Below are positions 1-64,000 of a DNA stretch of 64,000 nt, piece after piece. A program made the translations under genes and the position numbers. The DNA is from Alphaproteobacteria bacterium (GTDB lineage: Bacteria; Pseudomonadota; Alphaproteobacteria; UBA8366; GCA-2717185). Position 1 is the stretch's first letter, and every line of letters starts with the position of its first letter. Where the stretch lies: assembly GCA_012103325.1 (NCBI GenBank), contig WLWY01000002.1:124001-188000 (forward strand), read 5' to 3'. The notes under the pieces were generated by a model that was not told the origin of the DNA, did not search any database, and saw only the letters and a program-made list of their open reading frames with translations.

Positions 1-1032
1 GGCATTGCCGGCATCAACCATATTCAGGGCACACCGCACAATCCATGGCATGAGGCCCATCATATTCCCGGCGGCTCCAGCGCAGGCTCGGCGGTTGCGG
101 TCGCGGCGGGCATGGCGCCGATGGCGCTCGGGTCTGATACCGGTGGTTCAGTGCGCGCACCGGCGAGTTTTTGCGGCACGGTGGGGTTGAAAACGACGGT
201 TGGCCGGGTCAGCCGTCATGGGGTATTTCCGTTAAGCTGGACCCTGGACTCGGTTGGACCGCTGACCCGTTCCGTCGAGGACGCGGCTCTGGTCTATCAG
301 GCAATGCAGGGTGAAGACCGCGGCGATGACGCCACGGTTGGTGTCGAGACGCATGATGTATTGCCGAACCTAAAGGTGGGTGTAAAAGGGCTGCGCGTTG
401 GCATCCCGCGTGATTTCTTCTTCGACGATGTCGATCCGGAGGTGGAGAAGGCGATCGCGTCGTGTGCCGCTGTGTTCAGGGAATTTGGCGCGCATGTCGA
501 GGAGATTGCTTATCCCGAAGCGCTGGCTGCTCAGGCCATCCGGCCATCGATCAGCAGCGTCGAGGCCTGCGTCATTCACGCCGAACGGCTACGCACGATG
601 GTCGATGAGATGGACCATGTCGTCGGACCGCGCATGCTGGAAGATTTGAAGCGTCCTGCCATGGATTATGCCGATGCCCTGCGTACGATGCACGCGCTGC
701 GGCGCGAACAATTGGCGGGTAGCTTGCGCGATATTGACATTATGTTGACGCCGACCGTTCCCGAAGCGGCGCCCCTTGTCGCAACGTTTGAGACGACGCT
801 CGAGGACTACGGCATCCTGTCGAAACATTTCTCCGACAACACTGCGACCGGCAACGTGCTGGGTCTTTGCGGCCTGTCGGTGCCGTGCGGCATGTCGACG
901 AAAGGTCTGCCCATCGGTCTGATGATCTATGCGAAACCGTTCGCCGAAGAGGTGCTGCTGCGCGCGGGTTACGCGTACGAACAGGCGACTGAGTGGGGAC
1001 GCGAGCACCCGGATTTAAGTTGGGCGACGTGA
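1..1032 (+). CDS. Amidase (amidase-signature family), 5' end cut by window
   Basis: Hydrolyses amide bonds; the exact substrate is unknown. Reading from base 1 in frame 1 the protein is already inside the amidase signature: a Gly-Gly-Ser-Ser-Ala-Gly-Ser segment (about bases 70-90) is followed by G-S-D-T-G-G-S-V-R. These carry the family's cis-Ser and nucleophile Ser of the Ser-cisSer-Lys triad. The N-terminal part holding the catalytic Lys lies outside the window. The C-terminal half (residues about 100-340) is typical of GatA/amidase proteins. The stop TGA is at 1030-1032. An NTF2-like gene follows on the same strand within about 20 bases, suggesting a small operon. GatA itself is possible but no gatB or gatC is seen, so a catabolic amidase is more likely. 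Confidence 0.9.
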   Translation, partial: GIAGINHIQGTPHNPWHEAHHIPGGSSAGSAVAVAAGMAPMALGSDTGGSVRAPASFCGTVGLKTTVGRVSRHGVFPLSWTLDSVGPLTRSVEDAALVYQAMQGEDRGDDATVGVETHDVLPNLKVGVKGLRVGIPRDFFFDDVDPEVEKAIASCAAVFREFGAHVEEIAYPEALAAQAIRPSISSVEACVIHAERLRTMVDEMDHVVGPRMLEDLKRPAMDYADALRTMHALRREQLAGSLRDIDIMLTPTVPEAAPLVATFETTLEDYGILSKHFSDNTATGNVLGLCGLSVPCGMSTKGLPIGLMIYAKPFAEEVLLRAGYAYEQATEWGREHPDLSWAT

Positions 1033-1052
1033 ACAGAGTGTCGACAAAACCC

Positions 1053-1475
1053 ATGAGCTCATCGCCACGAATGCTCGTCGAACGTTTCTATCACGAAGTC
1101 TGGAACCGGGCTGACGAGGCGGTGGCGCGGGAGATCCTGGCTGAGGATTTCCGTTTTCGCGGATCGCTCGGTCCGGAGAAGCGAGGGCGGGACGGGTTCA
1201 TCGAATACATGCGATCCGTTCACCACGCGCTGAGGGATTATACCTGTATCATTGAAGACCTTGTTGTGACTGAGGATCAGGTGGCCGCGCGGATGATTTT
1301 CAAAGGCGTGCACCAGGATGAATTCTTCGGCGTCGCAGCGACCGGGCGCGAGATTGCGTGGGCCGGTGCGGCGTTCTTTGAGATCGAGAACGGCCGTATT
1401 GCGGCGCTCTGGGTTTTGGGCGATATCGATAATGTGAAGCAACAGCTCGGCGGGGAAGCGTCCACATCGTTTTAA
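1053..1475 (+). CDS. NTF2-like / SnoaL-type polyketide-cyclase-fold protein
   Basis: A protein of about 140 residues with the cone-shaped alpha+beta fold of the NTF2/SnoaL superfamily. The N-terminal helix has the usual V-E-R-F-Y-x-E-V-W-N pattern, followed by A-E-D-F-R-F-R-G-S-L-G, and the C-terminal strands contain the typical F-E-I-E-N-G-R-I turn. Such proteins include isomerases, dehydratases and ligand binders; the reaction here is unknown. ATG at 1053 is chosen; an in-frame GTG at 1038 is an alternative, and neither has a strong ribosome site. It sits between the amidase and an enoyl-CoA hydratase on the same strand, so the three are probably co-transcribed. Confidence 0.8.
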   Translation: MSSSPRMLVERFYHEVWNRADEAVAREILAEDFRFRGSLGPEKRGRDGFIEYMRSVHHALRDYTCIIEDLVVTEDQVAARMIFKGVHQDEFFGVAATGREIAWAGAAFFEIENGRIAALWVLGDIDNVKQQLGGEASTSF

Positions 1476-1495
1476 GAAACGTAACAGGGAACATC

Positions 1496-2413
1496 ATGGA
1501 AGACTTCGAACACATCATTTACGAGGCCGTGGATGGCCGCGCGCGGATCACGCTTAACCGGCCTGCCAAGCGGAATGCCCTTTCGGTGCCGCTGCTGGAG
1601 GAATTGAGCCAAGCGCTTTGGGAGGCGGACAACGATAAGGATGTACATTGCGTCATTCTGCGCGGTGCCGGGAAAGCGTTTTCCGCGGGCTACGATCTTA
1701 CGCCGGGGCTCAACAATCCGCCGTCCGGCGGACGCCCGGAGCGTACGTACCGGGACGGCGGCATCTACGCCGATCCGACGATCGACGACGATATCTGGCG
1801 GCTGGAATACAGTCAGCGGCTGCGAATGGTGTTGTTCGACATGCACAAACCGTCGATTGCGCAAGTGCATGGACACTGCCTTGCGGGCGGGACCGATATC
1901 GCATTGCTGTGCGACATGGTGATTGCAGCCGAGGACGCCAATATCGGGTTTCCACCGGCGCGCGACCTGGGCTCGCTGCCGAACCAAATGTGGCTGTATC
2001 ACTGCGGTCCGCAATGGGCGAAGCGGCTGTTGCTAACCGGCGATACGATCACCGGCGCGGAGGCTGAGTCGATTGGGCTGGTGATGAAAGCAGTTCCAGC
2101 GGACTTGCTGGAAGCCGAAGTGGCGGGGCTTGCCGACCGGCTGGCGAAAATCGATCCGGATCTGCTGTCCTCCAACAAGCGCATCGTCAATATGGGCTTG
2201 GAACTGATGGGTGCGCGCACCTTGCAACGCATGGCGGCAGAGAACGATGGCCGCGCGCATCTGGCCCCCGGGACGTGGTCCTTCCGCAAGGTGGCGAAAG
2301 ACAAAGGGCTCAAGGCGGCGCTGGAAGGGCGCGACCAGGGTTTTGGTGATGGCCGGGCAAAGGTGCATGGTCCTGAGATTCGGGACGCGGACGGCAATCT
2401 GGTCGACGATTAG
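1496..2413 (+). CDS. Enoyl-CoA hydratase/isomerase family protein
   Basis: A crotonase-fold protein of 305 residues, slightly longer than the usual 260 because of an insert around residues 75-100 and a C-terminal extension. The N-terminal R-I-T-L-N-R-P-A-K-R-N-A-L motif and the first oxyanion-hole segment (A-F-S-A-G-Y-D-L) are clear. The second oxyanion-hole region (H-G-H-C-L-A-G-G-T-D) is also present. The usual catalytic Glu positions are not obvious, so hydratase activity is not certain; a hydrolase or isomerase role on an acyl-CoA is possible. An AGGGAA ribosome site precedes the ATG. It is the third gene of the amidase/NTF2 cluster. Confidence 0.85.
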   Translation: MEDFEHIIYEAVDGRARITLNRPAKRNALSVPLLEELSQALWEADNDKDVHCVILRGAGKAFSAGYDLTPGLNNPPSGGRPERTYRDGGIYADPTIDDDIWRLEYSQRLRMVLFDMHKPSIAQVHGHCLAGGTDIALLCDMVIAAEDANIGFPPARDLGSLPNQMWLYHCGPQWAKRLLLTGDTITGAEAESIGLVMKAVPADLLEAEVAGLADRLAKIDPDLLSSNKRIVNMGLELMGARTLQRMAAENDGRAHLAPGTWSFRKVAKDKGLKAALEGRDQGFGDGRAKVHGPEIRDADGNLVDD

Positions 2414-2500
2414 GCCGCGGAGACAGTTGGCGCGCTTCCGTGTCTCCGACAGTTACCAGCGTAGAATCTACTTCGGCTCGCGCGATGTTTTGAACGCACG

Positions 2501-2743
2501 TCAGTTCTCTGCACGATAAAGATCGACTAGGCGCATCGCCTCGAAGGCGCTCATGTCCGGATGCGCTTTCTGAATCATTCGGACGGCGTTGCCCGTTTGT
2601 CCCGTATAACCTAGCCCTTCCGTACACGCGTCGTTGATCGCACGTTCGATGACGCTTTCTAGCCCGAAATATGGATCTATCCGCTGCATGGATGCAAAGA
2701 CAAATGATAGTGGCTCCAGAGACAAGCTAGGGAAACTACGCAT
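2501..2743 (-). CDS. Small hypothetical protein
   Basis: Encodes up to 80 residues with an acidic/basic helical pattern in the C-terminal 60 and no recognised domain. The first 18 residues look less protein-like and have no clear ribosome site, so translation may start at the internal ATG at 2687-2689, giving about 62 residues. It lies alone on the minus strand between two plus-strand genes. It may be genuine because the frame has balanced amino-acid use and no larger gene overlaps it, but there is no family match to support it. Confidence 0.45.
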   Translation of the reverse strand: MRSFPSLSLEPLSFVFASMQRIDPYFGLESVIERAINDACTEGLGYTGQTGNAVRMIQKAHPDMSAFEAMRLVDLYRAEN

Positions 2744-2832
2744 CTACCGCGTAAGCGTACCCACGATCTAAACGTTATGGCTCGGTCTCGCGTTCCGCTA
2801 TCATCGCGCGAAAATTACGGGAGGACGATCAT

Positions 2833-4443
2833 ATGACCCATGGAATGGTATCCGCACCGCAGCCGGAGACGGTGGATGCGGGGCTCGACGTGTTACGCGA
2901 TGGCGGTAACGTGATGGATGCCGCGATTGCGGCAGCACTGGTGCAAACCGTCGTCGATCCGCAGATGTGCGGTATCGCGGGTTTCGGGTCGATGCAGATC
3001 TATACTGCCGCGACGAATAGCCATTATTCGATCGATTTCCATGGCCGCGCGCCGCTCTCCACTACGCCGGAGATGTGGGAAGACCTCATCATCTGCGAGT
3101 GCGATGACGGGTTCGGCTTCGTCCTGAAGGATCAGGTGAACGAAACCGGCTACACCTCGATGACAACGCCGATGACCATCAAGGCCTTCGCCGAGGGGCT
3201 GGAAAAATTTGGCACGCGCTCGCTGACCGACATGATGCAGCCCGCGATCCAGTATTGCGAGGAGGGCTTCCCTGTCCGTCCGCGCGTGCATGGTTTTTGG
3301 CATCAACCGGCGCAGAACGGACGTATCGCGCGGCTGCGCACGATCACCGACGATCCGGCCTCGGCCAGGATTTACTGCAGGCCGGATGGCAGCCTCTACA
3401 ATGTCGGCGATATTCTGAAGAACCCGGATATGGGGCACACCTATCGCCGCATCGCGGATGCGGGGGTGGAAGATTTCTATACCGGCGAAATCGCCCGGGC
3501 CATCGACGCCGATATGCGCGCCAATGGCGGCCATATCACGATGGCCGATCTGGCGGCCTGCGAGACCGAGCATGGCGAACCGCTCAAGGGCAGCTATCGC
3601 GGGTACGAGGTCGTGACGAACCGGCCGCCGGGCGGCGGGCTGATGATCCTGTTGATGCTGAACATCTTGGAGAACGTCGATCTCGCGGCGATGGGTTTCA
3701 ACTCGGCGGAATACATCGCCACGGTGTCGGAGGCGATGAAGATCGCCACGGTCGACAAGGATCAGCGCATGGGCGATCCACGCTTCTTCGACATCCCGAT
3801 GGACGAACTGATGTCGAAGGATTACGCGGCAACCATGGCGGCGCGCATCAAGAGCGGCGAGAAAACCTCCGTGCCGCGCCTCAATGCAGGTGCGCCGGAA
3901 AGCAAGGAGACGACGCATATCTGCGTGGCCGACGATCAGGGCAACGTGGTCAACATGACCCACTCGCTCGGCTCCAGCTCCGGCGCCGTCACCGAGGGCC
4001 TTGGCTTCATGTACAACAACTGCATGATGGTCTTCGATCCACGGCCCGGCAACGCGGGCTCGCTCGCGGCGGGGAAGGCACGCTTCACCGCACTGTGCCC
4101 GACCCTGTTGCTCAAGGACGGCAAGCCATTCCTGACACTCGGCGCGCCCGGGGGAACGATAATCACCATGGGCGTGTTGCAGACCATCCTGAACGTCGTC
4201 GATTTCGACATGAGCGCCCAGGAAGCCGTCTCCGCACCGCGTTTCTGCGCGACGTCCGACACCATCGAATGCACCAACCGTATCCTTCGCTCGGCGGAGC
4301 GCGGCCTGCAGGCGATGGGCTATCCGACGGTTCGCTACGCCGTTAGCTACGCCACGCCCATCGTGCACGCAATCCGCATGCGCGACGGCAAAATGGACGG
4401 CGGTGCGGACCCTTCGGGCGACGGAATGGCGGCGCAGGTGTGA
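2833..4443 (+). CDS. Gamma-glutamyltransferase family protein
   Basis: An Ntn-hydrolase of 536 residues, normal length for the family. It is probably made as a proenzyme that cleaves itself at Thr360, the first Thr in E-T-T-H-I-C-V (codons near 3910). The family cleaves gamma-glutamyl bonds of glutathione and related amides, or acylated beta-lactams. The oxyanion-hole pair G-G is visible in the small subunit (G-A-P-G-G-T, about residue 440). The N-terminal substrate region (residues 1-40) starts directly with the mature-type sequence and has no clear signal peptide, so a cytoplasmic role is likely. It stands alone between a small hypothetical gene and the Trx-like selenoprotein. The substrate is not predictable. 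Confidence 0.9.
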   Translation: MTHGMVSAPQPETVDAGLDVLRDGGNVMDAAIAAALVQTVVDPQMCGIAGFGSMQIYTAATNSHYSIDFHGRAPLSTTPEMWEDLIICECDDGFGFVLKDQVNETGYTSMTTPMTIKAFAEGLEKFGTRSLTDMMQPAIQYCEEGFPVRPRVHGFWHQPAQNGRIARLRTITDDPASARIYCRPDGSLYNVGDILKNPDMGHTYRRIADAGVEDFYTGEIARAIDADMRANGGHITMADLAACETEHGEPLKGSYRGYEVVTNRPPGGGLMILLMLNILENVDLAAMGFNSAEYIATVSEAMKIATVDKDQRMGDPRFFDIPMDELMSKDYAATMAARIKSGEKTSVPRLNAGAPESKETTHICVADDQGNVVNMTHSLGSSSGAVTEGLGFMYNNCMMVFDPRPGNAGSLAAGKARFTALCPTLLLKDGKPFLTLGAPGGTIITMGVLQTILNVVDFDMSAQEAVSAPRFCATSDTIECTNRILRSAERGLQAMGYPTVRYAVSYATPIVHAIRMRDGKMDGGADPSGDGMAAQV

Positions 4444-4487
4444 AGGCGAGGGCTAAGGACTAGAGAGCGCGGTACCGAAACGCTGTC

Positions 4488-5015
4488 TCAGCCGCCCTGT
4501 TTCAATAGACCAATCAGCTTTTCTTTGCTGAGGTGTTCCCGGTTGCCGTCGCCGTAGATCAGTTTACCGTTTTTGTCGAAGACGAAGTTCGCCGGCACGT
4601 ATACCAGCGGCGCAAAGTCGTCGTTGATTTGCTTCGTCTCGCGGATCACCCGGATATCGGGATGGAATTCGCGGACCATCCGTTGGAGCCGGCCTTCGGA
4701 CGCGGAGCCGTAGCGCCCTTCGGTCCAACTGATGGCGACGATCCCGATCTTGTCTTTCCAACCTTCATCCAACAGTTTGCGGAGTTGCACGAACTCCGAC
4801 CTGCAGGTGCCTCACCAACTGGCGAAAAAGACCACCAGGACCGGTTTGCCATTGAACAGCTCGCGGTCGACGCCGGGTCCCCGCACGCTCTTCGCGGCGA
4901 TTAAGCCGTCTTGAACCTGTTTGTTGAGTTCAATCGCCTGGCCCGCGTCGACTTGCGGCTGGATGACCAGGATAAGGCCGACGGTCAATAGAAGTACTCT
5001 GGAGAGCTGTTTCAT
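4488..5015 (-). CDS. TlpA/thioredoxin-like selenoprotein, Sec68 encoded by TGA at 4812-4814
   Basis: A 175-residue periplasmic thiol-redox protein read through one in-frame TGA. Residues 1-24 form a signal peptide (K-Q-L-S-R then a long hydrophobic stretch ending D-A-G). Residues 58-80 read P-V-L-V-V-F-F-A-S-W, then TGA, then G-T-C-R-S-E-F, exactly the TlpA-family redox centre (F-x-A-S-W-C-G-x-C-R) with the first Cys replaced, giving U-x-x-C. The rest of the thioredoxin fold follows in the same frame, including the cis-Pro region V-Y-V-P-A-N-F-V-F-D. ATG at 5013-5015 is chosen because it starts the signal peptide. A perfect hairpin with SECIS geometry follows the TGA. A plain nonsense mutation is possible but would not explain the hairpin or the position. 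A standard gene caller would split it in two. It is divergent from the PilZ gene. Confidence 0.88.
4780..4798 (-). promoter_or_regulatory. Bacterial SECIS-like stem-loop of the Trx-like selenoprotein
   Basis: On the minus strand, starting 14 nt after the TGA at 4812-4814, the arms CGGAGTT and AACTCCG pair perfectly over 7 bp around the loop CGTGC. The loop lies 21-25 nt after the TGA and has G at its second position, matching the known bacterial SECIS rule (short apical loop 16-37 nt after UGA, with a G among its first two bases). It lies within the coding sequence and would bind SelB. Confidence 0.8.
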
Positions 5016-5236
5016 TCGTTCCGCACGTTCCAAGTTGAGCGGTACCAGAATGCCCGATCGTTGCCAATTTGGCCAACCCCGCCTCACAGGTTTGTGACAT
5101 TCGCGCATTGCGATAGGCGTCGTCGTTCGAGCGCAGAGCATCATGGTAACACCGTGTTAAGGGTATCCCAGGTATTCCTGAGCGTGATAGCCGCAATCGA
5201 TCCCTTATTGCGCAGAAAACTGGAGCCCGGAGCCCC

Positions 5237-5581
5237 ATGGACGGATTGGAGCAGCGCAGATACAAGCGCGTCGTTACGCCCCGCATGGCGATGGTGACAT
5301 CGCCGGAGCGGAGCTATGCCGCTTATATCGAGGACATCTCCGTCAGCGGCGTCCGCTTGCATTTCGCGAACGACTACCGGCGCGATAACACGCCTGTCGT
5401 TATCGGCGAGACGGTGGATGTGCTGATCGACGAGATGTCGCCGCTGAAGGGCCTCATCGTCCGCAGCGTCGAGCCGGTTCTCGTCATTGACTTTACCGAG
5501 CTCGACGAGGCTGGGCGCAAACGGCTGGCCGCTGAGATTATGGACAAACAGGCGAAGTTCGGCGGAGTCAGCGATTCCTAA
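5237..5581 (+). CDS. PilZ-domain protein
   Basis: A 114-residue single-domain protein. The two cyclic-di-GMP-binding signatures are visible: an N-terminal Q-R-R-Y-K-R (R-x-x-x-R type, residues 6-11) and D-I-S-V-S-G-V-R-L (D-x-S-x-x-G type, residues 34-42). Single PilZ proteins act as c-di-GMP-responsive adaptors, for example in motility or exopolysaccharide control. The target here is unknown and no partner gene is adjacent. It is transcribed divergently from the selenoprotein gene, and the roughly 220-base gap between them probably holds promoters for both. Confidence 0.85.
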   Translation: MDGLEQRRYKRVVTPRMAMVTSPERSYAAYIEDISVSGVRLHFANDYRRDNTPVVIGETVDVLIDEMSPLKGLIVRSVEPVLVIDFTELDEAGRKRLAAEIMDKQAKFGGVSDS

Positions 5582-5616
5582 TCGCTTCGGCTGCTCCAGT
5601 CATCGTCGGGCGTACG

Positions 5617-5991
5617 CTAGGCCGGGTCCTTGCGTTTGGCGTCGACCAGTTGCATGCGCCAGCCGTCCGGATCCCGTAGATTGATCGTTGTGCGGCCTGT
5701 TGATTCGACATAGTTCGGCGGTTTCGAGTCTATTTTCGTTTTCTCCAACACTCCGTTTGCAGCCTGCACGTCGTCTACCCGGAAGGCGATGTGGTTGACG
5801 CCGATGACTTCTTCGCCGGTGGCCTGATGAACTTCGAAAATCGGCTGGTTCTCGCCCGGCGCCTGTAGTTCCGCGGATTCGCCGTGATGGGTTGTGTGCG
5901 TCAACACTTTCATGCCCAGAGTTTTGAGAAACTCGACATATTCGTCGAAGTCCCGGACGATCAGTTCGATATGGTCGATTCCACGTATCAT
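5617..5991 (-). CDS. VOC superfamily (glyoxalase/dioxygenase-fold) protein
   Basis: 124 residues with two beta-alpha-beta-beta-beta units of the vicinal oxygen chelate fold. It begins with G-I-D-H-I-E-L-I-V (His7 as a likely metal ligand), has a middle G-V-N-H-I-A-F-R-V-D-D (second His), and ends with L-R-D-P-D-G-W-R-M-Q-L (the acidic ligand position of this fold). Two of the usual ligands being His suggests a metal-dependent enzyme, but VOC proteins include glyoxalases, epimerases, extradiol dioxygenases and antibiotic-binding proteins. It stands alone on the minus strand, divergent from the aldo/keto reductase. Confidence 0.8.
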   Translation of the reverse strand: MIRGIDHIELIVRDFDEYVEFLKTLGMKVLTHTTHHGESAELQAPGENQPIFEVHQATGEEVIGVNHIAFRVDDVQAANGVLEKTKIDSKPPNYVESTGRTTINLRDPDGWRMQLVDAKRKDPA

Positions 5992-6090
5992 GCTGCTCTC
6001 TCAGTTCGTTGTTCGGATATGAGAAAAGACTAGCGCATCGCGGATCGTGTGTTCTAGCCTCGCGCTTGGATTCGAACAGGGAGGACGCCC

Positions 6091-7119
6091 ATGCTGGCGA
6101 CGACGCAACTCGGAAACTGTGGGCTCAGTGTCTCTAGACTGTGTCTAGGGACGATGAATTTCGGGCAACCGGGGCGCGGCCATCAGGGGGACTGGACGCT
6201 GACGCTCGACGAGGCGCGGCCGATATTCAAGGCGGCGCTCGACCACGGCCTGTTCTATTTCGACTGCGCGAACGTTTATGGGATCGGGGCGTGCGAGGAA
6301 GTCGTCGGTGCGCTGCTGCGGGAGCTGGCGCCGCGCGATCAGTTCGTTTTGTCGACCAAGGTCTCGGGCAAGATGGGCGAGAACCCAAACCAAGCGGGCC
6401 TGTCGCGCAAACACATCATGGAAAGCGTCGATGCCAGCCTGCAGCGGCTCGGCCTCAATTACATCGACCAATTGATCATCCATCGCCATCCGCACGGCCG
6501 ACCCGGCACCGCGTTTGCGCCGATCGAGGAAACGATGGAAGCGCTGCATGATGTCGTGAAGGCAGGGAAGGTCCTGTACCTTGGTGGTTCGTCGATGTTC
6601 GCCTGGCAGTTCACGCAGCTGCAGATGACGGCGGAGCGGCATGGCTGGACGAAGTTCGTGTCGATGCAGAACCACTACAATCTCATTTACCGCGAAGAAG
6701 AGCGGGAAATGAACCCCTATTGCGCCTCGACCGGTGTGGCGTTGACGCCGTGGTCGCCACTGGCGCGCGGCATCTTGACCGGCTCCTACAAAGGCAGCTT
6801 CGACGCCGGCAGTACGGCACGCTCGCAGGGGCAGGACCGGCAGCGCACAGAAGGTCTCTATCGTGGTGAGATGGATTTCAAGATCGCGGACCGCGTCGTC
6901 GAAGTCGCGGAGCGGCTCGGCCACGCCCCAGCACAAATCGCCGTCGCCTGGCTGCTCAGCAAGCCTGAGGTGACGGCGCCGGTGGTCGGCGTATCGAAGA
7001 TCAGTCAGCTCGACCAGCTGGTCGCGGCGACCGAAATCACGCTGGATGCGGAGAGTATCGCTTATCTGGAAGAACCCTACCGATCAGTGGAGAACCTGCT
7101 CAGCATCGGGACGTCATAA
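6091..7119 (+). CDS. Aldo/keto reductase
   Basis: A 342-residue NADPH-dependent TIM-barrel oxidoreductase of the YajO/YghZ-like AKR type. The active-site Asp-Tyr pair is represented by F-D-C-A-N-V-Y-G, the Lys by L-S-T-K-V, and the His by L-I-I-H-R-H (about residue 130). The cofactor-binding C-terminal loop is present (P-V-V-G-V-S-K). A good ribosome site (GGGAGG) precedes the ATG. Two further genes follow with short gaps (hotdog protein, GFA protein), giving a likely three-gene operon, possibly for detoxifying or degrading a carbonyl compound. Confidence 0.92.
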   Translation: MLATTQLGNCGLSVSRLCLGTMNFGQPGRGHQGDWTLTLDEARPIFKAALDHGLFYFDCANVYGIGACEEVVGALLRELAPRDQFVLSTKVSGKMGENPNQAGLSRKHIMESVDASLQRLGLNYIDQLIIHRHPHGRPGTAFAPIEETMEALHDVVKAGKVLYLGGSSMFAWQFTQLQMTAERHGWTKFVSMQNHYNLIYREEEREMNPYCASTGVALTPWSPLARGILTGSYKGSFDAGSTARSQGQDRQRTEGLYRGEMDFKIADRVVEVAERLGHAPAQIAVAWLLSKPEVTAPVVGVSKISQLDQLVAATEITLDAESIAYLEEPYRSVENLLSIGTS

Positions 7120-7146
7120 CAGTTACACCGAAGGGAGGAGAAAATC

Positions 7147-7998
7147 ATGAGCGAGACGATTACGAGCCACGAACCGTATGCAGGAAAAGATCTTGGCTCA
7201 CTGCCATTCATCTGTACACCGACGATGATCGACAATTATTGCGACGGGATCGCCGTCGACCGTGCCCGCTATGCCAAGCCGAGTTATTGGGACAAGCCCG
7301 TTGCGCCGGCGATGGTTGTCGGCGAAATGGATTTCGGATTCGACGGTGCGCGCTTCGACAACACCTTCGGTAATCTGTGGATGCGCCAGGAATGGGCGTT
7401 CCATCACCCGATCTATCCGGAGCGCGACTATCGCCGCGCGTCCAAGGTGCTCGACGTCTATGACTGGCGCGGCCGCTCTGTCGTGAAGCAGGACGTCAGC
7501 GTCTATGACGGGGACACGCTGGTCGTGCAAGGCATCCACCATCAGAGTTTTCTGCTCAGCCAGAGCTCCGGCAAGGTGGCCTTGCGCGACCCGAAAAAGA
7601 AGGAAGGCGTGCGCAAATTCGAAGTGCCGGCGGGCGAGCTTATCGAAAGCCTCGACTGCACCATCGATTTGGAAATGTGCGGCGTGTTCTTTCATGGCAG
7701 CCGGAGCTACCACACCAACAAGCAGGCTTCTGAGGAACTCGGCTTCGAAGAGGTCGTGGTTGGCGGCAAGATGACCATGTCCCTCGTCGGCCAGATGCTT
7801 GAACAACGCTTCGGCCAAGGTTTCTACGAGGGCGGCACGCTCGACGTGAAGTTCACGAACATCGTCTGGCCCGATGAGCATGTGACGGCGAAAGGTGTCA
7901 TCACGCGTGAGGAGGTGGGACGTGCGCACATTACGGTGTGGATGGAAAAGGACGACGGCACGGTAGTCATCGTCGGCTCGGCATCGGCAATTGCTTAA
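7147..7998 (+). CDS. MaoC-like / hotdog-fold protein, function unknown
   Basis: 283 residues with the pattern of a double hotdog fold: a helix-rich N-terminal part and a C-terminal half with long strands (G-G-T-L-D-V-K-F-T-N-I-V-W-P and R-A-H-I-T-V-W-M-E-K-D-D-G-T). This resembles MaoC dehydratases and FAS1-type hydratases. Enoyl-CoA hydratase or thioester hydrolase activity would fit, but I see no clear D-x-x-x-x-H catalytic motif. A strong GGGAGGAG ribosome site precedes the ATG. It lies between the aldo/keto reductase and the GFA gene, in the same operon. Confidence 0.65.
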   Translation: MSETITSHEPYAGKDLGSLPFICTPTMIDNYCDGIAVDRARYAKPSYWDKPVAPAMVVGEMDFGFDGARFDNTFGNLWMRQEWAFHHPIYPERDYRRASKVLDVYDWRGRSVVKQDVSVYDGDTLVVQGIHHQSFLLSQSSGKVALRDPKKKEGVRKFEVPAGELIESLDCTIDLEMCGVFFHGSRSYHTNKQASEELGFEEVVVGGKMTMSLVGQMLEQRFGQGFYEGGTLDVKFTNIVWPDEHVTAKGVITREEVGRAHITVWMEKDDGTVVIVGSASAIA

Positions 7999-8016
7999 AT
8001 CCGCAAGAGGGATGGA

Positions 8017-8421
8017 ATGAAGATCGACGGTCAATGTCACTGCGGCCGTGTCCGCTATACGGCCACGGTCGATCCGGAGAATGCCAGCGTATGTCATTGC
8101 ACCGACTGTCAGGCCATATCCGGCAGCGCTTTTCGAACGACGCTTCGGGTACCCGATTCAGACTTCGAGATGACGGGCGAGATTAAGACTTATGAGAAGA
8201 TCGCTGCCAACGGAAATGAGCGCGCGCTGGTGTTTTGTCTGAACTGTGGCACCCAGATGTACGGCACGATGGTCGGGGCAGGTCCGAAGCGTCTCAGCGT
8301 TCGGCTCGGCACCTGCAATCAGCGTGCGCAGCTCCCGCCCAAACGTCAGATCTGGTGTCAATCGGCGATGCCTTGGGTGAACGATCTGGCGAGCGTACCG
8401 ATGTCGCCGGCGCAGGATTGA
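8017..8421 (+). CDS. GFA/CENP-V family zinc protein
   Basis: 134 residues, normal for the GFA family (named after glutathione-dependent formaldehyde-activating enzyme, though most members have unknown activity). Zinc ligands are visible in order: C-H-C-G at the N terminus, C-H-C-T-D-C around residues 27-32, and F-C-L-N-C-G around residue 73. The end, W-C-Q-S-A-M-P-W-V-N-D-L, is the usual C terminus. A GAGGGATGG ribosome site lies upstream. After the stop TGA the same frame stays open for 26 codons to a TAG at 8500-8502; I regard this as a gene remnant or chance. Confidence 0.88.
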   Translation: MKIDGQCHCGRVRYTATVDPENASVCHCTDCQAISGSAFRTTLRVPDSDFEMTGEIKTYEKIAANGNERALVFCLNCGTQMYGTMVGAGPKRLSVRLGTCNQRAQLPPKRQIWCQSAMPWVNDLASVPMSPAQD

Positions 8422-8527
8422 AACGGCAGCGTCGCGGCGGCGCGCAAGCATTATGAGGCGGTGGGCCTTGGATCCGATTACGTGAAGCGGTTCATTCGCT
8501 AGGGAACGGCGGCGCCCGTTTCCGGAA

Positions 8528-9445
8528 TCACATCGACGGCGGGTCGGCCGCGATCGCTTCGTGCGCCAGGCTGTTGTCGACACAGGTTTCATACGAAGCG
8601 CCGGTCTTGAAGAGTCCGCCAGACAGGCCGCTGGCCTGCAGCCGGTCGAAGCCGTCTCTCGGAAGGACCGGGTTCGCCCCCCAGAGACCGAGCGACTTGT
8701 AGCGCGTGATACAGGCGGCCAGGAATTCCTGTGGCATGTCCGGGAAAAACTCAGCGACGGCAGCGGCAACATCGGCGTCCGGCGTTCCGTGTAGCCACTT
8801 CTGGGTGCGGTACAGCGCGCGCGTCATTTGCATCATCCTGTCGCGTTTGCTCTCGAGCGTGCCGCGCAATGTGCTGAGCGTGGTGTAGCTCGTCGCGCCC
8901 CGTGTTGCGGCGGCGTACCAGATATGGCCAGCGCCATCGGCGACAAGCTGCTCCGGAAAGGGCTGAAACACCTGAATGACATCTATCTCGCCTGCGCGCA
9001 GGGCGGCTTCGTTTTCCGCCATCGTATTGCCTTCGGTACGATTGACCTGGGTTGGGTCCAGTCCGGCGCGGCGCATATCCTCCTGCAGGCACAGCCACGG
9101 CGTATTGACCTCGGACACCGACCCGAAGCGGACATCCATGAGATCCGACATTTGGAAGTTGGGCCGCGCTTCGCGCCCGACGAGGAAGAAAGGATCGCGG
9201 GTCACCACTTCGCAAAAACTGACGACGCCGCAGTCCGGTTGCTGATCGTAGGTATACTGAATGCGCATCGGGCCGCCCCATGTGACATCCGTATCGCCGT
9301 CGATCAGCCCGCTGACCGTGACCTCGGCCCCTGACGTCACCATTTGCACATCGACGCCCTCGGCGCTGTAAGCGTCTAGCGCGTGTGCGGCATAAAATGG
9401 CGTGTAGAACACGGCACGGAAGGGTTCGAAGAGGGTGAGGGGCAT
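8528..9445 (-). CDS. ABC-type substrate-binding protein (NMT1/SsuA-like)
   Basis: A 305-residue periplasmic-binding-protein fold (type II) of the NMT1/THI5/SsuA group. Such proteins bind sulfonates, nitrate, pyrimidine precursors or aromatic anions for uptake or sensing. The start F-R-A-V-F-Y-T-P-F-Y-A-A and the first-domain G-L-I-D-G-D-T-D-V-T-W-G-G pattern are typical. There is no obvious signal peptide at the chosen ATG, so it may be a cytoplasmic relative (THI5-like) rather than a transporter subunit. No permease or ATPase genes adjoin it, which supports that view. It is downstream of a flavin monooxygenase on the same strand with a gap of about 60 bases. Confidence 0.8.
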   Translation of the reverse strand: MPLTLFEPFRAVFYTPFYAAHALDAYSAEGVDVQMVTSGAEVTVSGLIDGDTDVTWGGPMRIQYTYDQQPDCGVVSFCEVVTRDPFFLVGREARPNFQMSDLMDVRFGSVSEVNTPWLCLQEDMRRAGLDPTQVNRTEGNTMAENEAALRAGEIDVIQVFQPFPEQLVADGAGHIWYAAATRGATSYTTLSTLRGTLESKRDRMMQMTRALYRTQKWLHGTPDADVAAAVAEFFPDMPQEFLAACITRYKSLGLWGANPVLPRDGFDRLQASGLSGGLFKTGASYETCVDNSLAHEAIAADPPSM

Positions 9446-9504
9446 GGTGTCGGGTCCTTGGTATTACGACATCGCGGGATAGGCGGTTTGAGGGGGCCTG
9501 ACTG

Positions 9505-11124
9505 TCACACCAGCATAAGTTCCCGATACCCGGCTGCGGCAACGGCGTCGCAGTGTTCGCGGTAGTCAGGAGCGCTGCCGGCGAAGCGGGCGACGATGCG
9601 GGTTTGCTTGCCTTCGACATTTTGGTTGATGCCGGTCATCCAGGAATCGATTTCGTTGGTCAGGAGACCTTCCGATTTTTCGAGTACGAAGCGGTTCCAG
9701 GCCTCCATCGCCGCCGGATCGGCCTCGACCCGTGTCAGGTTGCGGTCGTTCATATGGGCGATCAAGTCCGTTACCCACTCGACGCTGTATTCTACGCTCC
9801 TTGGAATGTTGCCGAATACGCAGTGCGGTCCCATCACCATGAACATGTTGGGGAAGCCCGCGATCTGAATGCCGAGGTAGGTTTCCAGCGACTGCCGCCA
9901 CTTCGCCTTCAGGCTCTCGCCATTCACGCCGCGAATATCGATACGGTCGAAGCTGCCCGTGATGGCGTCGAAGCCGGTCGCGTAGATAATGATGTCGAAG
10001 TCGAATTCCTGGTCGCGCGTTTTGATCCCCGTCGGCGTGATGCGCTCGATCGGGTGGTTCAGAATGCTGACCAGTTCCACGTTTGGCCGGTTGTAGGCTT
10101 CGTAATAGAAGGTCTCCTGCGGGACCCGCCTGGTGCCGAAGCCGTGGTCGGTGGGAATCAGCAGCTCGGCGGTCGCGGGATCTTTTACCCGCTGGCGGAT
10201 TTTGCGGGCGACGAAATCGGAGACAGCTGCGTTCGCCGCCCGGTCGGTCAGGATGTCGCTGAAGTTGCCAATCCAGAATCCGAAGCCCGGTGTATCGTAG
10301 AGCTTCTCCCAAAAGGCCTCGCGTTCGGCTTCTGGAACCTCCAGTGTTTTGCGCGGGTCGGGCGTGTGCATGAAGCAGCTGAGCGTTTCCTGACAGCGCT
10401 CGAAGATGTCCGGATAGGTCTTTTTGATCTCCTGCATCTCTTCCGGACTGATCTCGCGATTGTGCAGCGGCTTGCACCAGTTCGGACGCCGCTGAAATAC
10501 GGTAAGATGCCCGGCGGTTTTGGCGATCTCCTGAATGATCTGCACGGCCGTGGCGCCAGTGCCGATGATGCCGACCCGCTTGCCTTCGAAATTGACCGGC
10601 TCCTTCGGCCATAGACCCGTGTGGTGAGATATGCCCTGGAAGTCGTCCATGCCCTCGAATTTCGGCAGAGTCGGGGCGGAGAGGGGACCGACGGCAGTGA
10701 TCATGAAGCGGCAGGTGTGGCGGCTGCCGTTCTCCAGAGTCAGTGTCCAGCTCTTGTTGGTGTCATCGTAATGAGCCGACGTCACGCGGGCGGTAAACTG
10801 TATATCCCGCCGCAGATCGAACTTATCGGTCATGTAGTTGAGATATTTCTCCGTCTGCGGCTGCGGCGAAAAATGCTCTGTCCAGTCCCATTCGTCCAGT
10901 AGCTCCTTGCTAAAGGAAAAGGCATAGGAATAACTCTCGGAGTCGAAGCGGGCGCCGGGATACCGGTTCCAGTACCAGGTGCCGCCAACGCCGGTCCCTG
11001 CCTCGAACACCCGCACCCTAAGGCCCAGTTCGCGGAGCTTATAAAGCTGGTACAGCCCGGAAATCCCCGCGCCGATGACGATAACGTCATAATCTAGTGT
11101 CGGTGTCGTGTTGTGCTGCGTCAT
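9505..11124 (-). CDS. Flavin-containing (Baeyer-Villiger-type) monooxygenase
   Basis: About 540 residues. An N-terminal FAD Rossmann motif G-A-G-I-S-G-L lies near residue 20, a second NADPH motif G-T-G-A-T-A-V near residue 190, and between them is the Baeyer-Villiger fingerprint F-Q-G-I-S-H-H-T-G-L-W-P (F-x-G-x-x-x-H-x-x-x-W-P). These show a class B flavoprotein monooxygenase that inserts oxygen into ketones or oxidises heteroatoms using NADPH and O2. The start is taken at ATG 11124 because GAAGAACGA precedes it; an upstream in-frame start would add 11 residues. The substrate-binding protein gene follows downstream, perhaps in one transcript. The substrate is unknown. Confidence 0.93.
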   Translation of the reverse strand: MTQHNTTPTLDYDVIVIGAGISGLYQLYKLRELGLRVRVFEAGTGVGGTWYWNRYPGARFDSESYSYAFSFSKELLDEWDWTEHFSPQPQTEKYLNYMTDKFDLRRDIQFTARVTSAHYDDTNKSWTLTLENGSRHTCRFMITAVGPLSAPTLPKFEGMDDFQGISHHTGLWPKEPVNFEGKRVGIIGTGATAVQIIQEIAKTAGHLTVFQRRPNWCKPLHNREISPEEMQEIKKTYPDIFERCQETLSCFMHTPDPRKTLEVPEAEREAFWEKLYDTPGFGFWIGNFSDILTDRAANAAVSDFVARKIRQRVKDPATAELLIPTDHGFGTRRVPQETFYYEAYNRPNVELVSILNHPIERITPTGIKTRDQEFDFDIIIYATGFDAITGSFDRIDIRGVNGESLKAKWRQSLETYLGIQIAGFPNMFMVMGPHCVFGNIPRSVEYSVEWVTDLIAHMNDRNLTRVEADPAAMEAWNRFVLEKSEGLLTNEIDSWMTGINQNVEGKQTRIVARFAGSAPDYREHCDAVAAAGYRELMLV

Positions 11125-11301
11125 TCGTTCTTCAACCACCATTCCTGTGCTACTCAACGACTTAATCCGGCGGCCAGCCTATTCCGCGCTATAGGCGCGC
11201 CGCAATAGCTCAATCACTCACAGCCCTTTTCCTCATTGCCGCGTTGACCGCATCGGTGCCGTCCGTACTCTTACGGTAACACTGGTACGGAGAAACAGCA
11301 T

Positions 11302-12090
11302 ATGCCTATGGCAGAAATCGACGGCGGCGATATTCATTATACGCAGCAAGGCAGTGGAAGCCCGTTCGTGATGCTGCTGCCGCAAAGCAGCGGTCCCGTC
11401 GGCGTGACGCCATTCCTCGAGACGCTGGCGCAGGACTTCACAGTCATCCGCTACGATCAACGCGGCACCGGACAAAGTGCGCCTGTCTCCGCGCCGGACG
11501 GCATGAGTATGGCGGGCCGGGCGGCGGAAATGATCGGGCTGCTCGACGCGTTGGGGCTGGAGCGGGCGACCTTGTGCTGCCACTCGACGGGCTGTGGTAT
11601 CGGGCTGTCGGTAGTGTCGGAACATCCAGCGCGAGTCGAACGGCTGGTTCTCGTATCGCCCTGGGGCTATGCCGAGGGGTATTTGACGACGATGCAGCAA
11701 CTGCGCATCGCGGCGGCCCGCGCGCTCAATCCGTACCGCTACGCCTGGTTCAACGCGAGCCTGCTCTATCCGCCGGAATATCGTCGGAAACACGAAGCGG
11801 GGTTCGAACAGATGGCGGTCGAGACCGCGCCGCAGGACGCCGATCAGATCGAAGCGCGGCTGAACGCGATCCTGTCCCTCGACACCCGCCCGATAACACC
11901 GTCGGTCGGTTGTCCCACGCTGATCGTGACGGGGCAGGACGACCAGCTGATGCCCGCCTGGTTCGGCCGCGAGATGGCGGAAATCATTCCGGGGGCCCGC
12001 CTCGTCGCGCTTGACGGTGGCGGCCACATGCTTCCCGAAACACGGGGCGACGAGATCGCCAATGCGATTGCGGACTTTCTTCGCGCTTAA
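11302..12090 (+). CDS. Alpha/beta hydrolase
   Basis: 262 residues with the alpha/beta-hydrolase fold. The oxyanion strand is followed by L-P-Q-S-S-G-P-V-G, the nucleophile elbow is C-H-S-T-G-C-G (Ser near residue 94, in the S-x-G form), and the catalytic His lies in G-G-G-H-M-L-P-E near the end. Esterase, lactonase or C-C hydrolase activity is possible. The ribosome site GGAGA precedes the ATG. The 3' end overlaps the convergent DUF169 gene by four bases. Confidence 0.88.
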   Translation: MPMAEIDGGDIHYTQQGSGSPFVMLLPQSSGPVGVTPFLETLAQDFTVIRYDQRGTGQSAPVSAPDGMSMAGRAAEMIGLLDALGLERATLCCHSTGCGIGLSVVSEHPARVERLVLVSPWGYAEGYLTTMQQLRIAAARALNPYRYAWFNASLLYPPEYRRKHEAGFEQMAVETAPQDADQIEARLNAILSLDTRPITPSVGCPTLIVTGQDDQLMPAWFGREMAEIIPGARLVALDGGGHMLPETRGDEIANAIADFLRA

Positions 12091-12881
12091 CCATAACTTT
12101 GTGAAATGCTGTCGAGCGGCGATTTCTGGATGCCGTGGTTGGGGATCGGATAGCGCAGGCCGTTGCGGCTAAGCTGCTCCAATCCCGCCAGCACGCCGGG
12201 CAAGAAACTTGGCGGTAGCGCGATTAGCATCTCGTCATCCTGCACCCCACCGAACTTGCGTTCCGCGTAGCACGGAATGGAAACGCACGGTTCGCCGGTG
12301 CTCAAGGCCTTGCCCCAGGAATCCGCACAGGCGCTCTCGCCGACGCAGGAGAATTCGTACTTTTTGTAGTTCTTGTACTGCAGCCCGTTGATGAAGGTGA
12401 TCAACTGCCCCGGCGTCATATAGAACAGGCAGATATCCGGGTTGTCCAACCGTCCGGAGACGAGCGGCGAAGTCGCAATTGCTTCGTAGTCGCCATAGGA
12501 GGCGCAATTCATTGCCGATTGGTGGGCGGCGGCATCTTCCAGCGAGCCATACCAGACGCCGTTGATGCGGTCGCCGGACAGCCACTCGTTACTACGCGGA
12601 TGCAACCCGACCACCGCGCCGCACTGCGCGCCCATCAAATTGTCCATCGTGACGCCGAGCGTATAGCCGATCCATCGGCTTTGCCCGACGATCTGATCCA
12701 TCGCCATCTTCTCGGCCGGGTTCGGCCGGCGGATACGGGGCACGTCCTCCATCTCCGCCACTGTCTTGAAGCGCTTCATGCCGATGGGCGTCGCCTTCAG
12801 CCGAAGATACCGGTTCAACCCGTCGACGAGCGCCGCATAATCATATGTGTTGTCGTCGCCGAAACAGTTCTTGGTTGACAT
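12087..12881 (-). CDS. DUF169 family protein
   Basis: 264 residues, matching the uncharacterised DUF169 family (COG2043-like). It is rich in Cys (positions near C6, C110, C150 and a cluster C-V-G-E-S-A-C-A-D), which suggests metal or cofactor binding. Family members are conserved across bacteria and archaea without a known reaction. ATG at 12879-12881 is chosen because AGGAG lies just upstream; the frame is open further upstream but those residues do not look like part of the family. It is convergent with the alpha/beta hydrolase. Confidence 0.8.
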   Translation of the reverse strand: MSTKNCFGDDNTYDYAALVDGLNRYLRLKATPIGMKRFKTVAEMEDVPRIRRPNPAEKMAMDQIVGQSRWIGYTLGVTMDNLMGAQCGAVVGLHPRSNEWLSGDRINGVWYGSLEDAAAHQSAMNCASYGDYEAIATSPLVSGRLDNPDICLFYMTPGQLITFINGLQYKNYKKYEFSCVGESACADSWGKALSTGEPCVSIPCYAERKFGGVQDDEMLIALPPSFLPGVLAGLEQLSRNGLRYPIPNHGIQKSPLDSISQSYG

Positions 12882-13112
12882 GATCACTCCTTTGAGGAGA
12901 CGTCCTCGAAATGGTGAATGCGTGATCGCGTGGCCTGCCACTGTAGCCGCTTCTCGCGGGGCAGGGGTACCGCCTGCGTCGATTTGTTGCGCCGAAGCAG
13001 GTTCGCCATCAACTTGGACAAGGTCAAAGCGCCGTCGATCCGAGTACCTCTGTAAATTCCCCCAACCGTATCCTACAGTCCGACTGTTGCTCATTACCTG
13101 CGAGGAAGCATC

Positions 13113-14282
13113 ATGCAGCAAGGCCAGGTCACGTTTACGCGGATGGAGAAGGTTATCTTCGGGCAGCCTGCCGCCGAGGCGGTGAAGGCGGAGGCGCGAC
13201 GATTAGGGGCGGAGCGGGTGTTTCTGTTGGTCAGCGGCACCCTGAACCGGGAGACCGACGAGGTCGAGAAGCTGCGCCGCGCGCTGGGCAATACCTATTG
13301 CGGCACCCATGACGACATGCCGGCGCACAGCCCGCGCGAGGCGGTGGTCGCCTGCGCCAATGCGATGCGGGAGGCGAAGGGGGATCTGCTGGTGAGCCTG
13401 GGCGGCGGCTCGACGACGGATGGCGGCAAGGCGGTGACGATCTGCCTCAAGCACGGTGTCAGCGATATCGACGGGATGGAGGCCTTCCGTACGGTTGTGG
13501 ACGAGAACGGTCAGCGCCAATTCCCCGAATACGACACCCCGGACGTGCGTCAGATCGTAGTGCCGACGGCACTGTCGGGCGGCGAATTCAACGCCCGTGC
13601 CGGGGTCACCAACAACGCGCTGCGCCTGAAGCAGAGCTTCGTGCATCCGGGGATTATCCCGGTTTCGGTCATCCTCGACCCCGCCGTCACGGTGCCGACG
13701 CCGGAATGGCTATTCCTGTCGACCGGCATTCGCGCTGTGGACCATGCAGTCGAAACCTATCTTTCGCTGGACGCCAACGACTACACCGACGGGGCCTGCC
13801 TGCAGGCGCTCCGGTTGCTCGGCGAGGGATTGCCCCGGGTGAAGGCGAACCCGAACGATCTGGAGGCACGGCTCAAATGCCTGATGGGCGCGTGGATGTC
13901 GATGACCGGCGTCGTGACCGGCGCGCGCATGGGCGCCAGCCACGCCATCGGCCACATACTGGGCGGCAGCGCCGGGGTGCCGCACGGCCACACCTCCTGC
14001 ATCATGCTGCCCTACGTTCTGGAATGGAACACGTCCGTCAATGGCGGGCGTCAGAAGGAGATCGCCACGGCGATGGGGCAGGCGGGTACGTCCCTGCCGG
14101 AGGTGCTCGACAGTTTCATCCGCAACCTCGACATGCCCCGCCGCATCCGCGAGACCGGCGTCGAAGAAGACGACCTGCCGCGCCTTGCCGAAAACTGCAT
14201 GCTTGACGACTGGACGTTCTCCAACCCACGCGAAATCAAGACCCCGGAGCAGGTGATGGAGATATTACGGCTGGCGTATTGA
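13113..14282 (+). CDS. Iron-containing alcohol dehydrogenase (maleylacetate-reductase-like)
   Basis: 389 residues of the type III, iron-dependent dehydroquinate-synthase-like fold. The NAD(P)-binding G-G-G-S-T-T-D-G-G-K motif is near residue 97. The metal-binding His residues lie in A-V-D-H-A-V-E (about residue 212) and G-A-S-H-A-I-G-H-I-L-G-G, followed by P-H-G-H-T-S. The family includes maleylacetate reductases, which end aromatic-ring degradation, and alcohol dehydrogenases; the exact substrate is uncertain. A GCGAGGAAG ribosome site precedes the ATG. The roughly 230-base gap upstream separates it from the divergent DUF169 gene and probably carries both promoters. Confidence 0.88.
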   Translation: MQQGQVTFTRMEKVIFGQPAAEAVKAEARRLGAERVFLLVSGTLNRETDEVEKLRRALGNTYCGTHDDMPAHSPREAVVACANAMREAKGDLLVSLGGGSTTDGGKAVTICLKHGVSDIDGMEAFRTVVDENGQRQFPEYDTPDVRQIVVPTALSGGEFNARAGVTNNALRLKQSFVHPGIIPVSVILDPAVTVPTPEWLFLSTGIRAVDHAVETYLSLDANDYTDGACLQALRLLGEGLPRVKANPNDLEARLKCLMGAWMSMTGVVTGARMGASHAIGHILGGSAGVPHGHTSCIMLPYVLEWNTSVNGGRQKEIATAMGQAGTSLPEVLDSFIRNLDMPRRIRETGVEEDDLPRLAENCMLDDWTFSNPREIKTPEQVMEILRLAY

Positions 14283-14332
14283 GGCTTGAAGTGGCACGAG
14301 TTTGGTTTGCCGCAATAGTATAGGGGCAGATC

Positions 14333-14890
14333 TTGGAGACAGCAGCCGAATGGTTTGAGTGCGACGATGAGTTGCCGAATGAGTTGGCAGATTTCCTGCA
14401 AGCAGCGCGCGTGGAAGCTGAGCACTGGAATGATGCGAATTCGGCGCACTCACAAGTCTACATTTGGGATGATCGGATAGTGCTCGGAATGGACGTATGC
14501 GACCTTGAGAGGAGTTCTGTCCTTCGAGCTTTAAGAGCTGACTATGGGGCTTCTGGTCTTGTATATGGCGATGACGAGACGCATCAATTTACTACCGATC
14601 TGATTTTTAAGCAGCCTGAATATCGACATATTGAGCACAACACTCAGAGCGCCGCAAACCATGGACGAACAGCAGTTACTTGGTTTCGGTCGCAAATGGA
14701 GCGTCCTATCGAATTGCTTGAATGGAAGCGATTTGGTTTCTGGGGTTACTGGCGTAGGCAATACCGGTTGGCAGATACGGGACGTCTACTCAGCTGGTCG
14801 GCTAAGGGTAACAATCGACGAACCGGTCTCGGCAATCCGAACCGGGTTATTCCAGTTGTGACTCTAAATAAAAATGCCGGAGCTGCGTAA
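14333..14890 (+). CDS. Hypothetical protein, lower-GC than neighbours
   Basis: 185 residues, start TTG preceded by AGGGG. No domain is recognised. It is rich in Trp, Glu and Asn (for example W-F-E-C-D-D-E-L and F-G-F-W-G-Y-W-R-R). Its base composition is visibly more AT-rich than the flanking genes, hinting at horizontal acquisition. No transmembrane segment or signal peptide is evident. The TTG start is uncertain because no in-frame ATG exists near the beginning. Confidence 0.5.
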   Translation: METAAEWFECDDELPNELADFLQAARVEAEHWNDANSAHSQVYIWDDRIVLGMDVCDLERSSVLRALRADYGASGLVYGDDETHQFTTDLIFKQPEYRHIEHNTQSAANHGRTAVTWFRSQMERPIELLEWKRFGFWGYWRRQYRLADTGRLLSWSAKGNNRRTGLGNPNRVIPVVTLNKNAGAA

Positions 14891-14941
14891 GGGTAAATCG
14901 CTAATGTTCATTGGCATGGTTACGCTCTTACGTTGCTTATG

Positions 14942-15766
14942 TCACCGCGCCTCCGTACCCCAGGCAATCGCGTTACTCAGCAATTTCTGATACGCGTCGT
15001 TTTCCCAGACACCACGGAATTCGGGCGGCACGACGCCTTCTGTGCCGATACTCGTATCGACGGCGGATTGCGTGTTGGTGCGGCCCGTGTGGCAATGGCC
15101 CAGCCCGACATACACGACTTCGCCAGTTCCGACATTTCGGGCATAGCCGAGGACGCGCGTTTTGCCGTCTGCTTGCAGCGAGGTGTCGTCGTCATAGACG
15201 AAACCGAACCCCGGCGGCGACGGGTCCTTTTCGAGTTCCGTGGTCATAAGAACCCGGCTTGCGCCGGGGTCCTGAAGCTCGATCATGTAGAGCTCGTCCA
15301 TGACGGTGAAGTGTTTCGGAACGCCCCGTGTGACAGGATGGTCGGCGGTAACGGCGACATCGAAGGCGCGCAGCGGCGGATGGTTCAGGAAGAAGCAGCC
15401 CAGCGTCTGATGGTGCTCGGCCTTGACCATCTGTTTCACGCGGCGGCCGTCGCGTTCGCCCTTGACCGCTTTTCCGCCCGAGGTGCCGTGCAAGGCGAAC
15501 CAGCGACCGCCTTGTTCCAGCCAGTCCTGCAATGCGGCGTTTCCAGCGCCTTCGGGATAGGGGCCGGCGACGTAGGTCATCAACAGGTCGGTTCCCGGCA
15601 GCCAGCGCCCGATATCCTTGAAGTCGTTGGCAATGGTGACGGCGATGTCTTTGCGGTCCTGCAATGTTTGCAAAAGCCGCAAGCGGGCATAGTTCATATC
15701 GTGTCCCGCGGCGGAACCGGGCGGGAAACCGCCAACGATAAGATGGACGCGCTGTGTTGTGGTCAT
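14942..15766 (-). CDS. ThuA-domain protein
   Basis: 274 residues with the glutamine-amidotransferase-like ThuA fold (named from trehalose utilisation). Visible blocks are the N-terminal V-H-L-I-V-G-G, the central D-W-L-E-Q-G-G-R-W-F-A-L-H-G-T, a D-H-P-V-T-R-G-V motif and V-Y-V-G-L-G-H-C-H near the end. The biochemical role of ThuA proteins is not settled; many are found in sugar catabolism. It stands alone on the minus strand, divergent from the VOC gene. GGAGAATC precedes the ATG. Confidence 0.85.
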   Translation of the reverse strand: MTTTQRVHLIVGGFPPGSAAGHDMNYARLRLLQTLQDRKDIAVTIANDFKDIGRWLPGTDLLMTYVAGPYPEGAGNAALQDWLEQGGRWFALHGTSGGKAVKGERDGRRVKQMVKAEHHQTLGCFFLNHPPLRAFDVAVTADHPVTRGVPKHFTVMDELYMIELQDPGASRVLMTTELEKDPSPPGFGFVYDDDTSLQADGKTRVLGYARNVGTGEVVYVGLGHCHTGRTNTQSAVDTSIGTEGVVPPEFRGVWENDAYQKLLSNAIAWGTEAR

Positions 15767-15820
15767 GGCTGATTCTCCGGTTCATTATAAACACCTGTGG
15801 ATCATGATAGGGAATCAACG

Positions 15821-16180
15821 ATGGAAAAGGTAACCGGCATCGGCGGATTGTTCTTTCGCTCGCGAAATACCGATGCATTGAAAGAATGGTACGCGGCGCA
15901 TTTGGGCGTCACCCATTATCCAAATGTCTGGGAACAGCAGACCGGACCAACGGTGCTTGAACCTTTCGCACAGAATACCGACTATTTCGGCCGGCCGGAG
16001 CAGCAATGGATGATCAATTTTCGCGTGTCCGATCTGGATGCGATGATCGGGCAGCTTGAAGCCGCCGGCATCGAAGTCGAAACCCGCGCCGAGTGGGATT
16101 CCGAAATCGGCCGGTTCGCGCGCATCCATGACCCGGAGGGCAATCCGATCGAACTTTGGGAACCCGGCGCGATTGGCTGA
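15821..16180 (+). CDS. VOC superfamily protein (glyoxalase-like)
   Basis: 119 residues. It begins with K-V-T-G-I-G-G-L-F-F-R-S-R-N and ends with I-H-D-P-E-G-N-P-I-E-L-W-E-P, the usual last strand of the vicinal oxygen chelate fold with its Glu ligand. The first ligand position is Gly rather than His, as in many non-glyoxalase VOC proteins, so a binding or non-classical role is possible. The start at 15821 is chosen over an upstream in-frame ATG at 15797 because it matches family N termini. Confidence 0.8.
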   Translation: MEKVTGIGGLFFRSRNTDALKEWYAAHLGVTHYPNVWEQQTGPTVLEPFAQNTDYFGRPEQQWMINFRVSDLDAMIGQLEAAGIEVETRAEWDSEIGRFARIHDPEGNPIELWEPGAIG

Positions 16181-16190
16181 TTGTGCAGGT

Positions 16191-16991
16191 CTAGTTACGC
16201 GGCAACGCGTCGAGGAAACCAGCCAGCACGACATTAAACGCGTCCGCCGCCTCGACATAAGGCATGTGGCCGGCGTTCGGGATGATTTCCATTTTCGCAC
16301 CAGGAATGCTGTCACGGTATAGCGTCATGCGTTCCGGTGTCGTGGCAATATCGTCCGATCCCGCGATGACCATGGTCGGCAGGTCGATTTCGCCGACACG
16401 GGGATCGAAATCCATCGCGAAGATGGCATCTCCCGCTTCGGCATAGCCTTCAACTGGATTGGTTGTGAACTGCCGCCGCAGTTCGGCGTAGCTGTTCGGC
16501 TGGTCTGCCTGGTAACCCCTGCGCAAGTATCGTTCAAGAACCGCATCGGCTCTGGCTTCCGCACCGTCTTTACGCATCACGGCGGTGGCGGCATGCTGTC
16601 CGTCGATACTGGCTTGCGGCAGGATGCCCTGTGTGGTGACGAAGGAAACACTGCGCAGGCGCTCGGCATGGTCCAGCGCCAGCGCGAACCCGGCCATCCC
16701 GCCAAGCGATGCGCCGGCATAATGCGTCTGCTCGATTTCCAGAGCATCCAGAAAGGCAACGATATCCAGCGCCAGGTCTTCGATCCTGTAAGACTTTCCT
16801 GCCATCTCCGTTTGGCCATGACCGCGCAGGTCGGGAACGAGCACTCTGTATCGGTCGCTGAAATGGTCGATCTGCGCGGACCAACTCTGGGATGTGAAAC
16901 CCTGCGCGTGGGCCAGGGTCAGGACCGGCGCGCCCTCGGGACCTTCGAGGCGATAGTGATGGCTGATGCCGTTGAGGGTGACTTGCGGCAT
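16191..16991 (-). CDS. Alpha/beta hydrolase (enol-lactonase-like)
   Basis: 266 residues. The oxyanion segment L-A-H-A-Q-G-F follows strand 3, the nucleophile elbow is A-G-A-S-L-G-G-M-A-G (Ser near residue 94), and the catalytic His lies in P-N-A-G-H-M-P-Y-V-E. The overall pattern resembles 3-oxoadipate enol-lactonases (PcaD) and related C-C or ester hydrolases, but there are no other pca genes next to it. It is convergent with the VOC gene and divergent from RidA. Confidence 0.87.
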   Translation of the reverse strand: MPQVTLNGISHHYRLEGPEGAPVLTLAHAQGFTSQSWSAQIDHFSDRYRVLVPDLRGHGQTEMAGKSYRIEDLALDIVAFLDALEIEQTHYAGASLGGMAGFALALDHAERLRSVSFVTTQGILPQASIDGQHAATAVMRKDGAEARADAVLERYLRRGYQADQPNSYAELRRQFTTNPVEGYAEAGDAIFAMDFDPRVGEIDLPTMVIAGSDDIATTPERMTLYRDSIPGAKMEIIPNAGHMPYVEAADAFNVVLAGFLDALPRN

Positions 16992-17074
16992 TGATTGTCC
17001 CGGTTGGTGTGTGTGGAGAGGCAGTCGGGTTATGCTGGCACCATACAGTGCTCAGGTCTTCAGGAGAAAATTCG

Positions 17075-17464
17075 ATGCCCCGCCAACCGATCGATATCGA
17101 CGTCGAGTCCTATAAGGCGTTGCCCTACGCGTCCGGAGTCACGGTCAGCGGGCCAGTGCTCTACACCGCTGGTTTTACAGCCCGAGACGACGCCGGCGGA
17201 GTTGTGGGTCCCGGCAATATGGCAAAGCAGTTTGAGCAGATATTCATCCGTCTGCAGCAGGTTGCATCCGCCGCCGGCACAGGGCTAGAGCATATGGTGA
17301 AGGTCACGATCTTCGTGACTGACATCGATCGAGCCTACGCGGACCCCGAGCAGTGGCGGCGCTATTTTACCGGCCGGCCCGCCAGTACGCTGGTCGAAGT
17401 CTCACGCCTCAAATCGCCAGAGGTTTTAGTTGAGATCGAAGCCGTCTTCCATATCCCGGACTGA
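17075..17464 (+). CDS. RidA family protein
   Basis: 129 residues with the trimeric RidA/YjgF/UK114 fold. The conserved blocks are P-Y-A-S-G-V-T-V-S-G-P-V-L-Y-T-A-G, the middle M-V-K-V-T-I-F-V-T-D, the Arg in R-P-A-S-T-L-V-E-V, and V-L-V-E-I-E-A-V at the end. RidA proteins hydrolyse reactive enamine/imine intermediates, and paralogues serve in catabolic pathways. ATG at 17075 is preceded by AGGAGA. The gene converges on the selenoprotein B-like gene. Confidence 0.9.
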   Translation: MPRQPIDIDVESYKALPYASGVTVSGPVLYTAGFTARDDAGGVVGPGNMAKQFEQIFIRLQQVASAAGTGLEHMVKVTIFVTDIDRAYADPEQWRRYFTGRPASTLVEVSRLKSPEVLVEIEAVFHIPD

Positions 17465-17483
17465 CACAAGCGAAGCCCGCGTA

Positions 17484-18365
17484 CTACTCTGCAGCCTCCG
17501 TCGCCCTTGGCGCCTGTCCGCGTTGCACGCGCCGCTCGTCGCCGATCGCTGCGAGCAGCGCCCGGTTTTCCGGCGTGATCAGGTTGTAGCGCGCGCGCCA
17601 GTCCGGATCGTCCTTCCACTCGAAGGGAGCACGGACCGTTGTGCGCGGCGCTTCCGCCGTTTCCAATTGCCGGAGTGCCAGCGAAACGATATCCGCCTGC
17701 ATATCACGATTCCAGGGATGGCCCGTGGGATTGCCCAGCGGGAAGTCCGAAAAGACGAAACGGGGTACGCCGCAATGCTCGACGATATCCAGCGCCGATC
17801 CGATGATGACAGTCGGGATGCCGTTGGCTTCGAGGTGATTTGCAACCAAACTCACGGTTTGGTGGCAAACGGGTCACAGCGCGGTGAGGAGCGCCGCATC
17901 GGCGCCATCGTCTCGCAACCTTCGCAAGAGCTCCGGTGCATCGTGCTCCATCGTTTTGCGGTGGCTGTAGTCCGTCGGTACGCCATGGAAGCGGGGCGTA
18001 AGCTTGGCGAATAACCCTTCCGCGACGAGGCGTCTGGCCGTATCGATGGGCAAAAAGGTCTCGCGGTCGTCGGTGTGCGTCGATTCCTTGTCCCAGGCGA
18101 GGTCCGTATTAAAATCCTCCGGCGGCGATAACATTTCGCCGGACCAGACTGTCCGTCTACCCGCTTCGTTACGGTTGGACCCGTCCGGCGGACCTGCCGT
18201 GGTCAGCAGCGCGACGGTAGCCTCGCTTAACGGCTTTTCGAGGCGCGTGAAGGGAATTTCGTCGAGATTCGCCCAAATGTAATCTTTCTCATAGCCAAGC
18301 GCGCGGTAGTACATCCGCGTGCGCTCCATATAGGCATTTGGTGGACCAGATGCTTTGTCGGTCAT
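17484..18365 (-). CDS. Selenoprotein B (GrdB)-family protein, Sec164 encoded by TGA at 17874-17876
   Basis: 293 residues read through one in-frame TGA. The sequence resembles the glycine/sarcosine/betaine/proline reductase selenoprotein B family. In anaerobes its Sec attacks the substrate; the function of single-gene relatives outside reductase operons is unknown. Around the TGA it reads A-L-L-T-A-L, TGA, P-V-C-H-Q-T-V-S-L-V-A, a U-x-x-C motif where other members have U or C. Downstream the frame continues with G-I-P-T-V-I-I-G and G-N-P-T-G-H-P-W-N, also typical. Two separate gene calls would result if TGA were read as stop. No reductase subunit genes (grdA, grdE, prdA) are nearby. A perfect SECIS-type hairpin follows the TGA. 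Confidence 0.88.
17845..17863 (-). promoter_or_regulatory. Bacterial SECIS-like stem-loop of the GrdB-like selenoprotein
   Basis: On the minus strand, from the 11th base after the TGA, the arms ACCAAAC and GTTTGGT pair perfectly over 7 bp around the loop CGTGA. The loop lies 18-22 nt after the TGA with G at its second base. The layout and the loop start CGTG closely match the hairpin in the Trx-like gene. Confidence 0.8.
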
Positions 18366-18483
18366 TCATTTACTCCTGTCGTAGGCCAACCCTATGATAC
18401 CACGCGCTCCTGGCTTGTCGAACCGCTCTGTTTGATGCTGGATGGGGTACGAGAATAAGCAAAACGAGGAAGGTGATTTCACT

Positions 18484-19302
18484 ATGGCGAAAATTGGATT
18501 TATCGGGGTCGGCAACATGGGCGGCCCGATGGCGCGGAACCTGATCACCGCGGGGCACAGCCTTAAGGTCTTCGATCTGTCGGAAGAAGCGGTCAATTTC
18601 GTCGTCCAGTCCGGAGCGGAACGCGCGGCCTCGATCCAGGATGCGGCGAAGGGCGTCGAAATCGTAGTTACGATGCTGCCGGTGGGCGGTAATGTCCGAG
18701 AGGTTTTCTTGAACGATGGCGTCGTCGGGGTAGCCGATCCGGGGACACTGTTCATCGATTCCTCGACCATCGATGTCGAAAGCGCTGTCGCGGTGCATGA
18801 AGCAGCATCGGAGGCAGGGTTTCAGATGATCGATGCGCCCGTATCGGGCGGGACCATCGGCGCAGACGAAGGCACGCTCACCTTCATGTGTGGCGGAGAG
18901 AAAGCGGCTTTCGACAAGGCGCGCCCTATCCTTGAAGGAATGGGCAAGAACATTGTCCATTGCGGCGGACCGGGCCAGGGCCAAGTGGTGAAGATCTGCA
19001 ACAACATGATCGCCGCCATCACAACACTGGCCACGTCCGAGGCCTTCATCATGGGTGAGAAGCTGGGTGTCGACCGGCAGGTCCTCTTCGATGTGATTTC
19101 CACATCGACGGGCGGTTCGCGGATGCTGGAAATAGGCTGTCCCTTGCCGGGCCCGCTGCCGGGATCGCCCTCCAGCAACAACTACAAACCGGGCTTCATG
19201 GCGAAACTGATGCTTAAGGATCTGCGCTTGTCCCAAGCGGCTTCGCAGATGGCGGCGTCTCCTACACCGCTGGGAGCGCTGACGACGTCGATTTATCAGT
19301 AG
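18484..19302 (+). CDS. NAD(P)-dependent beta-hydroxyacid dehydrogenase, cut short by in-frame TAG
   Basis: 3-hydroxyisobutyrate dehydrogenase family (MmsB/GarR type). The N-terminal G-F-I-G-V-G-N-M-G-G-P-M-A cofactor motif, D-A-P-V-S-G-G-T substrate motif and catalytic Lys region G-Q-V-V-K-I-C-N-N all stand in place. The TAG at 19300-19302 follows S-I-Y-Q. In the same frame the sequence then continues H-I-N-N-G-H-G-D-L-D-N-S-S-I-C-K-I-I-D-P to a second TAG at 19372-19374, which is the expected family C terminus. So a single base change has probably removed the last 24 residues. The catalytic core is intact; activity of the product is uncertain. The start is ATG 18484 with AAGG upstream. Confidence 0.85.
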   Translation: MAKIGFIGVGNMGGPMARNLITAGHSLKVFDLSEEAVNFVVQSGAERAASIQDAAKGVEIVVTMLPVGGNVREVFLNDGVVGVADPGTLFIDSSTIDVESAVAVHEAASEAGFQMIDAPVSGGTIGADEGTLTFMCGGEKAAFDKARPILEGMGKNIVHCGGPGQGQVVKICNNMIAAITTLATSEAFIMGEKLGVDRQVLFDVISTSTGGSRMLEIGCPLPGPLPGSPSSNNYKPGFMAKLMLKDLRLSQAASQMAASPTPLGALTTSIYQ

Positions 19303-19379
19303 CACATCAATAACGGTCACGGCGATCTCGATAATTCGAGCATCTGCAAGATCATCGACCCGGACGTTAAATAGGAAAG

Positions 19380-19407
19380 CCAGCGGCGAGGGTGTACTCG
19401 CCGCTGG
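19380..19407. terminator. Hairpin between convergent genes, likely transcription terminator
   Basis: A perfect 11-bp inverted repeat, CCAGCGGCGAG and CTCGCCGCTGG, with a 6-base loop. It sits between the end of the dehydrogenase (plus) and the stop of the TRAP binding protein (minus). The flanks are AT-rich but have only short T runs, so it may stop transcription from either side. Confidence 0.7.
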
Positions 19408-19412
19408 AATAT

Positions 19413-20471
19413 TTACTTCCCTGCCGTAAGCCCGACGACCTTGCCGGCGGTGGCATTCCAGTTTTTTACACATTCTTTGGAGCAGCGGGCCGCCCATTTT
19501 TTGAGGACATGCTCCTGCAGCACCTTGCGGCGCAGCGCTTCGTCTTCCGCGCTGGCTTCGGTGATAACGACGGAACCGCCGGCGCCGCGCGAACATTCGC
19601 CTTTGCCGGTCAGGCAGCGAATAGCTTCCTCGTCTTCCTTCTCGGACGCTATCCACATTTCCTTTTCCAGTCGCGCGGACTGTTCCAGGAGAAATTTCTG
19701 CGTATCGGCGTTCAGCGACTTCCACATCTTCAGGTTCATGGCCATAAAGCCCATACCCATGCCGACGCGAATTTTCATGGCGTGGGTGATGACCTCGTGC
19801 CACTTGGCATTGTACGCGGGCATCGTTCCCGTGATGCCGCAATCCGCGACGCCGCGCTGCAGGGCCGGCACGACTTCCGCAAAGGAAATCGTGACACTGG
19901 TGCCGCCAAGACCTTCGACGAAATCACCGAGCGTCGTCGCGTAGACGCGGACCTTCTTGCCCGCCAGATCGGACAGCTTCGTCACCGGCTTGCTGCAGAA
20001 AATCATCTGGCTCGGGAAGGGGTAGCTGAACATGTATTTCAGCCCATATTTTTTCTCGAACGTCTCTTTGATGTGGGGTTCGTAGGCCTTCACGACCTTG
20101 TAGCCTTCGTCGAAAGTGTTCGAGACGGAAGACAAATCCGCGCCTTCGATTTCCGGTGCCTCCGAGGCGACGTAGCCGTATGACGCGAAAGCGACGTCGA
20201 AGACGCCGAGCTTGAGCAGGCGCGCGACTTCGAAACCCTTCAGGCCGAGTTCGGTGATCGGGTTGATCGTGGCGGTGATCTTGCCGCCTGACAGTTTGGT
20301 TACCTGTTCTTCCCAGAACGGTTTTTCGAACTGATAGAACGGTGGCAGATTGTGCCACGTCCCGACGACCTTGAATTTCTTCTTCTGGATTTCCGCCATG
20401 GCCATGGGCGCGGCAAAGACGGTGGCGACGCCAACGGTGGCGGCGATCAGCAATTTCCTAACAGAAACCAT
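19413..20471 (-). CDS. TRAP transporter substrate-binding protein (DctP family)
   Basis: 352 residues. Residues 1-26 form a signal peptide (V-R-K-L-L-I-A-A-T-V-G-V then A-M-A). The rest is a DctP-type solute receptor; the usual Arg of the ligand-binding site may be in the K-V-R-V-Y-A region. Such receptors bind carboxylates and pass them to DctQ/DctM permeases in the inner membrane. No permease genes are adjacent, so it is an orphan that must pair with a distant permease. It is the only gene in its transcription unit. Confidence 0.88.
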   Translation of the reverse strand: MVSVRKLLIAATVGVATVFAAPMAMAEIQKKKFKVVGTWHNLPPFYQFEKPFWEEQVTKLSGGKITATINPITELGLKGFEVARLLKLGVFDVAFASYGYVASEAPEIEGADLSSVSNTFDEGYKVVKAYEPHIKETFEKKYGLKYMFSYPFPSQMIFCSKPVTKLSDLAGKKVRVYATTLGDFVEGLGGTSVTISFAEVVPALQRGVADCGITGTMPAYNAKWHEVITHAMKIRVGMGMGFMAMNLKMWKSLNADTQKFLLEQSARLEKEMWIASEKEDEEAIRCLTGKGECSRGAGGSVVITEASAEDEALRRKVLQEHVLKKWAARCSKECVKNWNATAGKVVGLTAGK

Positions 20472-20655
20472 TTGTATGACCCCCTATAAGAGTTGGATGG
20501 CATACAGTTTTCACTACTGCGGTAGTTTTTCCAAGTCTGGCAAACCTATGATCGAAGAATAGCGCTCGTGGATTCGCGGTGTGCAAAAGCTGTCGGCTTT
20601 CAATCTGCGCGGTTTTCTGTATTTCTACGGTGAAATATCGACGTGGAGTATGAAG

Positions 20656-22422
20656 ATGAGCGATGCGACGACGGAGACGCGAGCAGGGGCGGATTGGGTC
20701 GCGCCGGACTGCGCTGGCATGAACTTCTTTGCCGTCGACAAGGGCCTGCAAAGTGGTATCGCGGCTTATCTGCCAGAGGATTTGCGCACCGTTGTCGAAG
20801 CGCAAATGCGGCGGCTGGGCGAACTGGCGGGCGGGCGGCTCGACGAATTGGCGCGGATCGCCGACCGGCATCCACCGGTCCTGCACCCCCGTGACCGTGC
20901 CGGGCGCGACCAGGAAACCATCGAGTACCATCCGGCTTACAAAGAGATGGAGAAGATGGCCTATGGCGAGTTCTCCATCCACCGGATGTGTCATGTCGCG
21001 GGCGTGTTCGGCTGGCCCGAGCCGATGCCACCGCTGGTGCGTTACATCTTTCAGTATCTCTTCGTGCAAGGCGAGTTTGGGTTGATGTGCCCGGTTTCCA
21101 TGGCGGATACGGGCATTACGCTGATGCGCAACCGCGCCAGCCAGGAACTCAAGGACAAGTACCTGCACCGCATGGAGTCTGACAATATCGACGAATTGTG
21201 GCGATGTGCGCAGTTCCTGACCGAGCAAGGCGCCGGATCGGATGTCGGCAATATTGAGGTCATGGCAAAGCAACAGGACGGTCAGTGGCGCATCTACGGC
21301 GACAAATGGTTCTGCTCAAACTCCGATGCCGAAACGATCTTGCTCTTGGCGCGCACCGAGGGTGCGGCCGCAGGCAGCGCCGGACTGAGCCTGTTTCTGG
21401 TGACGCGCTTCCTGGATGATGGCAGCCGCAACAACTATCGGGTCGTCAGACTGAAGGACAAGCTGGGTACCAAATCGATGGCGTCCGGCGAGGTGAAGCT
21501 CGAGTGTGCAATTGGGCACCTGATTGGTGAGGAAGGCAGCGGCCTACGTCAGATTATGAAGACGGTCAGCCTGTCACGTCTGTCGCACGGCGTGCGGGCG
21601 GCGGCAATGATGCGCCGGTGTTTGAACGAGTCTTTGCAAGTGGCCCGGAACCGCCAAGCCTTCGGTCAAAACATTATCGCCTTTCCCCTGCTGCGGCGGC
21701 AACTGATGAAAATCATGGTGCCGACGGAACAGGCACTCAGCATATTTCTCTTCACCGGACACGTTATGGCGGGCGCCAATAGGGGCGATGCTGAGGCGGA
21801 GAAATTGCTGCGCATCTTGACGCCGCTGATCAAGTTCCGCGCCTGCCGCGACAACGTTCCCGTCGCCACGGGGGCGATGGAGATACGAGGCGGCAACGGT
21901 TATATCGAAGACTGGGTCAATCCGCGTCTGATCCGCGACGCCCAGGTCGGACTGTTATGGGAGGGCACGTCGAACATCAATACGCTCGACGTCATCACCC
22001 GCGCGATTGGCCGCGTCGGGGCGCATGAAACGCTGGCCGCGTGCTTGCAGGACAAAATCGAGCAAACTCCAGGCCTGCCGGGCCAATTCCAAGGACTTCT
22101 TCAGGCGCAGGTGGAACGCGCGTTTGCGTTCGCCGAGTCGGTGTCCCGCGACCCGGCGCAGGAGGATAAGGGACGCCTTGCCACCAATGCGCTCTATCAC
22201 GCAACGACGGCTGTGCTGTTGGCGTGGGAAGGTGCAACCGAAGGGGCAAGGGGCGGGGACGCGCGTCGCTTGCTGCTTTCGCGTCTTGTGATTGACCATC
22301 ACCTTTTACCGCAGGACCCGCTGGCCTCTGGTGAGAACCGTTTCGATAAGGCGGCGGCGAATATCCTGTTGAATGACGATCCGGCCACTTTTTCGAACGT
22401 GAAAGATACGCTGGCGCTTTAA
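20656..22422 (+). CDS. Acyl-CoA dehydrogenase
   Basis: About 588 residues, long for the family (usual about 380) because of N- and C-terminal extensions as in FadE12/AidB-like and DmdC-type enzymes. The FAD-binding Q-F-L-T-E-Q-G-A-G-S-D-V signature lies near residue 195. The C-terminal R-G-G-N-G-Y-I-E-D-W and L-W-E-G-T-S-N-I-N-T-L-D-V blocks are typical. It oxidises an acyl-CoA to the 2-enoyl-CoA. ATG 20656 is chosen because GGAG is 7-8 bases upstream; ATG 20650 is the alternative. It leads an operon with a quinone oxidoreductase-like MDR, an enoyl-CoA hydratase and the Sec-GNAT. Confidence 0.9.
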   Translation: MSDATTETRAGADWVAPDCAGMNFFAVDKGLQSGIAAYLPEDLRTVVEAQMRRLGELAGGRLDELARIADRHPPVLHPRDRAGRDQETIEYHPAYKEMEKMAYGEFSIHRMCHVAGVFGWPEPMPPLVRYIFQYLFVQGEFGLMCPVSMADTGITLMRNRASQELKDKYLHRMESDNIDELWRCAQFLTEQGAGSDVGNIEVMAKQQDGQWRIYGDKWFCSNSDAETILLLARTEGAAAGSAGLSLFLVTRFLDDGSRNNYRVVRLKDKLGTKSMASGEVKLECAIGHLIGEEGSGLRQIMKTVSLSRLSHGVRAAAMMRRCLNESLQVARNRQAFGQNIIAFPLLRRQLMKIMVPTEQALSIFLFTGHVMAGANRGDAEAEKLLRILTPLIKFRACRDNVPVATGAMEIRGGNGYIEDWVNPRLIRDAQVGLLWEGTSNINTLDVITRAIGRVGAHETLAACLQDKIEQTPGLPGQFQGLLQAQVERAFAFAESVSRDPAQEDKGRLATNALYHATTAVLLAWEGATEGARGGDARRLLLSRLVIDHHLLPQDPLASGENRFDKAAANILLNDDPATFSNVKDTLAL

Positions 22423-22454
22423 GGCGCTTAATCCCAGAGCGAAAGGTTACGTAT

Positions 22455-23393
22455 ATGCGAGCAGTTGGATTGATGGTTCATGGCGGCCCCGATGTTTTGG
22501 AACTCGTGGACGTGCCCGAGACTCATGCCGGGCCCGGGGAGGTGCGGCTTCGTGTTTTCGCCGCGGCGGTGAACCCGACGGATACGATGGCGCGGAACGG
22601 GTCACGGGCGGAACAGCAAAAGCTCGATCCGCCGCCCTATGTGCCTGGCATGGACGCGGCCGGAATCGTCGACGAAGTCGGCGAGGGTGTTACGACCGGT
22701 GTGAAGGTTGGCGACCGGGTTATCGCCATGGTCTGTCCGAATGCTAATCATGGCGCGTACCGAGAACAGATCGCGCTGAAGGCTCGAGCGGTCGTTCCCG
22801 CACCGGCCGGGACCACGCATGTCGAAGCCTGCACCTTGCCCATGAATGGATTGACGGCGCGCCAGTCGCTCGATTTGCTCGGCTTGTCGGCGGGACAGGT
22901 GCTCGCGGTTACCGGCGCGGCGGGTGCCTATGGCGGTTATGTCATCCAGCTAGCGAAGGCCGACGGGCTGACGGTCATCGCCGATGCGTCCGAGGCTGAC
23001 GAGGCGCTTGTCGCATCGCTCGGTGCGGATATTGTCGTACGCCGTGGCGATGATGTCGCATCGCGCATCCGGGAGCATTTCCCGGACGGGGTAGACGGTC
23101 TTGCGGACGGCGCGGTTCAGAGCGAGCGCGTCGTTCCGGCGGTCCGTGACGGCGGCGCCTTTACCGCGGTGCGCGGATTTATCGGCGAGCCGCAGCGCGG
23201 TGTTACCTTCACGGCGACGTCCGTACGCGGCTACGATGGCGAGTTCGAGAAGCTAGACCGGCTCCGGCAGCAGGCGGAAGCCGGGGTCCTGACACTTCGT
23301 GTCGCGGATACCTATCCGGCGGCACAGGCTTCCGAGGCGCATCGCCGGCTGGAAGCGGGCGGCACGCGAGGGCGGCTTGTTCTCGAATTTTAA
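22455..23393 (+). CDS. Zinc-free MDR oxidoreductase (quinone reductase-like)
   Basis: 312 residues with the medium-chain dehydrogenase/reductase fold. It has the N-terminal G-P-G-E-V-R-L-R-V, the [10 protein letters not shown] catalytic-domain block and a Rossmann [10 protein letters not shown] motif near residue 155. The structural zinc Cys cluster of alcohol dehydrogenases is missing, as in NADPH:quinone or enoyl reductases. It may reduce an enoyl or quinone substrate in the same pathway as the flanking acyl-CoA dehydrogenase and hydratase. GAAAGG precedes the ATG. Confidence 0.88.
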
Positions 23394-23407
23394 GAAGGAG
23401 AAGGCGT

Positions 23408-24202
23408 GTGAGTAGCGAAGACCTCTTGTTCGAACTCAAGGATCATGTGGCGGTAATTACCCTGAACCGTCCGGCGCAGCGGAATGCGATCAGTCAGGCG
23501 ATGAGCCGAGAGCTGACCGAATATCTGCAGCGTGTGCGGGAAGATGACGACATTCGTGTCGCCATCATCACGGGCGCCGGTGGCACGTTCTGCGCCGGGG
23601 CGGACCTCAAGGAACGAGCGGCGAGTGGTGGCGAGCGGCGCGAAGATCAGTCACCGGCTACCGCAATCGAAGTCGATCTGGCCGCAAAATGGACGACGAT
23701 GAAGATCGAAAAGCCGCTGATCGCCGCCATCGATGGCTACTGCCTGGCGGGCGGCATGGAGCTATCGCTGGTCTGCGATATCCGGATCTGTTCCACAGAG
23801 GCGCAGTTCGGCCTGCCGGAGATCGTGCGCGGCTTCTTTCCGGGCGGTGGCGGTCCGCAACGCCTTGCCAAGAGCTTGCCCCAATCGATCGCGATGGAAA
23901 TCATCCTCACCGGCGACCGCATCGATGCCGAGACAGCGCTACGTGCGGGCATCGTAAGCCGCATGGTGCCCGCCGAAGCGCTGATGCCGACGGCGAAGAA
24001 GCTTGCAACACGCATCGCGGGACACGCGCCGTTGGCCGTCCGCGCGGTTAAGGATTTGGCGCAGGCATCGCAGGACGTCACCCTGGATCAGGCAATGCGG
24101 CTGGGTGGCGCACTGCGCTGGATCGTCGGCCAAACGGAGGACGCAAAGGAAGGGCCTCGCGCGTTCGCCGAGAAACGCGATGCTTCCTACAAGGGACGCT
24201 AG
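23408..24202 (+). CDS. Enoyl-CoA hydratase/isomerase
   Basis: 264 residues, the standard crotonase length. V-A-V-I-T-L-N-R-P-A-Q-R-N-A-I, then F-C-A-G-A-D-L-K-E-R (first oxyanion hole), then G-Y-C-L-A-G-G-M-E-L and G-L-P-E-I-V-R-G-F-F-P-G-G-G-G (second Glu region) are all in place. It hydrates 2-enoyl-CoA, matching the acyl-CoA dehydrogenase at the start of the operon. GTG start with GAAGGAGAAGG upstream; this start is decided by the ribosome site, 14 bases after the previous stop. Confidence 0.92.
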   Translation: MSSEDLLFELKDHVAVITLNRPAQRNAISQAMSRELTEYLQRVREDDDIRVAIITGAGGTFCAGADLKERAASGGERREDQSPATAIEVDLAAKWTTMKIEKPLIAAIDGYCLAGGMELSLVCDIRICSTEAQFGLPEIVRGFFPGGGGPQRLAKSLPQSIAMEIILTGDRIDAETALRAGIVSRMVPAEALMPTAKKLATRIAGHAPLAVRAVKDLAQASQDVTLDQAMRLGGALRWIVGQTEDAKEGPRAFAEKRDASYKGR

Positions 24203-24206
24203 GAAA

Positions 24207-24731
24207 ATGGGGTTTGCTATCGAAGAAATGCAGCGCCCGGATTGGAGTCAAGTCAGAGCGATTTACGGCGAAGGGTTAGCGACCGGGCTGGCGGCTTTTA
24301 TGATGACACCTTCGGTCTGGAAGGTGTGGGACGCAGGTCACCTATCGCTCGGCAGAACCGTTGCCCGCGATGAAAATGGCCGCATCCTCGGCTGGTCCGC
24401 CCTCGCACCCGTTCCCGACAATTGAGGCGCCGCCGGTGTCGCTGAGGTCAGCGTCTACACGAGTTCGGCAGCAAGAGGGCAGGGTGTCGGCACGGCGTTG
24501 CTGCGCCGGCTTATCGAGATTTCGGAAGCCGATGGTTATTGGACCTTACAGGCGCAGATCATCGCAGCGAATAAGGCGAGCCTGGCGCTTCACCGCAAAT
24601 GCGAATTTCGTGAGGTCGGTGTTCGGGAACGATATGGTCATATCGACGACACGTGGCACGACGTCATTTTGTTGGAGCGCCGGAGCGATCGGACAGGGGA
24701 CGTCAATCTACCGACGAAGACTTGCGAGTGA
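24207..24731 (+). CDS. ArsN1-like GNAT N-acetyltransferase, predicted selenoprotein, Sec73 (TGA 24423-24425)
   Basis: 174 residues of the GNAT fold read through one in-frame TGA. The N-terminal A-I-Y-G-E-G-L-A-T-G and G-R-I-L-G-W-S-A-L-A-P-V-P-D-N are followed by TGA, then G-A-A-G-V-A-E-V-S-V-Y. The acetyl-CoA loop A-R-G-Q-G-V-G-T and the C-terminal motif L-A-L-H-R-K-C-E-F-R-E-V-G follow. The pattern is that of phosphinothricin/arsinothricin N-acetyltransferases (ArsN1), as I recall them; these read P-V-S-S-R-C-V-Y-A-G-V-A-E-V-S-V-Y, so the TGA falls on the Cys. A SECIS-type hairpin follows. ATG 24207 lies 4 bases after the stop of the enoyl-CoA hydratase. Without Sec the gene would be called as two fragments. 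Read-through of a nonsense mutation is the alternative. Confidence 0.82.
24436..24460 (+). promoter_or_regulatory. Bacterial SECIS-like stem-loop of the Sec-GNAT
   Basis: After the TGA at 24423-24425, CGCTG (24440-24444) pairs with CAGCG (24449-24453) around the loop AGGT. GTGT (24436-24439) below it can pair with ACAC (24457-24460) across a 3-base bulge. The loop is 20-23 nt after the TGA, with G at positions 2 and 3. It is weaker in sequence similarity to the other two hairpins but matches in geometry. Confidence 0.7.
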
Positions 24732-24753
24732 ATACGGTCTCGTCAACGAAGGC

Positions 24754-26055
24754 CTAAGCAAGCACGCGGCCACGCGGATGGCCGAAGCGTTCGGTGAGGA
24801 CTTCCTCCAGCTCCTTGCTCCTGGCGGCGACATGGGCACCGGGTCGCGTGCAATAGGCTTCCGGGTTATGGGGTGCGGCGGGTTCCTTGCCGTCGCGCGC
24901 CAATTCGGTTGCCGCGCCGATCAGCAGTCGGCGGAAGTGAACGATGGCGGCGTCGGTTGCGGTGAGGTTTTCCCGGGTACGGTCGACGATTAACCCTTGG
25001 CTTTGCTGGACCATGATGTCCTGCTCCGCGGTTCCTTTCACGCCGGTATAGGTCTGCTGTTTCTGGATGTCTCGGTCGATACCGTAATCGTTGCCGCGGT
25101 TACGTACGGGCATGTAGTCCGCGTCGATCTCGGCCATGATGCCGTGGCCTTCCTTGAATTTTGCCAACTCTGCATCGTGCAGGTCGCGTTCCGGGTTCCA
25201 GGCATAGCAATACATCCAGCAGCTGGTGTCGGTGATCGGAACCAGTGTCATACCGTAATAGGTCTCGCCTGGTACCGTGGCGGGGCCTGTACCGTGCGAG
25301 GGCAGCATGAACTGCGTCATGCGCCAATACAGCTCGCCGTCTCCATCGGTCGCGCGGGCGCCGCCTGCAACGAAGCCTACTTCGTGATCGAGCAAGTCGA
25401 ATTTCGGTCGGCCGTCCCGGCGCATCCATTCGAGATGGCGGTTAGGTGAATTGACGTCCTTGTTCTCGGTCGTCTCCAAACCGGGTGCTGGCATGTGCAG
25501 GAAAGAGAAGTGCGACGTGTCGAGATCGCCTTCCATCGCCTGGACCCAGTTGCATTCCAGCCGCTGTTTCATGACGTAGCGCTTGCTATCCGCGAGGAGG
25601 CCGAATTCGAGGCACGGCACCTCCGGCATGTTATCCGTCGGAGGCCCCATATAGGCCCAGACCATGTCGCCATATTCACGCGTCGGATAGGCCTTGATGC
25701 GTATCGTGTCGTGCATGCGCACGCCCGGTGGCACGTTCGGCAAATCGACCGCCTTGCCGGTCACATCGAACTTCCAGCCATGATAAACGCAGCGCAGGCC
25801 GCATTCCTCGTTGCGGCCGAAGAACATGTTGGCGCCCCGATGCGGACAGCGACTTTCGACGAGACCGACCCGTCCTTCCGTATCGCGGAAGGTCACCATA
25901 TCCTCTCCCATGACGGTTACCTGAATCGGTGCGCCATCTGCCTCTGGAAGTTCTTCGGAGAGCGCGACCGGCTGCCAGAAGCGCCGGAAATACTCGCCCA
26001 TCGGCGTATCGGCTTGTGTCCCGGTCAGGATCTCGTTTTCCGCCGCCGTAAGCAT
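24754..26055 (-). CDS. Rieske aromatic ring-hydroxylating dioxygenase, alpha subunit
   Basis: 433 residues from ATG 26055. The Rieske [2Fe-2S] ligands are C-P-H-R-G and C-V-Y-H-G-W-K-F (C-x-H and C-x-x-H). The C-terminal catalytic domain has a mononuclear iron site in D-T-S-H-F-S-F-L-H. Such enzymes add O2 across an aromatic ring or demethylate. No reductase or beta subunit is adjacent, so electrons must come from elsewhere. AAAGG is upstream of 26055; ATG 26085 is less likely. It is convergent with the Sec-GNAT. Confidence 0.88.
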   Translation of the reverse strand: MLTAAENEILTGTQADTPMGEYFRRFWQPVALSEELPEADGAPIQVTVMGEDMVTFRDTEGRVGLVESRCPHRGANMFFGRNEECGLRCVYHGWKFDVTGKAVDLPNVPPGVRMHDTIRIKAYPTREYGDMVWAYMGPPTDNMPEVPCLEFGLLADSKRYVMKQRLECNWVQAMEGDLDTSHFSFLHMPAPGLETTENKDVNSPNRHLEWMRRDGRPKFDLLDHEVGFVAGGARATDGDGELYWRMTQFMLPSHGTGPATVPGETYYGMTLVPITDTSCWMYCYAWNPERDLHDAELAKFKEGHGIMAEIDADYMPVRNRGNDYGIDRDIQKQQTYTGVKGTAEQDIMVQQSQGLIVDRTRENLTATDAAIVHFRRLLIGAATELARDGKEPAAPHNPEAYCTRPGAHVAARSKELEEVLTERFGHPRGRVLA

Positions 26056-26230
26056 ATTCCAGCCTTTCCCGTCTTTTGCTTGCATTGCGACAGCTTAGAG
26101 CCTCCCACAGCGATTCTCCAACCTGCTCGCGGTGGCGACGGATGCTCGGTCGGGGCGGGATTAATAAATAATTAATTAATCAAAGGTTAATGAGAACCAA
26201 TGGGCTTTTATAATCGTGGAGCTGACTGGT

Positions 26231-26887
26231 ATGGGACAATTGCAATCGGTGAAGATCGTATTCGCCCTAATTTGCCTTTTGGCATTGGAAGGATGCGCAT
26301 CGGTGGCATTGTCGATCGCGGGACTGGCTGCTGGTAAAGGTATTGACCATACGCTCAGCGGCACCGTCGAGCGTACATTCGCATCGCCCGTCGCGGGTAC
26401 TTACCTCGCAACGCTGCAAACTCTTAAGCGTATGGGAATGACTGTAGAAAATAGCGAACAGCAAGACAGCGTCTGGAAGATCGATGCGGTGGCAGAGAAA
26501 CGGAAGATCCAGATCGAACTGGAAGCGCTCAGCGATCTTTCCACTCAAGTGGGCGTTGTTGTTAGCCAATCGGATTTCGTGTTCTTTAAGGACAGTTCGA
26601 CCGGTATCGGGATTCTCGACCAAATTTCAGTGGATCTGTCAGGCCTTACGGTCGATAGGCACCGCTTTGCTACCGTCCAAATGTTGTTGGTCGAACTAGG
26701 TTACGATCCCGGAGGAATCGATGGTTTGAAGGGTAAGAATACGCGCAACGCCATTCTTCGCTTCCAGCGCGAGCACGCTATCCAGCCCGACGGTGATATT
26801 GACCGTGAATTAATCGCCATGCTTCGACACCAGAAAGCCGCCCTTGAGATAGCAACCAAAAACCCGGAGGAAGAGAAATTAAGGTGA
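26231..26887 (+). CDS. Lipoprotein with DUF3568-like and peptidoglycan-binding domain
   Basis: About 218 residues. A lipoprotein signal has a hydrophobic stretch and lipobox L-E-G-C near residue 21, so the protein is anchored by lipid in the envelope. The middle (about 40-130) resembles DUF3568, a small domain of unknown role. The C-terminal 60 residues match the PG_binding_1 pattern: L-L-V-E-L-G-Y-D-P-G-G-I-D-G, then T-R-N-A-I-L-R-F-Q-R-E-H. It may tether the outer membrane to the wall. The start ATG 26231 is about 10 bases after GGAG. It has no close neighbour on its strand. Confidence 0.75.
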   Translation: MGQLQSVKIVFALICLLALEGCASVALSIAGLAAGKGIDHTLSGTVERTFASPVAGTYLATLQTLKRMGMTVENSEQQDSVWKIDAVAEKRKIQIELEALSDLSTQVGVVVSQSDFVFFKDSSTGIGILDQISVDLSGLTVDRHRFATVQMLLVELGYDPGGIDGLKGKNTRNAILRFQREHAIQPDGDIDRELIAMLRHQKAALEIATKNPEEEKLR

Positions 26888-27126
26888 GTTCCAGCCTCCT
26901 CGTGCAAGGCAAAGCCGGAGTGTAGTATCTGTCCACGTCTTCCGTCCCTGCCAGCCTTGCGACTCGCAAGAGCGCTTTCTTTCGGAACTTCAGCCAGTGC
27001 GTCGGTTTCAAGGGTGGGTTCCGTACGCTATTGCCCTGTTTGTAAACCTAGGATGACGTTTGCGCAGGCTCGGGTTACGGTGCGCAGAGTCGTGCATTGG
27101 ACTCTTAGACTCGTGGGCGCAGCCAC

Positions 27127-28275
27127 ATGACCTCCATCCAGCCCTTCCACATCAATGTTCCCGACGAAACGCTCGATCACATTCGCGCGCGCGTTGCCGA
27201 CTATCCCTGGCACGAAATGCCTGTGGACGGGGGCTGGGCTTACGGCGCTAATCTCGATTACATGAAAGAGCTCTGTGCCTATTGGGTCGACGAATTCGAT
27301 TGGCGCGAGCAGGAAGCCGCCATCAATCGTTTCTCCCATTTCAAGGCGCCGGTCGATGGCATCGATATTCATTTCATTCACGAGAAGGGCAGCGGACCGG
27401 CGCCAATGCCTTTGATCCTCAGTCACGGATGGCCCGGTACAGTCGTTGAGTTTTTGGACTTCATCGGACCGTTGGCGCATCCGGAACGCTTCGGCGGCAA
27501 TGTTGAAGACGCCTTTGATGTCGTCGCCCCGTCTTTGCCAGGATTCGGGTTTTCCGGCAGTCCGCCGCGCCCCTATGGTCCTCGCAAGATCGCCGGCGTG
27601 TTTTCGTCATTAATGACGGATGTGCTGAGGTATAACGGCTATCTCGCGCAAGGTGGCGACTGGGGCGCGGCAATCTCGACCTGGCTCGGTTTCGAGCACG
27701 CGCCGGGGTGCAAAGCTATCCACATTAATATGATGTCAATGCACCATCCGGACGGTCCGCAAAATCCGGACGAAAAAGCCTGGGCGGAGCGGTTCGCGCG
27801 CGAGCAGGTGATGGAGGATGGTTACCGCACGCAGCAGGCGACCAAGCCGCAGACCTTGAGCTATGCGATGATGGACAGTCCGGTCGGCATCGCCGCTTGG
27901 CTCATCGAGAAATTCAATTCCTGGTCGGACACGGACGGTGACGACATCGAGAGCGCCCACAGCAAAGACATGCTGTTGACCAACATTATGGTCTACATCG
28001 TCACGAGGACCTTCAACACAGCGTCCTGGATTTATTACGGGCGGCGAGAGGAAGGGGGACGGGTGTTGTCGAACGAGGGCAAGCGGGTCGAGGTGCCGAC
28101 GGCGTGCGCCCTGTTCCCGGCGGAGCTTCTGGCTTGGCCACCGAGGCCCTATGTCGAGCGTATGTTCAATGTCGAACGCTGGACCGAGATGCCGCGCGGC
28201 GGCCACTTCGCGGCATTGGAAGTACCCGACCTTCTGCTCGACGATATCCGTGCCTTTGCGCGTACTTTGCGTTAG
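27127..28275 (+). CDS. Epoxide hydrolase (EHN-domain alpha/beta hydrolase)
   Basis: 382 residues. The N-terminal EHN segment (I-Q-P-F-H-I-N-V-P, residues 4-12, with I-R-A-R-V and W-R-E-Q-E-A) precedes the alpha/beta core. H-G-W-P-G is the oxyanion-hole motif (about residue 99). The nucleophile Asp lies in G-G-D-W-G-A (about residue 179), typical of epoxide hydrolases and homologous dehalogenases. A C-terminal G-G-H-F-A-A-L-E holds the catalytic His. It opens an epoxide ring with water. No strong ribosome site is seen before the ATG. Confidence 0.9.
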   Translation: MTSIQPFHINVPDETLDHIRARVADYPWHEMPVDGGWAYGANLDYMKELCAYWVDEFDWREQEAAINRFSHFKAPVDGIDIHFIHEKGSGPAPMPLILSHGWPGTVVEFLDFIGPLAHPERFGGNVEDAFDVVAPSLPGFGFSGSPPRPYGPRKIAGVFSSLMTDVLRYNGYLAQGGDWGAAISTWLGFEHAPGCKAIHINMMSMHHPDGPQNPDEKAWAERFAREQVMEDGYRTQQATKPQTLSYAMMDSPVGIAAWLIEKFNSWSDTDGDDIESAHSKDMLLTNIMVYIVTRTFNTASWIYYGRREEGGRVLSNEGKRVEVPTACALFPAELLAWPPRPYVERMFNVERWTEMPRGGHFAALEVPDLLLDDIRAFARTLR

Positions 28276-28320
28276 TACCGTTTCAGTCCAGTCGATCGAA
28301 TGAGAAAAGGACAGCATAAG

Positions 28321-28608
28321 ATGCCAATTGCCCGCGGTCAGAAAATGCTTCTCGCCATAACGGTGCTTGCTCTTTCGGGGTGTATGGATGCGGCGGACCG
28401 TGGGTTGGGGCCGGCCTGCGAATCCGAACTTTCCGCCGCAGAGCGCGAACTGAGCGACGCCAAGGCGAACAATGTAGGACGGGTGATAGATTGGGCCAAA
28501 GCCGCCGGTCTCATCGGGGCCGCCCGGACGCAGCAGCAGTTCAGCGAATTTCAGAACTGTGTCCTCAAAGCCAAAAAGGCCCGTGAAATCATTTCCCGCC
28601 GTAATTAG
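28321..28608 (+). CDS. Small lipoprotein
   Basis: About 95 residues. A hydrophobic N-terminal segment ends in the lipobox L-S-G-C (about residue 21), followed by an Asp at +3, then a helical, charged region (E-S-E-L-S-A-A-E-R-E-L-S-D-A-K). No known domain. ATG 28321 has AAGGA about 9 bases upstream; an in-frame ATG at 28300 is less likely. The 3' end overlaps the convergent amine oxidase gene by about 20 bases. Confidence 0.7.
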   Translation: MPIARGQKMLLAITVLALSGCMDAADRGLGPACESELSAAERELSDAKANNVGRVIDWAKAAGLIGAARTQQQFSEFQNCVLKAKKAREIISRRN

Positions 28609-29713
28609 GGGGGTGAGGCCATCCTTCGATTAGGCGGGCTGCCGTATCGGTTGCCACCGAAAGGGCGCCGTCGATAAGGCCAGGGCTTTGCATGGCCGTT
28701 TCCGCGACAGAGAAGAATAGACGGCCTTCGTAGTGCGCTTCGCGCAGGATACCCGGCGTCAACTCCGGATGGGAGGGCGGCTGGGTTAAATCGAGATCGG
28801 AGCAGGCATTTGGATTGCAAGCCCAATCTTCGATGTGTAGCGCGCTGTAAGCGCTGCCTTCTTTGCTGAAACATCGAACCAATTGCCGCTCGATAGCGTC
28901 CCTTAGTGCGCTGGGGTGGGATTGACGCGCCGAATGCGGCCAGCCGATAAAGCCGAAGAGCGCGGATTCCTTAACGTCTGGGGAACAATGGTCGTGAATT
29001 TCCGCCAGCGGCCCGATGCGGCTGGCGACGCGGCCAGAGAGGCCTTTCGCGCGCCAGAACGGCTGCTCGTATAACATGACGGCTTTTGCTTGCGCCCCCA
29101 TCCATGTCGGTGTCTGTGTCAAGGCCGTTAGTACCTTATGGTCCAAGCAACCCAACCAGGCGATATTCTGAGCGGCCAGACGTGGCGGAACGGCGATGAC
29201 CACACGGTTAGCCGTCAAGGAACGAATATCGGGACCGTTGGTTGTGATCTTTAGAGCGGTGCCCCCTGCCTTGATCGCCGTCGCGCGGTGACCTGTTCGG
29301 AGCATGTCTTTTGCCAGGGAGGCGTGCAGGCGATTGATCAAGGCTTGCGGGCCGCCCGATATACGGCGAATTCCGTACTGACCCGGAAGCGGTTGACGTT
29401 GAACGGGCGCGTTTTCGTCCATGTCGAGAATTCCATCGCCATCTTCGAATTGCTCGAAGGTGTCGACATTTAATCGCTTAAGCCACGCGGTCACGCTGGG
29501 CTGATAGGGCGGCCATACCCAGGTTGGGCCTAAATCCGCTACGTAAACACCCGTCGTGGAATGCGTCACCGAATGAATGCGGCCACCGACACGGTCCGCC
29601 GCTTCCAGTACGATCGTATTCAGCCCCGCTTCGCGCAACAGGTGAGCGCAGGCCAAGCCGGACAGGCCTGCGCCGACCACGGCGACATCGCAGTTTAAAA
29701 TTTCATCACTCAT
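28589..29713 (-). CDS. FAD-dependent amine oxidase (flavin monoamine oxidase)
   Basis: 374 residues. The FAD Rossmann motif is V-A-V-V-G-A-G-L-S-G-L, followed by the second-strand E-A-A-D-R-V-G-G-R motif. The C-terminal region A-H-Y-E-G-R-L-F-F-S-V-A-E-T and G-L-I-D-G-A-L is typical of the amine-oxidase FAD domain. It oxidises an amine or related substrate, passing electrons to O2. The protein is about 50 residues shorter than usual members but the core is intact. The start at 29713 (M-S-D-E-I-L) is chosen; a GTG at 29740 is the alternative. Confidence 0.85.
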   Translation of the reverse strand: MSDEILNCDVAVVGAGLSGLACAHLLREAGLNTIVLEAADRVGGRIHSVTHSTTGVYVADLGPTWVWPPYQPSVTAWLKRLNVDTFEQFEDGDGILDMDENAPVQRQPLPGQYGIRRISGGPQALINRLHASLAKDMLRTGHRATAIKAGGTALKITTNGPDIRSLTANRVVIAVPPRLAAQNIAWLGCLDHKVLTALTQTPTWMGAQAKAVMLYEQPFWRAKGLSGRVASRIGPLAEIHDHCSPDVKESALFGFIGWPHSARQSHPSALRDAIERQLVRCFSKEGSAYSALHIEDWACNPNACSDLDLTQPPSHPELTPGILREAHYEGRLFFSVAETAMQSPGLIDGALSVATDTAARLIEGWPHPPNYGGK

Positions 29714-29860
29714 AGATGCCGATAGGCCTTCATCCTTCACATTCGGCAGAATCGCTTAAAGCCGTTATATATCGTTGCGTCGGGTTTGCTTTAGGATTTC
29801 GTCTTTCGCCTGATTTGCCGGCTCGCTATGGTGACCTCTGCAAGGATCAAGGACCCAAAT

Positions 29861-30502
29861 ATGACGAATACGCTTGCCGAAATTTCGCCGTCCTATCGGA
29901 TCACCACCACCGAACAGCTGGAGGCAATTTACGGAGAGGCCAGTCCGCGCTCTCTGGCGAAGGAAATCGACTACATCTCGGATCATTACCGCGCCTTCAT
30001 TGAAAAGGCGCCCTTCGTCGCCGTGGCCACCAGCGGCCTGGAGGGCTTGGACTGCTCGCCGCGGGGCGATCCGCCCGGTTTTGTCCGCGTGATGGATGCG
30101 AAGACGGTGTTGATACCCGATCGGCGCGGGAACAATCGTATCGATACGTTGCGGAATCTCGTACGAGATCCTCGTATTTCGCTGCTGTTTTTGATTCCAG
30201 GCGTGCGGGAAACGATGCGGATCAACGGTCGGGCTGAGATCATTACCGATCCCGAATTGCTCGAATCCTTCATCATGCAGGGCAAGCTGCCGCGTTCGAT
30301 CCTCGCGGTGACCGTCGACCGTATTTATTTCCAATGCTCCAAGGCCCTTGTCCGGTCCGGGCTATGGTCGGCCGACGCGCAGATCGAACGATCGGAATTG
30401 CCGAGCACTGGTGAGATCCTCGCGGCCCTGTCATCCGACGCATTTGACGCCGCAGATTATGACAAGGGTTACCCCGAACACATGCGGAAAACGATCTATT
30501 AG
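29861..30502 (+). CDS. Pyridoxamine 5'-phosphate oxidase-like FMN protein (MSMEG_1061 type)
   Basis: 213 residues of the split-barrel FMN-binding fold. Blocks are F-V-A-V-A-T-S-G-L-E-G-L-D-C-S-P-R-G-D-P-P-G-F-V near residues 50-70, then L-I-P-D-R-R-G-N-N-R-I-D-T-L. The same type occurs again at 40372-40968. These proteins bind flavin and may be redox enzymes or heme/flavin carriers; the role is unknown. AAGGA precedes ATG 29861. It is followed 18 bases later by the amidohydrolase, probably in one operon. Confidence 0.82.
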   Translation: MTNTLAEISPSYRITTTEQLEAIYGEASPRSLAKEIDYISDHYRAFIEKAPFVAVATSGLEGLDCSPRGDPPGFVRVMDAKTVLIPDRRGNNRIDTLRNLVRDPRISLLFLIPGVRETMRINGRAEIITDPELLESFIMQGKLPRSILAVTVDRIYFQCSKALVRSGLWSADAQIERSELPSTGEILAALSSDAFDAADYDKGYPEHMRKTIY

Positions 30503-30520
30503 ACCTCACGAGTTAACGCC

Positions 30521-31363
30521 ATGTTGACGATTGATGCGCAAGTCCACACCTATGAACGCGATCGGCCGGAGCGGCCCTGGATCAATGTGCTGGCGGGGCC
30601 GCCGGAGGTCACGGGCGACGATATGGTGGCGGCGATGGATGCGGTTGGTGTCGATGCTGCCATCCTGGTCTCGCCCTGGACCATGTACCGTTATGACGAA
30701 AGCTACGCGCTAGAAGTTTATGCGGCGCATCCGGGTCGCTTCGCTTTGGTTAAGCCGGTCGACCCGACCGATCCCGGCGTGGCGGAAACCATCGCGGCCT
30801 GGGCACCGATAGACGGTACAGTCGCAGTTCGTATCATGTTGAGCCAGGGTAACGCGAATGATCCAGAAGACCCTGGCCTTAACCGCGTACTAAACGCTGC
30901 AGGTCGGAACGGGCTTCCGGTCAATCTGTCTTGCAAGGGTAGTTTGGGACTGGTTGGGGGACTTGCCGCCCGCAATCCGGGAACGCGGTTGGTTGTTGAT
31001 CATCTGGGTCTCGAACAGCCGCGCACACCGCCAGCCCCGCCGGCCCCCTTTGCCAACCTGCCAAAGCTGCTTGATTTGGCAAAACATGAAAACGTTGCGG
31101 TTAAAGTCAGTGGCAGCTGCACAATGTCGCACGAGCCTTTCCCCTATAACGATCTCTGGGACCCGTTGGCCCGTGTCTTCGATGCCTTTGGTTTTGACCG
31201 ATGCATGTGGGGCACCGACTGGACCCGGGCGATCAATGTCGTCACCTATGCGCAAGGGGTCGAACCGTTCCGTCTTACGGACCGTCTGTCGGACAGCGAG
31301 CGCGCGGATCTCATGGGCGGAACCTTACAGCAGGTCTATGGTTGGTCGCCATCTTTGGGATAA
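30521..31363 (+). CDS. Amidohydrolase family 2 protein (TIM-barrel)
   Basis: 280 residues. A hydrolase or decarboxylase of the amidohydrolase superfamily (COG3618-like). The metal ligand motif that is usually H-x-H appears near the N terminus as D-A-Q-V-H-T-Y, with Gln and His. Other ligand regions are V-V-D-H-L-G (His) and M-W-G-T-D-W-T-R (the final Asp). Such enzymes act on lactones or aromatic acids. It follows the PPOX gene and converges on the OsmC gene. Confidence 0.85.
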   Translation: MLTIDAQVHTYERDRPERPWINVLAGPPEVTGDDMVAAMDAVGVDAAILVSPWTMYRYDESYALEVYAAHPGRFALVKPVDPTDPGVAETIAAWAPIDGTVAVRIMLSQGNANDPEDPGLNRVLNAAGRNGLPVNLSCKGSLGLVGGLAARNPGTRLVVDHLGLEQPRTPPAPPAPFANLPKLLDLAKHENVAVKVSGSCTMSHEPFPYNDLWDPLARVFDAFGFDRCMWGTDWTRAINVVTYAQGVEPFRLTDRLSDSERADLMGGTLQQVYGWSPSLG

Positions 31364-32506
31364 CTACTTCACGGAAATCCGACTTTTCAAACTGCTCTGC
31401 AACGTCGAATGCAGGAAGCAGGTTCGTTTCGCGGAATGCGCGAGATCGCGGGCGAATTCTTCGTCGAGGCCGTCCTGGTTCAGGAAAAGTTTTGTGCCGA
31501 TCACCGGCGTCTGGCTGCCATCCGCGCCAGGCAATGGGATATCGATAGCCTGAATCATTCGGTAGTTGTCGATCGGGCGTTTTGCCGCTTCGGCATAGCG
31601 GCCAAGCTGGGTCATGTAGCAGAAGCCGATACCCGCCGCGATTAGGCTGGCGCTCGATGGCGCGCCAGACGCGCCTTCGTCGGAACTGCCGCGAATGTTA
31701 TAGACACTGGCGTTTGGGCGCGCGATGCCGGCTTCCATTGTAAAGACAGAGTCGGTGGCCGTCGTTGTTGTCGCGGAAACTTTCAATGCGCGGTTTTGAA
31801 CCGCGTCGTGCCCGGAACCACCTACAGTATTGAACGCTGGGTCCTCTGGACGAATAAATGCCTTGGCAACGTACGGCGTAGCTGCATTTGCCTGTTCTAG
31901 AGGGGCGGTTGGCATGGTGCTGGCGTCGATATCCTGTTGCCAGTGCGGTAGGTCGAGTTCGACGGGTGCACCGCTTGCAATGAGGCAGAACTCGCTGCGG
32001 AATACGCTTTTCATCAGATATCCGGCGAGCCCGTGTGAGACTGCTTCCAGTACCGTGCCGGATTTTTCCGGCGGCGATAGAGTGCTGCCTTCGATTGTGA
32101 CAGCGACATCCGGATCGTGCCCCTTACCTTCCATCGTGCCGCGCAGGATGGACCCGCTGAGGCTATAATTATTATCCAAGGCGACGGAAATAGCGCACCC
32201 GCTGAGCTTTTCTGTGATAGCGGCAGTTACAGAGCTTGCCATTCCCGCAGCGAAATAGGCGAGGGGCGGCGGTGCCCAGTCCGTGCCGCCCAGACCCGCG
32301 CCTTCGTCGCACAACAACTGCCAGGCTTCGCCGGTCCTGGGCCGGACGATCTGTCCGCGTTTCTGCATGACTTCGATCGGTTCAAAGGCAGCCCAGATTC
32401 GCTCGTATCCCGATGGCGACTCCGCAAGCTCGGCGCAGTTTTCCAATAGGACGTCTGATAACGGGCCGGTCTGGCCTAAGAAATTCTGGGACTCGGGGAA
32501 CGTCAT
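31364..32506 (-). CDS. OsmC-like protein with two OsmC-type modules
   Basis: 380 residues, about twice a single OsmC domain. The N-terminal half has a helix with S-G-C-A-I-S-V-A-L near residue 103. The C-terminal half has the family's long helix G-I-G-F-C-Y-M-T-Q-L-G and a final R-T-C-F-L-H, suggesting two fused modules. Redox Cys residues are present in both, as expected for organic-hydroperoxide reductases of the Ohr/OsmC group, though the pairing differs from classic Ohr. AGGAAAC precedes the ATG. It is downstream of the GMC oxidoreductase on the same strand (gap about 12 bases), so the two are probably co-transcribed. Confidence 0.72.
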   Translation of the reverse strand: MTFPESQNFLGQTGPLSDVLLENCAELAESPSGYERIWAAFEPIEVMQKRGQIVRPRTGEAWQLLCDEGAGLGGTDWAPPPLAYFAAGMASSVTAAITEKLSGCAISVALDNNYSLSGSILRGTMEGKGHDPDVAVTIEGSTLSPPEKSGTVLEAVSHGLAGYLMKSVFRSEFCLIASGAPVELDLPHWQQDIDASTMPTAPLEQANAATPYVAKAFIRPEDPAFNTVGGSGHDAVQNRALKVSATTTTATDSVFTMEAGIARPNASVYNIRGSSDEGASGAPSSASLIAAGIGFCYMTQLGRYAEAAKRPIDNYRMIQAIDIPLPGADGSQTPVIGTKLFLNQDGLDEEFARDLAHSAKRTCFLHSTLQSSLKSRISVK

Positions 32507-32518
32507 GTCTGTTTCCTT

Positions 32519-34138
32519 CTATTCCGCGAGCTTCGCAGTGCGGCCGCGAATAAGGTCGGCGCCTTTTTCCGCAATTGCGATGGTCGATGCGAAGGTATTG
32601 GCAGAGGGGAGCATCGGCATGATCGAGGCGTCGATAACGCGCAAATTCTCCACGCCATGGACCCGTAAATTATCATCCACGACATTGCGTCCGTCGTTTT
32701 CAGGCCCCATGCGGCAAGTGCCGACGAGGTGATAGCCCGTGTTGCCGCGTCGCCGTGCGAAATCCAACAGCTCGTCGTCGCTCGTTACGTCTGCGCCGGG
32801 AAGCGTCTCGCGGTCGAAATAAGTGGCGAGTTCGGGGCTGTTGAACAGCTTGCGAACAAGCTGCAAACCCGCGAGCGTAATTCGCCGATCGGTTTCGGCG
32901 GCAAGGTAGTTCGGTTGCACGATTGGCGCATCGGCGGGATCGCGTGAGACGGCCCGGACGTAGCCGCTGCTCTCTGGGCGCGGTTGGGCCGCTCCACAGG
33001 TCATGCCGGGATGATCGTCAAGAACATACGTCTTGCCTTCCATGTAGCTGCCCGGCGTGAACAGAATCCGCATATCGGCCTCTTCGAGAGCCGGATGGGA
33101 CTTGCCGTGCACGAAGCCGATGGTTGGGCTCTGTGCAAGCACGCTGGGCTTCCCCGCCAACCATTTTGCGACCTCCAGGGGCAGGCGGGGCCAGCGCGCG
33201 GATTCGTTGATCGTGACGACGTTGCGCGCGCGCGCTGTCATGCGTACCGAATAGTGGTCGCGCAAGTTTTCGCCAACACCGTTCAATGGTGCGACAATCG
33301 GCACCGCAAGATCGTTCAACAGGCCCGAAGGCCCGATACCTGAAAGCTGTAGCACCTTGGGCGAGTTCACAGCGCCGGCGCTCAGGATGACCTCGCGCCG
33401 TGCCCGAATCTCATGTTCGTTCCCCGAGCCGTCGCGATAGCGGACGCCGTTCGCCTTGCGGCCTTCCATAACCAACGCCACGACTTGCGCGCGGGTGCGC
33501 AGCGACGTTTGCCGGCGGCGCAGGGCTGGGCGCAGGAACGCCTTTGCAGCGCTGACCCGCTTACCTTGATGGATGTAGCGCTGAAAATATCCGGCGCCAA
33601 ACTGAGTGCCTGCGTTGTAGTCGGCAATTCGCGGAATGCCCATGCCGACGGCCGCATTAATGAATGCCTCCGCCAGCGGGTTAATCCAGTCGATGTCCGT
33701 AATCGGTAGTTCTCCGGTACGTCCACGAAACCGGTCGTCACCGTCGCCGATACGCTGTTCGGAACGTTTGAAGTAGGGCAATAGATCCTCGAACCCCCAG
33801 CCGCGATTGCCCATCTGCGCCCAGCTGTCGAAGTCCGCTGCCTGGCCGCGGTTGTAGACCATACCGTTGACCGAACTCGATCCGCCAACGACTTTGCCCT
33901 GCGGCACCGCAACGGTACGTCCGCCAAGCGATTCCGAAGGCGCCGTCACGAACGGCCACAAAAAGCGGTCGCCATAGAGGGTTTTGACGAAGCCAACCGG
34001 AATGGAAATGAAGGGATGCCAATCCATTCCGCCCGCTTCGAGCACGCAAACGCTCGCCGACCCGTCCTCTGTCAGGCGGTTCGTCAGTACGCAGCCCGCG
34101 GCGCCGGCGCCCACGACGACATAGTCGAATATTTCCAT
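32519..34138 (-). CDS. GMC-family FAD oxidoreductase (choline dehydrogenase-like)
   Basis: 539 residues. The N terminus has V-V-V-G-A-G-A-A-G-C-V-L-T-N-R-L for FAD binding. The middle has G-G-S-S-S-V-N-G-M-V-Y-N-R-G, a GMC signature. The C terminus has G-N-T-G-Y-H-L-V-G-T-C-R-M-G-P, with the active-site His. Such enzymes oxidise alcohols. The start at 34138 follows GAGGGAA; an upstream start is less likely. It leads the OsmC gene in a two-gene unit and is divergent from the SDR gene. Confidence 0.92.
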   Translation of the reverse strand: MEIFDYVVVGAGAAGCVLTNRLTEDGSASVCVLEAGGMDWHPFISIPVGFVKTLYGDRFLWPFVTAPSESLGGRTVAVPQGKVVGGSSSVNGMVYNRGQAADFDSWAQMGNRGWGFEDLLPYFKRSEQRIGDGDDRFRGRTGELPITDIDWINPLAEAFINAAVGMGIPRIADYNAGTQFGAGYFQRYIHQGKRVSAAKAFLRPALRRRQTSLRTRAQVVALVMEGRKANGVRYRDGSGNEHEIRARREVILSAGAVNSPKVLQLSGIGPSGLLNDLAVPIVAPLNGVGENLRDHYSVRMTARARNVVTINESARWPRLPLEVAKWLAGKPSVLAQSPTIGFVHGKSHPALEEADMRILFTPGSYMEGKTYVLDDHPGMTCGAAQPRPESSGYVRAVSRDPADAPIVQPNYLAAETDRRITLAGLQLVRKLFNSPELATYFDRETLPGADVTSDDELLDFARRRGNTGYHLVGTCRMGPENDGRNVVDDNLRVHGVENLRVIDASIMPMLPSANTFASTIAIAEKGADLIRGRTAKLAE

Positions 34139-34245
34139 TCGGCGAATTCCCTCTCTTGTGAAGTTAAACACTCCATGGGCGATTGCTCAAACCTGGACGA
34201 TCTGTAGAATCCCGATGAATCTCAATTCTCCAGGAAGAAAATTAG

Positions 34246-34992
34246 ATGGCCGAACAAAAGCGAACTGCCCTCGTGACAGGCTCTGGTAAAAATATCGGCA
34301 GGGCAATCGCGCTGCATCTCGCGGAGGCCGGCTACAACATCGTGCTCAACGGGTCGCAGGATCGGGATGCCTGCGAAACGGTGGCGGCGAAGGTCCGCGA
34401 ACTGGGATCGGAAGCAATAATCGAAATGTGCGATATCGGCGACCGCGACAAGGTCCTGACGATGGCGCGATCTGCGATTGGGACGTTCGGCAGCGTGGAT
34501 GTGTTGATCAATAACGCCGCCATCCGTCCCGATGGCGATTTCCTCAAGATGTCGGAAGAAGATTGGCATCGGGTGATAGACGTAAATTTCTATGCCGCGT
34601 TTCATCTTGCCCGTGCCTGTATTCCAGGCATGCTCGATAACGGGTGGGGGCGCATCGTCAATTTCACGGGCATGAACGCGCAGCAGGGTTACGGCGCCAA
34701 AGCGGCAGTCAGCGTTTCGAAACACGCGATGTGGGGCCTGACAAAATCATTGTCGAAAGAGTATGGGCGGCAGGGTGTTACCGCCAATATTATTTCCCCT
34801 GGCACAATTCCCGATGCGGACGTGGATATTTCGACGCCACGCTTCGAGGCGCTGCTGAAGGCCAACCCCGTTGGCCGGCTCGGCACTGCGGATGACATCG
34901 CCGCTATGGTCGACTTGTTGGTGTCGGAACAGGGTGGTTTCATCAACGGACAGATGTTGCAAGTGAATGGCGGCGTCGTGAATCAGTTCTGA
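34246..34992 (+). CDS. Short-chain dehydrogenase/reductase
   Basis: 248 residues of the classical SDR fold. The cofactor motif is T-G-S-G-K-N-I-G, a variant of T-G-x-x-x-G-I-G. N-N-A-A is in place near residue 88. The usual Tyr in the catalytic Y-x-x-x-K appears as V-S-V-S-K-H-A (about residues 152-158), that is S-x-x-K rather than Y-x-x-x-K. The preceding Ser position is also unclear (F-T-G-M-N-A). So the classical Tyr may be missing and the activity should be considered unproven. GAAGAAAATTAG precedes the ATG. Confidence 0.85.
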   Translation: MAEQKRTALVTGSGKNIGRAIALHLAEAGYNIVLNGSQDRDACETVAAKVRELGSEAIIEMCDIGDRDKVLTMARSAIGTFGSVDVLINNAAIRPDGDFLKMSEEDWHRVIDVNFYAAFHLARACIPGMLDNGWGRIVNFTGMNAQQGYGAKAAVSVSKHAMWGLTKSLSKEYGRQGVTANIISPGTIPDADVDISTPRFEALLKANPVGRLGTADDIAAMVDLLVSEQGGFINGQMLQVNGGVVNQF

Positions 34993-35033
34993 TGCAGTGC
35001 TAAAATTTTTCTTCAAATACTGGAAAAAGGGTT

Positions 35034-35225
35034 TTGGCAGCTGCAACGGTCTTTGCAAGCTTGTACGGTCAGTCGCCGGTCGGTAATCCGTATGATTATT
35101 ACGGTAGGGTTTCCAAAGAGGAAGCGGCTTTTCTACAGCAGGTTGCCTGGGATACCGTTCAAAAATTTTATGGCCGGTGGAGCTGTGGGGGATGCAAATG
35201 CAGGACTATAGCCATATCAAGGTAG
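35034..35225 (+). pseudogene. 3' remnant of a DUF4886/SGNH-hydrolase-like gene
   Basis: The open frame reads A-A-T-V-F-A-S-L-Y-G-Q-S-P-V-G near the start, then E-E-A-A-F-L-Q-Q-V-A-W-D-T-V. From memory this is the C-terminal pattern of DUF4886/SGNH-hydrolase proteins. There is no upstream part: the region before it, to the SDR stop at 34992, is AT-rich and holds nothing similar. So this is probably a left-over end of a deleted gene. It overlaps the start of the TauD gene. Confidence 0.45.
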
Positions 35226-36082
35226 AGCGGGCCTCTCGGAATTGCGGCGCGTTTATTTCGGGTATCGATTTGAAACAACCGCTGGAAGGGCGCGCCTATC
35301 GCGAGATTCACGCGGCGCTGATGCGGCATCAGGTGGTGTTCTTTCGCGACCAAGATGTGACGCCGCAGGAACAGGCCGCCTTCGCGCGCAAATTAGGTCC
35401 GTTGCGCAAGGCGCGCCGCTCGGCTTTCGAAATCAGCGGCGATGCGCCCGAAGTCTCCGTGATTATTAACGACCGTGAACACCCACCCTATATCGATCAC
35501 TATCATGCCGATGGCATGTTCCGCGCCAAACCTGAATTCGCGTCGATGCTGAAGGCGGAACAGCCGCCGGAGATGGGCGGCGATACGATTTTCGTATCGC
35601 TGACCGCTGCGTGGGGCGGCTTATCGGACACATTGAAAGCCGCGCTCGAAGACAAGGTTGCGGTTTACGATTTCATGCGCCTGCACTCTTCGCCGGAAAA
35701 GGCGCGGAACTGGGAGGGCGAGTCACGGGCCGGTACGATAAAGACCCGCGACGAGAACCCGCCGGTCCATCATCCATTGGTACCAAAGCATCCATTTACT
35801 GGCGAACGTTGCCTCTATTTCTCGGAAAGTTTCACCGCTGCGATCCTCGACATGAATAAATATGAAAGCGAGGCAACGCACGCGCTGCTAACACGCCATT
35901 GCGCAAAGCCGGAATTTCAATATCGGTTGCAATGGCGTAAGGGTACCATCGCCCTTTGGGACAATATCGCCAGCTTGCACTACGCCGTTGCCGATTACTG
36001 GCCGGATACACGCATTATGCATCGTCTAACCGTTTTGGAAGACGCCATTGCTGCTGCTGATAACGTCGCGGCAGTTGAGTAA
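35198..36082 (+). CDS. TauD/TfdA-family 2-oxoglutarate-dependent dioxygenase
   Basis: About 294 residues. The N-terminal G-A-F-I-S-G-I-D-L pattern is followed by the R-H-Q-V-V-F-F-R-D-Q strand. The Fe ligands are in Y-H-A-D-G-M-F (H-x-D) and T-R-I-M-H-R-L-T (distal His near the end); the Arg after it binds 2-oxoglutarate. Family substrates include taurine, 2,4-D and other acids; the one here is unknown. ATG 35198 is chosen because GGGGG lies at the proper distance; ATG 35192 is too close. It stands alone downstream of the gene remnant. Confidence 0.88.
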   Translation: MQDYSHIKVERASRNCGAFISGIDLKQPLEGRAYREIHAALMRHQVVFFRDQDVTPQEQAAFARKLGPLRKARRSAFEISGDAPEVSVIINDREHPPYIDHYHADGMFRAKPEFASMLKAEQPPEMGGDTIFVSLTAAWGGLSDTLKAALEDKVAVYDFMRLHSSPEKARNWEGESRAGTIKTRDENPPVHHPLVPKHPFTGERCLYFSESFTAAILDMNKYESEATHALLTRHCAKPEFQYRLQWRKGTIALWDNIASLHYAVADYWPDTRIMHRLTVLEDAIAAADNVAAVE

Positions 36083-36158
36083 GGCAACGCGTTAGGTTGA
36101 ATCCCGCTGCGTACAATTTCTGATTATCGACTATTTTAGGCCCAGGAGCCTCTTAACC

Positions 36159-36488
36159 ATGGATATGGCGAACATTCCCTTCGGGACGACGGACTGGTCG
36201 GTGATCGACCGAACGGAACACGAGGGCGAAACGGGGGTTGCATACTGGAAGACACAGAACTTCAACGGTATCCGTGTTCGCTTGGTTGAATACACGCCGG
36301 GTTATCTGGCCGATCACTGGTGCGTAAAGGGCCATATTCTGCTTTGCCTGGAAGGTGAACTGCATACGGAACTGGAAGATGGCCGAGAGTTCGTACTTAA
36401 GCCTGGCATGAGTTATCAGGTTGCAGACAATGCCGAACCGCATCGATCCTCAACCTTGGTTGGCGCGACGCTCTTTATCGTCGACTGA
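36159..36488 (+). CDS. DHCW-motif cupin-fold protein
   Basis: 109 residues of the small DHCW-motif cupin family. The conserved block is L-A-D-H-W-C-V-K-G-H-I-L-L-C-L-E-G-E, and the last part reads P-G-M-S-Y-Q-V-A-D-N. It is a beta-barrel metal-binding protein of unknown role; the His and Cys in the conserved motif are likely ligands. The N-terminal P-F-G-T-T-D-W-S-V is also typical. CAGGAG precedes the ATG. It is separated by 76 bases from the TauD gene on the same strand. Confidence 0.88.
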   Translation: MDMANIPFGTTDWSVIDRTEHEGETGVAYWKTQNFNGIRVRLVEYTPGYLADHWCVKGHILLCLEGELHTELEDGREFVLKPGMSYQVADNAEPHRSSTLVGATLFIVD

Positions 36489-36698
36489 CGGCATGACAAA
36501 TGCGCATGGTTAATGTCGCCATTTAGCGTGAGATAACGGCTTTAGTTTTTATTTTTATCGCTTGCCGTCTTCAGGCGGATAATTGCTCTATATCAATTTC
36601 GTAAACGTGCACGTCGGCTATTGTTTTCATTGAGAAAACGGACGCGCAGAGGGTTTTCTGTGCGCTCGGATCGATGAAACATAGGAGACAGGCGCGTC

Positions 36699-36956
36699 AT
36701 GACCCATACGCCGCACGAGCTGGCCGAGGAATTTCCCGAGCACGCTCAGAAAATTCATGATTTGAAACTCAGCGATGCGCATTTCACGCGCCTGGCGGAC
36801 GAATACCACGCTTTGAATCGGACGATTCATCGTGCTGAAGCAGGTACGGAGCCAGTCTCCGAATTCACAGAGACTGAAATGCGCAAAAATCGGATGGTGC
36901 TGAAGGACGAGATTGCCGGCATTCTCAATCGCCCGTCGGACAGCAAGAGGGTATGA
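36699..36956 (+). CDS. YdcH/DUF465 family small protein
   Basis: 85 residues, nearly all helical, acidic/basic coiled-coil-like. It matches the DUF465 (YdcH) pattern: H-E-L-A-E-E-F-P-E-H near the N terminus and L-K-D-E-I-A-G-I-L near the C terminus. The function is unknown, though family members are common in proteobacteria. GGAGACAGG precedes the ATG. The stop TGA overlaps the ATG of the next gene in the form ATGA, so the two are translationally coupled. Confidence 0.85.
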   Translation: MTHTPHELAEEFPEHAQKIHDLKLSDAHFTRLADEYHALNRTIHRAEAGTEPVSEFTETEMRKNRMVLKDEIAGILNRPSDSKRV

Positions 36957-37306
36957 CCATGCCTGACGTAACGACGTTAAAACGTGCGCTCGAAGACAGG
37001 CGTAATGCCCTGAGCGTGAAGGCGGAGGAGATCGAGGGCGAATTGCGAACCCTCGGCGATCCCGATTTTTCGGAACAGGCGACCGAGGCGGAAGGGGACG
37101 AAGTGCTGGAGGGGCTTGAAAGCTCCGCTCTGTTGGAAATATCGAAGATAAATGCGGCGCTCGCACGTATTGAGAACGGAACCTATGGAACATGTACCAC
37201 TTGCGGCGAGCCAGTTGGCGACGAACGCTTGGTGTCGGTTCCGCACGCGGCCCAGTGCATCTCCTGTGCTTTCGGAATAGCGTTTTTATCTGCTGTCGAA
37301 GCGTAA
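36953..37306 (+). CDS. DksA/TraR-family zinc-finger protein
   Basis: 117 residues. An N-terminal coiled-coil arm (about 1-75) ends in the C-terminal zinc finger C-T-T-C near residue 78 and C-I-S-C near residue 100. DksA-family proteins bind RNA polymerase with ppGpp; short versions like this act on a subset of promoters or as stress regulators. The usual D-x-A tip of the coiled coil is not clearly visible, so its ability to act like DksA is uncertain. Its start overlaps the stop of the YdcH gene by 4 bases. Confidence 0.82.
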   Translation: MTMPDVTTLKRALEDRRNALSVKAEEIEGELRTLGDPDFSEQATEAEGDEVLEGLESSALLEISKINAALARIENGTYGTCTTCGEPVGDERLVSVPHAAQCISCAFGIAFLSAVEA

Positions 37307-37322
37307 CGGCGGCGCGGTGGGA

Positions 37323-37721
37323 TCAGGCTGGTTTGGAGACGATGGGTTCCGTGCTGGAGAAGTAGAGATCGAGTTGGGTGAAGAGGCCGTCCTCGATCTT
37401 GAACAGTTTGACGTTGCTCAGGCGTGTTTCCCGGCCCGCCTTGTCGACCAAACGGACGTCGAACGTCGCAGCTACCTTTTGCGCGGCTTCGTCCACGATC
37501 CATTCGAAGTTGCCGTGCCACATAGTGGGATAACGCTCCATCGCAGAAACGAAAGCCGCGCGGATTTCGCTGTCGCGTCCCTTGAGTACTGTTCCAGCGG
37601 GATAGATATTCCAGACGCATCCGGGAGCGATGCAGGCGAGCGTGTCATCTAGTCGCCCCTGATCCATCACATTGAAATAGCGCTTTTCGATCAGATCGAT
37701 CAGTTCCTGTTGTTTTAGCAT
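37323..37721 (-). CDS. NTF2-like protein (nuclear transport factor 2 family)
   Basis: 132 residues. An N-terminal helix (L-I-D-L-I-E-K-R-Y-F-N-V) is followed by C-V-W-N-I-Y-P-A-G and the barrel strands, ending in F-K-I-E-D-G-L-F-T. Same superfamily as the gene at 1053-1475 but only weakly similar. Role unknown. It is convergent with the DksA-type gene. Confidence 0.78.
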   Translation of the reverse strand: MLKQQELIDLIEKRYFNVMDQGRLDDTLACIAPGCVWNIYPAGTVLKGRDSEIRAAFVSAMERYPTMWHGNFEWIVDEAAQKVAATFDVRLVDKAGRETRLSNVKLFKIEDGLFTQLDLYFSSTEPIVSKPA

Positions 37722-37841
37722 TGTGGTGTATCCTTCTTATGCGCAGCCAGCACAGCTGAAATGCAGGTATTTTGGCGCTGAGGAAGAAAAACACAAAAAA
37801 GATGGAACCCGTCTTGGAATCCAATGTTAGGACTGCGCTGA

Positions 37842-38395
37842 CTATTTGTAGTTTGAAGAAAAATACTCATGCGTGATATGGGCAATATAGCTTTGCAAGT
37901 TCCTATCACTTTTGCCAATTGACCAGCCACCCGCCCATGCCCCCGCACGTCTCGCGATCCTTGGTTGGGCGATCACGTCCTCCGTGCTGCCGTCGATGAT
38001 CTTAAATTCAATATCGATATTGGACTTCCCGCCGAGCGGCCCGATCCAAAACCGGGCACCGCCACTTACGATCCGTAATTTGATGAGATGAGGTTGCACA
38101 ATCAGCGCTCCAGAACGGTCAGCACCCTTCATCGAGGACCAATCGGCGAATAACGGTAGCAATTTTTCCTTTATCTTTTTTCGAGTTTCACCGCATGTTT
38201 GCGTTTTTTGCCGCTATCTCTCACCTCACTGCTTAAGACGAACGGCCTCAATTCGTAGGTAGAGAATGCCGAGAATGGTTTGGTAGGCTTAGCAAGGTGG
38301 CTGGATTCCTGTACGGCGACCGCATTTAACTTGGCCGGTTTCGGCGAGCAGGCAGCTATGAAAATCAATAATATGAGGATAGATAGCTTTTCCAT
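37842..38395 (-). pseudogene. DUF4410-like lipoprotein, broken by a frameshift in an A6 run
   Basis: Two adjacent frames together look like one lipoprotein. The first (38395 to 38171, 74 residues) has a hydrophobic signal and lipobox A-A-C. The second (from about 38162 to 37842) continues with L-P-L-F-A-D-W and R-I-A-R-R-A-G-A-W-A-G-G. They differ by -1, and the join lies at the six A residues of GAAAAAAG (about 38178-38185). One extra A would give K-L-E-K-K-I-K-E-K-L-L-P-L, a smooth continuation. This may be a real frameshift, an assembly error in the homopolymer, or slippage. The whole resembles DUF4410-like proteins. Confidence 0.6.
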
Positions 38396-38531
38396 TCATA
38401 AATTATCCTTAAAGTTTAATTTATGAATGGGTTTTAGCGAATTAGTAGTTTTGCGGCAACGGATACCGCATCACAAGGCTCGCGTGGTAAGGTTCTGGCG
38501 AGTGATTGAATTTCGCTGACAAGTAGGCACC

Positions 38532-39782
38532 ATGCGTCCCATACCTTTGTTTCCGTTGATTGTCCTTGTTGGTTTGTCCTTTGCCGGCGCAATAAATCGT
38601 GTTGCAGCGGCGGAGCCGCTGATGTCGTTCGGCACCTATCACGCGCTGGTCATCGGCAATAACGACTATGTCAATCTACCTAAATTGCAGACCGCGATTT
38701 CGGATGCGGAGGCCGTGGCTAATTTGTTGGAAACACGGTACGGCTTCGCGGTTCGGCTCCTTCGCAATGCCTCGCGGAACGATATCTTGCGGGCACTCAA
38801 CAAGTATCGTGCCGATCTGACTGAGGAAGACAATCTGCTGGTCTATTACGCCGGGCATGGCTGGCTTGACCGGCAGTCGAATACCGGGTTCTGGCAACCG
38901 GTCGATGCGGAGGCCGAGGACGACCTCAACTGGATTTCGAACGAGGCGCTAACACGGCGGCTGCATGCGATGACCGCACGCCATGTCATGGTAATCGCGG
39001 ACAGCTGTTATTCCGGCACGCTGGTGCGCAGCGCGGCGAGTGCGCTACCGACGGGCCGGGAGCGGCGTGCCTGGCTGCGTCGGATCTCGGAGAAACGCTC
39101 GCGGACCGCAATCGTTTCCGGTGGGCTGGAACCCGTTGCCGATTCCGGACAAGGCGGGCATTCGGTGTTCGCCAATGCACTGTTGTCGGCTTTGCAAGAA
39201 AACCAGGACATTCTCGAAGGGACCTCGCTGTTCAAGAAGATTAGCCGTCCGGTCGTCGTCAATGCGGACCAGACACCGCAATATTCGGACATCCGGCGCG
39301 CTGGTCACGAAGGCGGCGAGTTTCTGTTCGTGCCTTTGGCGGCGAAGTCGAAAGAACCCGTCTCCAATGTCCGGGGGACGGAGGCTGCCCTGCCGGCGCT
39401 GCAACAGACAATGTTGCCGCAACGAATTACAGGTACATGGATTAGCGGTATCCTCATTAATCCGTTCGACAAGAAAGACCATTATCGGCTTCATTTTAAT
39501 TTCAAGCAGATCGGCGGCAAAGTGCTGGGGTCCATTAAACGCGCACCCGCTGGCGACAGTCCGCGAAAATATGGGACGACCAAACGTCCGATCGTTAGCG
39601 GAACGCTGGATGAGGGTGTGGTGACTTTTCAGGAATCGTTTCAAGTTCTTATGGGATCGAAGACGGAGGATCATCGGCGCACCTATACAGGCGAGGTGCG
39701 CGGCGCTGAGATCGATTTTTTCCAGCAAGACACGCTGGGGAACGCTCCTATCGAATTCACGGTGAAGCGAGCGTCGAAATGA
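38532..39782 (+). CDS. Caspase-family (peptidase C14) protein with signal peptide
   Basis: 416 residues. Residues 1-27 look like a signal peptide (hydrophobic, ending V-A-A-A-E), so the protein is probably periplasmic or secreted. The caspase-like core has H109 in Y-Y-A-G-H-G-W and C159 in A-D-S-C-Y-S-G, the His-Cys catalytic dyad. A C-terminal module of about 120 residues (about 300-416), rich in strands, is not recognised. Metacaspase-like enzymes cleave after Arg or Lys. The stop overlaps the next gene by 4 bases, so the two are coupled. Confidence 0.85.
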   Translation: MRPIPLFPLIVLVGLSFAGAINRVAAAEPLMSFGTYHALVIGNNDYVNLPKLQTAISDAEAVANLLETRYGFAVRLLRNASRNDILRALNKYRADLTEEDNLLVYYAGHGWLDRQSNTGFWQPVDAEAEDDLNWISNEALTRRLHAMTARHVMVIADSCYSGTLVRSAASALPTGRERRAWLRRISEKRSRTAIVSGGLEPVADSGQGGHSVFANALLSALQENQDILEGTSLFKKISRPVVVNADQTPQYSDIRRAGHEGGEFLFVPLAAKSKEPVSNVRGTEAALPALQQTMLPQRITGTWISGILINPFDKKDHYRLHFNFKQIGGKVLGSIKRAPAGDSPRKYGTTKRPIVSGTLDEGVVTFQESFQVLMGSKTEDHRRTYTGEVRGAEIDFFQQDTLGNAPIEFTVKRASK

Positions 39783-40339
39783 ATTCCTGGCTAATGAAAT
39801 ATTTTGTCTGCGGATTGCTGTTGCAGCTTATCGGCGGTTCGGCATTGGCGGCGGAAGAAAGGCCGAAAGGTCCCGTCTTGCTGACCATCGCAGGTGCAAT
39901 CGAAAGGGTCAATCGAGGGCCCTACGACGCGTTCGAGGACGGTTTGATGAAGGCGCATGATTTCAGTTTCAGCCGCGCCTTCGAATTCGATAACGAGATG
40001 CTGGAAGGGTTGGGTATGCAAACCTTGCTCGTCCGCTATCCGGACTGGCCCCGCGCCTATCGCTTCGAAGGGCCACTGCTGCGGGACGTGTTGAAGGCGG
40101 TCGGCGCATCGGGCAAAGCGATCAGCGCCGTCGCCTTGGATGGCTACTCTGCCGAAATCTCGATGCAGGATATACACGACTATCCGATTCTACTCGCGAT
40201 CAAGAAAGACGGTCGCTACTTGGGCATAGGCGGTCGTGGCCCCGCCTGGATTGTATTCCCCCGTGAGACACATAAAGCGCTCGCTGATCGTGACGAGTCG
40301 CAATGGGTTTGGTCGGCCTATCTGATTCTGGCTGAGTGA
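39779..40339 (+). CDS. SUOX-fold (molybdopterin-binding-domain-like) periplasmic protein without Mo ligand Cys
   Basis: 186 residues. Residues 1-24 form a signal peptide. The rest matches the sulfite-oxidase molybdopterin-binding fold used in small periplasmic proteins: L-L-T-I-A-G-A-I, then F-E-G-P-L-L-R-D-V-L, and Y-S-A-E-I-S-M-Q-D. The only Cys (residue 11) is in the signal peptide, so no Cys ligand for Mo exists; it is probably a non-enzymatic or receptor domain. It is coupled to the caspase gene by a 4-base overlap, and the PPOX gene follows. Confidence 0.75.
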   Translation: MNSWLMKYFVCGLLLQLIGGSALAAEERPKGPVLLTIAGAIERVNRGPYDAFEDGLMKAHDFSFSRAFEFDNEMLEGLGMQTLLVRYPDWPRAYRFEGPLLRDVLKAVGASGKAISAVALDGYSAEISMQDIHDYPILLAIKKDGRYLGIGGRGPAWIVFPRETHKALADRDESQWVWSAYLILAE

Positions 40340-40371
40340 GTGCGGGGTCAAATCGGGAAGGAAAACTGAAT

Positions 40372-40968
40372 ATGGCTTTTTATCATCCAGGCATGCGGGA
40401 GTTGCAGGATCGTTACGAAGGCCGCGCCGTTCCGGATCGCTTGGCGGAGAGCAGGATGCGAACGTCTTTTAATGAAACGGACCGCATGTTCATCGAATCG
40501 TCGCCATTCTTTTTTCTCGCCACGGCAACGCCAGAGAGCTCGGATTGCTCGTTCAAAGGCGGTGAGCCTGGCTTCGTTCGAGTCGTTGGCGACAATGTGC
40601 TGGCTTGGCCGGATTATGACGGCAACAGGATGTATCGCAGCCTCGGCAACATTCTGCGAAACGAATGGGTAGGTCTTTTGTTCATTAGCTTCGACGGTAC
40701 GCTGTTCGACGGATCCGCCCGCCTACGGGTGAATGGGCGCGCCGAGATTGACGAGTCCGAAGAAGCGGTCGCTGGACTGCCCGGTGCGAAGCGCCTTATA
40801 CGCGTTGTCGCCGAGCATATCTTTCCCAATTGTCCGCGCTACATCCCGAAGATGCAGGTAGAAGAACCTTCGGTTTATTCGCCGCGCAAGTCGTACACAC
40901 CACCTGAACCGGCCTGGAAATCGCGACCGTATATGAAAGATCTGTTTGACGAAGAACTTGAACAATAG
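40372..40968 (+). CDS. Pyridoxamine 5'-phosphate oxidase-like FMN protein
   Basis: 198 residues, split-barrel FMN-binding fold. Blocks F-F-L-A-T-A-T-P-E-S-S-D-C-S near residue 50 and G-G-E-P-G-F-V-R-V parallel those of the protein at 29861-30502, so the two are paralogues. AAGGAAAAC precedes ATG 40372. It follows the SUOX-fold gene with about 30 bases between, so it may be the third gene of the caspase unit; redox link not proven. Confidence 0.8.
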   Translation: MAFYHPGMRELQDRYEGRAVPDRLAESRMRTSFNETDRMFIESSPFFFLATATPESSDCSFKGGEPGFVRVVGDNVLAWPDYDGNRMYRSLGNILRNEWVGLLFISFDGTLFDGSARLRVNGRAEIDESEEAVAGLPGAKRLIRVVAEHIFPNCPRYIPKMQVEEPSVYSPRKSYTPPEPAWKSRPYMKDLFDEELEQ

Positions 40969-41071
40969 GGGAAAAATGTCTGCAACAGCGGCGCATGTGG
41001 AATATATTGAATCAAGGGTGTTGTTTAATCGACCCTGATTTTGTATAACCTTCCTATCAGCAAGATCTGCG

Positions 41072-41101
41072 CCCGCCCGGAACCCTCCGAGGCGGGTTTT
41101 T
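41072..41101 (+). terminator. Rho-independent terminator
   Basis: CCCGCC (41072-41077) pairs with GGCGGG (41091-41096), and a run of five T follows. It lies after the caspase/PPOX unit and just before the first prophage-type gene, marking the border between the two segments. Confidence 0.85.
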
Positions 41102-41116
41102 CTATGGGGAATCCAT

Positions 41117-41422
41117 GTGAGCTTGATCGATAGATTATCTGGCGAGGAAGAACCCAAGATAGGTGGGCATCTCTTTTATTCAGTTATGGTCGCGCTTTCG
41201 GAGGCGCAGGTAACGCGTACGCAATCAGAGAACCTACTGAGCATCTCCGATACCGGCACGGATGCGACGCAATTAACGGCGCTGATACAGAGCTACACAC
41301 GGGCCGCTGATAAGTCGCGCTGGTTTAGATCGCTCGATGCCATTGTGAATATGGTCGAGCATCGTGACTTCACGTTGAGCGCGTCGCAGATAATGTCCTG
41401 GCTGGCTGCGGCAGAAGCCTAA
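41117..41422 (+). CDS. Hypothetical protein at start of prophage remnant
   Basis: 101 residues, GTG start with GGGGAA upstream. Mostly helical; no domain recognised. Its placement immediately before a virion-type gene (TAA followed directly by ATG) suggests it belongs to the phage segment. No other evidence. Confidence 0.5.
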   Translation: MSLIDRLSGEEEPKIGGHLFYSVMVALSEAQVTRTQSENLLSISDTGTDATQLTALIQSYTRAADKSRWFRSLDAIVNMVEHRDFTLSASQIMSWLAAAEA

Positions 41423-42679
41423 ATGGCGCACGCGATAATCAGGGATACGATCGGCACCAAGACGTTTTCCAGTGCCGACATGGGCGGCGCTACGCCAACG
41501 GCGGCGCTCATATTCAGCACGGGTATAATTTCCACCAATCCCCGAGCAACCGGCATCCTCAGTATCGGGATGACCGATGGTTCGTTTGAAGCGGCGAGCG
41601 CAATCAATTCCGCTGATAACGTAGGCACGACAGATGAAACCCGTCACCACATAGAGACAGGATGTCTCCTGATTACAGGTGGTTCGCAGAGTGGTGCCGC
41701 AGTATTGGCATCATTTGATAGCTTCACCACAAACGGCATTGTACTGGATTTTACAACGGTCAATGGCGCTGCTTACGAGATAACAGTAGTTTTATTCGAT
41801 TATACCGTTGTTGGGTGCGCGCGCGCAGCGCCGGGAACAACCACTTCTAGCACTGCCGATTTATCGGTGACCGGGCAGCCCGATATCATGTTTTTCGTGG
41901 GCTCCGGCTTACCGCCAGCGTCGCTTGGCACGGCCACGACGCACGCCATTATCTCCTTTGGTGCCGCTGCATATGACGGCAGTACGATCACACAGGGCCT
42001 TAATTTATTCACCGCGCGCGACAATGAGGGCACATCGATCGTTAACTCTGTGCGAGGCACGTTGTCCGTTCTTGGCCAGGCAATCAGCAACGCAATCAAT
42101 TGGACAGCCGGCGTCACTGGCGTATCTGCCAGCGCTATAACGTTAACGACTGGTTCTTCGGGCGCTACTGGCGGCGATATCGGGTTCTTCCTGGCGATGG
42201 ATTCCGGGGGCGACGCTAAAGTCATGGAGGTTACCAGCCCGGCAAATGCCGCCGTTGATTGGACCGTGACGGGGGTTGGCTTTCAGCCCGATATTGCGAT
42301 CCTTGCTACGAATTTGGTTCAAACAACGGGCATTGCCGAGTCCACTGGAACAGGCGCCTTCGGCTTTGGTTTTGTCGACAGCCATGGAAATTTGTCGTCA
42401 CATGAAATTTCAAACGATGACGCGTTTGGTGCGTCACAAACGCAGAGTAGAGGGTCGGCCAATTTTCTTGATTTCTCCGACAGTGCCGGTGCTCAGGCAT
42501 TTCTATCATCTGGCACGCCAACGCTGAACAGTGACGGGTTTACGCTTGCCGACGCGGACCTGACCACGGCGAACGGTACGGTACGAAAGTGGTGCGGTAT
42601 TTTCATTAAGGAAGCGGTCGCAGAGTCGTTTCCGTCCGAGCTGTTCAAGCCAACACACAATACGCTTTCGCGACTATGA
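41423..42679 (+). CDS. Phage structural-type protein with internal repeats
   Basis: 418 residues, rich in Gly, Ser, Thr and Ala, no Lys-rich or catalytic motif, predicted mostly beta. It has two related halves: around residues 40-130 (T-G-I-L-S-I-G-M-T-D-G-S) and around 300-400 (T-G-A-F-G-F-G-F-V-D-S-H-G-N), each followed by S-x-x-x-I-x-x-x-D and later a G-I-x-L-D-F or F-L-D-F strand. Such composition suits a phage tail, fibre or capsid-decoration protein. No signal peptide. Its stop overlaps the terminase small subunit start (ATGA), showing phage-like packing. Confidence 0.6.
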   Translation: MAHAIIRDTIGTKTFSSADMGGATPTAALIFSTGIISTNPRATGILSIGMTDGSFEAASAINSADNVGTTDETRHHIETGCLLITGGSQSGAAVLASFDSFTTNGIVLDFTTVNGAAYEITVVLFDYTVVGCARAAPGTTTSSTADLSVTGQPDIMFFVGSGLPPASLGTATTHAIISFGAAAYDGSTITQGLNLFTARDNEGTSIVNSVRGTLSVLGQAISNAINWTAGVTGVSASAITLTTGSSGATGGDIGFFLAMDSGGDAKVMEVTSPANAAVDWTVTGVGFQPDIAILATNLVQTTGIAESTGTGAFGFGFVDSHGNLSSHEISNDDAFGASQTQSRGSANFLDFSDSAGAQAFLSSGTPTLNSDGFTLADADLTTANGTVRKWCGIFIKEAVAESFPSELFKPTHNTLSRL

Positions 42680-43281
42680 GCGGAATGAGCCGACGACGCA
42701 GCCCTGACGGGCTCACGGACAGAGAGCGCGCGATTTGTCTGGCGGTTGATGCGGGGTTGAACGATCTGGCGGCGTTTCGCGAAGCGTGTCCGAACTCCGG
42801 CGCGAATGATCATACGGCACGCCGCACCGTCGAACGTATCCGAAAGCAGCCGCACTGCGCCGTCTTCCTGCACCAACTCCACGCGATCTCGATGGCGCGG
42901 CACATGCGCCGTAAGGACCGGGTTATCGAGGAGCTGGCGAACATCGCGTTCGCGGATGCAAGCGACCTGTTTCGCTGGGGGCCGGATGGTGTCACGATTA
43001 CGGATGTTGCCGATCTGACACCGGCGCAGCGCCGTCTGGTCGCCAAGGCCTCGACGACTAAGACCGCACAGGGCGGCACGACCCGCCTGGAGATTTACGA
43101 CAAGCTGTCGGCGCTGGACAAGCTGTGCAAGCTGTTCGGACTCTATGCGCCCTACGGGCGAGAACTGACTGGTCGGGATGGAGGCGCCATCGAGACGGTC
43201 GAGCACATGCCATTGAGCGACGTCGAACGCGCCCAGCGCCTCGCGGCGATTCTGCGCGGGGCGGATAAGACAGACGCCTGA
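42676..43281 (+). CDS. Phage terminase small subunit
   Basis: 201 residues. The N-terminal helix-turn-helix-like region (D-R-E-R-A-I-C-L-A-V-D-A-G-L-N-D, then A-R-R-T-V-E-R-I) and the middle A-D-A-S-D-L-F-R-W-G-P-D-G region match terminase small subunits (Terminase_2 type), which bind packaging DNA. The C-terminal part reads L-S-A-L-D-K-L-C-K-L-F-G-L-Y, also typical. The large subunit is 1.7 kb further on, not adjacent as usual. It overlaps the previous gene by 4 bases. Confidence 0.78.
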   Translation: MSGMSRRRSPDGLTDRERAICLAVDAGLNDLAAFREACPNSGANDHTARRTVERIRKQPHCAVFLHQLHAISMARHMRRKDRVIEELANIAFADASDLFRWGPDGVTITDVADLTPAQRRLVAKASTTKTAQGGTTRLEIYDKLSALDKLCKLFGLYAPYGRELTGRDGGAIETVEHMPLSDVERAQRLAAILRGADKTDA

Positions 43282-43435
43282 CCGTATCAAGCCAGTTTCA
43301 ATTTTCCGCTACGTCGACTCGCCGTTAACAGCGCGAGCGATGTGACAAAGGGCTTCTATTCCGCTGACCCGAGCCCTTCGCTGTGCGACCGCGCCAACTG
43401 GGGTCATGCGCAACCACCATACACAGGAGAATGCG

Positions 43436-44134
43436 ATGAGCAGCGATTGTTGCAAACCCACCCCGTGCGTCCCGGGCCGACTGGTCGACCCCTTGGCAAT
43501 GACACCTTTTCCCATTGCGGCCTTTCCGGCACCGGGTGATGATAACCGGTTCGCCGTTCTGCTAGGCGACGATGGAAACCTATACGTTTCCGATGGTGTT
43601 GCGTGGAACCAGGTCGCGTCAGGATCGAGCGTCCCGGATTTTTCGGCGCTTCCCGCAGGCGCCAAATACCAGTGTTTCCGAATTTTAGTAAGAAATAATG
43701 GCGGCGTAATTCAGCATGCCATCATATCGCCCTTTGATCTGCTTCTGAATTTGCCGTTCCCTTCCGCTGGAGATCTTGCAAGTAAAATCAATAACGCAAG
43801 CAACACGCAGACAAATACACCGATCGGTCTCATTGCATCGTTAACACCCACTGCAGGCGCTATGATCCCGACAGATGGTCTTGAAGTTGGCAGCCTGATT
43901 CTCGACACCGCAGCGTTTGGTGTCGGGGAGTTGACGGGAACGTGGACGTTGGGAAACAGCAATCTTACTACGGTCAGAGGAGTATTTCCGACAACCATCT
44001 CTGAGACGATAAATGGGGTCACGAAACAGCGGATTTACCTCGTTCCTCAACAGTCGAACAACGCAACCGTACGGCTAGATACAATGACGGACACTCAGTT
44101 TGTTACAATCTATTATGCGGGGTACATGATATAA
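43436..44134 (+). CDS. Phage structural-type hypothetical protein
   Basis: 232 residues, starting M-S-S-D-C-C-K-P-T-P-C. Rich in Asn, Thr, Ser; the sequence D-G-N-L-Y-V-S-D-G-V-A-W-N near residue 55 is like phage tail-fibre or head proteins. GGAGA precedes ATG 43436. No domain is recognised. It lies between the small terminase and the sulfotransferase. A short inverted repeat upstream (AAGGGCT ... AGCCCTT, about 43348-43378) could be a weak terminator. Confidence 0.5.
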   Translation: MSSDCCKPTPCVPGRLVDPLAMTPFPIAAFPAPGDDNRFAVLLGDDGNLYVSDGVAWNQVASGSSVPDFSALPAGAKYQCFRILVRNNGGVIQHAIISPFDLLLNLPFPSAGDLASKINNASNTQTNTPIGLIASLTPTAGAMIPTDGLEVGSLILDTAAFGVGELTGTWTLGNSNLTTVRGVFPTTISETINGVTKQRIYLVPQQSNNATVRLDTMTDTQFVTIYYAGYMI

Positions 44135-44296
44135 TACCCGCATGAGTAACGCAAAAGCCTCGGCCCTTTGGGGACGCTTAGAGTGTTTTCCGAAAGGTCG
44201 GGGCGTTTGCAGCATTAAGCCCTTTAGCTCACTTTGCATCATTCTTAACTTTCCGGCACCTTTGAGCCTATTTACAGGCTTAAGGGGATGCATCAC

Positions 44297-44956
44297 ATGG
44301 CGTTATGTCTCATTGGCGCAGGCTTTGGTCGCACCGGGACCCGGTCGTTGAAGACGGCGTTGGAGATGCTGCGGTTGGCCCCCTGTCATCATATGGCCGA
44401 AGTGCGGGAGCATCCCGAGGACGGGCATTTCCGGGTTGCGGCGGCGCGGGGCGATTTGCCGGACTGGGACGCCGTGTTTGCCAATTACGGCGCTAGCGTA
44501 GATTGGCCAAGCGCCTATTTCTGGTGCGAGATCGCGGCGCATTTCGCCGACGCCAAGGTGCTGCTATCCGTTCGGCTGGAAGAGGACTGGTATCGCAGCA
44601 TTTACGCCACGATTTACCGCAGCCTGACCGATCCGGCATCGCCGCCGCCCGGCCTGGAGCGCGAGCGGCGTCAAGCAATCTACGAAATCATTTACAATAA
44701 GCAGTTCGGCGGCCAGCTTGGCGATAAGGATGCAGCGCTCAAGGTTTATCGCGATCACATTGCCGAAGTACAACGCACCATCGCGCCCGAGCGTCTGCTG
44801 ACCTACAATGTCGCAGAGGGCTGGGAACCGCTGTGCGCCTTCCTTGACTTGCCCGTGCCGGATGAACCGTTTCCGCTGACCAATACGACCAAGGATTTCC
44901 AAGAGCGATTGGCGGCGCGGAAGCGGGTGGACGAGGCGGAGCAAGAGGGCGACTGA
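44297..44956 (+). CDS. Sulfotransferase family protein embedded in the prophage segment
   Basis: 219 residues. The 5'-PSB (PAPS) loop is G-A-G-F-G-R-T-G-T-R-S-L-K near the N terminus, typical of the Sulfotransfer_4 family. The second block V-L-L-S-V-R-L-E-E-D-W-Y-R matches the 3'-phosphate-binding region. It would transfer sulfate to an unknown acceptor. It is preceded by a gap of about 160 bases with its own AAGGGG ribosome site and is flanked on both sides by phage-type genes, so it looks like an accessory (moron) gene. ATG 44297 is chosen over 44288 because of the ribosome site. Confidence 0.85.
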   Translation: MALCLIGAGFGRTGTRSLKTALEMLRLAPCHHMAEVREHPEDGHFRVAAARGDLPDWDAVFANYGASVDWPSAYFWCEIAAHFADAKVLLSVRLEEDWYRSIYATIYRSLTDPASPPPGLERERRQAIYEIIYNKQFGGQLGDKDAALKVYRDHIAEVQRTIAPERLLTYNVAEGWEPLCAFLDLPVPDEPFPLTNTTKDFQERLAARKRVDEAEQEGD

Positions 44957-45024
44957 ATTTTTCACTCTTTGATTATCCAATAGCTGGATTAGTACCCTTT
45001 CGCTAAAGCACGGAGGCCGCTGCT

Positions 45025-46572
45025 ATGTCGAACGGGCCCAACGGCTTGCAGCGCTCCTATGCGGATTTGCCACTGTCTCAGCGTGACGCCATTGATACAT
45101 TGCTCGCGGAAGACCTCGCGGCCAATCCGTGGCGGCCGCTGGTCGATGTAGCAGAACCATCGCGCAAGACGCCGCAGGAGTCGGCATTCGCGAGCGCAGC
45201 GGATTTTTTGTTCTATGGCGGGGCGGCGGGGGGCGGGAAGACCGACCTGTTGATCGGGCTGGCGCTAATCGGACACCGGCGCTCGATCCTGTTCCGACGC
45301 GAGGCGAAACAACTGCGCGCGGTGACCGACCGAGTTCGGCAGATTTTGAATACGCGGGACGGATTCAATTCACAACAGAACCGCTGGCGTTTGCCGGACG
45401 GGCGATTGCTCGATCTCGGCGGCGTCAAGGACGCGGGAGACGAGCAAGCCTATCAAGGCCAGCCGCACGATCTGATCGCTTTCGACGAATTGCCGCAGTT
45501 TCTGGAAAGTCAGTTCCGCTTCCTTGTTGGTTGGAACCGGACGACGGATACGGGTCAGCGCTGCCGTGTTGTGGGGGCCGGCAACCCGCCGACGAGTGCC
45601 GAGGGCGAATGGGTGATACGCTTCTGGGCGCCGTGGCTCGATGCGCAGCATGTTAATCCGGCATTACCCGGTGAGCTCCGCTGGTTCGCGGCGTTGGACG
45701 GCGCGGATGTGGAAGTCGCGGGGCCGGATCCGTTTGAGCACAAGGGCGAACGCGTTCAACCGAAAAGCCGCAGCTTCATCCCGAGTTCGGTCGAGGACAA
45801 TCCGTTCCTGACCGCGACAGGCTACAAGGCAATGCTGCAGGCGCTACCTGAACCGCTACGTTCGCAGATGCTACGTGGGGATTTCACGGCAGGCCGCGAC
45901 GACGATCCGTGGCAGGTTATTCCGACTGAATGGGCGCGCATGGCGCAGGAGCGCTGGCAGCCGCACAAACCTTCTGGCGCGATGCAGGCGATGGGCGTGG
46001 ATGTAGCGCGGGGTGGAGCGGACAACACGGTGTTGACGGCGCGCTACGGCGACTGGTTCGCGCCGCAAATCGCGCAGCCGGGCTCGGCGACCCCGAATGG
46101 GCAAGCTGCCGCGGCGCTGACGGTGGCGTATTTGCGCGACGATGCGACCGCTTATGTAGATGTGATCGGCGTCGGTGCCAGCGCGTATGATCATCTCGAC
46201 GGGTTGCGGATCAATACGGTGGCCTGCAATGCGGCGGAAGCGAGTGTTGGACAGGACCGGTCGGGTCAACTTGGTTTCATAAACAAGCGGGCCGAATGGT
46301 GGTGGAAGATGCGCGAGGCACTCGATCCGCATTACGGCGACGATATCGCCTTGCCGCAGGGTCGTGAACTATTGGTCGATTTGTGTACGCCACGCTGGAA
46401 GGTGACGGCGCGCGGTATTCAGGTGGAGGCCAAGGAAGACATCGTCAAACGCCTCGGTCGTTCCCCCGACCGTGGCGACAGCGCTGTGCTCGCTTTGCAG
46501 CCCAAACGGCCAAGACGCGCCGTGCCGGATACGAGCGATACTGTCGCGCCTTTCGCTTGGGGCAGGGGATAA
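45025..46572 (+). CDS. Phage terminase large subunit
   Basis: 515 residues. Walker A is G-G-A-A-G-G-G-K-T (Lys72), Walker B with the catalytic acid is I-A-F-D-E-L-P (Asp154-Glu155). The C-terminal nuclease domain has V-D-V-A-R-G-G-A-D-N-T-V (first Asp ligand) and later D-V-I-G-V-G-A-S. It packages DNA into proheads. GGAGG precedes the ATG. No portal or capsid gene follows: a membrane protein gene and then an IS66 element appear instead, so the prophage is truncated. Confidence 0.92.
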   Translation: MSNGPNGLQRSYADLPLSQRDAIDTLLAEDLAANPWRPLVDVAEPSRKTPQESAFASAADFLFYGGAAGGGKTDLLIGLALIGHRRSILFRREAKQLRAVTDRVRQILNTRDGFNSQQNRWRLPDGRLLDLGGVKDAGDEQAYQGQPHDLIAFDELPQFLESQFRFLVGWNRTTDTGQRCRVVGAGNPPTSAEGEWVIRFWAPWLDAQHVNPALPGELRWFAALDGADVEVAGPDPFEHKGERVQPKSRSFIPSSVEDNPFLTATGYKAMLQALPEPLRSQMLRGDFTAGRDDDPWQVIPTEWARMAQERWQPHKPSGAMQAMGVDVARGGADNTVLTARYGDWFAPQIAQPGSATPNGQAAAALTVAYLRDDATAYVDVIGVGASAYDHLDGLRINTVACNAAEASVGQDRSGQLGFINKRAEWWWKMREALDPHYGDDIALPQGRELLVDLCTPRWKVTARGIQVEAKEDIVKRLGRSPDRGDSAVLALQPKRPRRAVPDTSDTVAPFAWGRG

Positions 46573-46594
46573 AGAGTTGGCCCGCTACGGAGGA

Positions 46595-46891
46595 CTAGCG
46601 CGTCCGATTTTTGTATTTGTAGAGAAGTAAGAGAAGCGGAGCCACTGTCGCTGTAAAGGTGCCGGTAATGATGCCGTAACAAAATACGTGCACTCGCAGT
46701 CTTATCGCATCGCGCTCCTCAGGCGAAAAGTCAGAATACATGCCTTCGAGAAATTCGTCCGGCGGGTAAAGCACAAGAACGGCGACGTAAAAAAAATATC
46801 CAGCGATCCCAGCCCAAATCAAGGCAAGGATTAAAAGCCCTGTCCAATCGGGGCCGCGGCCTGTGGGTTTCGTAACTTGGGTATCTTGCAT
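46595..46891 (-). CDS. Small membrane protein
   Basis: 98 residues with two transmembrane segments: about 18-42 (hydrophobic, ending near L-V-L-Y-P) and about 70-92 (C-Y-G-I-I-T-G-T-F-T). No domain. It is on the minus strand next to the terminase large subunit (convergent), and is divergent from the DUF6973-like gene with about 150 AT-rich bases between. Lower GC than the chromosome genes. Confidence 0.6.
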   Translation of the reverse strand: MQDTQVTKPTGRGPDWTGLLILALIWAGIAGYFFYVAVLVLYPPDEFLEGMYSDFSPEERDAIRLRVHVFCYGIITGTFTATVAPLLLLLYKYKNRTR

Positions 46892-47041
46892 GGCTGCTCT
46901 TTTAAAAAAACGGAGCGGTATCAGCTTCGTTAGTGTATCAGCTCTTAAGCGCCTTCCTACTAAATTTCTTCATTTTTCCAACATCTTGAGGAAATCCGTG
47001 GCCGGAATATTTCCTAGTTTGTTTCGTATTGGAGGCTTCCA

Positions 47042-47623
47042 TTGCCATTACAATCAGAAAAATCGTCCGCTGCATCTGCGCCTGCTTCAAACAGATCTGT
47101 TGAAAAAACCGTAATCAATAAATCTGACTTGCCTGCTCCCACGACAAAGCCAGTTGATTTAGCGGAAATGCATCGCCGTCTTGAGTTCAATCCGAAACAG
47201 GGGCCTGGGGACATAGAGAACTTCTTAGGCTTCGGATTGACGATGAGAAAGGTAAGTATCAAAGCGAGGGGAATGGCTAAAAAACTATTGCCGAATTTTC
47301 GGGGGTTTGCAGATGATCAAGATGCAGTTCGGCATGCACTGGGAAGTTTCTTGCTGACTAGGCGAGTTGGCGGAAAGAATGCAAAACTCATTTTGGATGG
47401 GCATGAACGATCTCCAGTTTCGTTCAACAGTCGCAATGGATTTCGTAGTGGCAATTCAGGTTCACCGGGTGATGTTCTTATGGATTTGTATAACAATCGC
47501 GTGGGCTGGTTGGCCGCACTCGACCCCAAAAATAAGGGCAAGGCGCCCGATGAGATCATCATGGAACTGTATCGCGCGGGTAAGCTTCAGACCCGGCCGT
47601 TCCGGATCAGGGAAAGCCGGTAG
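47042..47623 (+). CDS. DUF6973-like protein (possible effector or phage-type)
   Basis: 193 residues, TTG start preceded by GGAGG. The N-terminal 50 are Ser/Ala/Pro-rich and disordered-like. The C-terminal region has D-A-V-R-H-A-L-G-S-F-L-L, then D-G-H-E-R-S-P, then L-M-D-L-Y-N-N-R-V-G, which I recall as the DUF6973 pattern (a small domain of unknown activity with conserved R-H, H-E and Asp/Asn). Such domains occur in toxin-like and phage proteins. It lies at the end of the phage remnant just before the IS66 left end. Confidence 0.5.
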   Translation: MPLQSEKSSAASAPASNRSVEKTVINKSDLPAPTTKPVDLAEMHRRLEFNPKQGPGDIENFLGFGLTMRKVSIKARGMAKKLLPNFRGFADDQDAVRHALGSFLLTRRVGGKNAKLILDGHERSPVSFNSRNGFRSGNSGSPGDVLMDLYNNRVGWLAALDPKNKGKAPDEIIMELYRAGKLQTRPFRIRESR

Positions 47624-47671
47624 GTGCGCTACAGCTTTCGGATGCGCTGCCGCAGGACGATCAGGTACAGG

Positions 47672-47698
47672 GTGAGCGTCCGGTAAAGCAGCCCTGCC
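47672..47698 (+). repeat. IS66 left inverted repeat
   Basis: Begins GTGAGCGTCCGG. It pairs imperfectly with the right end at 50066-50092; eleven of the first twelve bases match, and positions 20-27 match again except one. Confidence 0.8.
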
Positions 47699-47722
47699 TA
47701 TGATGACGTTGGACTGTTACGC

Positions 47723-49234
47723 TCAGGTTTGAGCGTAACGCCAGGGGAGCAGTTCGTCGATCCGATTGATTTTATGGTCGGCGATACAGGCTAGCGTGTC
47801 GGTTAGCCAGGCCTGCGGATCGACGCCATTGAGTTTTGCTGTCTCGATCAGCGTATAGGCGATGGCGGCTGATTTGCCGCCGGCCTCGGACCCCATGAAG
47901 AGATAATTCTTCCGCCCCAGGGCGATGGGCCGCATGGATCGCTCTGCGGTATTGTTGTCGAGTTCAAGAAAGCCGTGATCTAGATATGGTCGCAGCTTCT
48001 TCATGCGGGTCAGGGCGTAGCGAATAGCACCGGCTAAGGGTGATTTGCCGGATATCCGGGTCAATTGGGCATGCAGCCATGATTCCAGGTCGTCGAAGAT
48101 TGGTTTTGATTGGCGCTGCCTGATCTTCACCCGTTGATCCGGCGATTGGCCCCGAACCTCCTTCTCGACGCCATAGAGTGTGGCGATACGTTTTATGGCT
48201 TCCTCGGCAATCGCCGATCCCTGAGCTTTGTGGATATCGACGAACTTGCGTCGGATATGGGCCATGCAGGCCACTTCCGTCACCTTGCCCGTGCGGTACA
48301 GGTCATTGAACCCCGCATAGCCATCGGCATGCATGAAGCCCGTGAAGTCCGCTAGATGTTCGCGCGGGCGAACGCCCTTCCTGTCGGACGAGAACTGATA
48401 CCATGCGGCAGGATGCGCCTCTCCGGCCCAGGGTCGTTCATCGCGGACATAGGCCCAAAGCCGCGCGGTCCTGGTTTTACCGGAGCCTGGGGTCAGCATT
48501 TTTACCGGCGTATCATCGGCGAAGAGGGCCTGTCCCTTTAAAACATGGCGCGCGACGGCGTCCGCCAAAGGTTCCAACAGAGCCGTGGATTTGCCAACCC
48601 AATCGGCCAGGGTGGAGCGGTCCAGATCGATCCCCTCGCGCTGGAATATCTGACTTTGCCGGTACAAAGGCGAATGATCGGCGTACTTGTTGACCAGCAC
48701 ATGGGCCAGTAGGCCAGGACCGGGCCGCCCGTGCTCAATCGGCCGCGACGGCAGGGCTGCCTGATGGAACGTCTCACAGCAGGTGCAGGCCATGCGCGGG
48801 CGAACAATCCGGTTCACGACAAAACGTCCGGGGACATATTCCAGTTCCTCGGTGACATCGTCGCCAAGCGTTTTGAGCGCACCGCCGCATTCCCCACAGG
48901 CATCGCCCGGCGACAGTGTTGTCTCGTTGCGTGGGAGATGACCGGGCAGCGGTTTACGTTTGGGCTTGTCTTTTGGCGCTGCAGATTGATCTGCATTTGC
49001 ATCGTCTGACGCGGGCTCCTGCGCGGACGCCGCAATCTCTTCGTCTTCCAGCGTCAACGCCAGTTGATCCAGAGCCTCCGAGCGCGACCCGAAGCGATGC
49101 TGGCGCATCCCGGCCAATTGGTGTTGGAGCTTCTCGATCAACACCGCCTGTGACTTCACTTCCGACGCCAGCGATGCCACCAGACCTTTTAATGCGGCAG
49201 GTTCATTCGGGAGGTTCTCAGCGTCGTCGAGCAT
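47723..49234 (-). CDS. tnpC: IS66 transposase (TnpC)
   Basis: 503 residues, the DDE-type transposase of IS66 elements. An N-terminal leucine-zipper-like helix (about 1-60) and a zinc-finger-like C-G-E-C region (about 115-118, paired with C-T-C-C near 152-155) precede the catalytic domain (D-D-T-P-V, then the Asp in H-A-D-G-Y-A-G, then the Glu in E-L-D-N-N-T-A-E-R). The full length appears intact with no frame disruption. It is the last gene in the element. Confidence 0.92.
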
Positions 49235-49306
49235 GCCGGCAATCTATCAGCCGCCACCCCGCATGGGAATCCCCGGAAATTGACAACCCTTTGCTGTGAA
49301 ACGACT

Positions 49307-49666
49307 TTACCCAGCCGTCAGGGGACGCCACGTTCGTTGTGGTATGCGCCAATCAATCCCTTCCAGCAGCATCGCCAATTGAACCGGGGTCAGCGCAACC
49401 TTGCCCGCTTTCGCAGACGGCCAGACAAACCGTCCCTTCTCCAGACGCTTCGAGAACAGACATGCCCCTTGCCCGTCCCACCAGATCACCTTGATCAGAT
49501 CGCCACGGCGACCCCGGAAGACGAACAGATGACCGCAATACGGCGCCGCCTTTAGAACCTTCTCTGTTTGCGCTGACAGCCCATTGAACCCCTTACGCAT
49601 GTCCGTCACGCCGGCCGCAAGCCAAACCTTCGTGTTCGTGGGAACCGGGATCATCCCGACAAGCAC
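49307..49666 (-). CDS. tnpB: IS66 accessory protein TnpB
   Basis: 119 residues. Matches the IS66 Orf2-like family: [17 protein letters not shown] near the start and [13 protein letters not shown] near residue 45. Needed together with TnpA for IS66 transposition, exact role unknown. Its start overlaps the tnpA end by about 16 bases. Confidence 0.9.
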
Positions 49667-50028
49667 CGGAGCAGACGTACGAGCGCTTCGGGATCGTAAG
49701 GGCCGCTAATGCTCAAGCGATGACCTCCGGCAAGCGTGACCTCGATCTTGCCTTCGTCACCAACAGGGCGCTCGGCTTCGTGCTCGACGTGACGCGCAAT
49801 CTCAACCGGCAGGAAACAGGCGGCGTCATCGACCGTGTCACTTCCCGCAAACCGGGGATCTTTCAGCCAGTTGAAAACCTGATTGGCGTTCACATTGTAG
49901 CGCCGTGCAACCTGTGAAACCGAAACGCCCGCAAACCGCGTCTGTGCGCAAATCATCCGCTTCTCGTCTGCACTCCAGCGCCGACGCTTGCCCCGCTTCG
50001 CCACATCCTGATCCCCGTTAGTGTCCAC
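49651..50028 (-). CDS. tnpA: IS66 accessory protein TnpA
   Basis: 125 residues with an N-terminal helix-turn-helix ([13 protein letters not shown], then [16 protein letters not shown]) of the IS3/IS66 TnpA type, which binds the element's ends. The C-terminal part (about 80-125) is a small beta segment. It is the promoter-proximal gene of the element. Confidence 0.88.
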
Positions 50029-50065
50029 CTAAACAAGTGGACACTAAACCTCACTTCTTCTGCAC

Positions 50066-50092
50066 GGCAGAGCGGTCAGGCCGGACGCTTAC
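50066..50092 (-). repeat. IS66 right inverted repeat
   Basis: Read on the minus strand it starts GTAAGCGTCCGG. It defines the outer end of the element next to the tnpA gene. Confidence 0.8.
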
Positions 50093-50438
50093 TATGAGCC
50101 ACACCTCTTCATCGAATGAAATTCCTTAATTCGCGCTATAATTTATTGATATACAATTAAAAAAAAATCATTTGGAGACGGTTCTCCAGCGTGATCTAAA
50201 GGATATTCGAAAGGTCAAATTGCCGAACAGCACATTGTAACAAAATGCGCCCGGACGTTGCCTTTTTAGCATATCCAAAGGCGGAGATTATCCGGTGAAC
50301 AGGCGTGATTTTGCAACGATTTCAACTTCATCCGTTTGGGTGATGCCGTAAACGCTGTCGTGACTATTCTGCTACTCGATCGCCGGAAGAACCCACCGCG
50401 TAAGCGTTATTCCGGCTATACGCTAATGATTGAGAATT
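50093..50438. other. AT-rich intergenic region between IS66 and histidine kinase
   Basis: About 345 bases without a supported gene. The part near 50140-50170 is AT-rich (TATAATTTATTGATATACAAT) and may hold a promoter. The rest shows no reading frame that looks protein-like. It presumably contains the control region of the histidine kinase, and the fresh border left by the IS element. Confidence 0.5.
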
Positions 50439-51644
50439 ATGGTCGAGCGACGTTCAGATAAGCGCAGCCCCAAGGGCATGCGGCGGCTCCTTCGGGAGGC
50501 CGCCAAGCTTAGCAACGCGCTCGATATCATCATCGCTACCCAAGGCAGCGATTCACCGGCTGTTGCACCTCTGGTTCATCAGCTCACCTCACTGCATCGC
50601 ATCATGGAAGATGTCTACGACGAACCGGAAGAAAGCGAAACGTCTGATCAGAACATCGCGCCGACCCAGGCGTCGCCGGAAATTAATCACCTGGAGAGTA
50701 GGCTGGAGCACACCGAAGAACAATTTGGTGAGCTTAAGGATTCTATTACGCGCCTTGTCAGCGTTCTCGGTAAAAGAAAGGAAGCATCAAACACACCCGA
50801 TTTGACACCGTCGAAACCGCGGGCAGACGACGCCCTGGTTACAGACCTCAAATCGCGAAATAACAAACTGGAGCGCGAACTGGAACGTCATCGCGATGTC
50901 GAGGTGAGCTTGCTAACAACAATGCGCGATGTTCGCGCGGCAAGTCAGGCGAAGAGTGAGTTCCTGGCGAATATGAGCCATGAACTGCGGACACCGTTGA
51001 ACGCAATCATAGGTTTTGCGGAGATCATGGAGTCGGAGCTGGTCGGACCCCTAGGTTCGCCGCAATATGTCGGCTATGCCAAAGATGTACGCGAAAGCGG
51101 GCAGTATCTGCTTGAGCTCATCAACGACATTCTCGATCTCTCAAAAATAGAAGCGGGCCAGCTCGAGGCAAATCTTGAGGACGTGGACCTCGGTAAGACC
51201 ATGGAGGTCTGTCTTCGAATGGTGAAGGATCAGGCGAGTGAGTCTGGCCTGACGATGGACCTAAATGCAATCGAGGAACTGCCACCAATTCGTTCCAATG
51301 CGCGCATGCTGCGTCAGATCATTCTGAATCTCTTGTCCAACGCGATTAAGTTCACGCCGAGCGAAGGCCGTATTACCGTTGATATAGCGCTTGACGACGC
51401 CACGCGTTCCGTCGCAGTGCAGGTCAAGGACACGGGTATCGGCATCGCAGAAAATGATATCTCCCGCGTTATGCGCCCCTTCGAGCAGGTTGAAAGCGCG
51501 CAAGGCAATGTACATCGCGGCACTGGCCTCGGCTTGCCCATGACGAAATCACTGGTCGAATTGCTTGGCGGCGAGTTCAGTATCGAAAGCGACATCGACG
51601 TCGGTACGATCGTGACCATTCATTTGCCGATGGAACGGAAATAG
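50439..51644 (+). CDS. Histidine kinase (PleC/DivJ-like soluble domain architecture)
   Basis: 401 residues. The N-terminal about 160 residues form a helical, charged region with a coiled coil, no transmembrane segment. The HisKA box is F-L-A-N-M-S-H-E-L-R-T-P-L-N-A-I-I-G-F, with H181 as the phosphate acceptor. The HATPase region has N-box N-L-L-S-N-A-I-K-F, G1 D-T-G-I-G-I and G2 G-T-G-L-G-L. It has no receiver domain, and no response regulator is adjacent, so the partner is unknown. The start is ATG 50439 with no strong ribosome site; TTG at 50430 is possible. Confidence 0.85.
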   Translation: MVERRSDKRSPKGMRRLLREAAKLSNALDIIIATQGSDSPAVAPLVHQLTSLHRIMEDVYDEPEESETSDQNIAPTQASPEINHLESRLEHTEEQFGELKDSITRLVSVLGKRKEASNTPDLTPSKPRADDALVTDLKSRNNKLERELERHRDVEVSLLTTMRDVRAASQAKSEFLANMSHELRTPLNAIIGFAEIMESELVGPLGSPQYVGYAKDVRESGQYLLELINDILDLSKIEAGQLEANLEDVDLGKTMEVCLRMVKDQASESGLTMDLNAIEELPPIRSNARMLRQIILNLLSNAIKFTPSEGRITVDIALDDATRSVAVQVKDTGIGIAENDISRVMRPFEQVESAQGNVHRGTGLGLPMTKSLVELLGGEFSIESDIDVGTIVTIHLPMERK

Positions 51645-51754
51645 GCTGGCCGCCACCACGCTTTAGGTTACGATAATGTTACCGTTTCGCTGTCGCCGGA
51701 TCTGCTGACGGTCTTTTCTCAGCGAAGCGCAAATCGGCGGAAGGGAGGGCAGCT

Positions 51755-53152
51755 GTGAAAATCGGAACCGTTGCAGTATTGAGTCCGGGTGACATGGGGC
51801 ACGCCGTCGGCCGTGCGTTGGCGCGCAACGGCTTGAACATTGTTACGAGCTTGGAAGGCAGAAGCGAACGGACGAAAGGGCTGGCGGAATCCGCCGGCTT
51901 TTCAAACCTTGGATCTCTGCCGGCAGTCATGGCGGAAGCGGACCTTGTACTGTCGGTCATGCCGCCGTCGGCGGCGGTGGGCATGGCTCAGTCGGTGGCG
52001 TCGGCAATGCGGGAAGCGAATCGGACACCATTGTTTGCTGATTGCAATGCGATATCGCCGTCGACAACGAGCCGCATCGGTGCCGTAATTTCCGAATGCG
52101 GGGCTTCGTTCGTCGATGCGGGAATCATTGGTCCGCCACCGGGTAAGGGGAAACAGTCGACACGGTTTTACGTCAGTGGCCCGCAGGCAGAAGCGCTTGC
52201 CGCGATCGATTGCGATGGCATTTCCGTCCGCCAGATGGGACCGGAAATTGGGCGCGCCTCCGCGATCAAGATGTGCTATGCGGCGATCACGAAGGGGAGC
52301 TGGACGCTCTATGCTGCTGCGCTCACGACGGCGGAGATCATGGGCCTTACGGATTTGTACTTGAAGGAGTTGGAGAGCAGCCGGCCGCATGTCGGCGACG
52401 AAATGCGCCGGATGGTGCCGCGCTTGCCGGTGGATGCCCGCCGTTGGATCGGTGAGATGGAAGAAATAGCGGCAACGCTCGGCGGCGCAGGTTTGCCGCG
52501 CGGCTTTCACGAAGGCGCTGCCGAACTTTTCCGGCTTTTGGACAAAACGCCGATTGCCGCGGAAACTCGAGAGACAATTGATCCGGCCCGCACCTTGGAA
52601 CAAGCGCTTGCGATTTATGCCGAAACTGTTGGCCGGAGCAAAAGTCTTGGTGTCGATGCGGGGGCGACGCTTGTGGCGCAGCCGTTGACGGCGGATGCGT
52701 TCGCACCATTTGGTGACGTGATCGCTATCGGCCAAGGGGAACCAGGAACGCGCGATGCGTTTGCCGCTGCAATGGATAACAAACGCTCCGATGCACAGTT
52801 GAACGTTTCCGTCTCTCGCGCGAAGGAAACGCCGGTTCCGCTTCAGGTCAAATGGATGGAGCGGCATCCTTATTCGGGACAGACCTTTGTCCCCTTGGAT
52901 ATCTCCCGCTATCTGATGCTCGTGGCACCGTCGACGCCGAATGGGGCGCCGAATTTGGGCAAGCTTCAGGCGTTCATCGCGGGGCCGGACCAGGGCATCA
53001 ACTATCGGGCCGGGGTTTGGCATCATCCGTTCACTGCGCTCGATAGGCCCTCGGAGTGCCTCGTGCTGCGTTTTGACGATGGTAGTGAGGCGGACACGGA
53101 ATGGTTTGAAGTCGCCGATGGCCCGACCGTCGGCATTGAGGCCGGCTTCTGA
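51755..53152 (+). CDS. Fusion: 6PGDH-like dehydrogenase (DUF1932) + ureidoglycolate-lyase-like domain
   Basis: 465 residues, GTG start with GGGAGGG upstream. Residues 1-300 are a beta-hydroxyacid-dehydrogenase-like unit. The nucleotide-binding region is V-L-S-P-G-D-M-G-H-A-V-G (a variant of G-x-G-x-M-G). The DUF1932-type C-terminal helices include I-K-M-C-Y-A-A-I-T-K-G. Residues 307-465 match ureidoglycolate lyase (AllA): P-L-T-A-D-A-F-A-P-F-G-D-V-I at the start, E-R-H-P-Y-S-G-Q-T-F-V-P-L, then the metal/active-site block N-Y-R-A-G-V-W-H-H-P. Both parts are normally separate genes. The stop overlaps the apparent CTG start of the MFS gene. Link to purine catabolism not proven. Confidence 0.85.
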   Translation: MKIGTVAVLSPGDMGHAVGRALARNGLNIVTSLEGRSERTKGLAESAGFSNLGSLPAVMAEADLVLSVMPPSAAVGMAQSVASAMREANRTPLFADCNAISPSTTSRIGAVISECGASFVDAGIIGPPPGKGKQSTRFYVSGPQAEALAAIDCDGISVRQMGPEIGRASAIKMCYAAITKGSWTLYAAALTTAEIMGLTDLYLKELESSRPHVGDEMRRMVPRLPVDARRWIGEMEEIAATLGGAGLPRGFHEGAAELFRLLDKTPIAAETRETIDPARTLEQALAIYAETVGRSKSLGVDAGATLVAQPLTADAFAPFGDVIAIGQGEPGTRDAFAAAMDNKRSDAQLNVSVSRAKETPVPLQVKWMERHPYSGQTFVPLDISRYLMLVAPSTPNGAPNLGKLQAFIAGPDQGINYRAGVWHHPFTALDRPSECLVLRFDDGSEADTEWFEVADGPTVGIEAGF

Positions 53153-54372
53153 GCGCCGCCGAACAGTCAATTGATGGCAAAAGCCGGCGCTGGAAATTAG
53201 GCGTCTGCAGCGGGACCCATATCCTGCACGACGGCATGGTCGACATGCTGTATCCGCTGCTCCCGTTCCTGGCCCAAGCCTTTGGGTTATCCTACAGCGA
53301 AGTCGGGTTTATTCGCGCGGCGAACAAGGCCGCGATGGCCTTATTTCAACTGCCGGTCGGGCTGCTCGCGGAGCGGTTTGGCGAACGCATCCTGTTGGCC
53401 GCCGGAACGGCATGCGCTGGCATTGCATACCTGATGCTCGGATTTTCCGGCAGCTATCTGACCATAGTCGGCTTTCTGTTCCTGGCGGGCTGCGGTAACG
53501 CAGTGCAGCACCCGTTATGCTCGTCTATCGTATCCAACGCCTATGCGGACGGATCGCGGCGCAGTGCCTTGGGCACCTATAATTTCGCTGGCGACGTCGG
53601 GAAGCTTGTATTCGCGAGTGCGGCAAGCTTTCTCATTGGGATTGGCGTGTCATGGGACGTTCCCGTGCAAATGACAGGTGCCATTGGAGTCGCCGTCGCA
53701 ATAGCTATTTTGGTCTTGCTGGGTCCCTCGCATGCAGCCAGCCGCGCGGGAAAGGATGCGGCTGCGGAACAAAGCAAGCGCTCGGTCGGTTGGGGCATTC
53801 GCGACCGCACAGGGTTCTTCGCTTTATGTAGTATCGCGGTGCTGGACAGCAGCACGCGCACGGGATTTCTGACATTCGTCGCTTTTTTAATGATCGCCAA
53901 GGGCGTACCCGAAGGCTGGGCCGCTTCCGCCACCGTTATGGTTTTCGCTGGCGGCATGGTTGGCAAGCTCGCATGCGGTCTTTTGGCCGACCGGTTCGGC
54001 GTCATTCGGACGGTTGTGCTGACGGAAATCACCACCGGTGCCGGGATCCTGCTGACCCTGGTTTTGCCTAGTTTGGCCGCGTTCTTCCTGTTGCCCTTTA
54101 TCGGGGTCGCGTTGAACGGAACCTCGTCGGTGCTGTACGGCACGATCGGCGATCTCGTGGAGTCGGAAAGACAGGGCAGGGCCTTCGGCCTGTTTTACAC
54201 ACTCGGTTCCGTCTGCGGCATTTTGGCGCCGTGGGGCTATGGCTTCCTTGGCGATGTCATTGGCATTCCGGAGACGATAGGGATCGTCGGATGCCTGATT
54301 TTCCTGACGATCCCGCTTTGCTTGATCCTCCGGCCGTCGATTGGGGAAGCGAAAGCCGTTACTTCAGGCTGA
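53149..54372 (+). CDS. MFS transporter, apparent CTG start
   Basis: About 407 residues with 12 hydrophobic segments, related to the Fsr-like group of MFS exporters. The N-terminal part L-G-V-C-S-G-T-H-I-L-H-D-G-M-V-D-M-L matches the first transmembrane helix of this group (G-x-x-H-x-x-x-D pattern) and lies upstream of the first in-frame ATG (53236). In-frame there is no ATG, GTG or TTG before it back to a stop at 53137. The best start is CTG at 53149, overlapping the previous stop (CTGA), with GAGG 7 bases upstream; ATT at 53170 is another option. It would move a small molecule, perhaps the product of the fused enzyme. Confidence 0.82.
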   Translation: MSAAEQSIDGKSRRWKLGVCSGTHILHDGMVDMLYPLLPFLAQAFGLSYSEVGFIRAANKAAMALFQLPVGLLAERFGERILLAAGTACAGIAYLMLGFSGSYLTIVGFLFLAGCGNAVQHPLCSSIVSNAYADGSRRSALGTYNFAGDVGKLVFASAASFLIGIGVSWDVPVQMTGAIGVAVAIAILVLLGPSHAASRAGKDAAAEQSKRSVGWGIRDRTGFFALCSIAVLDSSTRTGFLTFVAFLMIAKGVPEGWAASATVMVFAGGMVGKLACGLLADRFGVIRTVVLTEITTGAGILLTLVLPSLAAFFLLPFIGVALNGTSSVLYGTIGDLVESERQGRAFGLFYTLGSVCGILAPWGYGFLGDVIGIPETIGIVGCLIFLTIPLCLILRPSIGEAKAVTSG

Positions 54373-55174
54373 AGCCATGCTTGTTCAGAAAGGCCTTGAA
54401 GCCGGCTCGTTCTGGCTCGGATAGCTGGCGCGTCGTATTTTCCGACCAACCGCAAAAATCGAGCGCGCCGTACCGTTCGGTGAGCCGCTGCTTCTCCGGT
54501 GGGATCGCATAGATCGCGTGCCGGCGTTTGTCATAGGCATCGACGTCGGCTTCCAGATTGGAGTCGTCGTAGCGGTCTCGGTGGACGACGGTCGAGGGCG
54601 GCAGGCGCATTGAGATAAATCCGGGTGTAGAAGGCCATCCGACGCACAATCCGGAGATGGGAAAGACACCTTCCGGCAGTCCCAGGACCTCACACCAAGC
54701 TTCGATACGATTGCGAACCTGGCTGATCGGACAACAGCCGAGCCCGGCCGATTCAGCGGCAAGAATAAAGCTCTGCATCGCCAGCGCCGCATCGACACAG
54801 ACGTTCATGAAGGTGTCGACATTGTCGTTTTCGAAGTCGTGCCCGCGAATTTTCGCGAGCTTCCGTTGGCGCCGCGAATCCGCACAGAACATCAGGAATA
54901 CCGGCGCGGCGCCTTCCCAACCGCCGATCACCTCGCGCGCCTTCGGGTCTTCGACCACGATTATTGAATATTGCTGCAGGTCTGACTTTGCCGGTGCGGA
55001 CTGTGCGCAGGCCAGCAAGACGTCCAGCAGGTCATTGGAAACAGGCTCGTCCGTGTACCGGCGGTGCGAACGGCGGTTCAGTATTCCGGCGACGGTGCCT
55101 TCGGCTTTCATATCCTGGCCGATATCCTTATCGAGGCCAAAGCGCGCTTTGTATAGGTCCGCGATCGTCGTCAT
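54359..55174 (-). CDS. Nitroreductase-family protein
   Basis: About 271 residues. The N-terminal G-I-L-N-R-R-S-H-R-R-Y-T-D-E-P-V and A-P-A-K-S-D-L-Q-Q-Y-S-I-I-V-V-E-D are the FMN-binding blocks of the nitroreductase/NfsA-like fold; the C-terminal part includes G-L-G-C-C-P-I-S-Q. It probably reduces an electron-poor substrate with NAD(P)H. The start is ATG 55174 (M-T-T-I-A-D); an open frame upstream does not look coding. It converges with the MFS gene, overlapping by about 14 bases. Confidence 0.85.
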   Translation of the reverse strand: MTTIADLYKARFGLDKDIGQDMKAEGTVAGILNRRSHRRYTDEPVSNDLLDVLLACAQSAPAKSDLQQYSIIVVEDPKAREVIGGWEGAAPVFLMFCADSRRQRKLAKIRGHDFENDNVDTFMNVCVDAALAMQSFILAAESAGLGCCPISQVRNRIEAWCEVLGLPEGVFPISGLCVGWPSTPGFISMRLPPSTVVHRDRYDDSNLEADVDAYDKRRHAIYAIPPEKQRLTERYGALDFCGWSENTTRQLSEPERAGFKAFLNKHGFSLK

Positions 55175-55256
55175 ATCAGGTGATCCTTGTTCGGTTGCGG
55201 TACTCTCTGATGGACCGCACACATGTGTTGGCGGCGTGATGGATGAGGAAACGACG

Positions 55257-56360
55257 TCAAACCGCGGCGTCGGCGAGCCTTTGTTCGCTGGCGCCAGGGC
55301 CACCGTCCTCGGCATCTAACGGTGCGGTAAGCGTAACGCCGGGCATCAGATATCCGTTCGGTCGACCGGACGCCGTCTTGTCCATGAATTCATAGTAGGG
55401 AGCGGGCAGGGTTGGTCCTTCGTCGCACGCCAGCCAGAGGCGGAGGAGGTGCCGCCGCCTTTCCGGCTCGGGGTAATCCTCGTACGCCGTTCTGGAATGC
55501 AGAATGTAGTGATTGTTGAGGACCTGTACATCACCGGGCTCGAAGGACATATTCAGATAGAGGTCGGGGTCTGCCGTTGTCTTTTCGATGAGCGCAAACG
55601 CCTCGCGCTGCAGATCCGTCAGCCGCGGCACGTCCGGAAAACGCTGCGCCTTCTCAATCGTGCTACGCACATAGTTCGTCGTCAGTCGGCCTTCGTGGAA
55701 ATTGAATACGGGAAAGCGGTACCAGGGTTCGCGCCCTTCGGGAACTTCGCCGCGGCGGTCGCGATAGAGCGTTTCGGTGAGCACCTGCACCAGATCTGGC
55801 CGCTGTTCGAGCATCGTGTTGTATACGGTGCCAGCGCTGACGATGCTGCTGAGCCCGCCGGACTTTGCCTTGCGTAGGCACATCAGGCCGACCAGATCGG
55901 TCGGGTCGGTGTGAAAGTTCAGCTTGTTTGCGCTTTGGTAGCCACGCGCCGTCGGCAGTGTCGGGTCGAAGCCCAAATTATAGACATGGCCGAGGGCATG
56001 CCCTTTCGCATTCTGCGACACAGCTTCGCCAAGATGCGCGCCGATGCCGAAATAGGCGATGGCAGCCTGCCGAATATCATAGCGTTCGACGGGAATACCG
56101 CGGAGCAAACTGAATCCGAAGCCATTCTGCAGGATGTCCTGAATCCGGCGCAGGGTTCTCCCGAGCTCCGGAATGATGAAATTCTCCTTACGGATATCGA
56201 GAACATCCAAGCCGCGTGAAAGAATCTGTGCCACCGCCTCATCGAGTTCCGCGATCTCGGTTACGGAAAGCTCATGGGTCCATTCGTCGCTGCGTGCCGT
56301 CGTGTCCGGCCCGCGCCAAACCCGGGAGCCATTTACCGGTGATAGCTCCGCCTGATCCAT
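55257..56360 (-). CDS. TauD/TfdA-like dioxygenase
   Basis: 367 residues. The Fe ligands H-x-D and distal His are visible: L-N-F-H-T-D-P-T-D (H-T-D) near residue 159, and the distal pair in N-N-H-Y-I-L-H-S-R-T-A-Y. The Arg of the 2-oxoglutarate site lies in P-E-R-R-R-H-L-L-R-L. Compared with the gene at 35198 it is longer, of a different subfamily. AAGGAAATC precedes ATG 56360. It is upstream of the nitroreductase in the same direction and could be co-transcribed. Confidence 0.85.
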   Translation of the reverse strand: MDQAELSPVNGSRVWRGPDTTARSDEWTHELSVTEIAELDEAVAQILSRGLDVLDIRKENFIIPELGRTLRRIQDILQNGFGFSLLRGIPVERYDIRQAAIAYFGIGAHLGEAVSQNAKGHALGHVYNLGFDPTLPTARGYQSANKLNFHTDPTDLVGLMCLRKAKSGGLSSIVSAGTVYNTMLEQRPDLVQVLTETLYRDRRGEVPEGREPWYRFPVFNFHEGRLTTNYVRSTIEKAQRFPDVPRLTDLQREAFALIEKTTADPDLYLNMSFEPGDVQVLNNHYILHSRTAYEDYPEPERRRHLLRLWLACDEGPTLPAPYYEFMDKTASGRPNGYLMPGVTLTAPLDAEDGGPGASEQRLADAAV

Positions 56361-56502
56361 TTGATTTCCTTCTTGATAGGCATGTTGCGACGCCAATCCT
56401 GCCAGACAGGCTGCAAGTACCGCAAGAGAAGGGTGTCTAAGTTTGCAAGCTTTTTGGATCGTGCACTAGAATGAGAGTCTCTCAAATATGGGGAATATCA
56501 TC

Positions 56503-57879
56503 ATGTCCGTTACCGAAAAGCTGGCAAGCTGGGCCGCCGAGACGTCTGATGTTCGCGCTGCTGATCCCCTCGATAAGGCGCGCGACGCCGTGCTCGATAC
56601 AATCGGCGTGATGATTGCCGGCGCGCATGATCAGGCTGCGAAGCGTGTGCGACGAGCGGTTGCCAATTGGGGCGAGGGGCCTGCAACGGTCGTAGGCCAG
56701 ACAACAGGCTTGGCCGCCCCTTGGGCAGCGCTGGCGAATGGAACGGCGGCACATGCGCTCGATTTCGACGATAGTTTCGGACCTGTTTCCGGCCATGCTT
56801 CTGCGGTGATGGTGCCGGCGCTGCTGGCGCTTGGTGAGCAGGAGGGCATGTCCGGGCACGCCATCTTGGATGCTTATGTGGTCGGCCTCGAAATCCAGGC
56901 CCGGGTCGGTCAGAGCGTGAATGTCGAGCACTACAAGCGCGGCTGGCATTCCACATCGACCGTTTCGACGATTGGCACGGCTGCGGGCTGCGCCCGGCTG
57001 CTCGGCCTGAATGTGAAGGGCATGCAGAATGCGATCAGCATTGCCGTCAGCACGGCCGCCGGTTCGAAACGGCAGTTCGGCACGATGGCAAAACCAATGC
57101 ATGCCGGTCTCGCAGCCAAGAATGCCGTCATGGCCGCCAGCTTGGCGTCCGCGGGGATAGAGGCGTCTGATGAGCCACTGGACGGAAAGTGGGGCTTCCG
57201 AGACCTATACGCTGGCGAAGAGTCACCCGGATTCGATGCCGCCATGGCGGCATTGGGCGACCCCTTGGCGATTGAGGAATTCTGCCTGTCGCCGAAATCC
57301 TACCCCTGTTGCGCCAGCACGCATCGCTCGCTCGACGGCCTTTTTGCGCTGAAGGCGGAACACGGGATCAATGCCGATGACGTTGACGCGATCACAACGG
57401 TCGTCCCGCCGATCAACTTCAATAATCTGATGTATTCCAATCCGCAGACTGAAATGGAGCGGCGGTTCAGCATGCAGTATTGCCTTTCGACGGCGATGAC
57501 GCATGGCGAAGTCGTGCTGGGCGATTTCCGGGCGGGTGGCGAAACGCCGGATGAGGTGAAGTCCTTCATGCCGAAAATCGACATGCAATTAAGCGAGCAT
57601 CCCGACAGCAGTCCGCAACGGCCAACGCTGGTGGAAATCAGCCTACGCGATGGCCGTAAATTGGCGACCGAAATTACGCATACAAAAGGCCAGAAGGAAG
57701 CGCCGCTCTCTGATCAGGACTATGCGCGAAAGTTTCTGGGATGTGCTGAGGAAGCAATGGATGCGGAAACTGCGGCCAGTATCCACAAGGATATCCTGAC
57801 CTTCGACACATTGAATTCGATTGCCGGCGTGATGGCGCCGCTGCGGAATGTGCATCAGGCTGTGGCAGCGGCGGAGTAA
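56503..57879 (+). CDS. MmgE/PrpD family protein
   Basis: 458 residues, usual length for the family of 2-methylcitrate dehydratases and related enzymes. Visible blocks are the N-terminal D-K-A-R-D-A-V-L-D-T-I-G, the H-A-L-D-F-D-D region near residue 84, G-T-A-A-G-C-A-R-L-L-G and C-C-A-S-T-H-R-S-L-D-G (about residue 267). It may dehydrate a hydroxy-acid. The start is ATG 56503 (GGGGA upstream); ATG 56488 is the other option. The MLE-like gene follows 6 bases after its stop, so they share a transcript. Confidence 0.9.
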   Translation: MSVTEKLASWAAETSDVRAADPLDKARDAVLDTIGVMIAGAHDQAAKRVRRAVANWGEGPATVVGQTTGLAAPWAALANGTAAHALDFDDSFGPVSGHASAVMVPALLALGEQEGMSGHAILDAYVVGLEIQARVGQSVNVEHYKRGWHSTSTVSTIGTAAGCARLLGLNVKGMQNAISIAVSTAAGSKRQFGTMAKPMHAGLAAKNAVMAASLASAGIEASDEPLDGKWGFRDLYAGEESPGFDAAMAALGDPLAIEEFCLSPKSYPCCASTHRSLDGLFALKAEHGINADDVDAITTVVPPINFNNLMYSNPQTEMERRFSMQYCLSTAMTHGEVVLGDFRAGGETPDEVKSFMPKIDMQLSEHPDSSPQRPTLVEISLRDGRKLATEITHTKGQKEAPLSDQDYARKFLGCAEEAMDAETAASIHKDILTFDTLNSIAGVMAPLRNVHQAVAAAE

Positions 57880-57885
57880 GTCAGT

Positions 57886-59055
57886 ATGAAAATCAAATCG
57901 GTATCGGCGACCTGGCTGCATGTGCCGATTCCGAAGGAAAAGCAGCATGTCAGCGACTTTGGTCCCACCACGTCGTTCGACGCGACGCTCGTGCGTATCG
58001 AAACGGAATGTGGCCTCGTCGGCCATGGCGAGGCGAAATCCGCTGTCGGCAGCAATAGCGTCAATCTTGCCCTCTGTACGCTGATAGAGAAGGAATTGGG
58101 CCCGCAGCTGATCGGTCAGGATCCGCGCGATATCTCGCGGCTATGGGACACTATGTACAACGGCACGCGGGCGCATTTCGCGCTCGACCGGGGCCATGTT
58201 TTCCCTGCCCTGGGCCGTCGCGGCCTGACGATCTCCGGCATTGCCGGTATCGACATGGCGCTCTGGGATATTCTTGGTAAGTCGCTGAATGCGCCAATTT
58301 GGCGTTTGCTTGGGGGCCGGCGGCACGAGCGCATGCCCGCTTACGCCTCGGGCGGCTGGGCGCCGGCGGACCGTATCGCGGCGGAGCTGCAGGGCTTCAT
58401 CGATCAAGGTGACTTCAAGGCCGTCAAAATGCGTGTCGGAGCGGGAGACGGCGATGTTCGCCACTCCATTGCCCGGGTTCGGGCCGCGCGCGAAGGTCTC
58501 GGCGACGATATCGACATCATGTGCGATGCGCACGGTACGATGAACGTGCCCGAGGCGAAACGATTTTGCCGCGAAGTGGCGGATTGCAACATCGCCTGGT
58601 TCGAGGAACCGGTGACGGCGGACGACAAGCGGGGGCTGGCGGAAATTCGCGCCTCGACAGACATTCCCATTGCGACAGGTGAAAGCGAGTTTACCCGCTT
58701 CGATTTCCGCGATCTGATCGAACTGCGCGCCGCCGACATTCTGCAGCCGGATCTCGCGATTGCCGGGGGCATAACAGAAGCGATGCGCATCGAAGCGCTC
58801 GCCAGTGCGCACCAGTTACGCTTTGCCGCACACCTCTGGACCGGGGCACTCGCATTCGCGGCGGGACTGCATGTCTCGGCGGTGGCGTCGAGTGCCTTCA
58901 TTCTTGAATATTCGCTGGGTGCCAATCCGCTATTGCGTGAGCTTTCGATGGAAGATTTCGTTGCCGTCGACGGCTATATCGAAATTCCAGATCGTCCCGG
59001 CCTCGGCGTCACGGTGAATGAAGACTTCGTCAAGCGCTACACCCGCACTTTTTAG
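57886..59055 (+). CDS. Mandelate racemase/muconate-lactonizing-enzyme-like protein (enolase superfamily)
   Basis: 389 residues. The barrel shows F-K-A-V-K-M-R-V-G (second strand, K-M-R in place of the usual K-x-K), C-D-A-H-G-T-M (metal Asp), W-F-E-E-P-V (metal Glu), and A-T-G-E-S-E-F (third metal ligand). It may dehydrate or cycloisomerise a sugar acid or muconate-like acid. It follows the MmgE/PrpD gene closely and its stop overlaps the minus-strand DMT gene by 4 bases. Confidence 0.9.
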   Translation: MKIKSVSATWLHVPIPKEKQHVSDFGPTTSFDATLVRIETECGLVGHGEAKSAVGSNSVNLALCTLIEKELGPQLIGQDPRDISRLWDTMYNGTRAHFALDRGHVFPALGRRGLTISGIAGIDMALWDILGKSLNAPIWRLLGGRRHERMPAYASGGWAPADRIAAELQGFIDQGDFKAVKMRVGAGDGDVRHSIARVRAAREGLGDDIDIMCDAHGTMNVPEAKRFCREVADCNIAWFEEPVTADDKRGLAEIRASTDIPIATGESEFTRFDFRDLIELRAADILQPDLAIAGGITEAMRIEALASAHQLRFAAHLWTGALAFAAGLHVSAVASSAFILEYSLGANPLLRELSMEDFVAVDGYIEIPDRPGLGVTVNEDFVKRYTRTF

Positions 59056-59945
59056 CCGGCCTTACGCCGGGTTTCCCGGTGCAGGATGTAAAGGCCGCTG
59101 GCAATGACCAGCGCGCCGCCGCTTATGATAAAGGCGTCGGGCACCGTCCCCCAGACGAAGTAGCCCAGCAGCGTCGCCCAGACGATAGCTGTATATTTGA
59201 AGGGAGACACGACGGCGGCTTCGCCGAAGCGATAGGCTTCGATCATGACCCAGTGCGCGACGCCGACGATGATCCCTAGCAGCGCCAGCTGTGCCAGATC
59301 GGCGAAGCGCATGGGTTCCCAACCAAAGGGCGCGGTCAATGCGGCCGCCGCGAGAAGTACGACATTCGACCAGAACATGATCGCGTTCGACGATTCCGTG
59401 GCACTGATCCTACGTGTGGTGATGTCACGAAAAGCGCTGAATAAGGCCGCGACGATTGGCACGACCGCAAGGACCTGAATGGCATCCGGCGTCGGGCGCA
59501 ACATGATAATCACGCCCACGAACCCGACCAACACGGCGGTCCAACGCCGCCAGCCGACATATTCGCCAAGCATCGGTGTCGCCAATGCCGTTACGAAAAG
59601 CGGGCCTGCGAATAACAGAGCAGACGCATCGGCCAACGGCAGCAGGATCATCGACGTCGTAATCAGGGCAGTCGTGCAGCAATATAAGACTGCTCTTGTC
59701 CCCACACCTCTGCGGTCCGTTACCTTGAGTGTCGCAAGACCGCCGGATGTAAAGACGATGGCCATGGTGGGGATAAAAATGAACAAGGCCCGAAAAAAGA
59801 TCACCTGGCCAACCGGCAGGCTGGAACCGACCCACTTGGTCAGCGCATCCCCGACGGTCAGCAGGAACAGCGCCGCCACCATATAGGCGATACCCCGGAT
59901 CGGCGACCCGACGACGGGGCGCACAGGCGTACTCGACGCGGTCAC
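59052..59945 (-). CDS. DMT-family transporter (EamA-like)
   Basis: 297 residues with about 10 hydrophobic segments, two EamA repeats. The first transmembrane segment (A-Y-M-V-A-A-L-F-L-L-T-V-G-D-A-L-T-K-W) is typical. It exports small metabolites such as amino acids. The start is GTG 59945, which overlaps the stop TGA (59942-59944) of the upstream hydrolase in the form GTGA, so the two are coupled. No other start within the frame has better context. Confidence 0.88.
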   Translation of the reverse strand: MTASSTPVRPVVGSPIRGIAYMVAALFLLTVGDALTKWVGSSLPVGQVIFFRALFIFIPTMAIVFTSGGLATLKVTDRRGVGTRAVLYCCTTALITTSMILLPLADASALLFAGPLFVTALATPMLGEYVGWRRWTAVLVGFVGVIIMLRPTPDAIQVLAVVPIVAALFSAFRDITTRRISATESSNAIMFWSNVVLLAAAALTAPFGWEPMRFADLAQLALLGIIVGVAHWVMIEAYRFGEAAVVSPFKYTAIVWATLLGYFVWGTVPDAFIISGGALVIASGLYILHRETRRKAG

Positions 59946-60751
59946 GCGAGATCGTGCCGCGCCAGAAAATCGAGTAGGGCGAAACTGCATTCGACGCCAT
60001 GCGAACAGGCGAGGCCGTGCCGCGCGCCGGGGAATACTTGGATCTCCGAATTCGTGATTAGCCTGTGTATGTCTGCGGTGATATCGGTCGATACGAAGGG
60101 GCTCGAGTCCGGCGCAAGCAGGAGGGCGGGCGCTTCGATTTTGGCAAGGCTATCGGAGTAATCCGATCCGATCAGCAGGTCGGCCAGGTCGAGTAGCGAA
60201 TCTGATGAGGTGGCGCATTGCACACCGTTGAACCACCGCCATATGTCCTCCGGAATTGCGTCCGGGAAGAACCGGTCTGCCATCATGTCCTTCGACCAGC
60301 CTTCCATGCCGTTCGCGGCAACGAAGTCGCGCCATTCCTTTGCTTTGCGGATCGAGCCACCACGGTGCGATGTCGAGACGGCCGTCACGCTGCGGCTCGC
60401 CAGCGGATTGCGGCTCGCCAGATAAAGCGAGACGGTACCGCCCAGAGACTCGCCAACCAGATGGAAGCGCCCGCTGTCCGTTGCCTCGGCGACCGCCAAA
60501 ATGTCGTCCGCCAACAGATCCATCGACCAGCCGAACCCGGCGCCCGGCACATGCGAGCGCCCGAACCCGCGCGTATCGAACCGCACGACCCGGAACCGGT
60601 CCGTCAGCCCTGGCAACCACCCCGCCCAGATATCCTTATCCGTCGCCACCCCATGGCAGAACAGCACCGTCTCCGGGTCCGTCACCCAGGGCGGCGTGAT
60701 ATCGATAACGTCGTAATCCAGCGGACCGCCGTTGCAGTCGAGTGTGGGCAT
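59942..60751 (-). CDS. Alpha/beta hydrolase
   Basis: 269 residues. F-C-H-G-V-A forms the oxyanion loop region, V-G-E-S-L-G-G-T-V is the nucleophile elbow (Ser near residue 100), and A-R-H-G-L-A-C-S-H carries the catalytic His near the C terminus. GGAGG precedes the ATG. It is translationally coupled to the DMT gene, suggesting that the exporter handles its product or substrate. Confidence 0.88.
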   Translation of the reverse strand: MPTLDCNGGPLDYDVIDITPPWVTDPETVLFCHGVATDKDIWAGWLPGLTDRFRVVRFDTRGFGRSHVPGAGFGWSMDLLADDILAVAEATDSGRFHLVGESLGGTVSLYLASRNPLASRSVTAVSTSHRGGSIRKAKEWRDFVAANGMEGWSKDMMADRFFPDAIPEDIWRWFNGVQCATSSDSLLDLADLLIGSDYSDSLAKIEAPALLLAPDSSPFVSTDITADIHRLITNSEIQVFPGARHGLACSHGVECSFALLDFLARHDLA

Positions 60752-60855
60752 GGTAGAGGCCTCCTATTCAGCGTCCGCATTCTGACGCGTCGAAACGCTG
60801 CGGTATAGGTGTCGGCGTGCTAAACATCCGGTCCTGTCAGCCTAGAGGAGACGAT

Positions 60856-61632
60856 ATGAGCACCGAAGCGGTCCGCAAGAACTACAGCCCGGTCGGCGCG
60901 TCGCTGATCGAGAAACTGTACAGTGACGACTACCTATCGATCGGCGGCACACAATCCACGGACATTCTGGCGGATCAAGCAGGGATAACCGCAGAGTCTC
61001 GGGTTCTGGACGTCGGTAGCGGCCTTGGTGGTCCAGCATTACATCTGGCCGCGACTCGCGGTTGCCGGATTACCGGGCTGGACCTTGTCGAAACCAGCAT
61101 TCTCGAGGCAAACAACAGGGCCAAGGCCAGAGGGTTGGAGGGGCTGGCGACCTTCCAGGCAGGTGATGCGACTGACATGCCTTTCGAAAGCGGTACGTTC
61201 GATGTCGTCTGGGGGCAGGACGCCTGGTGTCACGTCCCCGATAAGCCCAAGCTCATCGCCGAATGCGCCCGTGTGCTTGCGCCGAAAGGAACGATTGTTT
61301 TCACGGACTGGCTGCAAACCGGTGAGATGGATGAGGCGCAACGCGAAGCGGTGCATGACGCGACGGCATCCTCCAACATGGCAACGATGGAATGCTATTG
61401 CGAACTGCTGGAAAAGAGTGGCTTCTCGGTACTAGGACGGGAGGATATCAGCGCGGCTTTCATCACTCAGTATCGGACCATCATCGCACGGCTTGAGCGG
61501 CTTGAAAGCGAAATATCGGAGCAGTTCAATCCCAAAGTTTTTCGAATCATGATGGAGAAGAACGGCGCTATTCTGCATGCCTTCGAAGGCGGTCTCATCG
61601 GCGGCGGCCGGCTTGTTGCCAAGCGAGGCTGA
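60856..61632 (+). CDS. Class I SAM-dependent methyltransferase
   Basis: 258 residues. Motif I is V-L-D-V-G-S-G-L-G-G-P-A near residue 54, motif II I-T-G-L-D-L-V, and motif III D-V-V-W-G-Q-D-A-W. The end V-A-K-R-G is normal. It resembles sarcosine/glycine or sterol-type N- or C-methyltransferases; the acceptor is unknown. ATG 60856 has GAGGAG upstream; an upstream in-frame start at 60817 would add 13 residues but lacks a ribosome site. Confidence 0.88.
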   Translation: MSTEAVRKNYSPVGASLIEKLYSDDYLSIGGTQSTDILADQAGITAESRVLDVGSGLGGPALHLAATRGCRITGLDLVETSILEANNRAKARGLEGLATFQAGDATDMPFESGTFDVVWGQDAWCHVPDKPKLIAECARVLAPKGTIVFTDWLQTGEMDEAQREAVHDATASSNMATMECYCELLEKSGFSVLGREDISAAFITQYRTIIARLERLESEISEQFNPKVFRIMMEKNGAILHAFEGGLIGGGRLVAKRG

Positions 61633-61693
61633 AAAACGTCGTAGGTTTTAGAATTCCCCTGCGTATTCATAGTATTCATAGGAGAAACAACAG

Positions 61694-62368
61694 ATGCATA
61701 TCGGTCTTATCGGCGGCATTGGGCCGGCGGCGACAGAGTTTTATTATCGCGGGCTGGTGGACCATTATGTGGCCGCCGACCGCGTCATGGACCTGACGAT
61801 CGTGCATGCGGATGCACGGCAGATGGTGGCGAACCTGATGGCGGGGGATGCGGCGGCGCAGGCGCAGGTTTTTCTGCCACTCGTAAAGCGCTTGCAGGCG
61901 GCAGGCGCGGATGCGGTGGCGGTTACCTCGATGGGCGGACATTTCTGCATCAAGGAACTGGAAGCGATTTCGCCGCTGCCGGTACTGAACGCCATTCCGG
62001 CGCTGGAAGCGAATTTTGTGCAGCGCGGCCTCGAGAGGATCGGGCTGCTGGGGACGCGCATGGTCATGGAGAGCCATATCTATGGTGGCGTCCCAACGGT
62101 CGAATGTGTGATCCCGCAGGGCGACGATCTGGCGGCGGTGCAAGACGACTATCTTGCTATGGCGAGAGCCGCGCGGGTGACGGAAGCGCAGCGCGCGACC
62201 TTTTTCCGTGTGGGACGCGATCTATGTGAGAAGCAGGGGGCGGAGGCTGTTGTTCTGGGGGGCACCGATCTCTTCCTCGCCTTTCAGGGGCAAGGCTGTG
62301 GATTTCCTGTGATCGACGCAGCGGAAGTACATATAGAAGCGATCTTTCGTAAATCGATCGAGGACTGA
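61694..62368 (+). CDS. Aspartate/glutamate racemase-family protein without the two catalytic Cys
   Basis: 224 residues with the Asp/Glu racemase fold: N-terminal I-G-L-I-G-G-I-G-P-A-A-T. The first catalytic loop, where racemases have A-C-N-T, reads V-T-S-M-G-G-H. The second, where they have L-G-C-T-E, reads L-G-G-T-D. So both catalytic Cys appear to be replaced, and racemase activity is doubtful. It could be an isomerase or binding variant. GGAGAAAC precedes the ATG. It leads a dehydrogenase gene with which it is almost contiguous. Confidence 0.78.
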   Translation: MHIGLIGGIGPAATEFYYRGLVDHYVAADRVMDLTIVHADARQMVANLMAGDAAAQAQVFLPLVKRLQAAGADAVAVTSMGGHFCIKELEAISPLPVLNAIPALEANFVQRGLERIGLLGTRMVMESHIYGGVPTVECVIPQGDDLAAVQDDYLAMARAARVTEAQRATFFRVGRDLCEKQGAEAVVLGGTDLFLAFQGQGCGFPVIDAAEVHIEAIFRKSIED

Positions 62369-62369
62369 C

Positions 62370-63278
62370 ATGAAAGAGAATACCCCAACCGTTGGCGTCG
62401 TCGGTCTTGGTTCGATGGGCGGCGGCATGGCGCGCTCGCTGGTGCGGGCCGGGCTGGCTACGCACGGTTTCGATGTCGATGCAGCGCGGGTTGCGGAGTT
62501 TTGCGCCGAGGGCGGGCACGGTGGTTCCTTTGCCGAGGTAGGTCCGATGCTGGATATCATTGCCACCGTCGTCGTCAACGCGGATCAAACGGAAACGGTG
62601 CTGTTTGGCGAGAACGGGTTGGCGTCGGTTCTGCGCAAGGGGACGGTCATTTTGTCCTGTGCGACTGTGTCTCCGGACTTCGCGCGAGCAATGGAAGCGC
62701 GCTGTGCTTCCCTGGGCCTGCTCTATCTCGATGCACCGATTTCCGGTGGGTCGGTGAAGGCAGGACAGGGTGCGCTGTCGATCATGGCGTCAGGCTCCGA
62801 TGCCGCATTCGAAGCGGCGCAGCCGGCGCTCGACGCCATGGCGGGAAACGTTTTTCGGCTTGGCGGTGCCGCCGGTGCCGGGTCGGCCCTGAAGGTGATC
62901 AATCAGATGCTGGCCGGAGTCCATATCGCCGCCGCCGCGGAGGCCATTACCTTTGGCATCAGTCAGGGCGTCGATCCGCAGACGACGGTCGATGTGATCT
63001 CGAAATGCGCCGGGTCGAGCTGGATGTTCGAAAACCGCGGGCCGCATATTGCCGATGGCGACTACACGCCGCACTCTGCCGTCGACATTTTCGTCAAGGA
63101 TTTAGGCATCGTGTCCGATGTCGCACGAGCAGCCAAGTTCTCGGCACCTTTGTCCGCGGTGGCGCTGCAACAGTTCGTTGCGGCTGCGGGTGCTGGATAT
63201 GGGCGCGAGGACGATGCGGCCGTCGCCAAGATCTATGCCCGGAATGCGGGTTTGGAGCTGCCGAAATCCGAGGATTGA
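62370..63278 (+). CDS. NAD(P)-dependent beta-hydroxyacid dehydrogenase
   Basis: 302 residues. The N-terminal V-G-V-V-G-L-G-S-M-G-G-G-M-A motif, D-A-P-I-S-G-G-S, and the catalytic Lys in A-L-K-V-I-N-Q-M are all present, and the C-terminal part D-A-A-V-A-K-I-Y is normal. It is a relative of the gene at 18484 but intact. It starts 1 base after the racemase-like gene's stop, so the two are translationally coupled. It would oxidise a hydroxyacid such as tartronate semialdehyde or 3-hydroxyisobutyrate. Confidence 0.88.
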   Translation: MKENTPTVGVVGLGSMGGGMARSLVRAGLATHGFDVDAARVAEFCAEGGHGGSFAEVGPMLDIIATVVVNADQTETVLFGENGLASVLRKGTVILSCATVSPDFARAMEARCASLGLLYLDAPISGGSVKAGQGALSIMASGSDAAFEAAQPALDAMAGNVFRLGGAAGAGSALKVINQMLAGVHIAAAAEAITFGISQGVDPQTTVDVISKCAGSSWMFENRGPHIADGDYTPHSAVDIFVKDLGIVSDVARAAKFSAPLSAVALQQFVAAAGAGYGREDDAAVAKIYARNAGLELPKSED

Positions 63279-63330
63279 AGCCTCGGTCCAAAATTTTTCG
63301 CCGAATCGGTAAATTTTCTGCGGAAATCTC

Positions 63331-63358
63331 TTGAACAGCCTGTGATCATGGCTTAAAT
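63331..63358 (+). promoter_or_regulatory. Predicted groESL promoter
   Basis: TTGAAC (63331-63336) as -35 and TTAAAT (63353-63358) as -10 with a 16-base spacer. The preceding C gives CTTGAA, so a heat-shock sigma (RpoH) could also use it. It lies just upstream of CIRCE. Confidence 0.55.
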
Positions 63359-63363
63359 CCCGG

Positions 63364-63390
63364 CTGGCACTCAATGGACCTGAGTGCTAA
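63364..63390 (+). promoter_or_regulatory. CIRCE element (HrcA operator)
   Basis: CTGGCACTC (63364-63372), 9-base spacer, GAGTGCTAA (63382-63390). This matches the consensus TTAGCACTC-N9-GAGTGCTAA except two bases in the left arm. HrcA binding here represses groESL until heat shock. It is 45 bases before the groES start. Confidence 0.93.
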
Positions 63391-63434
63391 TAAGATCGCG
63401 AATCACATTAGTAGAACGCTTTGGAGGGTTAGCA

Positions 63435-63749
63435 ATGAAATTCAGGCCGTTGCACGATCGTGTATTGGTGCGTCGAATCGACGGGGAAGAAAAGTCCGCT
63501 GGTGGCATCATCATTCCCGACTCCGCACAGGAAAAGCCCAGCGAGGGCGAAATCATCGCAGTGGGCTCAGGCGCCCGAAGCGAAAACGGCGATATCACGC
63601 CGATGGATGTTCAAGTTGGCGACCGTATTCTGTTTGGCAAATGGTCCGGCACCGAGATCAAGGTCGACGGTGAGGAACTGCTGATCATGAAGGAACCCGA
63701 CATCATGGGCGTCATGGAGCAAACCAAGGCGAAAAAGAAAGCCGCCTAA
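63435..63749 (+). CDS. groES: Co-chaperonin GroES
   Basis: 104 residues, slightly longer than E. coli GroES (97). [12 protein letters not shown] at the start, the mobile loop with [10 protein letters not shown], and the C-terminal L-L-I-M-K-E are all diagnostic. A short Lys-rich tail (K-A-K-K-K-A-A) ends it. It caps the GroEL ring. GGAGG precedes the ATG. Under the CIRCE element with groEL downstream. Confidence 0.97.
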
Positions 63750-63767
63750 AGGTTTAGGCTCGCTTGA

Positions 63768-64000
<233 letters not shown>

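What the first reader, a model, noticed from the sequence alone, without database searches (positions are those of the whole stretch)
24207..24731. Predicted new selenoprotein family: Sec in an ArsN1-like GNAT acetyltransferase
Seen: a GNAT gene is interrupted by TGA at 24423-24425, and the same frame resumes with the rest of the fold, including the acetyl-CoA loop. Seen: the TGA aligns with the Cys after P-V-S-S-R in ArsN1-type proteins as I know them. Seen: a stem-loop with SECIS geometry (loop AGGT at 20-23 nt, G at loop position 2) follows. Known: ArsN1 enzymes acetylate phosphinothricin-like amino acids such as arsinothricin. Inference: Sec73 may act as a redox switch or in arsenic/selenium chemistry; I know of no described Sec-GNAT. 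It sits last in an acyl-CoA oxidation operon, so arsenic may not be its context.
Basis: partly seen in the sequence, partly recalled or inferred. Interest (0 to 1): 0.95.

Follow-up and report, generated by a model that had tools for sequence, protein, structure and literature searches.

The report
Selenocysteine acetyltransferase family in bacteria
A bacterial gene for an acetyltransferase-like protein carries an internal TGA stop codon, shared with an identical RNA hairpin behind it by 30 genes of its family, that is predicted to be read as selenocysteine; this would put selenium into an enzyme fold that the searched inventories do not list for it and would likely make the enzyme redox-controlled.

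Summary
Confirmed and extended. The GNAT gene at 24207-24731 has one in-frame TGA (24423-24425). I found 30 distinct loci, this one included, with TGA at the same codon, in alphaproteobacteria and a second phylum. All 30 carry the same 16 bases (TCGCTGAGGTCAGCGT), a SECIS-type hairpin 19 nt after the TGA; in the 20 loci measured, five of its codons are synonymously frozen while the rest of the gene varies. The genome has selA, selB, tRNA-Sec and a selD that itself carries TGA at its Sec site. SelB is found in 27 of the 29 TGA-gene genomes searched. The TGA proteins form one clade with three linked features: Sec73, absence of the neighbouring Arg that gates substrate in ArsN1, and a C-terminal tail with a conserved Cys (29 of 30). 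Ordinary homologues often have Cys at the Sec column. I read it as a new GNAT selenoprotein family, kin to ArsN1 but not an ArsN1; a Sec73-Cys173 selenenylsulfide switch is my favoured, untested mechanism. No acetyltransferase is among the 119 prokaryotic selenoprotein families of a 2026 inventory. Selenium incorporation itself is not shown.

The parts
24207..24731 (+). GNAT gene, 174 residues if TGA 24423-24425 is read through; ends at TGA 24729-24731
   Evidence: dN/dS after the TGA 0.08-0.22 in the 9 of 11 pairs where it could be computed
24420..24422 (+). Asn72, at the column of the substrate-gating Arg of ArsN1 (PpArsN1 Arg77, by motif spacing)
   Evidence: Arg in 102 of 102 tail-less and Thr in 18 of 18 tail proteins of the 120 listed; role of Arg77 from PMC6465285 passages
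24423..24425 (+). in-frame TGA, predicted selenocysteine codon 73
   Evidence: TGA at this codon in 30 distinct loci
24439..24454 (+). SECIS-type hairpin core TCGCTGAGGTCAGCGT: stem 24440-24444 / 24449-24453, loop AGGT 24445-24448
   Evidence: identical in 30 of 30 TGA loci; same-codon fraction 0.952 against 0.523 in the rest of the gene, 20 loci
24474..24491 (+). acetyl-CoA binding loop R-G-Q-G-V-G (residues 90-95; motif label recalled)
24687..24728 (+). C-terminal tail residues 161-174 (DRTGDVNLPTKTCE), seen only in the TGA clade
   Evidence: low model confidence, block means 72 and 56
24723..24725 (+). Cys173, proposed selenenylsulfide partner of Sec73
   Evidence: tail Cys in 29 of 30 TGA loci
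20581..22422 (+). upstream: acyl-CoA dehydrogenase / AidB-like
22455..23393 (+). upstream: alcohol-dehydrogenase-like oxidoreductase
23408..24202 (+). upstream: enoyl-CoA hydratase/isomerase, 4 nt before the GNAT start

Best explanation
The gene is predicted to encode a GNAT-fold selenoprotein in which TGA 24423-24425 is likely decoded as selenocysteine 73 by SelB acting on the hairpin behind it, and Sec73, predicted to lie at the mouth of the substrate site, likely forms a reversible bond with the tail residue Cys173 that would switch the acetyltransferase with the cell's redox state. Shown by sequence: the TGA, the hairpin, their conservation, the Sec machinery in the genome, the family match, the absence of the Arg that relatives keep at residue 72, and the tail Cys. 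Inferred: that Sec is inserted; that position 73 sits beside the active site (from alignment to PAT/ArsN1 enzymes); that it pairs with Cys173. The substrate is unknown and probably differs from arsinothricin, because an Arg that contacts the substrate in ArsN1 is missing. Likelihoods: selenoprotein 0.95; redox pair with Cys173 0.45.
For: TGA at the same codon in 30 distinct loci, in alphaproteobacteria and in the phylum of L069. Identical 16-mer in 30 of 30. Codons 78-82 synonymously frozen in 20 of 20 TGA loci but varied in 19 non-TGA loci. Protein after the TGA under purifying selection. Own genome: selA 573.8 bits, selB 453.7 bits, tRNA-Sec 71.4 bits with anticodon TCA, selD 412 bits with TGA in LSHGGG-U-GCK, an internal positive control. 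SelB over cut-off in 5 of 5 TGA genomes against 18 of 93 other relatives; 9 of 9 against 4 of 15; 9 of 11; 4 of 4. Cys at the column in 96 of the 120 listed proteins and 8 of 38 placed non-TGA loci. The TGA/tail proteins form one clade, SH-aLRT 96 in a quick tree. Among the 120 listed proteins the tail and Arg72 exclude each other without exception (18 and 102); no tail in 38 placed non-TGA loci. Model pLDDT 90.9 matches PAT and ArsN structures at TM 0.84-0.85.
Against: No selenium measurement. No Rfam family matched the window, hairpin included. SelB was not found in 2 of 11 named MAGs (G427, G430), whose completeness is not given; SelD over cut-off was found in only 3 of 5 TGA genomes tested. 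In the second phylum SelB is also in 3 of 3 genomes with only non-TGA homologues, so it does not discriminate there. The Cys share among listed proteins is favoured by a query with Cys at the column. Three listed proteins with the tail read Leu there (P0007, P0058, P0064), so Sec may have been lost in some, or they are gene-calling artefacts; their DNA was not seen. L144 loses frame after about residue 130, L113 has its N-terminal part out of frame, and G004 keeps only a deleted remnant, so the gene is dispensable in places. The hairpin never varies, so covariation cannot be tested; in 2 of 20 folds (L051, L066) it is not in the minimum-energy structure. The Sec73-Cys173 contact is not shown: no coordinates were available and the tail is predicted with low confidence.
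Confidence: 0.85

Rival explanations
1. It is a selenoprotein, but Sec73 and Cys173 bind a soft metalloid or metal (for example a trivalent organoarsenical) and so select or hold the substrate; there is no redox switch.
For: The best NCBIfam match acts on arsinothricin (NF040503; PMC6465285 passages). The position adjoins a substrate-gating residue. Sec and Cys are good soft-metal ligands (general knowledge).
Against: Below the ArsN1 cut-offs, the Arg of relatives is missing, no ars gene among the neighbours identified.
Confidence: 0.25
2. It is a selenoprotein in which Sec73 is the catalytic nucleophile and carries the acetyl group as a selenoester (ping-pong chemistry).
For: Sec replaces Cys beside the substrate site. 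Some acyltransferases use Cys this way (recalled).
Against: GNATs usually transfer directly from acetyl-CoA (recalled). Homologues tolerate Ser, Pro, Lys and others at the column. The mechanism would not need the tail Cys.
Confidence: 0.12
3. The TGA is a real stop: a pseudogene or a sequencing error.
For: Single TGA; some relatives carry broken copies (L026, L113, L144).
Against: The same TGA in 30 distinct loci of two phyla, an invariant hairpin and dN/dS well below 1 after the TGA.
Confidence: 0.02
4. TGA is read as another residue (Trp under code 4, or general read-through) without selenium.
For: 14 listed relatives with the tail show Trp at the column.
Against: P0003, one of them, has a near twin (L069) with TGA in its DNA, so Trp looks like a table-4 gene call; the DNA of the other 13 was not seen. 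This genome carries selA, selB, selC and Sec-selD. The hairpin is frozen.
Confidence: 0.02

Closest known systems
ArsN1 family A/B arsinothricin N-acetyltransferases (NF040503, NF040504; PDB 5jtf, 5wph)
   Same: Fold (TM 0.85 to 5wph), length, best NCBIfam hit
   Different: Below the cut-off (110.5 against 170 bits); gating Arg replaced by Asn/Thr; Sec at the next residue; extra C-terminal tail with Cys; no ars gene seen nearby
Phosphinothricin N-acetyltransferases (PDB 9igk/9igl, 5t7d)
   Same: Among the closest solved folds, TM 0.81-0.86 over these entries
   Different: 21-28% identity in the structural alignments; the R-x-R-x-x-Y stretch seen in 9igk is P-D-N-U-G-A here
Known prokaryotic selenoproteins (119 families listed in PMC13188914, Table 1)
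   Same: TGA, SECIS-type hairpin, Cys homologues, Sec machinery
   Different: No GNAT or other acetyltransferase in the list (read)
Selenoproteins with a Sec-Cys redox pair, such as thioredoxin reductase (recalled)
   Same: Sec and Cys, one of them on a flexible C-terminal tail
   Different: Here Sec would be in the core loop and Cys on the tail; the pair is inferred, not shown

Membership tests
Bacterial selenoprotein | in-frame TGA conserved at one column | tested here: met
   30 distinct loci
Bacterial selenoprotein | SECIS hairpin downstream: G in the first two loop positions, 16-37 nt from TGA, stem of at least 4 bp, MFE -7.5 or lower | tested here: met
   loop AGGT, 19 nt between TGA and loop, 5 bp stem, 48-nt MFE -16.9; criteria from PMC13188914
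Bacterial selenoprotein | selA, selB, selC, selD in the genome | tested here: met
Bacterial selenoprotein | Cys in homologues at the Sec column | tested here: met
   96 of the 120 listed proteins (query had Cys there); 8 of 38 placed non-TGA loci
Bacterial selenoprotein | Sec present in the purified protein | not testable with these tools
   needs 75Se or mass spectrometry
GNAT superfamily | profile match over cut-off and GNAT fold | tested here: met
   PF00583 49.9 against 20.7 bits; model TM 0.84 to 9igl
ArsN1 (NF040503/NF040504) | score over the curated cut-off | tested here: not met
   110.5 against 170 bits; 51.1 against 210; four other TGA loci 110.5-123. Five non-TGA homologues (124-143) miss it too, so this does not set the TGA clade apart
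ArsN1 (NF040503/NF040504) | substrate-gating Arg (PpArsN1 Arg77) | tested here: not met
   Asn72 here; Thr in 18 of 18 tail, Arg in 102 of 102 tail-less listed proteins; register by gapless alignment to PAT 9igk and motif spacing, not by direct alignment to PpArsN1
ArsN1 (NF040503/NF040504) | gene in an ars operon | tested here: not met
   the three genes upstream on the same strand are not ars genes, nor are two further neighbours; of 10 neighbours in 7 other loci, 9 had a Pfam hit and none is an ars gene; partial survey
ArsN1 (NF040503/NF040504) | acetylates arsinothricin | not testable with these tools
   needs an assay

The most novel reading that the evidence does not exclude
A redox-gated acetyltransferase: the first selenoprotein family on the GNAT fold, which arose when an ArsN1-like enzyme swapped its gating Arg-Cys for Asn/Thr-Sec and grew a tail whose Cys locks Sec73 in a selenenylsulfide, so that selenium chemistry switches acetyl transfer on and off.
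Probability: 0.42. Interest if true: 0.92.

Novelty: new variant of a known kind. Interest (0 to 1): 0.82.

Why it matters
Most characterised selenoproteins have a thioredoxin-like fold (PMC13188914). A Sec in an acetyl-CoA-dependent transferase would bring selenium into acetyl transfer, a reaction with no obvious redox step, and asks what Sec gives there that Cys does not. The linked changes (Sec, missing Arg, tail Cys) make the question directly testable with point mutants. The family also seems to sit disguised in databases: a TGA read as a stop cuts it short, and listed relatives show Trp at the place.

Tried and rejected
Pseudogene or error: rejected on 30 conserved TGA loci and selection after the TGA. 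The loose SECIS scan alone was rejected as evidence, because 634 of 1706 TGAs pass. An Rfam scan of the window at gathering scores gave no hits, and no tRNA lies in the window. Gene neighbourhood: I saw no neighbour cluster shared at a constant place across the whole family; many clusters were shadow frames or came from close relatives, and not every cluster was annotated; the enoyl-CoA hydratase seen in 3 loci lies at different offsets. A defence role was looked for and not found (PADLOC, 0 families). My first automatic strand choice was wrong for several loci and was redone for 10 loci. In one search other rows with '1 TGA' exist; in L036 and L037 it is the terminal stop, the others were not inspected. 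In one search, 9 of 47 non-TGA loci could not be placed by my motif and were dropped from the counts; the 38 may include near-copies. Of the 44 loci (L091-L093) were not read. The protein search scored only the 8000 candidates sharing most words and listed 120 of 7823. Not in print: searches and Table 1 of PMC13188914 gave no selenocysteine GNAT; subscription journals, preprints and supplementary tables were not covered.

Full report
What is there. The window carries an ORF starting at ATG 24207, 4 nt after the stop of an enoyl-CoA hydratase gene, interrupted by TGA at 24423-24425 and continuing in the same frame to TGA 24729-24731. Read through, the protein has 174 residues and is a GNAT acetyltransferase by Pfam (PF00583, 49.9 bits against a cut-off of 20.7). 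The best NCBIfam match is ArsN1 family A at 110.5 bits, below the cut-off of 170. Upstream on the same strand lie an acyl-CoA dehydrogenase, an ADH-like oxidoreductase and an enoyl-CoA hydratase; downstream, on the other strand, a Rieske oxygenase.

Relatives with the same TGA. Of 98 related genomes searched, 5 (own included) hold a homologue at 60% identity or more with one TGA, and all five TGAs lie at the same column. A scan of public genome contigs gave 44 loci; of the 41 I read, 19 have TGA at the column: L050-L067 and L069. A draw of 385 genomes of the class gave nine TGA loci besides the own one (L105-L113), three of which repeat named ones. A search of 52 genomes in the phylum of L069 added L138, L139, L140 and L144. 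After dropping 3 duplicates from 33, 30 distinct loci remain.

SECIS. All 30 carry TCGCTGAGGTCAGCGT behind the TGA. It folds as CGCTG-AGGT-CAGCG; the first loop base is the 20th nt after the TGA and G is at loop position 2, meeting the bacterial SECIS model quoted in PMC13188914. In the 48-nt folds this hairpin is in the minimum-energy structure of 18 of 20 sequences; L051 and L066 prefer another fold. Because the stem never varies, covariation cannot be tested. Instead I measured synonymous freedom: in 20 of 20 TGA loci codons 79-82 are single codons, and codon 78 is GTC in 18 and ATC in 2 (Val and Ile, last two bases unchanged); over codons 78-83 the same-codon fraction among pairs with the same residue is 1051 of 1104 (0.952) against 0.523 in the rest of the gene; in 19 non-TGA homologues it is 295 of 694 (0.425), with 0.350 in the rest. 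The protein after the TGA evolves under purifying selection: dN/dS 0.08-0.22 in 9 of 11 pairs where it could be computed, alongside 0.05-0.29 in 10 of 11 before the TGA. The loose SECIS geometry is met by 634 of 1706 TGA trinucleotides in the window, a strict form modelled on this hairpin by 3 of 1706, so conservation, not geometry, carries the argument.

Machinery. The own genome has selA (573.8 bits) overlapping selB (453.7 bits), a tRNA-Sec with anticodon TCA (Rfam 71.4 bits) and selD (412 bits), whose own DNA has TGA at the Sec site, LSHGGG-U-GCK (that this is SelD's usual Sec site is recalled). SelD is thus an internal positive control. SelB is over its cut-off in 23 of 98 relatives, including all 5 TGA genomes (5 of 5 against 18 of 93); in 9 of 9 TGA genomes of the class against 4 of 15 with only non-TGA homologues; in 9 of 11 named MAGs (G427 and G430 have no hit, L051 was not held); and in 4 of 4 further genomes of the second phylum, where 3 of 3 non-TGA genomes also have it. 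Together: 27 of 29 TGA genomes searched. SelD over cut-off was found in 3 of 5 TGA genomes tested (G000, G003, G035; not G002, G007); G002 and G007 are fragmented assemblies (910 and 650 contigs).

What sits at the column elsewhere. Among the 120 listed protein hits (of 7823; 8000 candidates scored) the column is Cys 96, Trp 14, Leu 4, Ser 4, Gly 2; the query had Cys in place of TGA, which favours Cys. The 18 that carry the C-terminal tail are Trp 14, Leu 3, Gly 1; the 102 without it are Cys 96, Ser 4, Gly 1, Leu 1. P0003 (Trp) is a near twin of L069, which has TGA in its DNA, so Trp most likely reflects table-4 gene calling; this is inference, and the other 13 were not checked. The three Leu proteins with the tail (P0007, P0058, P0064) remain unexplained. 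Of 47 non-TGA loci asked, 38 were placed: Pro 13, Cys 8, Ser 4, Lys 4, Trp 3, Ala 2, Arg 2, Gln 1, Glu 1; none has the tail. So Cys is one of several residues in the wider family, and the commonest among the listed best hits.

Three linked features. First, Sec73. Second, the residue before it: Arg in 102 of 102 tail-less listed proteins and in 37 of 38 placed loci (Lys in the other), but Thr in 18 of 18 tail proteins and Asn or Thr in the TGA loci printed. In PpArsN1, Arg75, Ala76 and Arg77 of one chain reach into the substrate site of the other, and Arg75 and Arg77 are proposed as gates (PMC6465285, passages). The R-x-R-x-x-Y stretch of PAT 9igk aligns without gaps to P70-D71-N72-U73-G74-A75, so Sec73 follows the Arg77 equivalent; for PpArsN1 itself the register is inferred from motif spacing. 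Third, a C-terminal tail of about 14 residues with a Cys in 29 of 30 TGA loci (the exception, L144, loses frame). The TGA and tail proteins form one clade, SH-aLRT 96 in a quick tree of 72 rows, 39 of whose 69 inner branches are weak.

ArsN1 membership. Five TGA-locus proteins score 110.5-123 bits against NF040503's cut-off of 170; five non-TGA homologues (P0006, P0013, P0031, L068, L015) score 124-143 and miss it too. The cut-off therefore says that neither group is ArsN1 in NCBI's sense; the missing Arg is what sets the TGA clade apart.

Structure. AlphaFold2 on a 47-row alignment (Cys in place of Sec) gives pLDDT 90.9 and pTM 0.88; block means fall to 72 and 56 in the last 14 residues. Foldseek's best match is a phosphinothricin acetyltransferase (9igl, TM 0.84), with ArsN 5wph at TM 0.85. 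No coordinates were available, so the 73-173 distance was not measured.

Mechanism. I commit to a selenenylsulfide switch: Sec73 at the rim of the substrate site and Cys173 on a flexible tail, in the same or the partner subunit, would lock the loop when oxidised and free it when reduced. For it: the TGA and the tail Cys occur together, the tail is absent from the Cys-type homologues listed, and the neighbouring gate residue is missing. Against it: no direct evidence of contact or of redox effect. Metalloid binding by the Sec-Cys pair and Sec as acetyl carrier remain open.

Novelty. PMC13188914 (May 2026) lists 119 prokaryotic selenoprotein families; I read its Table 1 and saw no acetyltransferase. 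Passages found by the words transferase and GNAT in PMC12013277, PMC9312934, PMC2398784 and PMC1088965 (at most 12 places shown per paper) show none; PMC8318568 has no occurrence of acetyltransferase or GNAT in its main text, but its supplementary list of candidates was not seen. Searches (listings) gave no paper on a selenocysteine GNAT. NCBIfam release 20.0 offered no selenoprotein model for this protein.

Noticed in passing
L097 1501-2430 (G000:C2:202092-203021): selD of the same genome itself has an in-frame TGA, at LSHGGG-U-GCK (TGA at L097 1531-1533), followed by a hairpin AGCACC-GTC-GGTGCT.
   Followed up: partly
L026 (G004:C35:34962-35087): A SelB-bearing relative keeps only the two ends of the gene, as if by internal deletion; the tail with its Cys is still readable.
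   Followed up: partly
L113 and L144: One TGA locus has the part before the TGA out of frame, the other loses frame after about residue 130; decay or assembly errors.
   Followed up: no
P0007, P0058, P0064 (protein search): Metagenomic relatives with the tail show Leu where close relatives show Trp or Gly; either loss of Sec or artefacts of gene calling.
   Followed up: no
L136 and L012 (genome G007): One genome carries both the TGA-type GNAT and an ordinary ArsN1-like paralogue with Pro at the column.
   Followed up: partly
L069 1218-2417: In the second phylum the gene lies next to a glutamate-cysteine ligase family 2 gene, a hint at thiol metabolism in one locus only.
   Followed up: no
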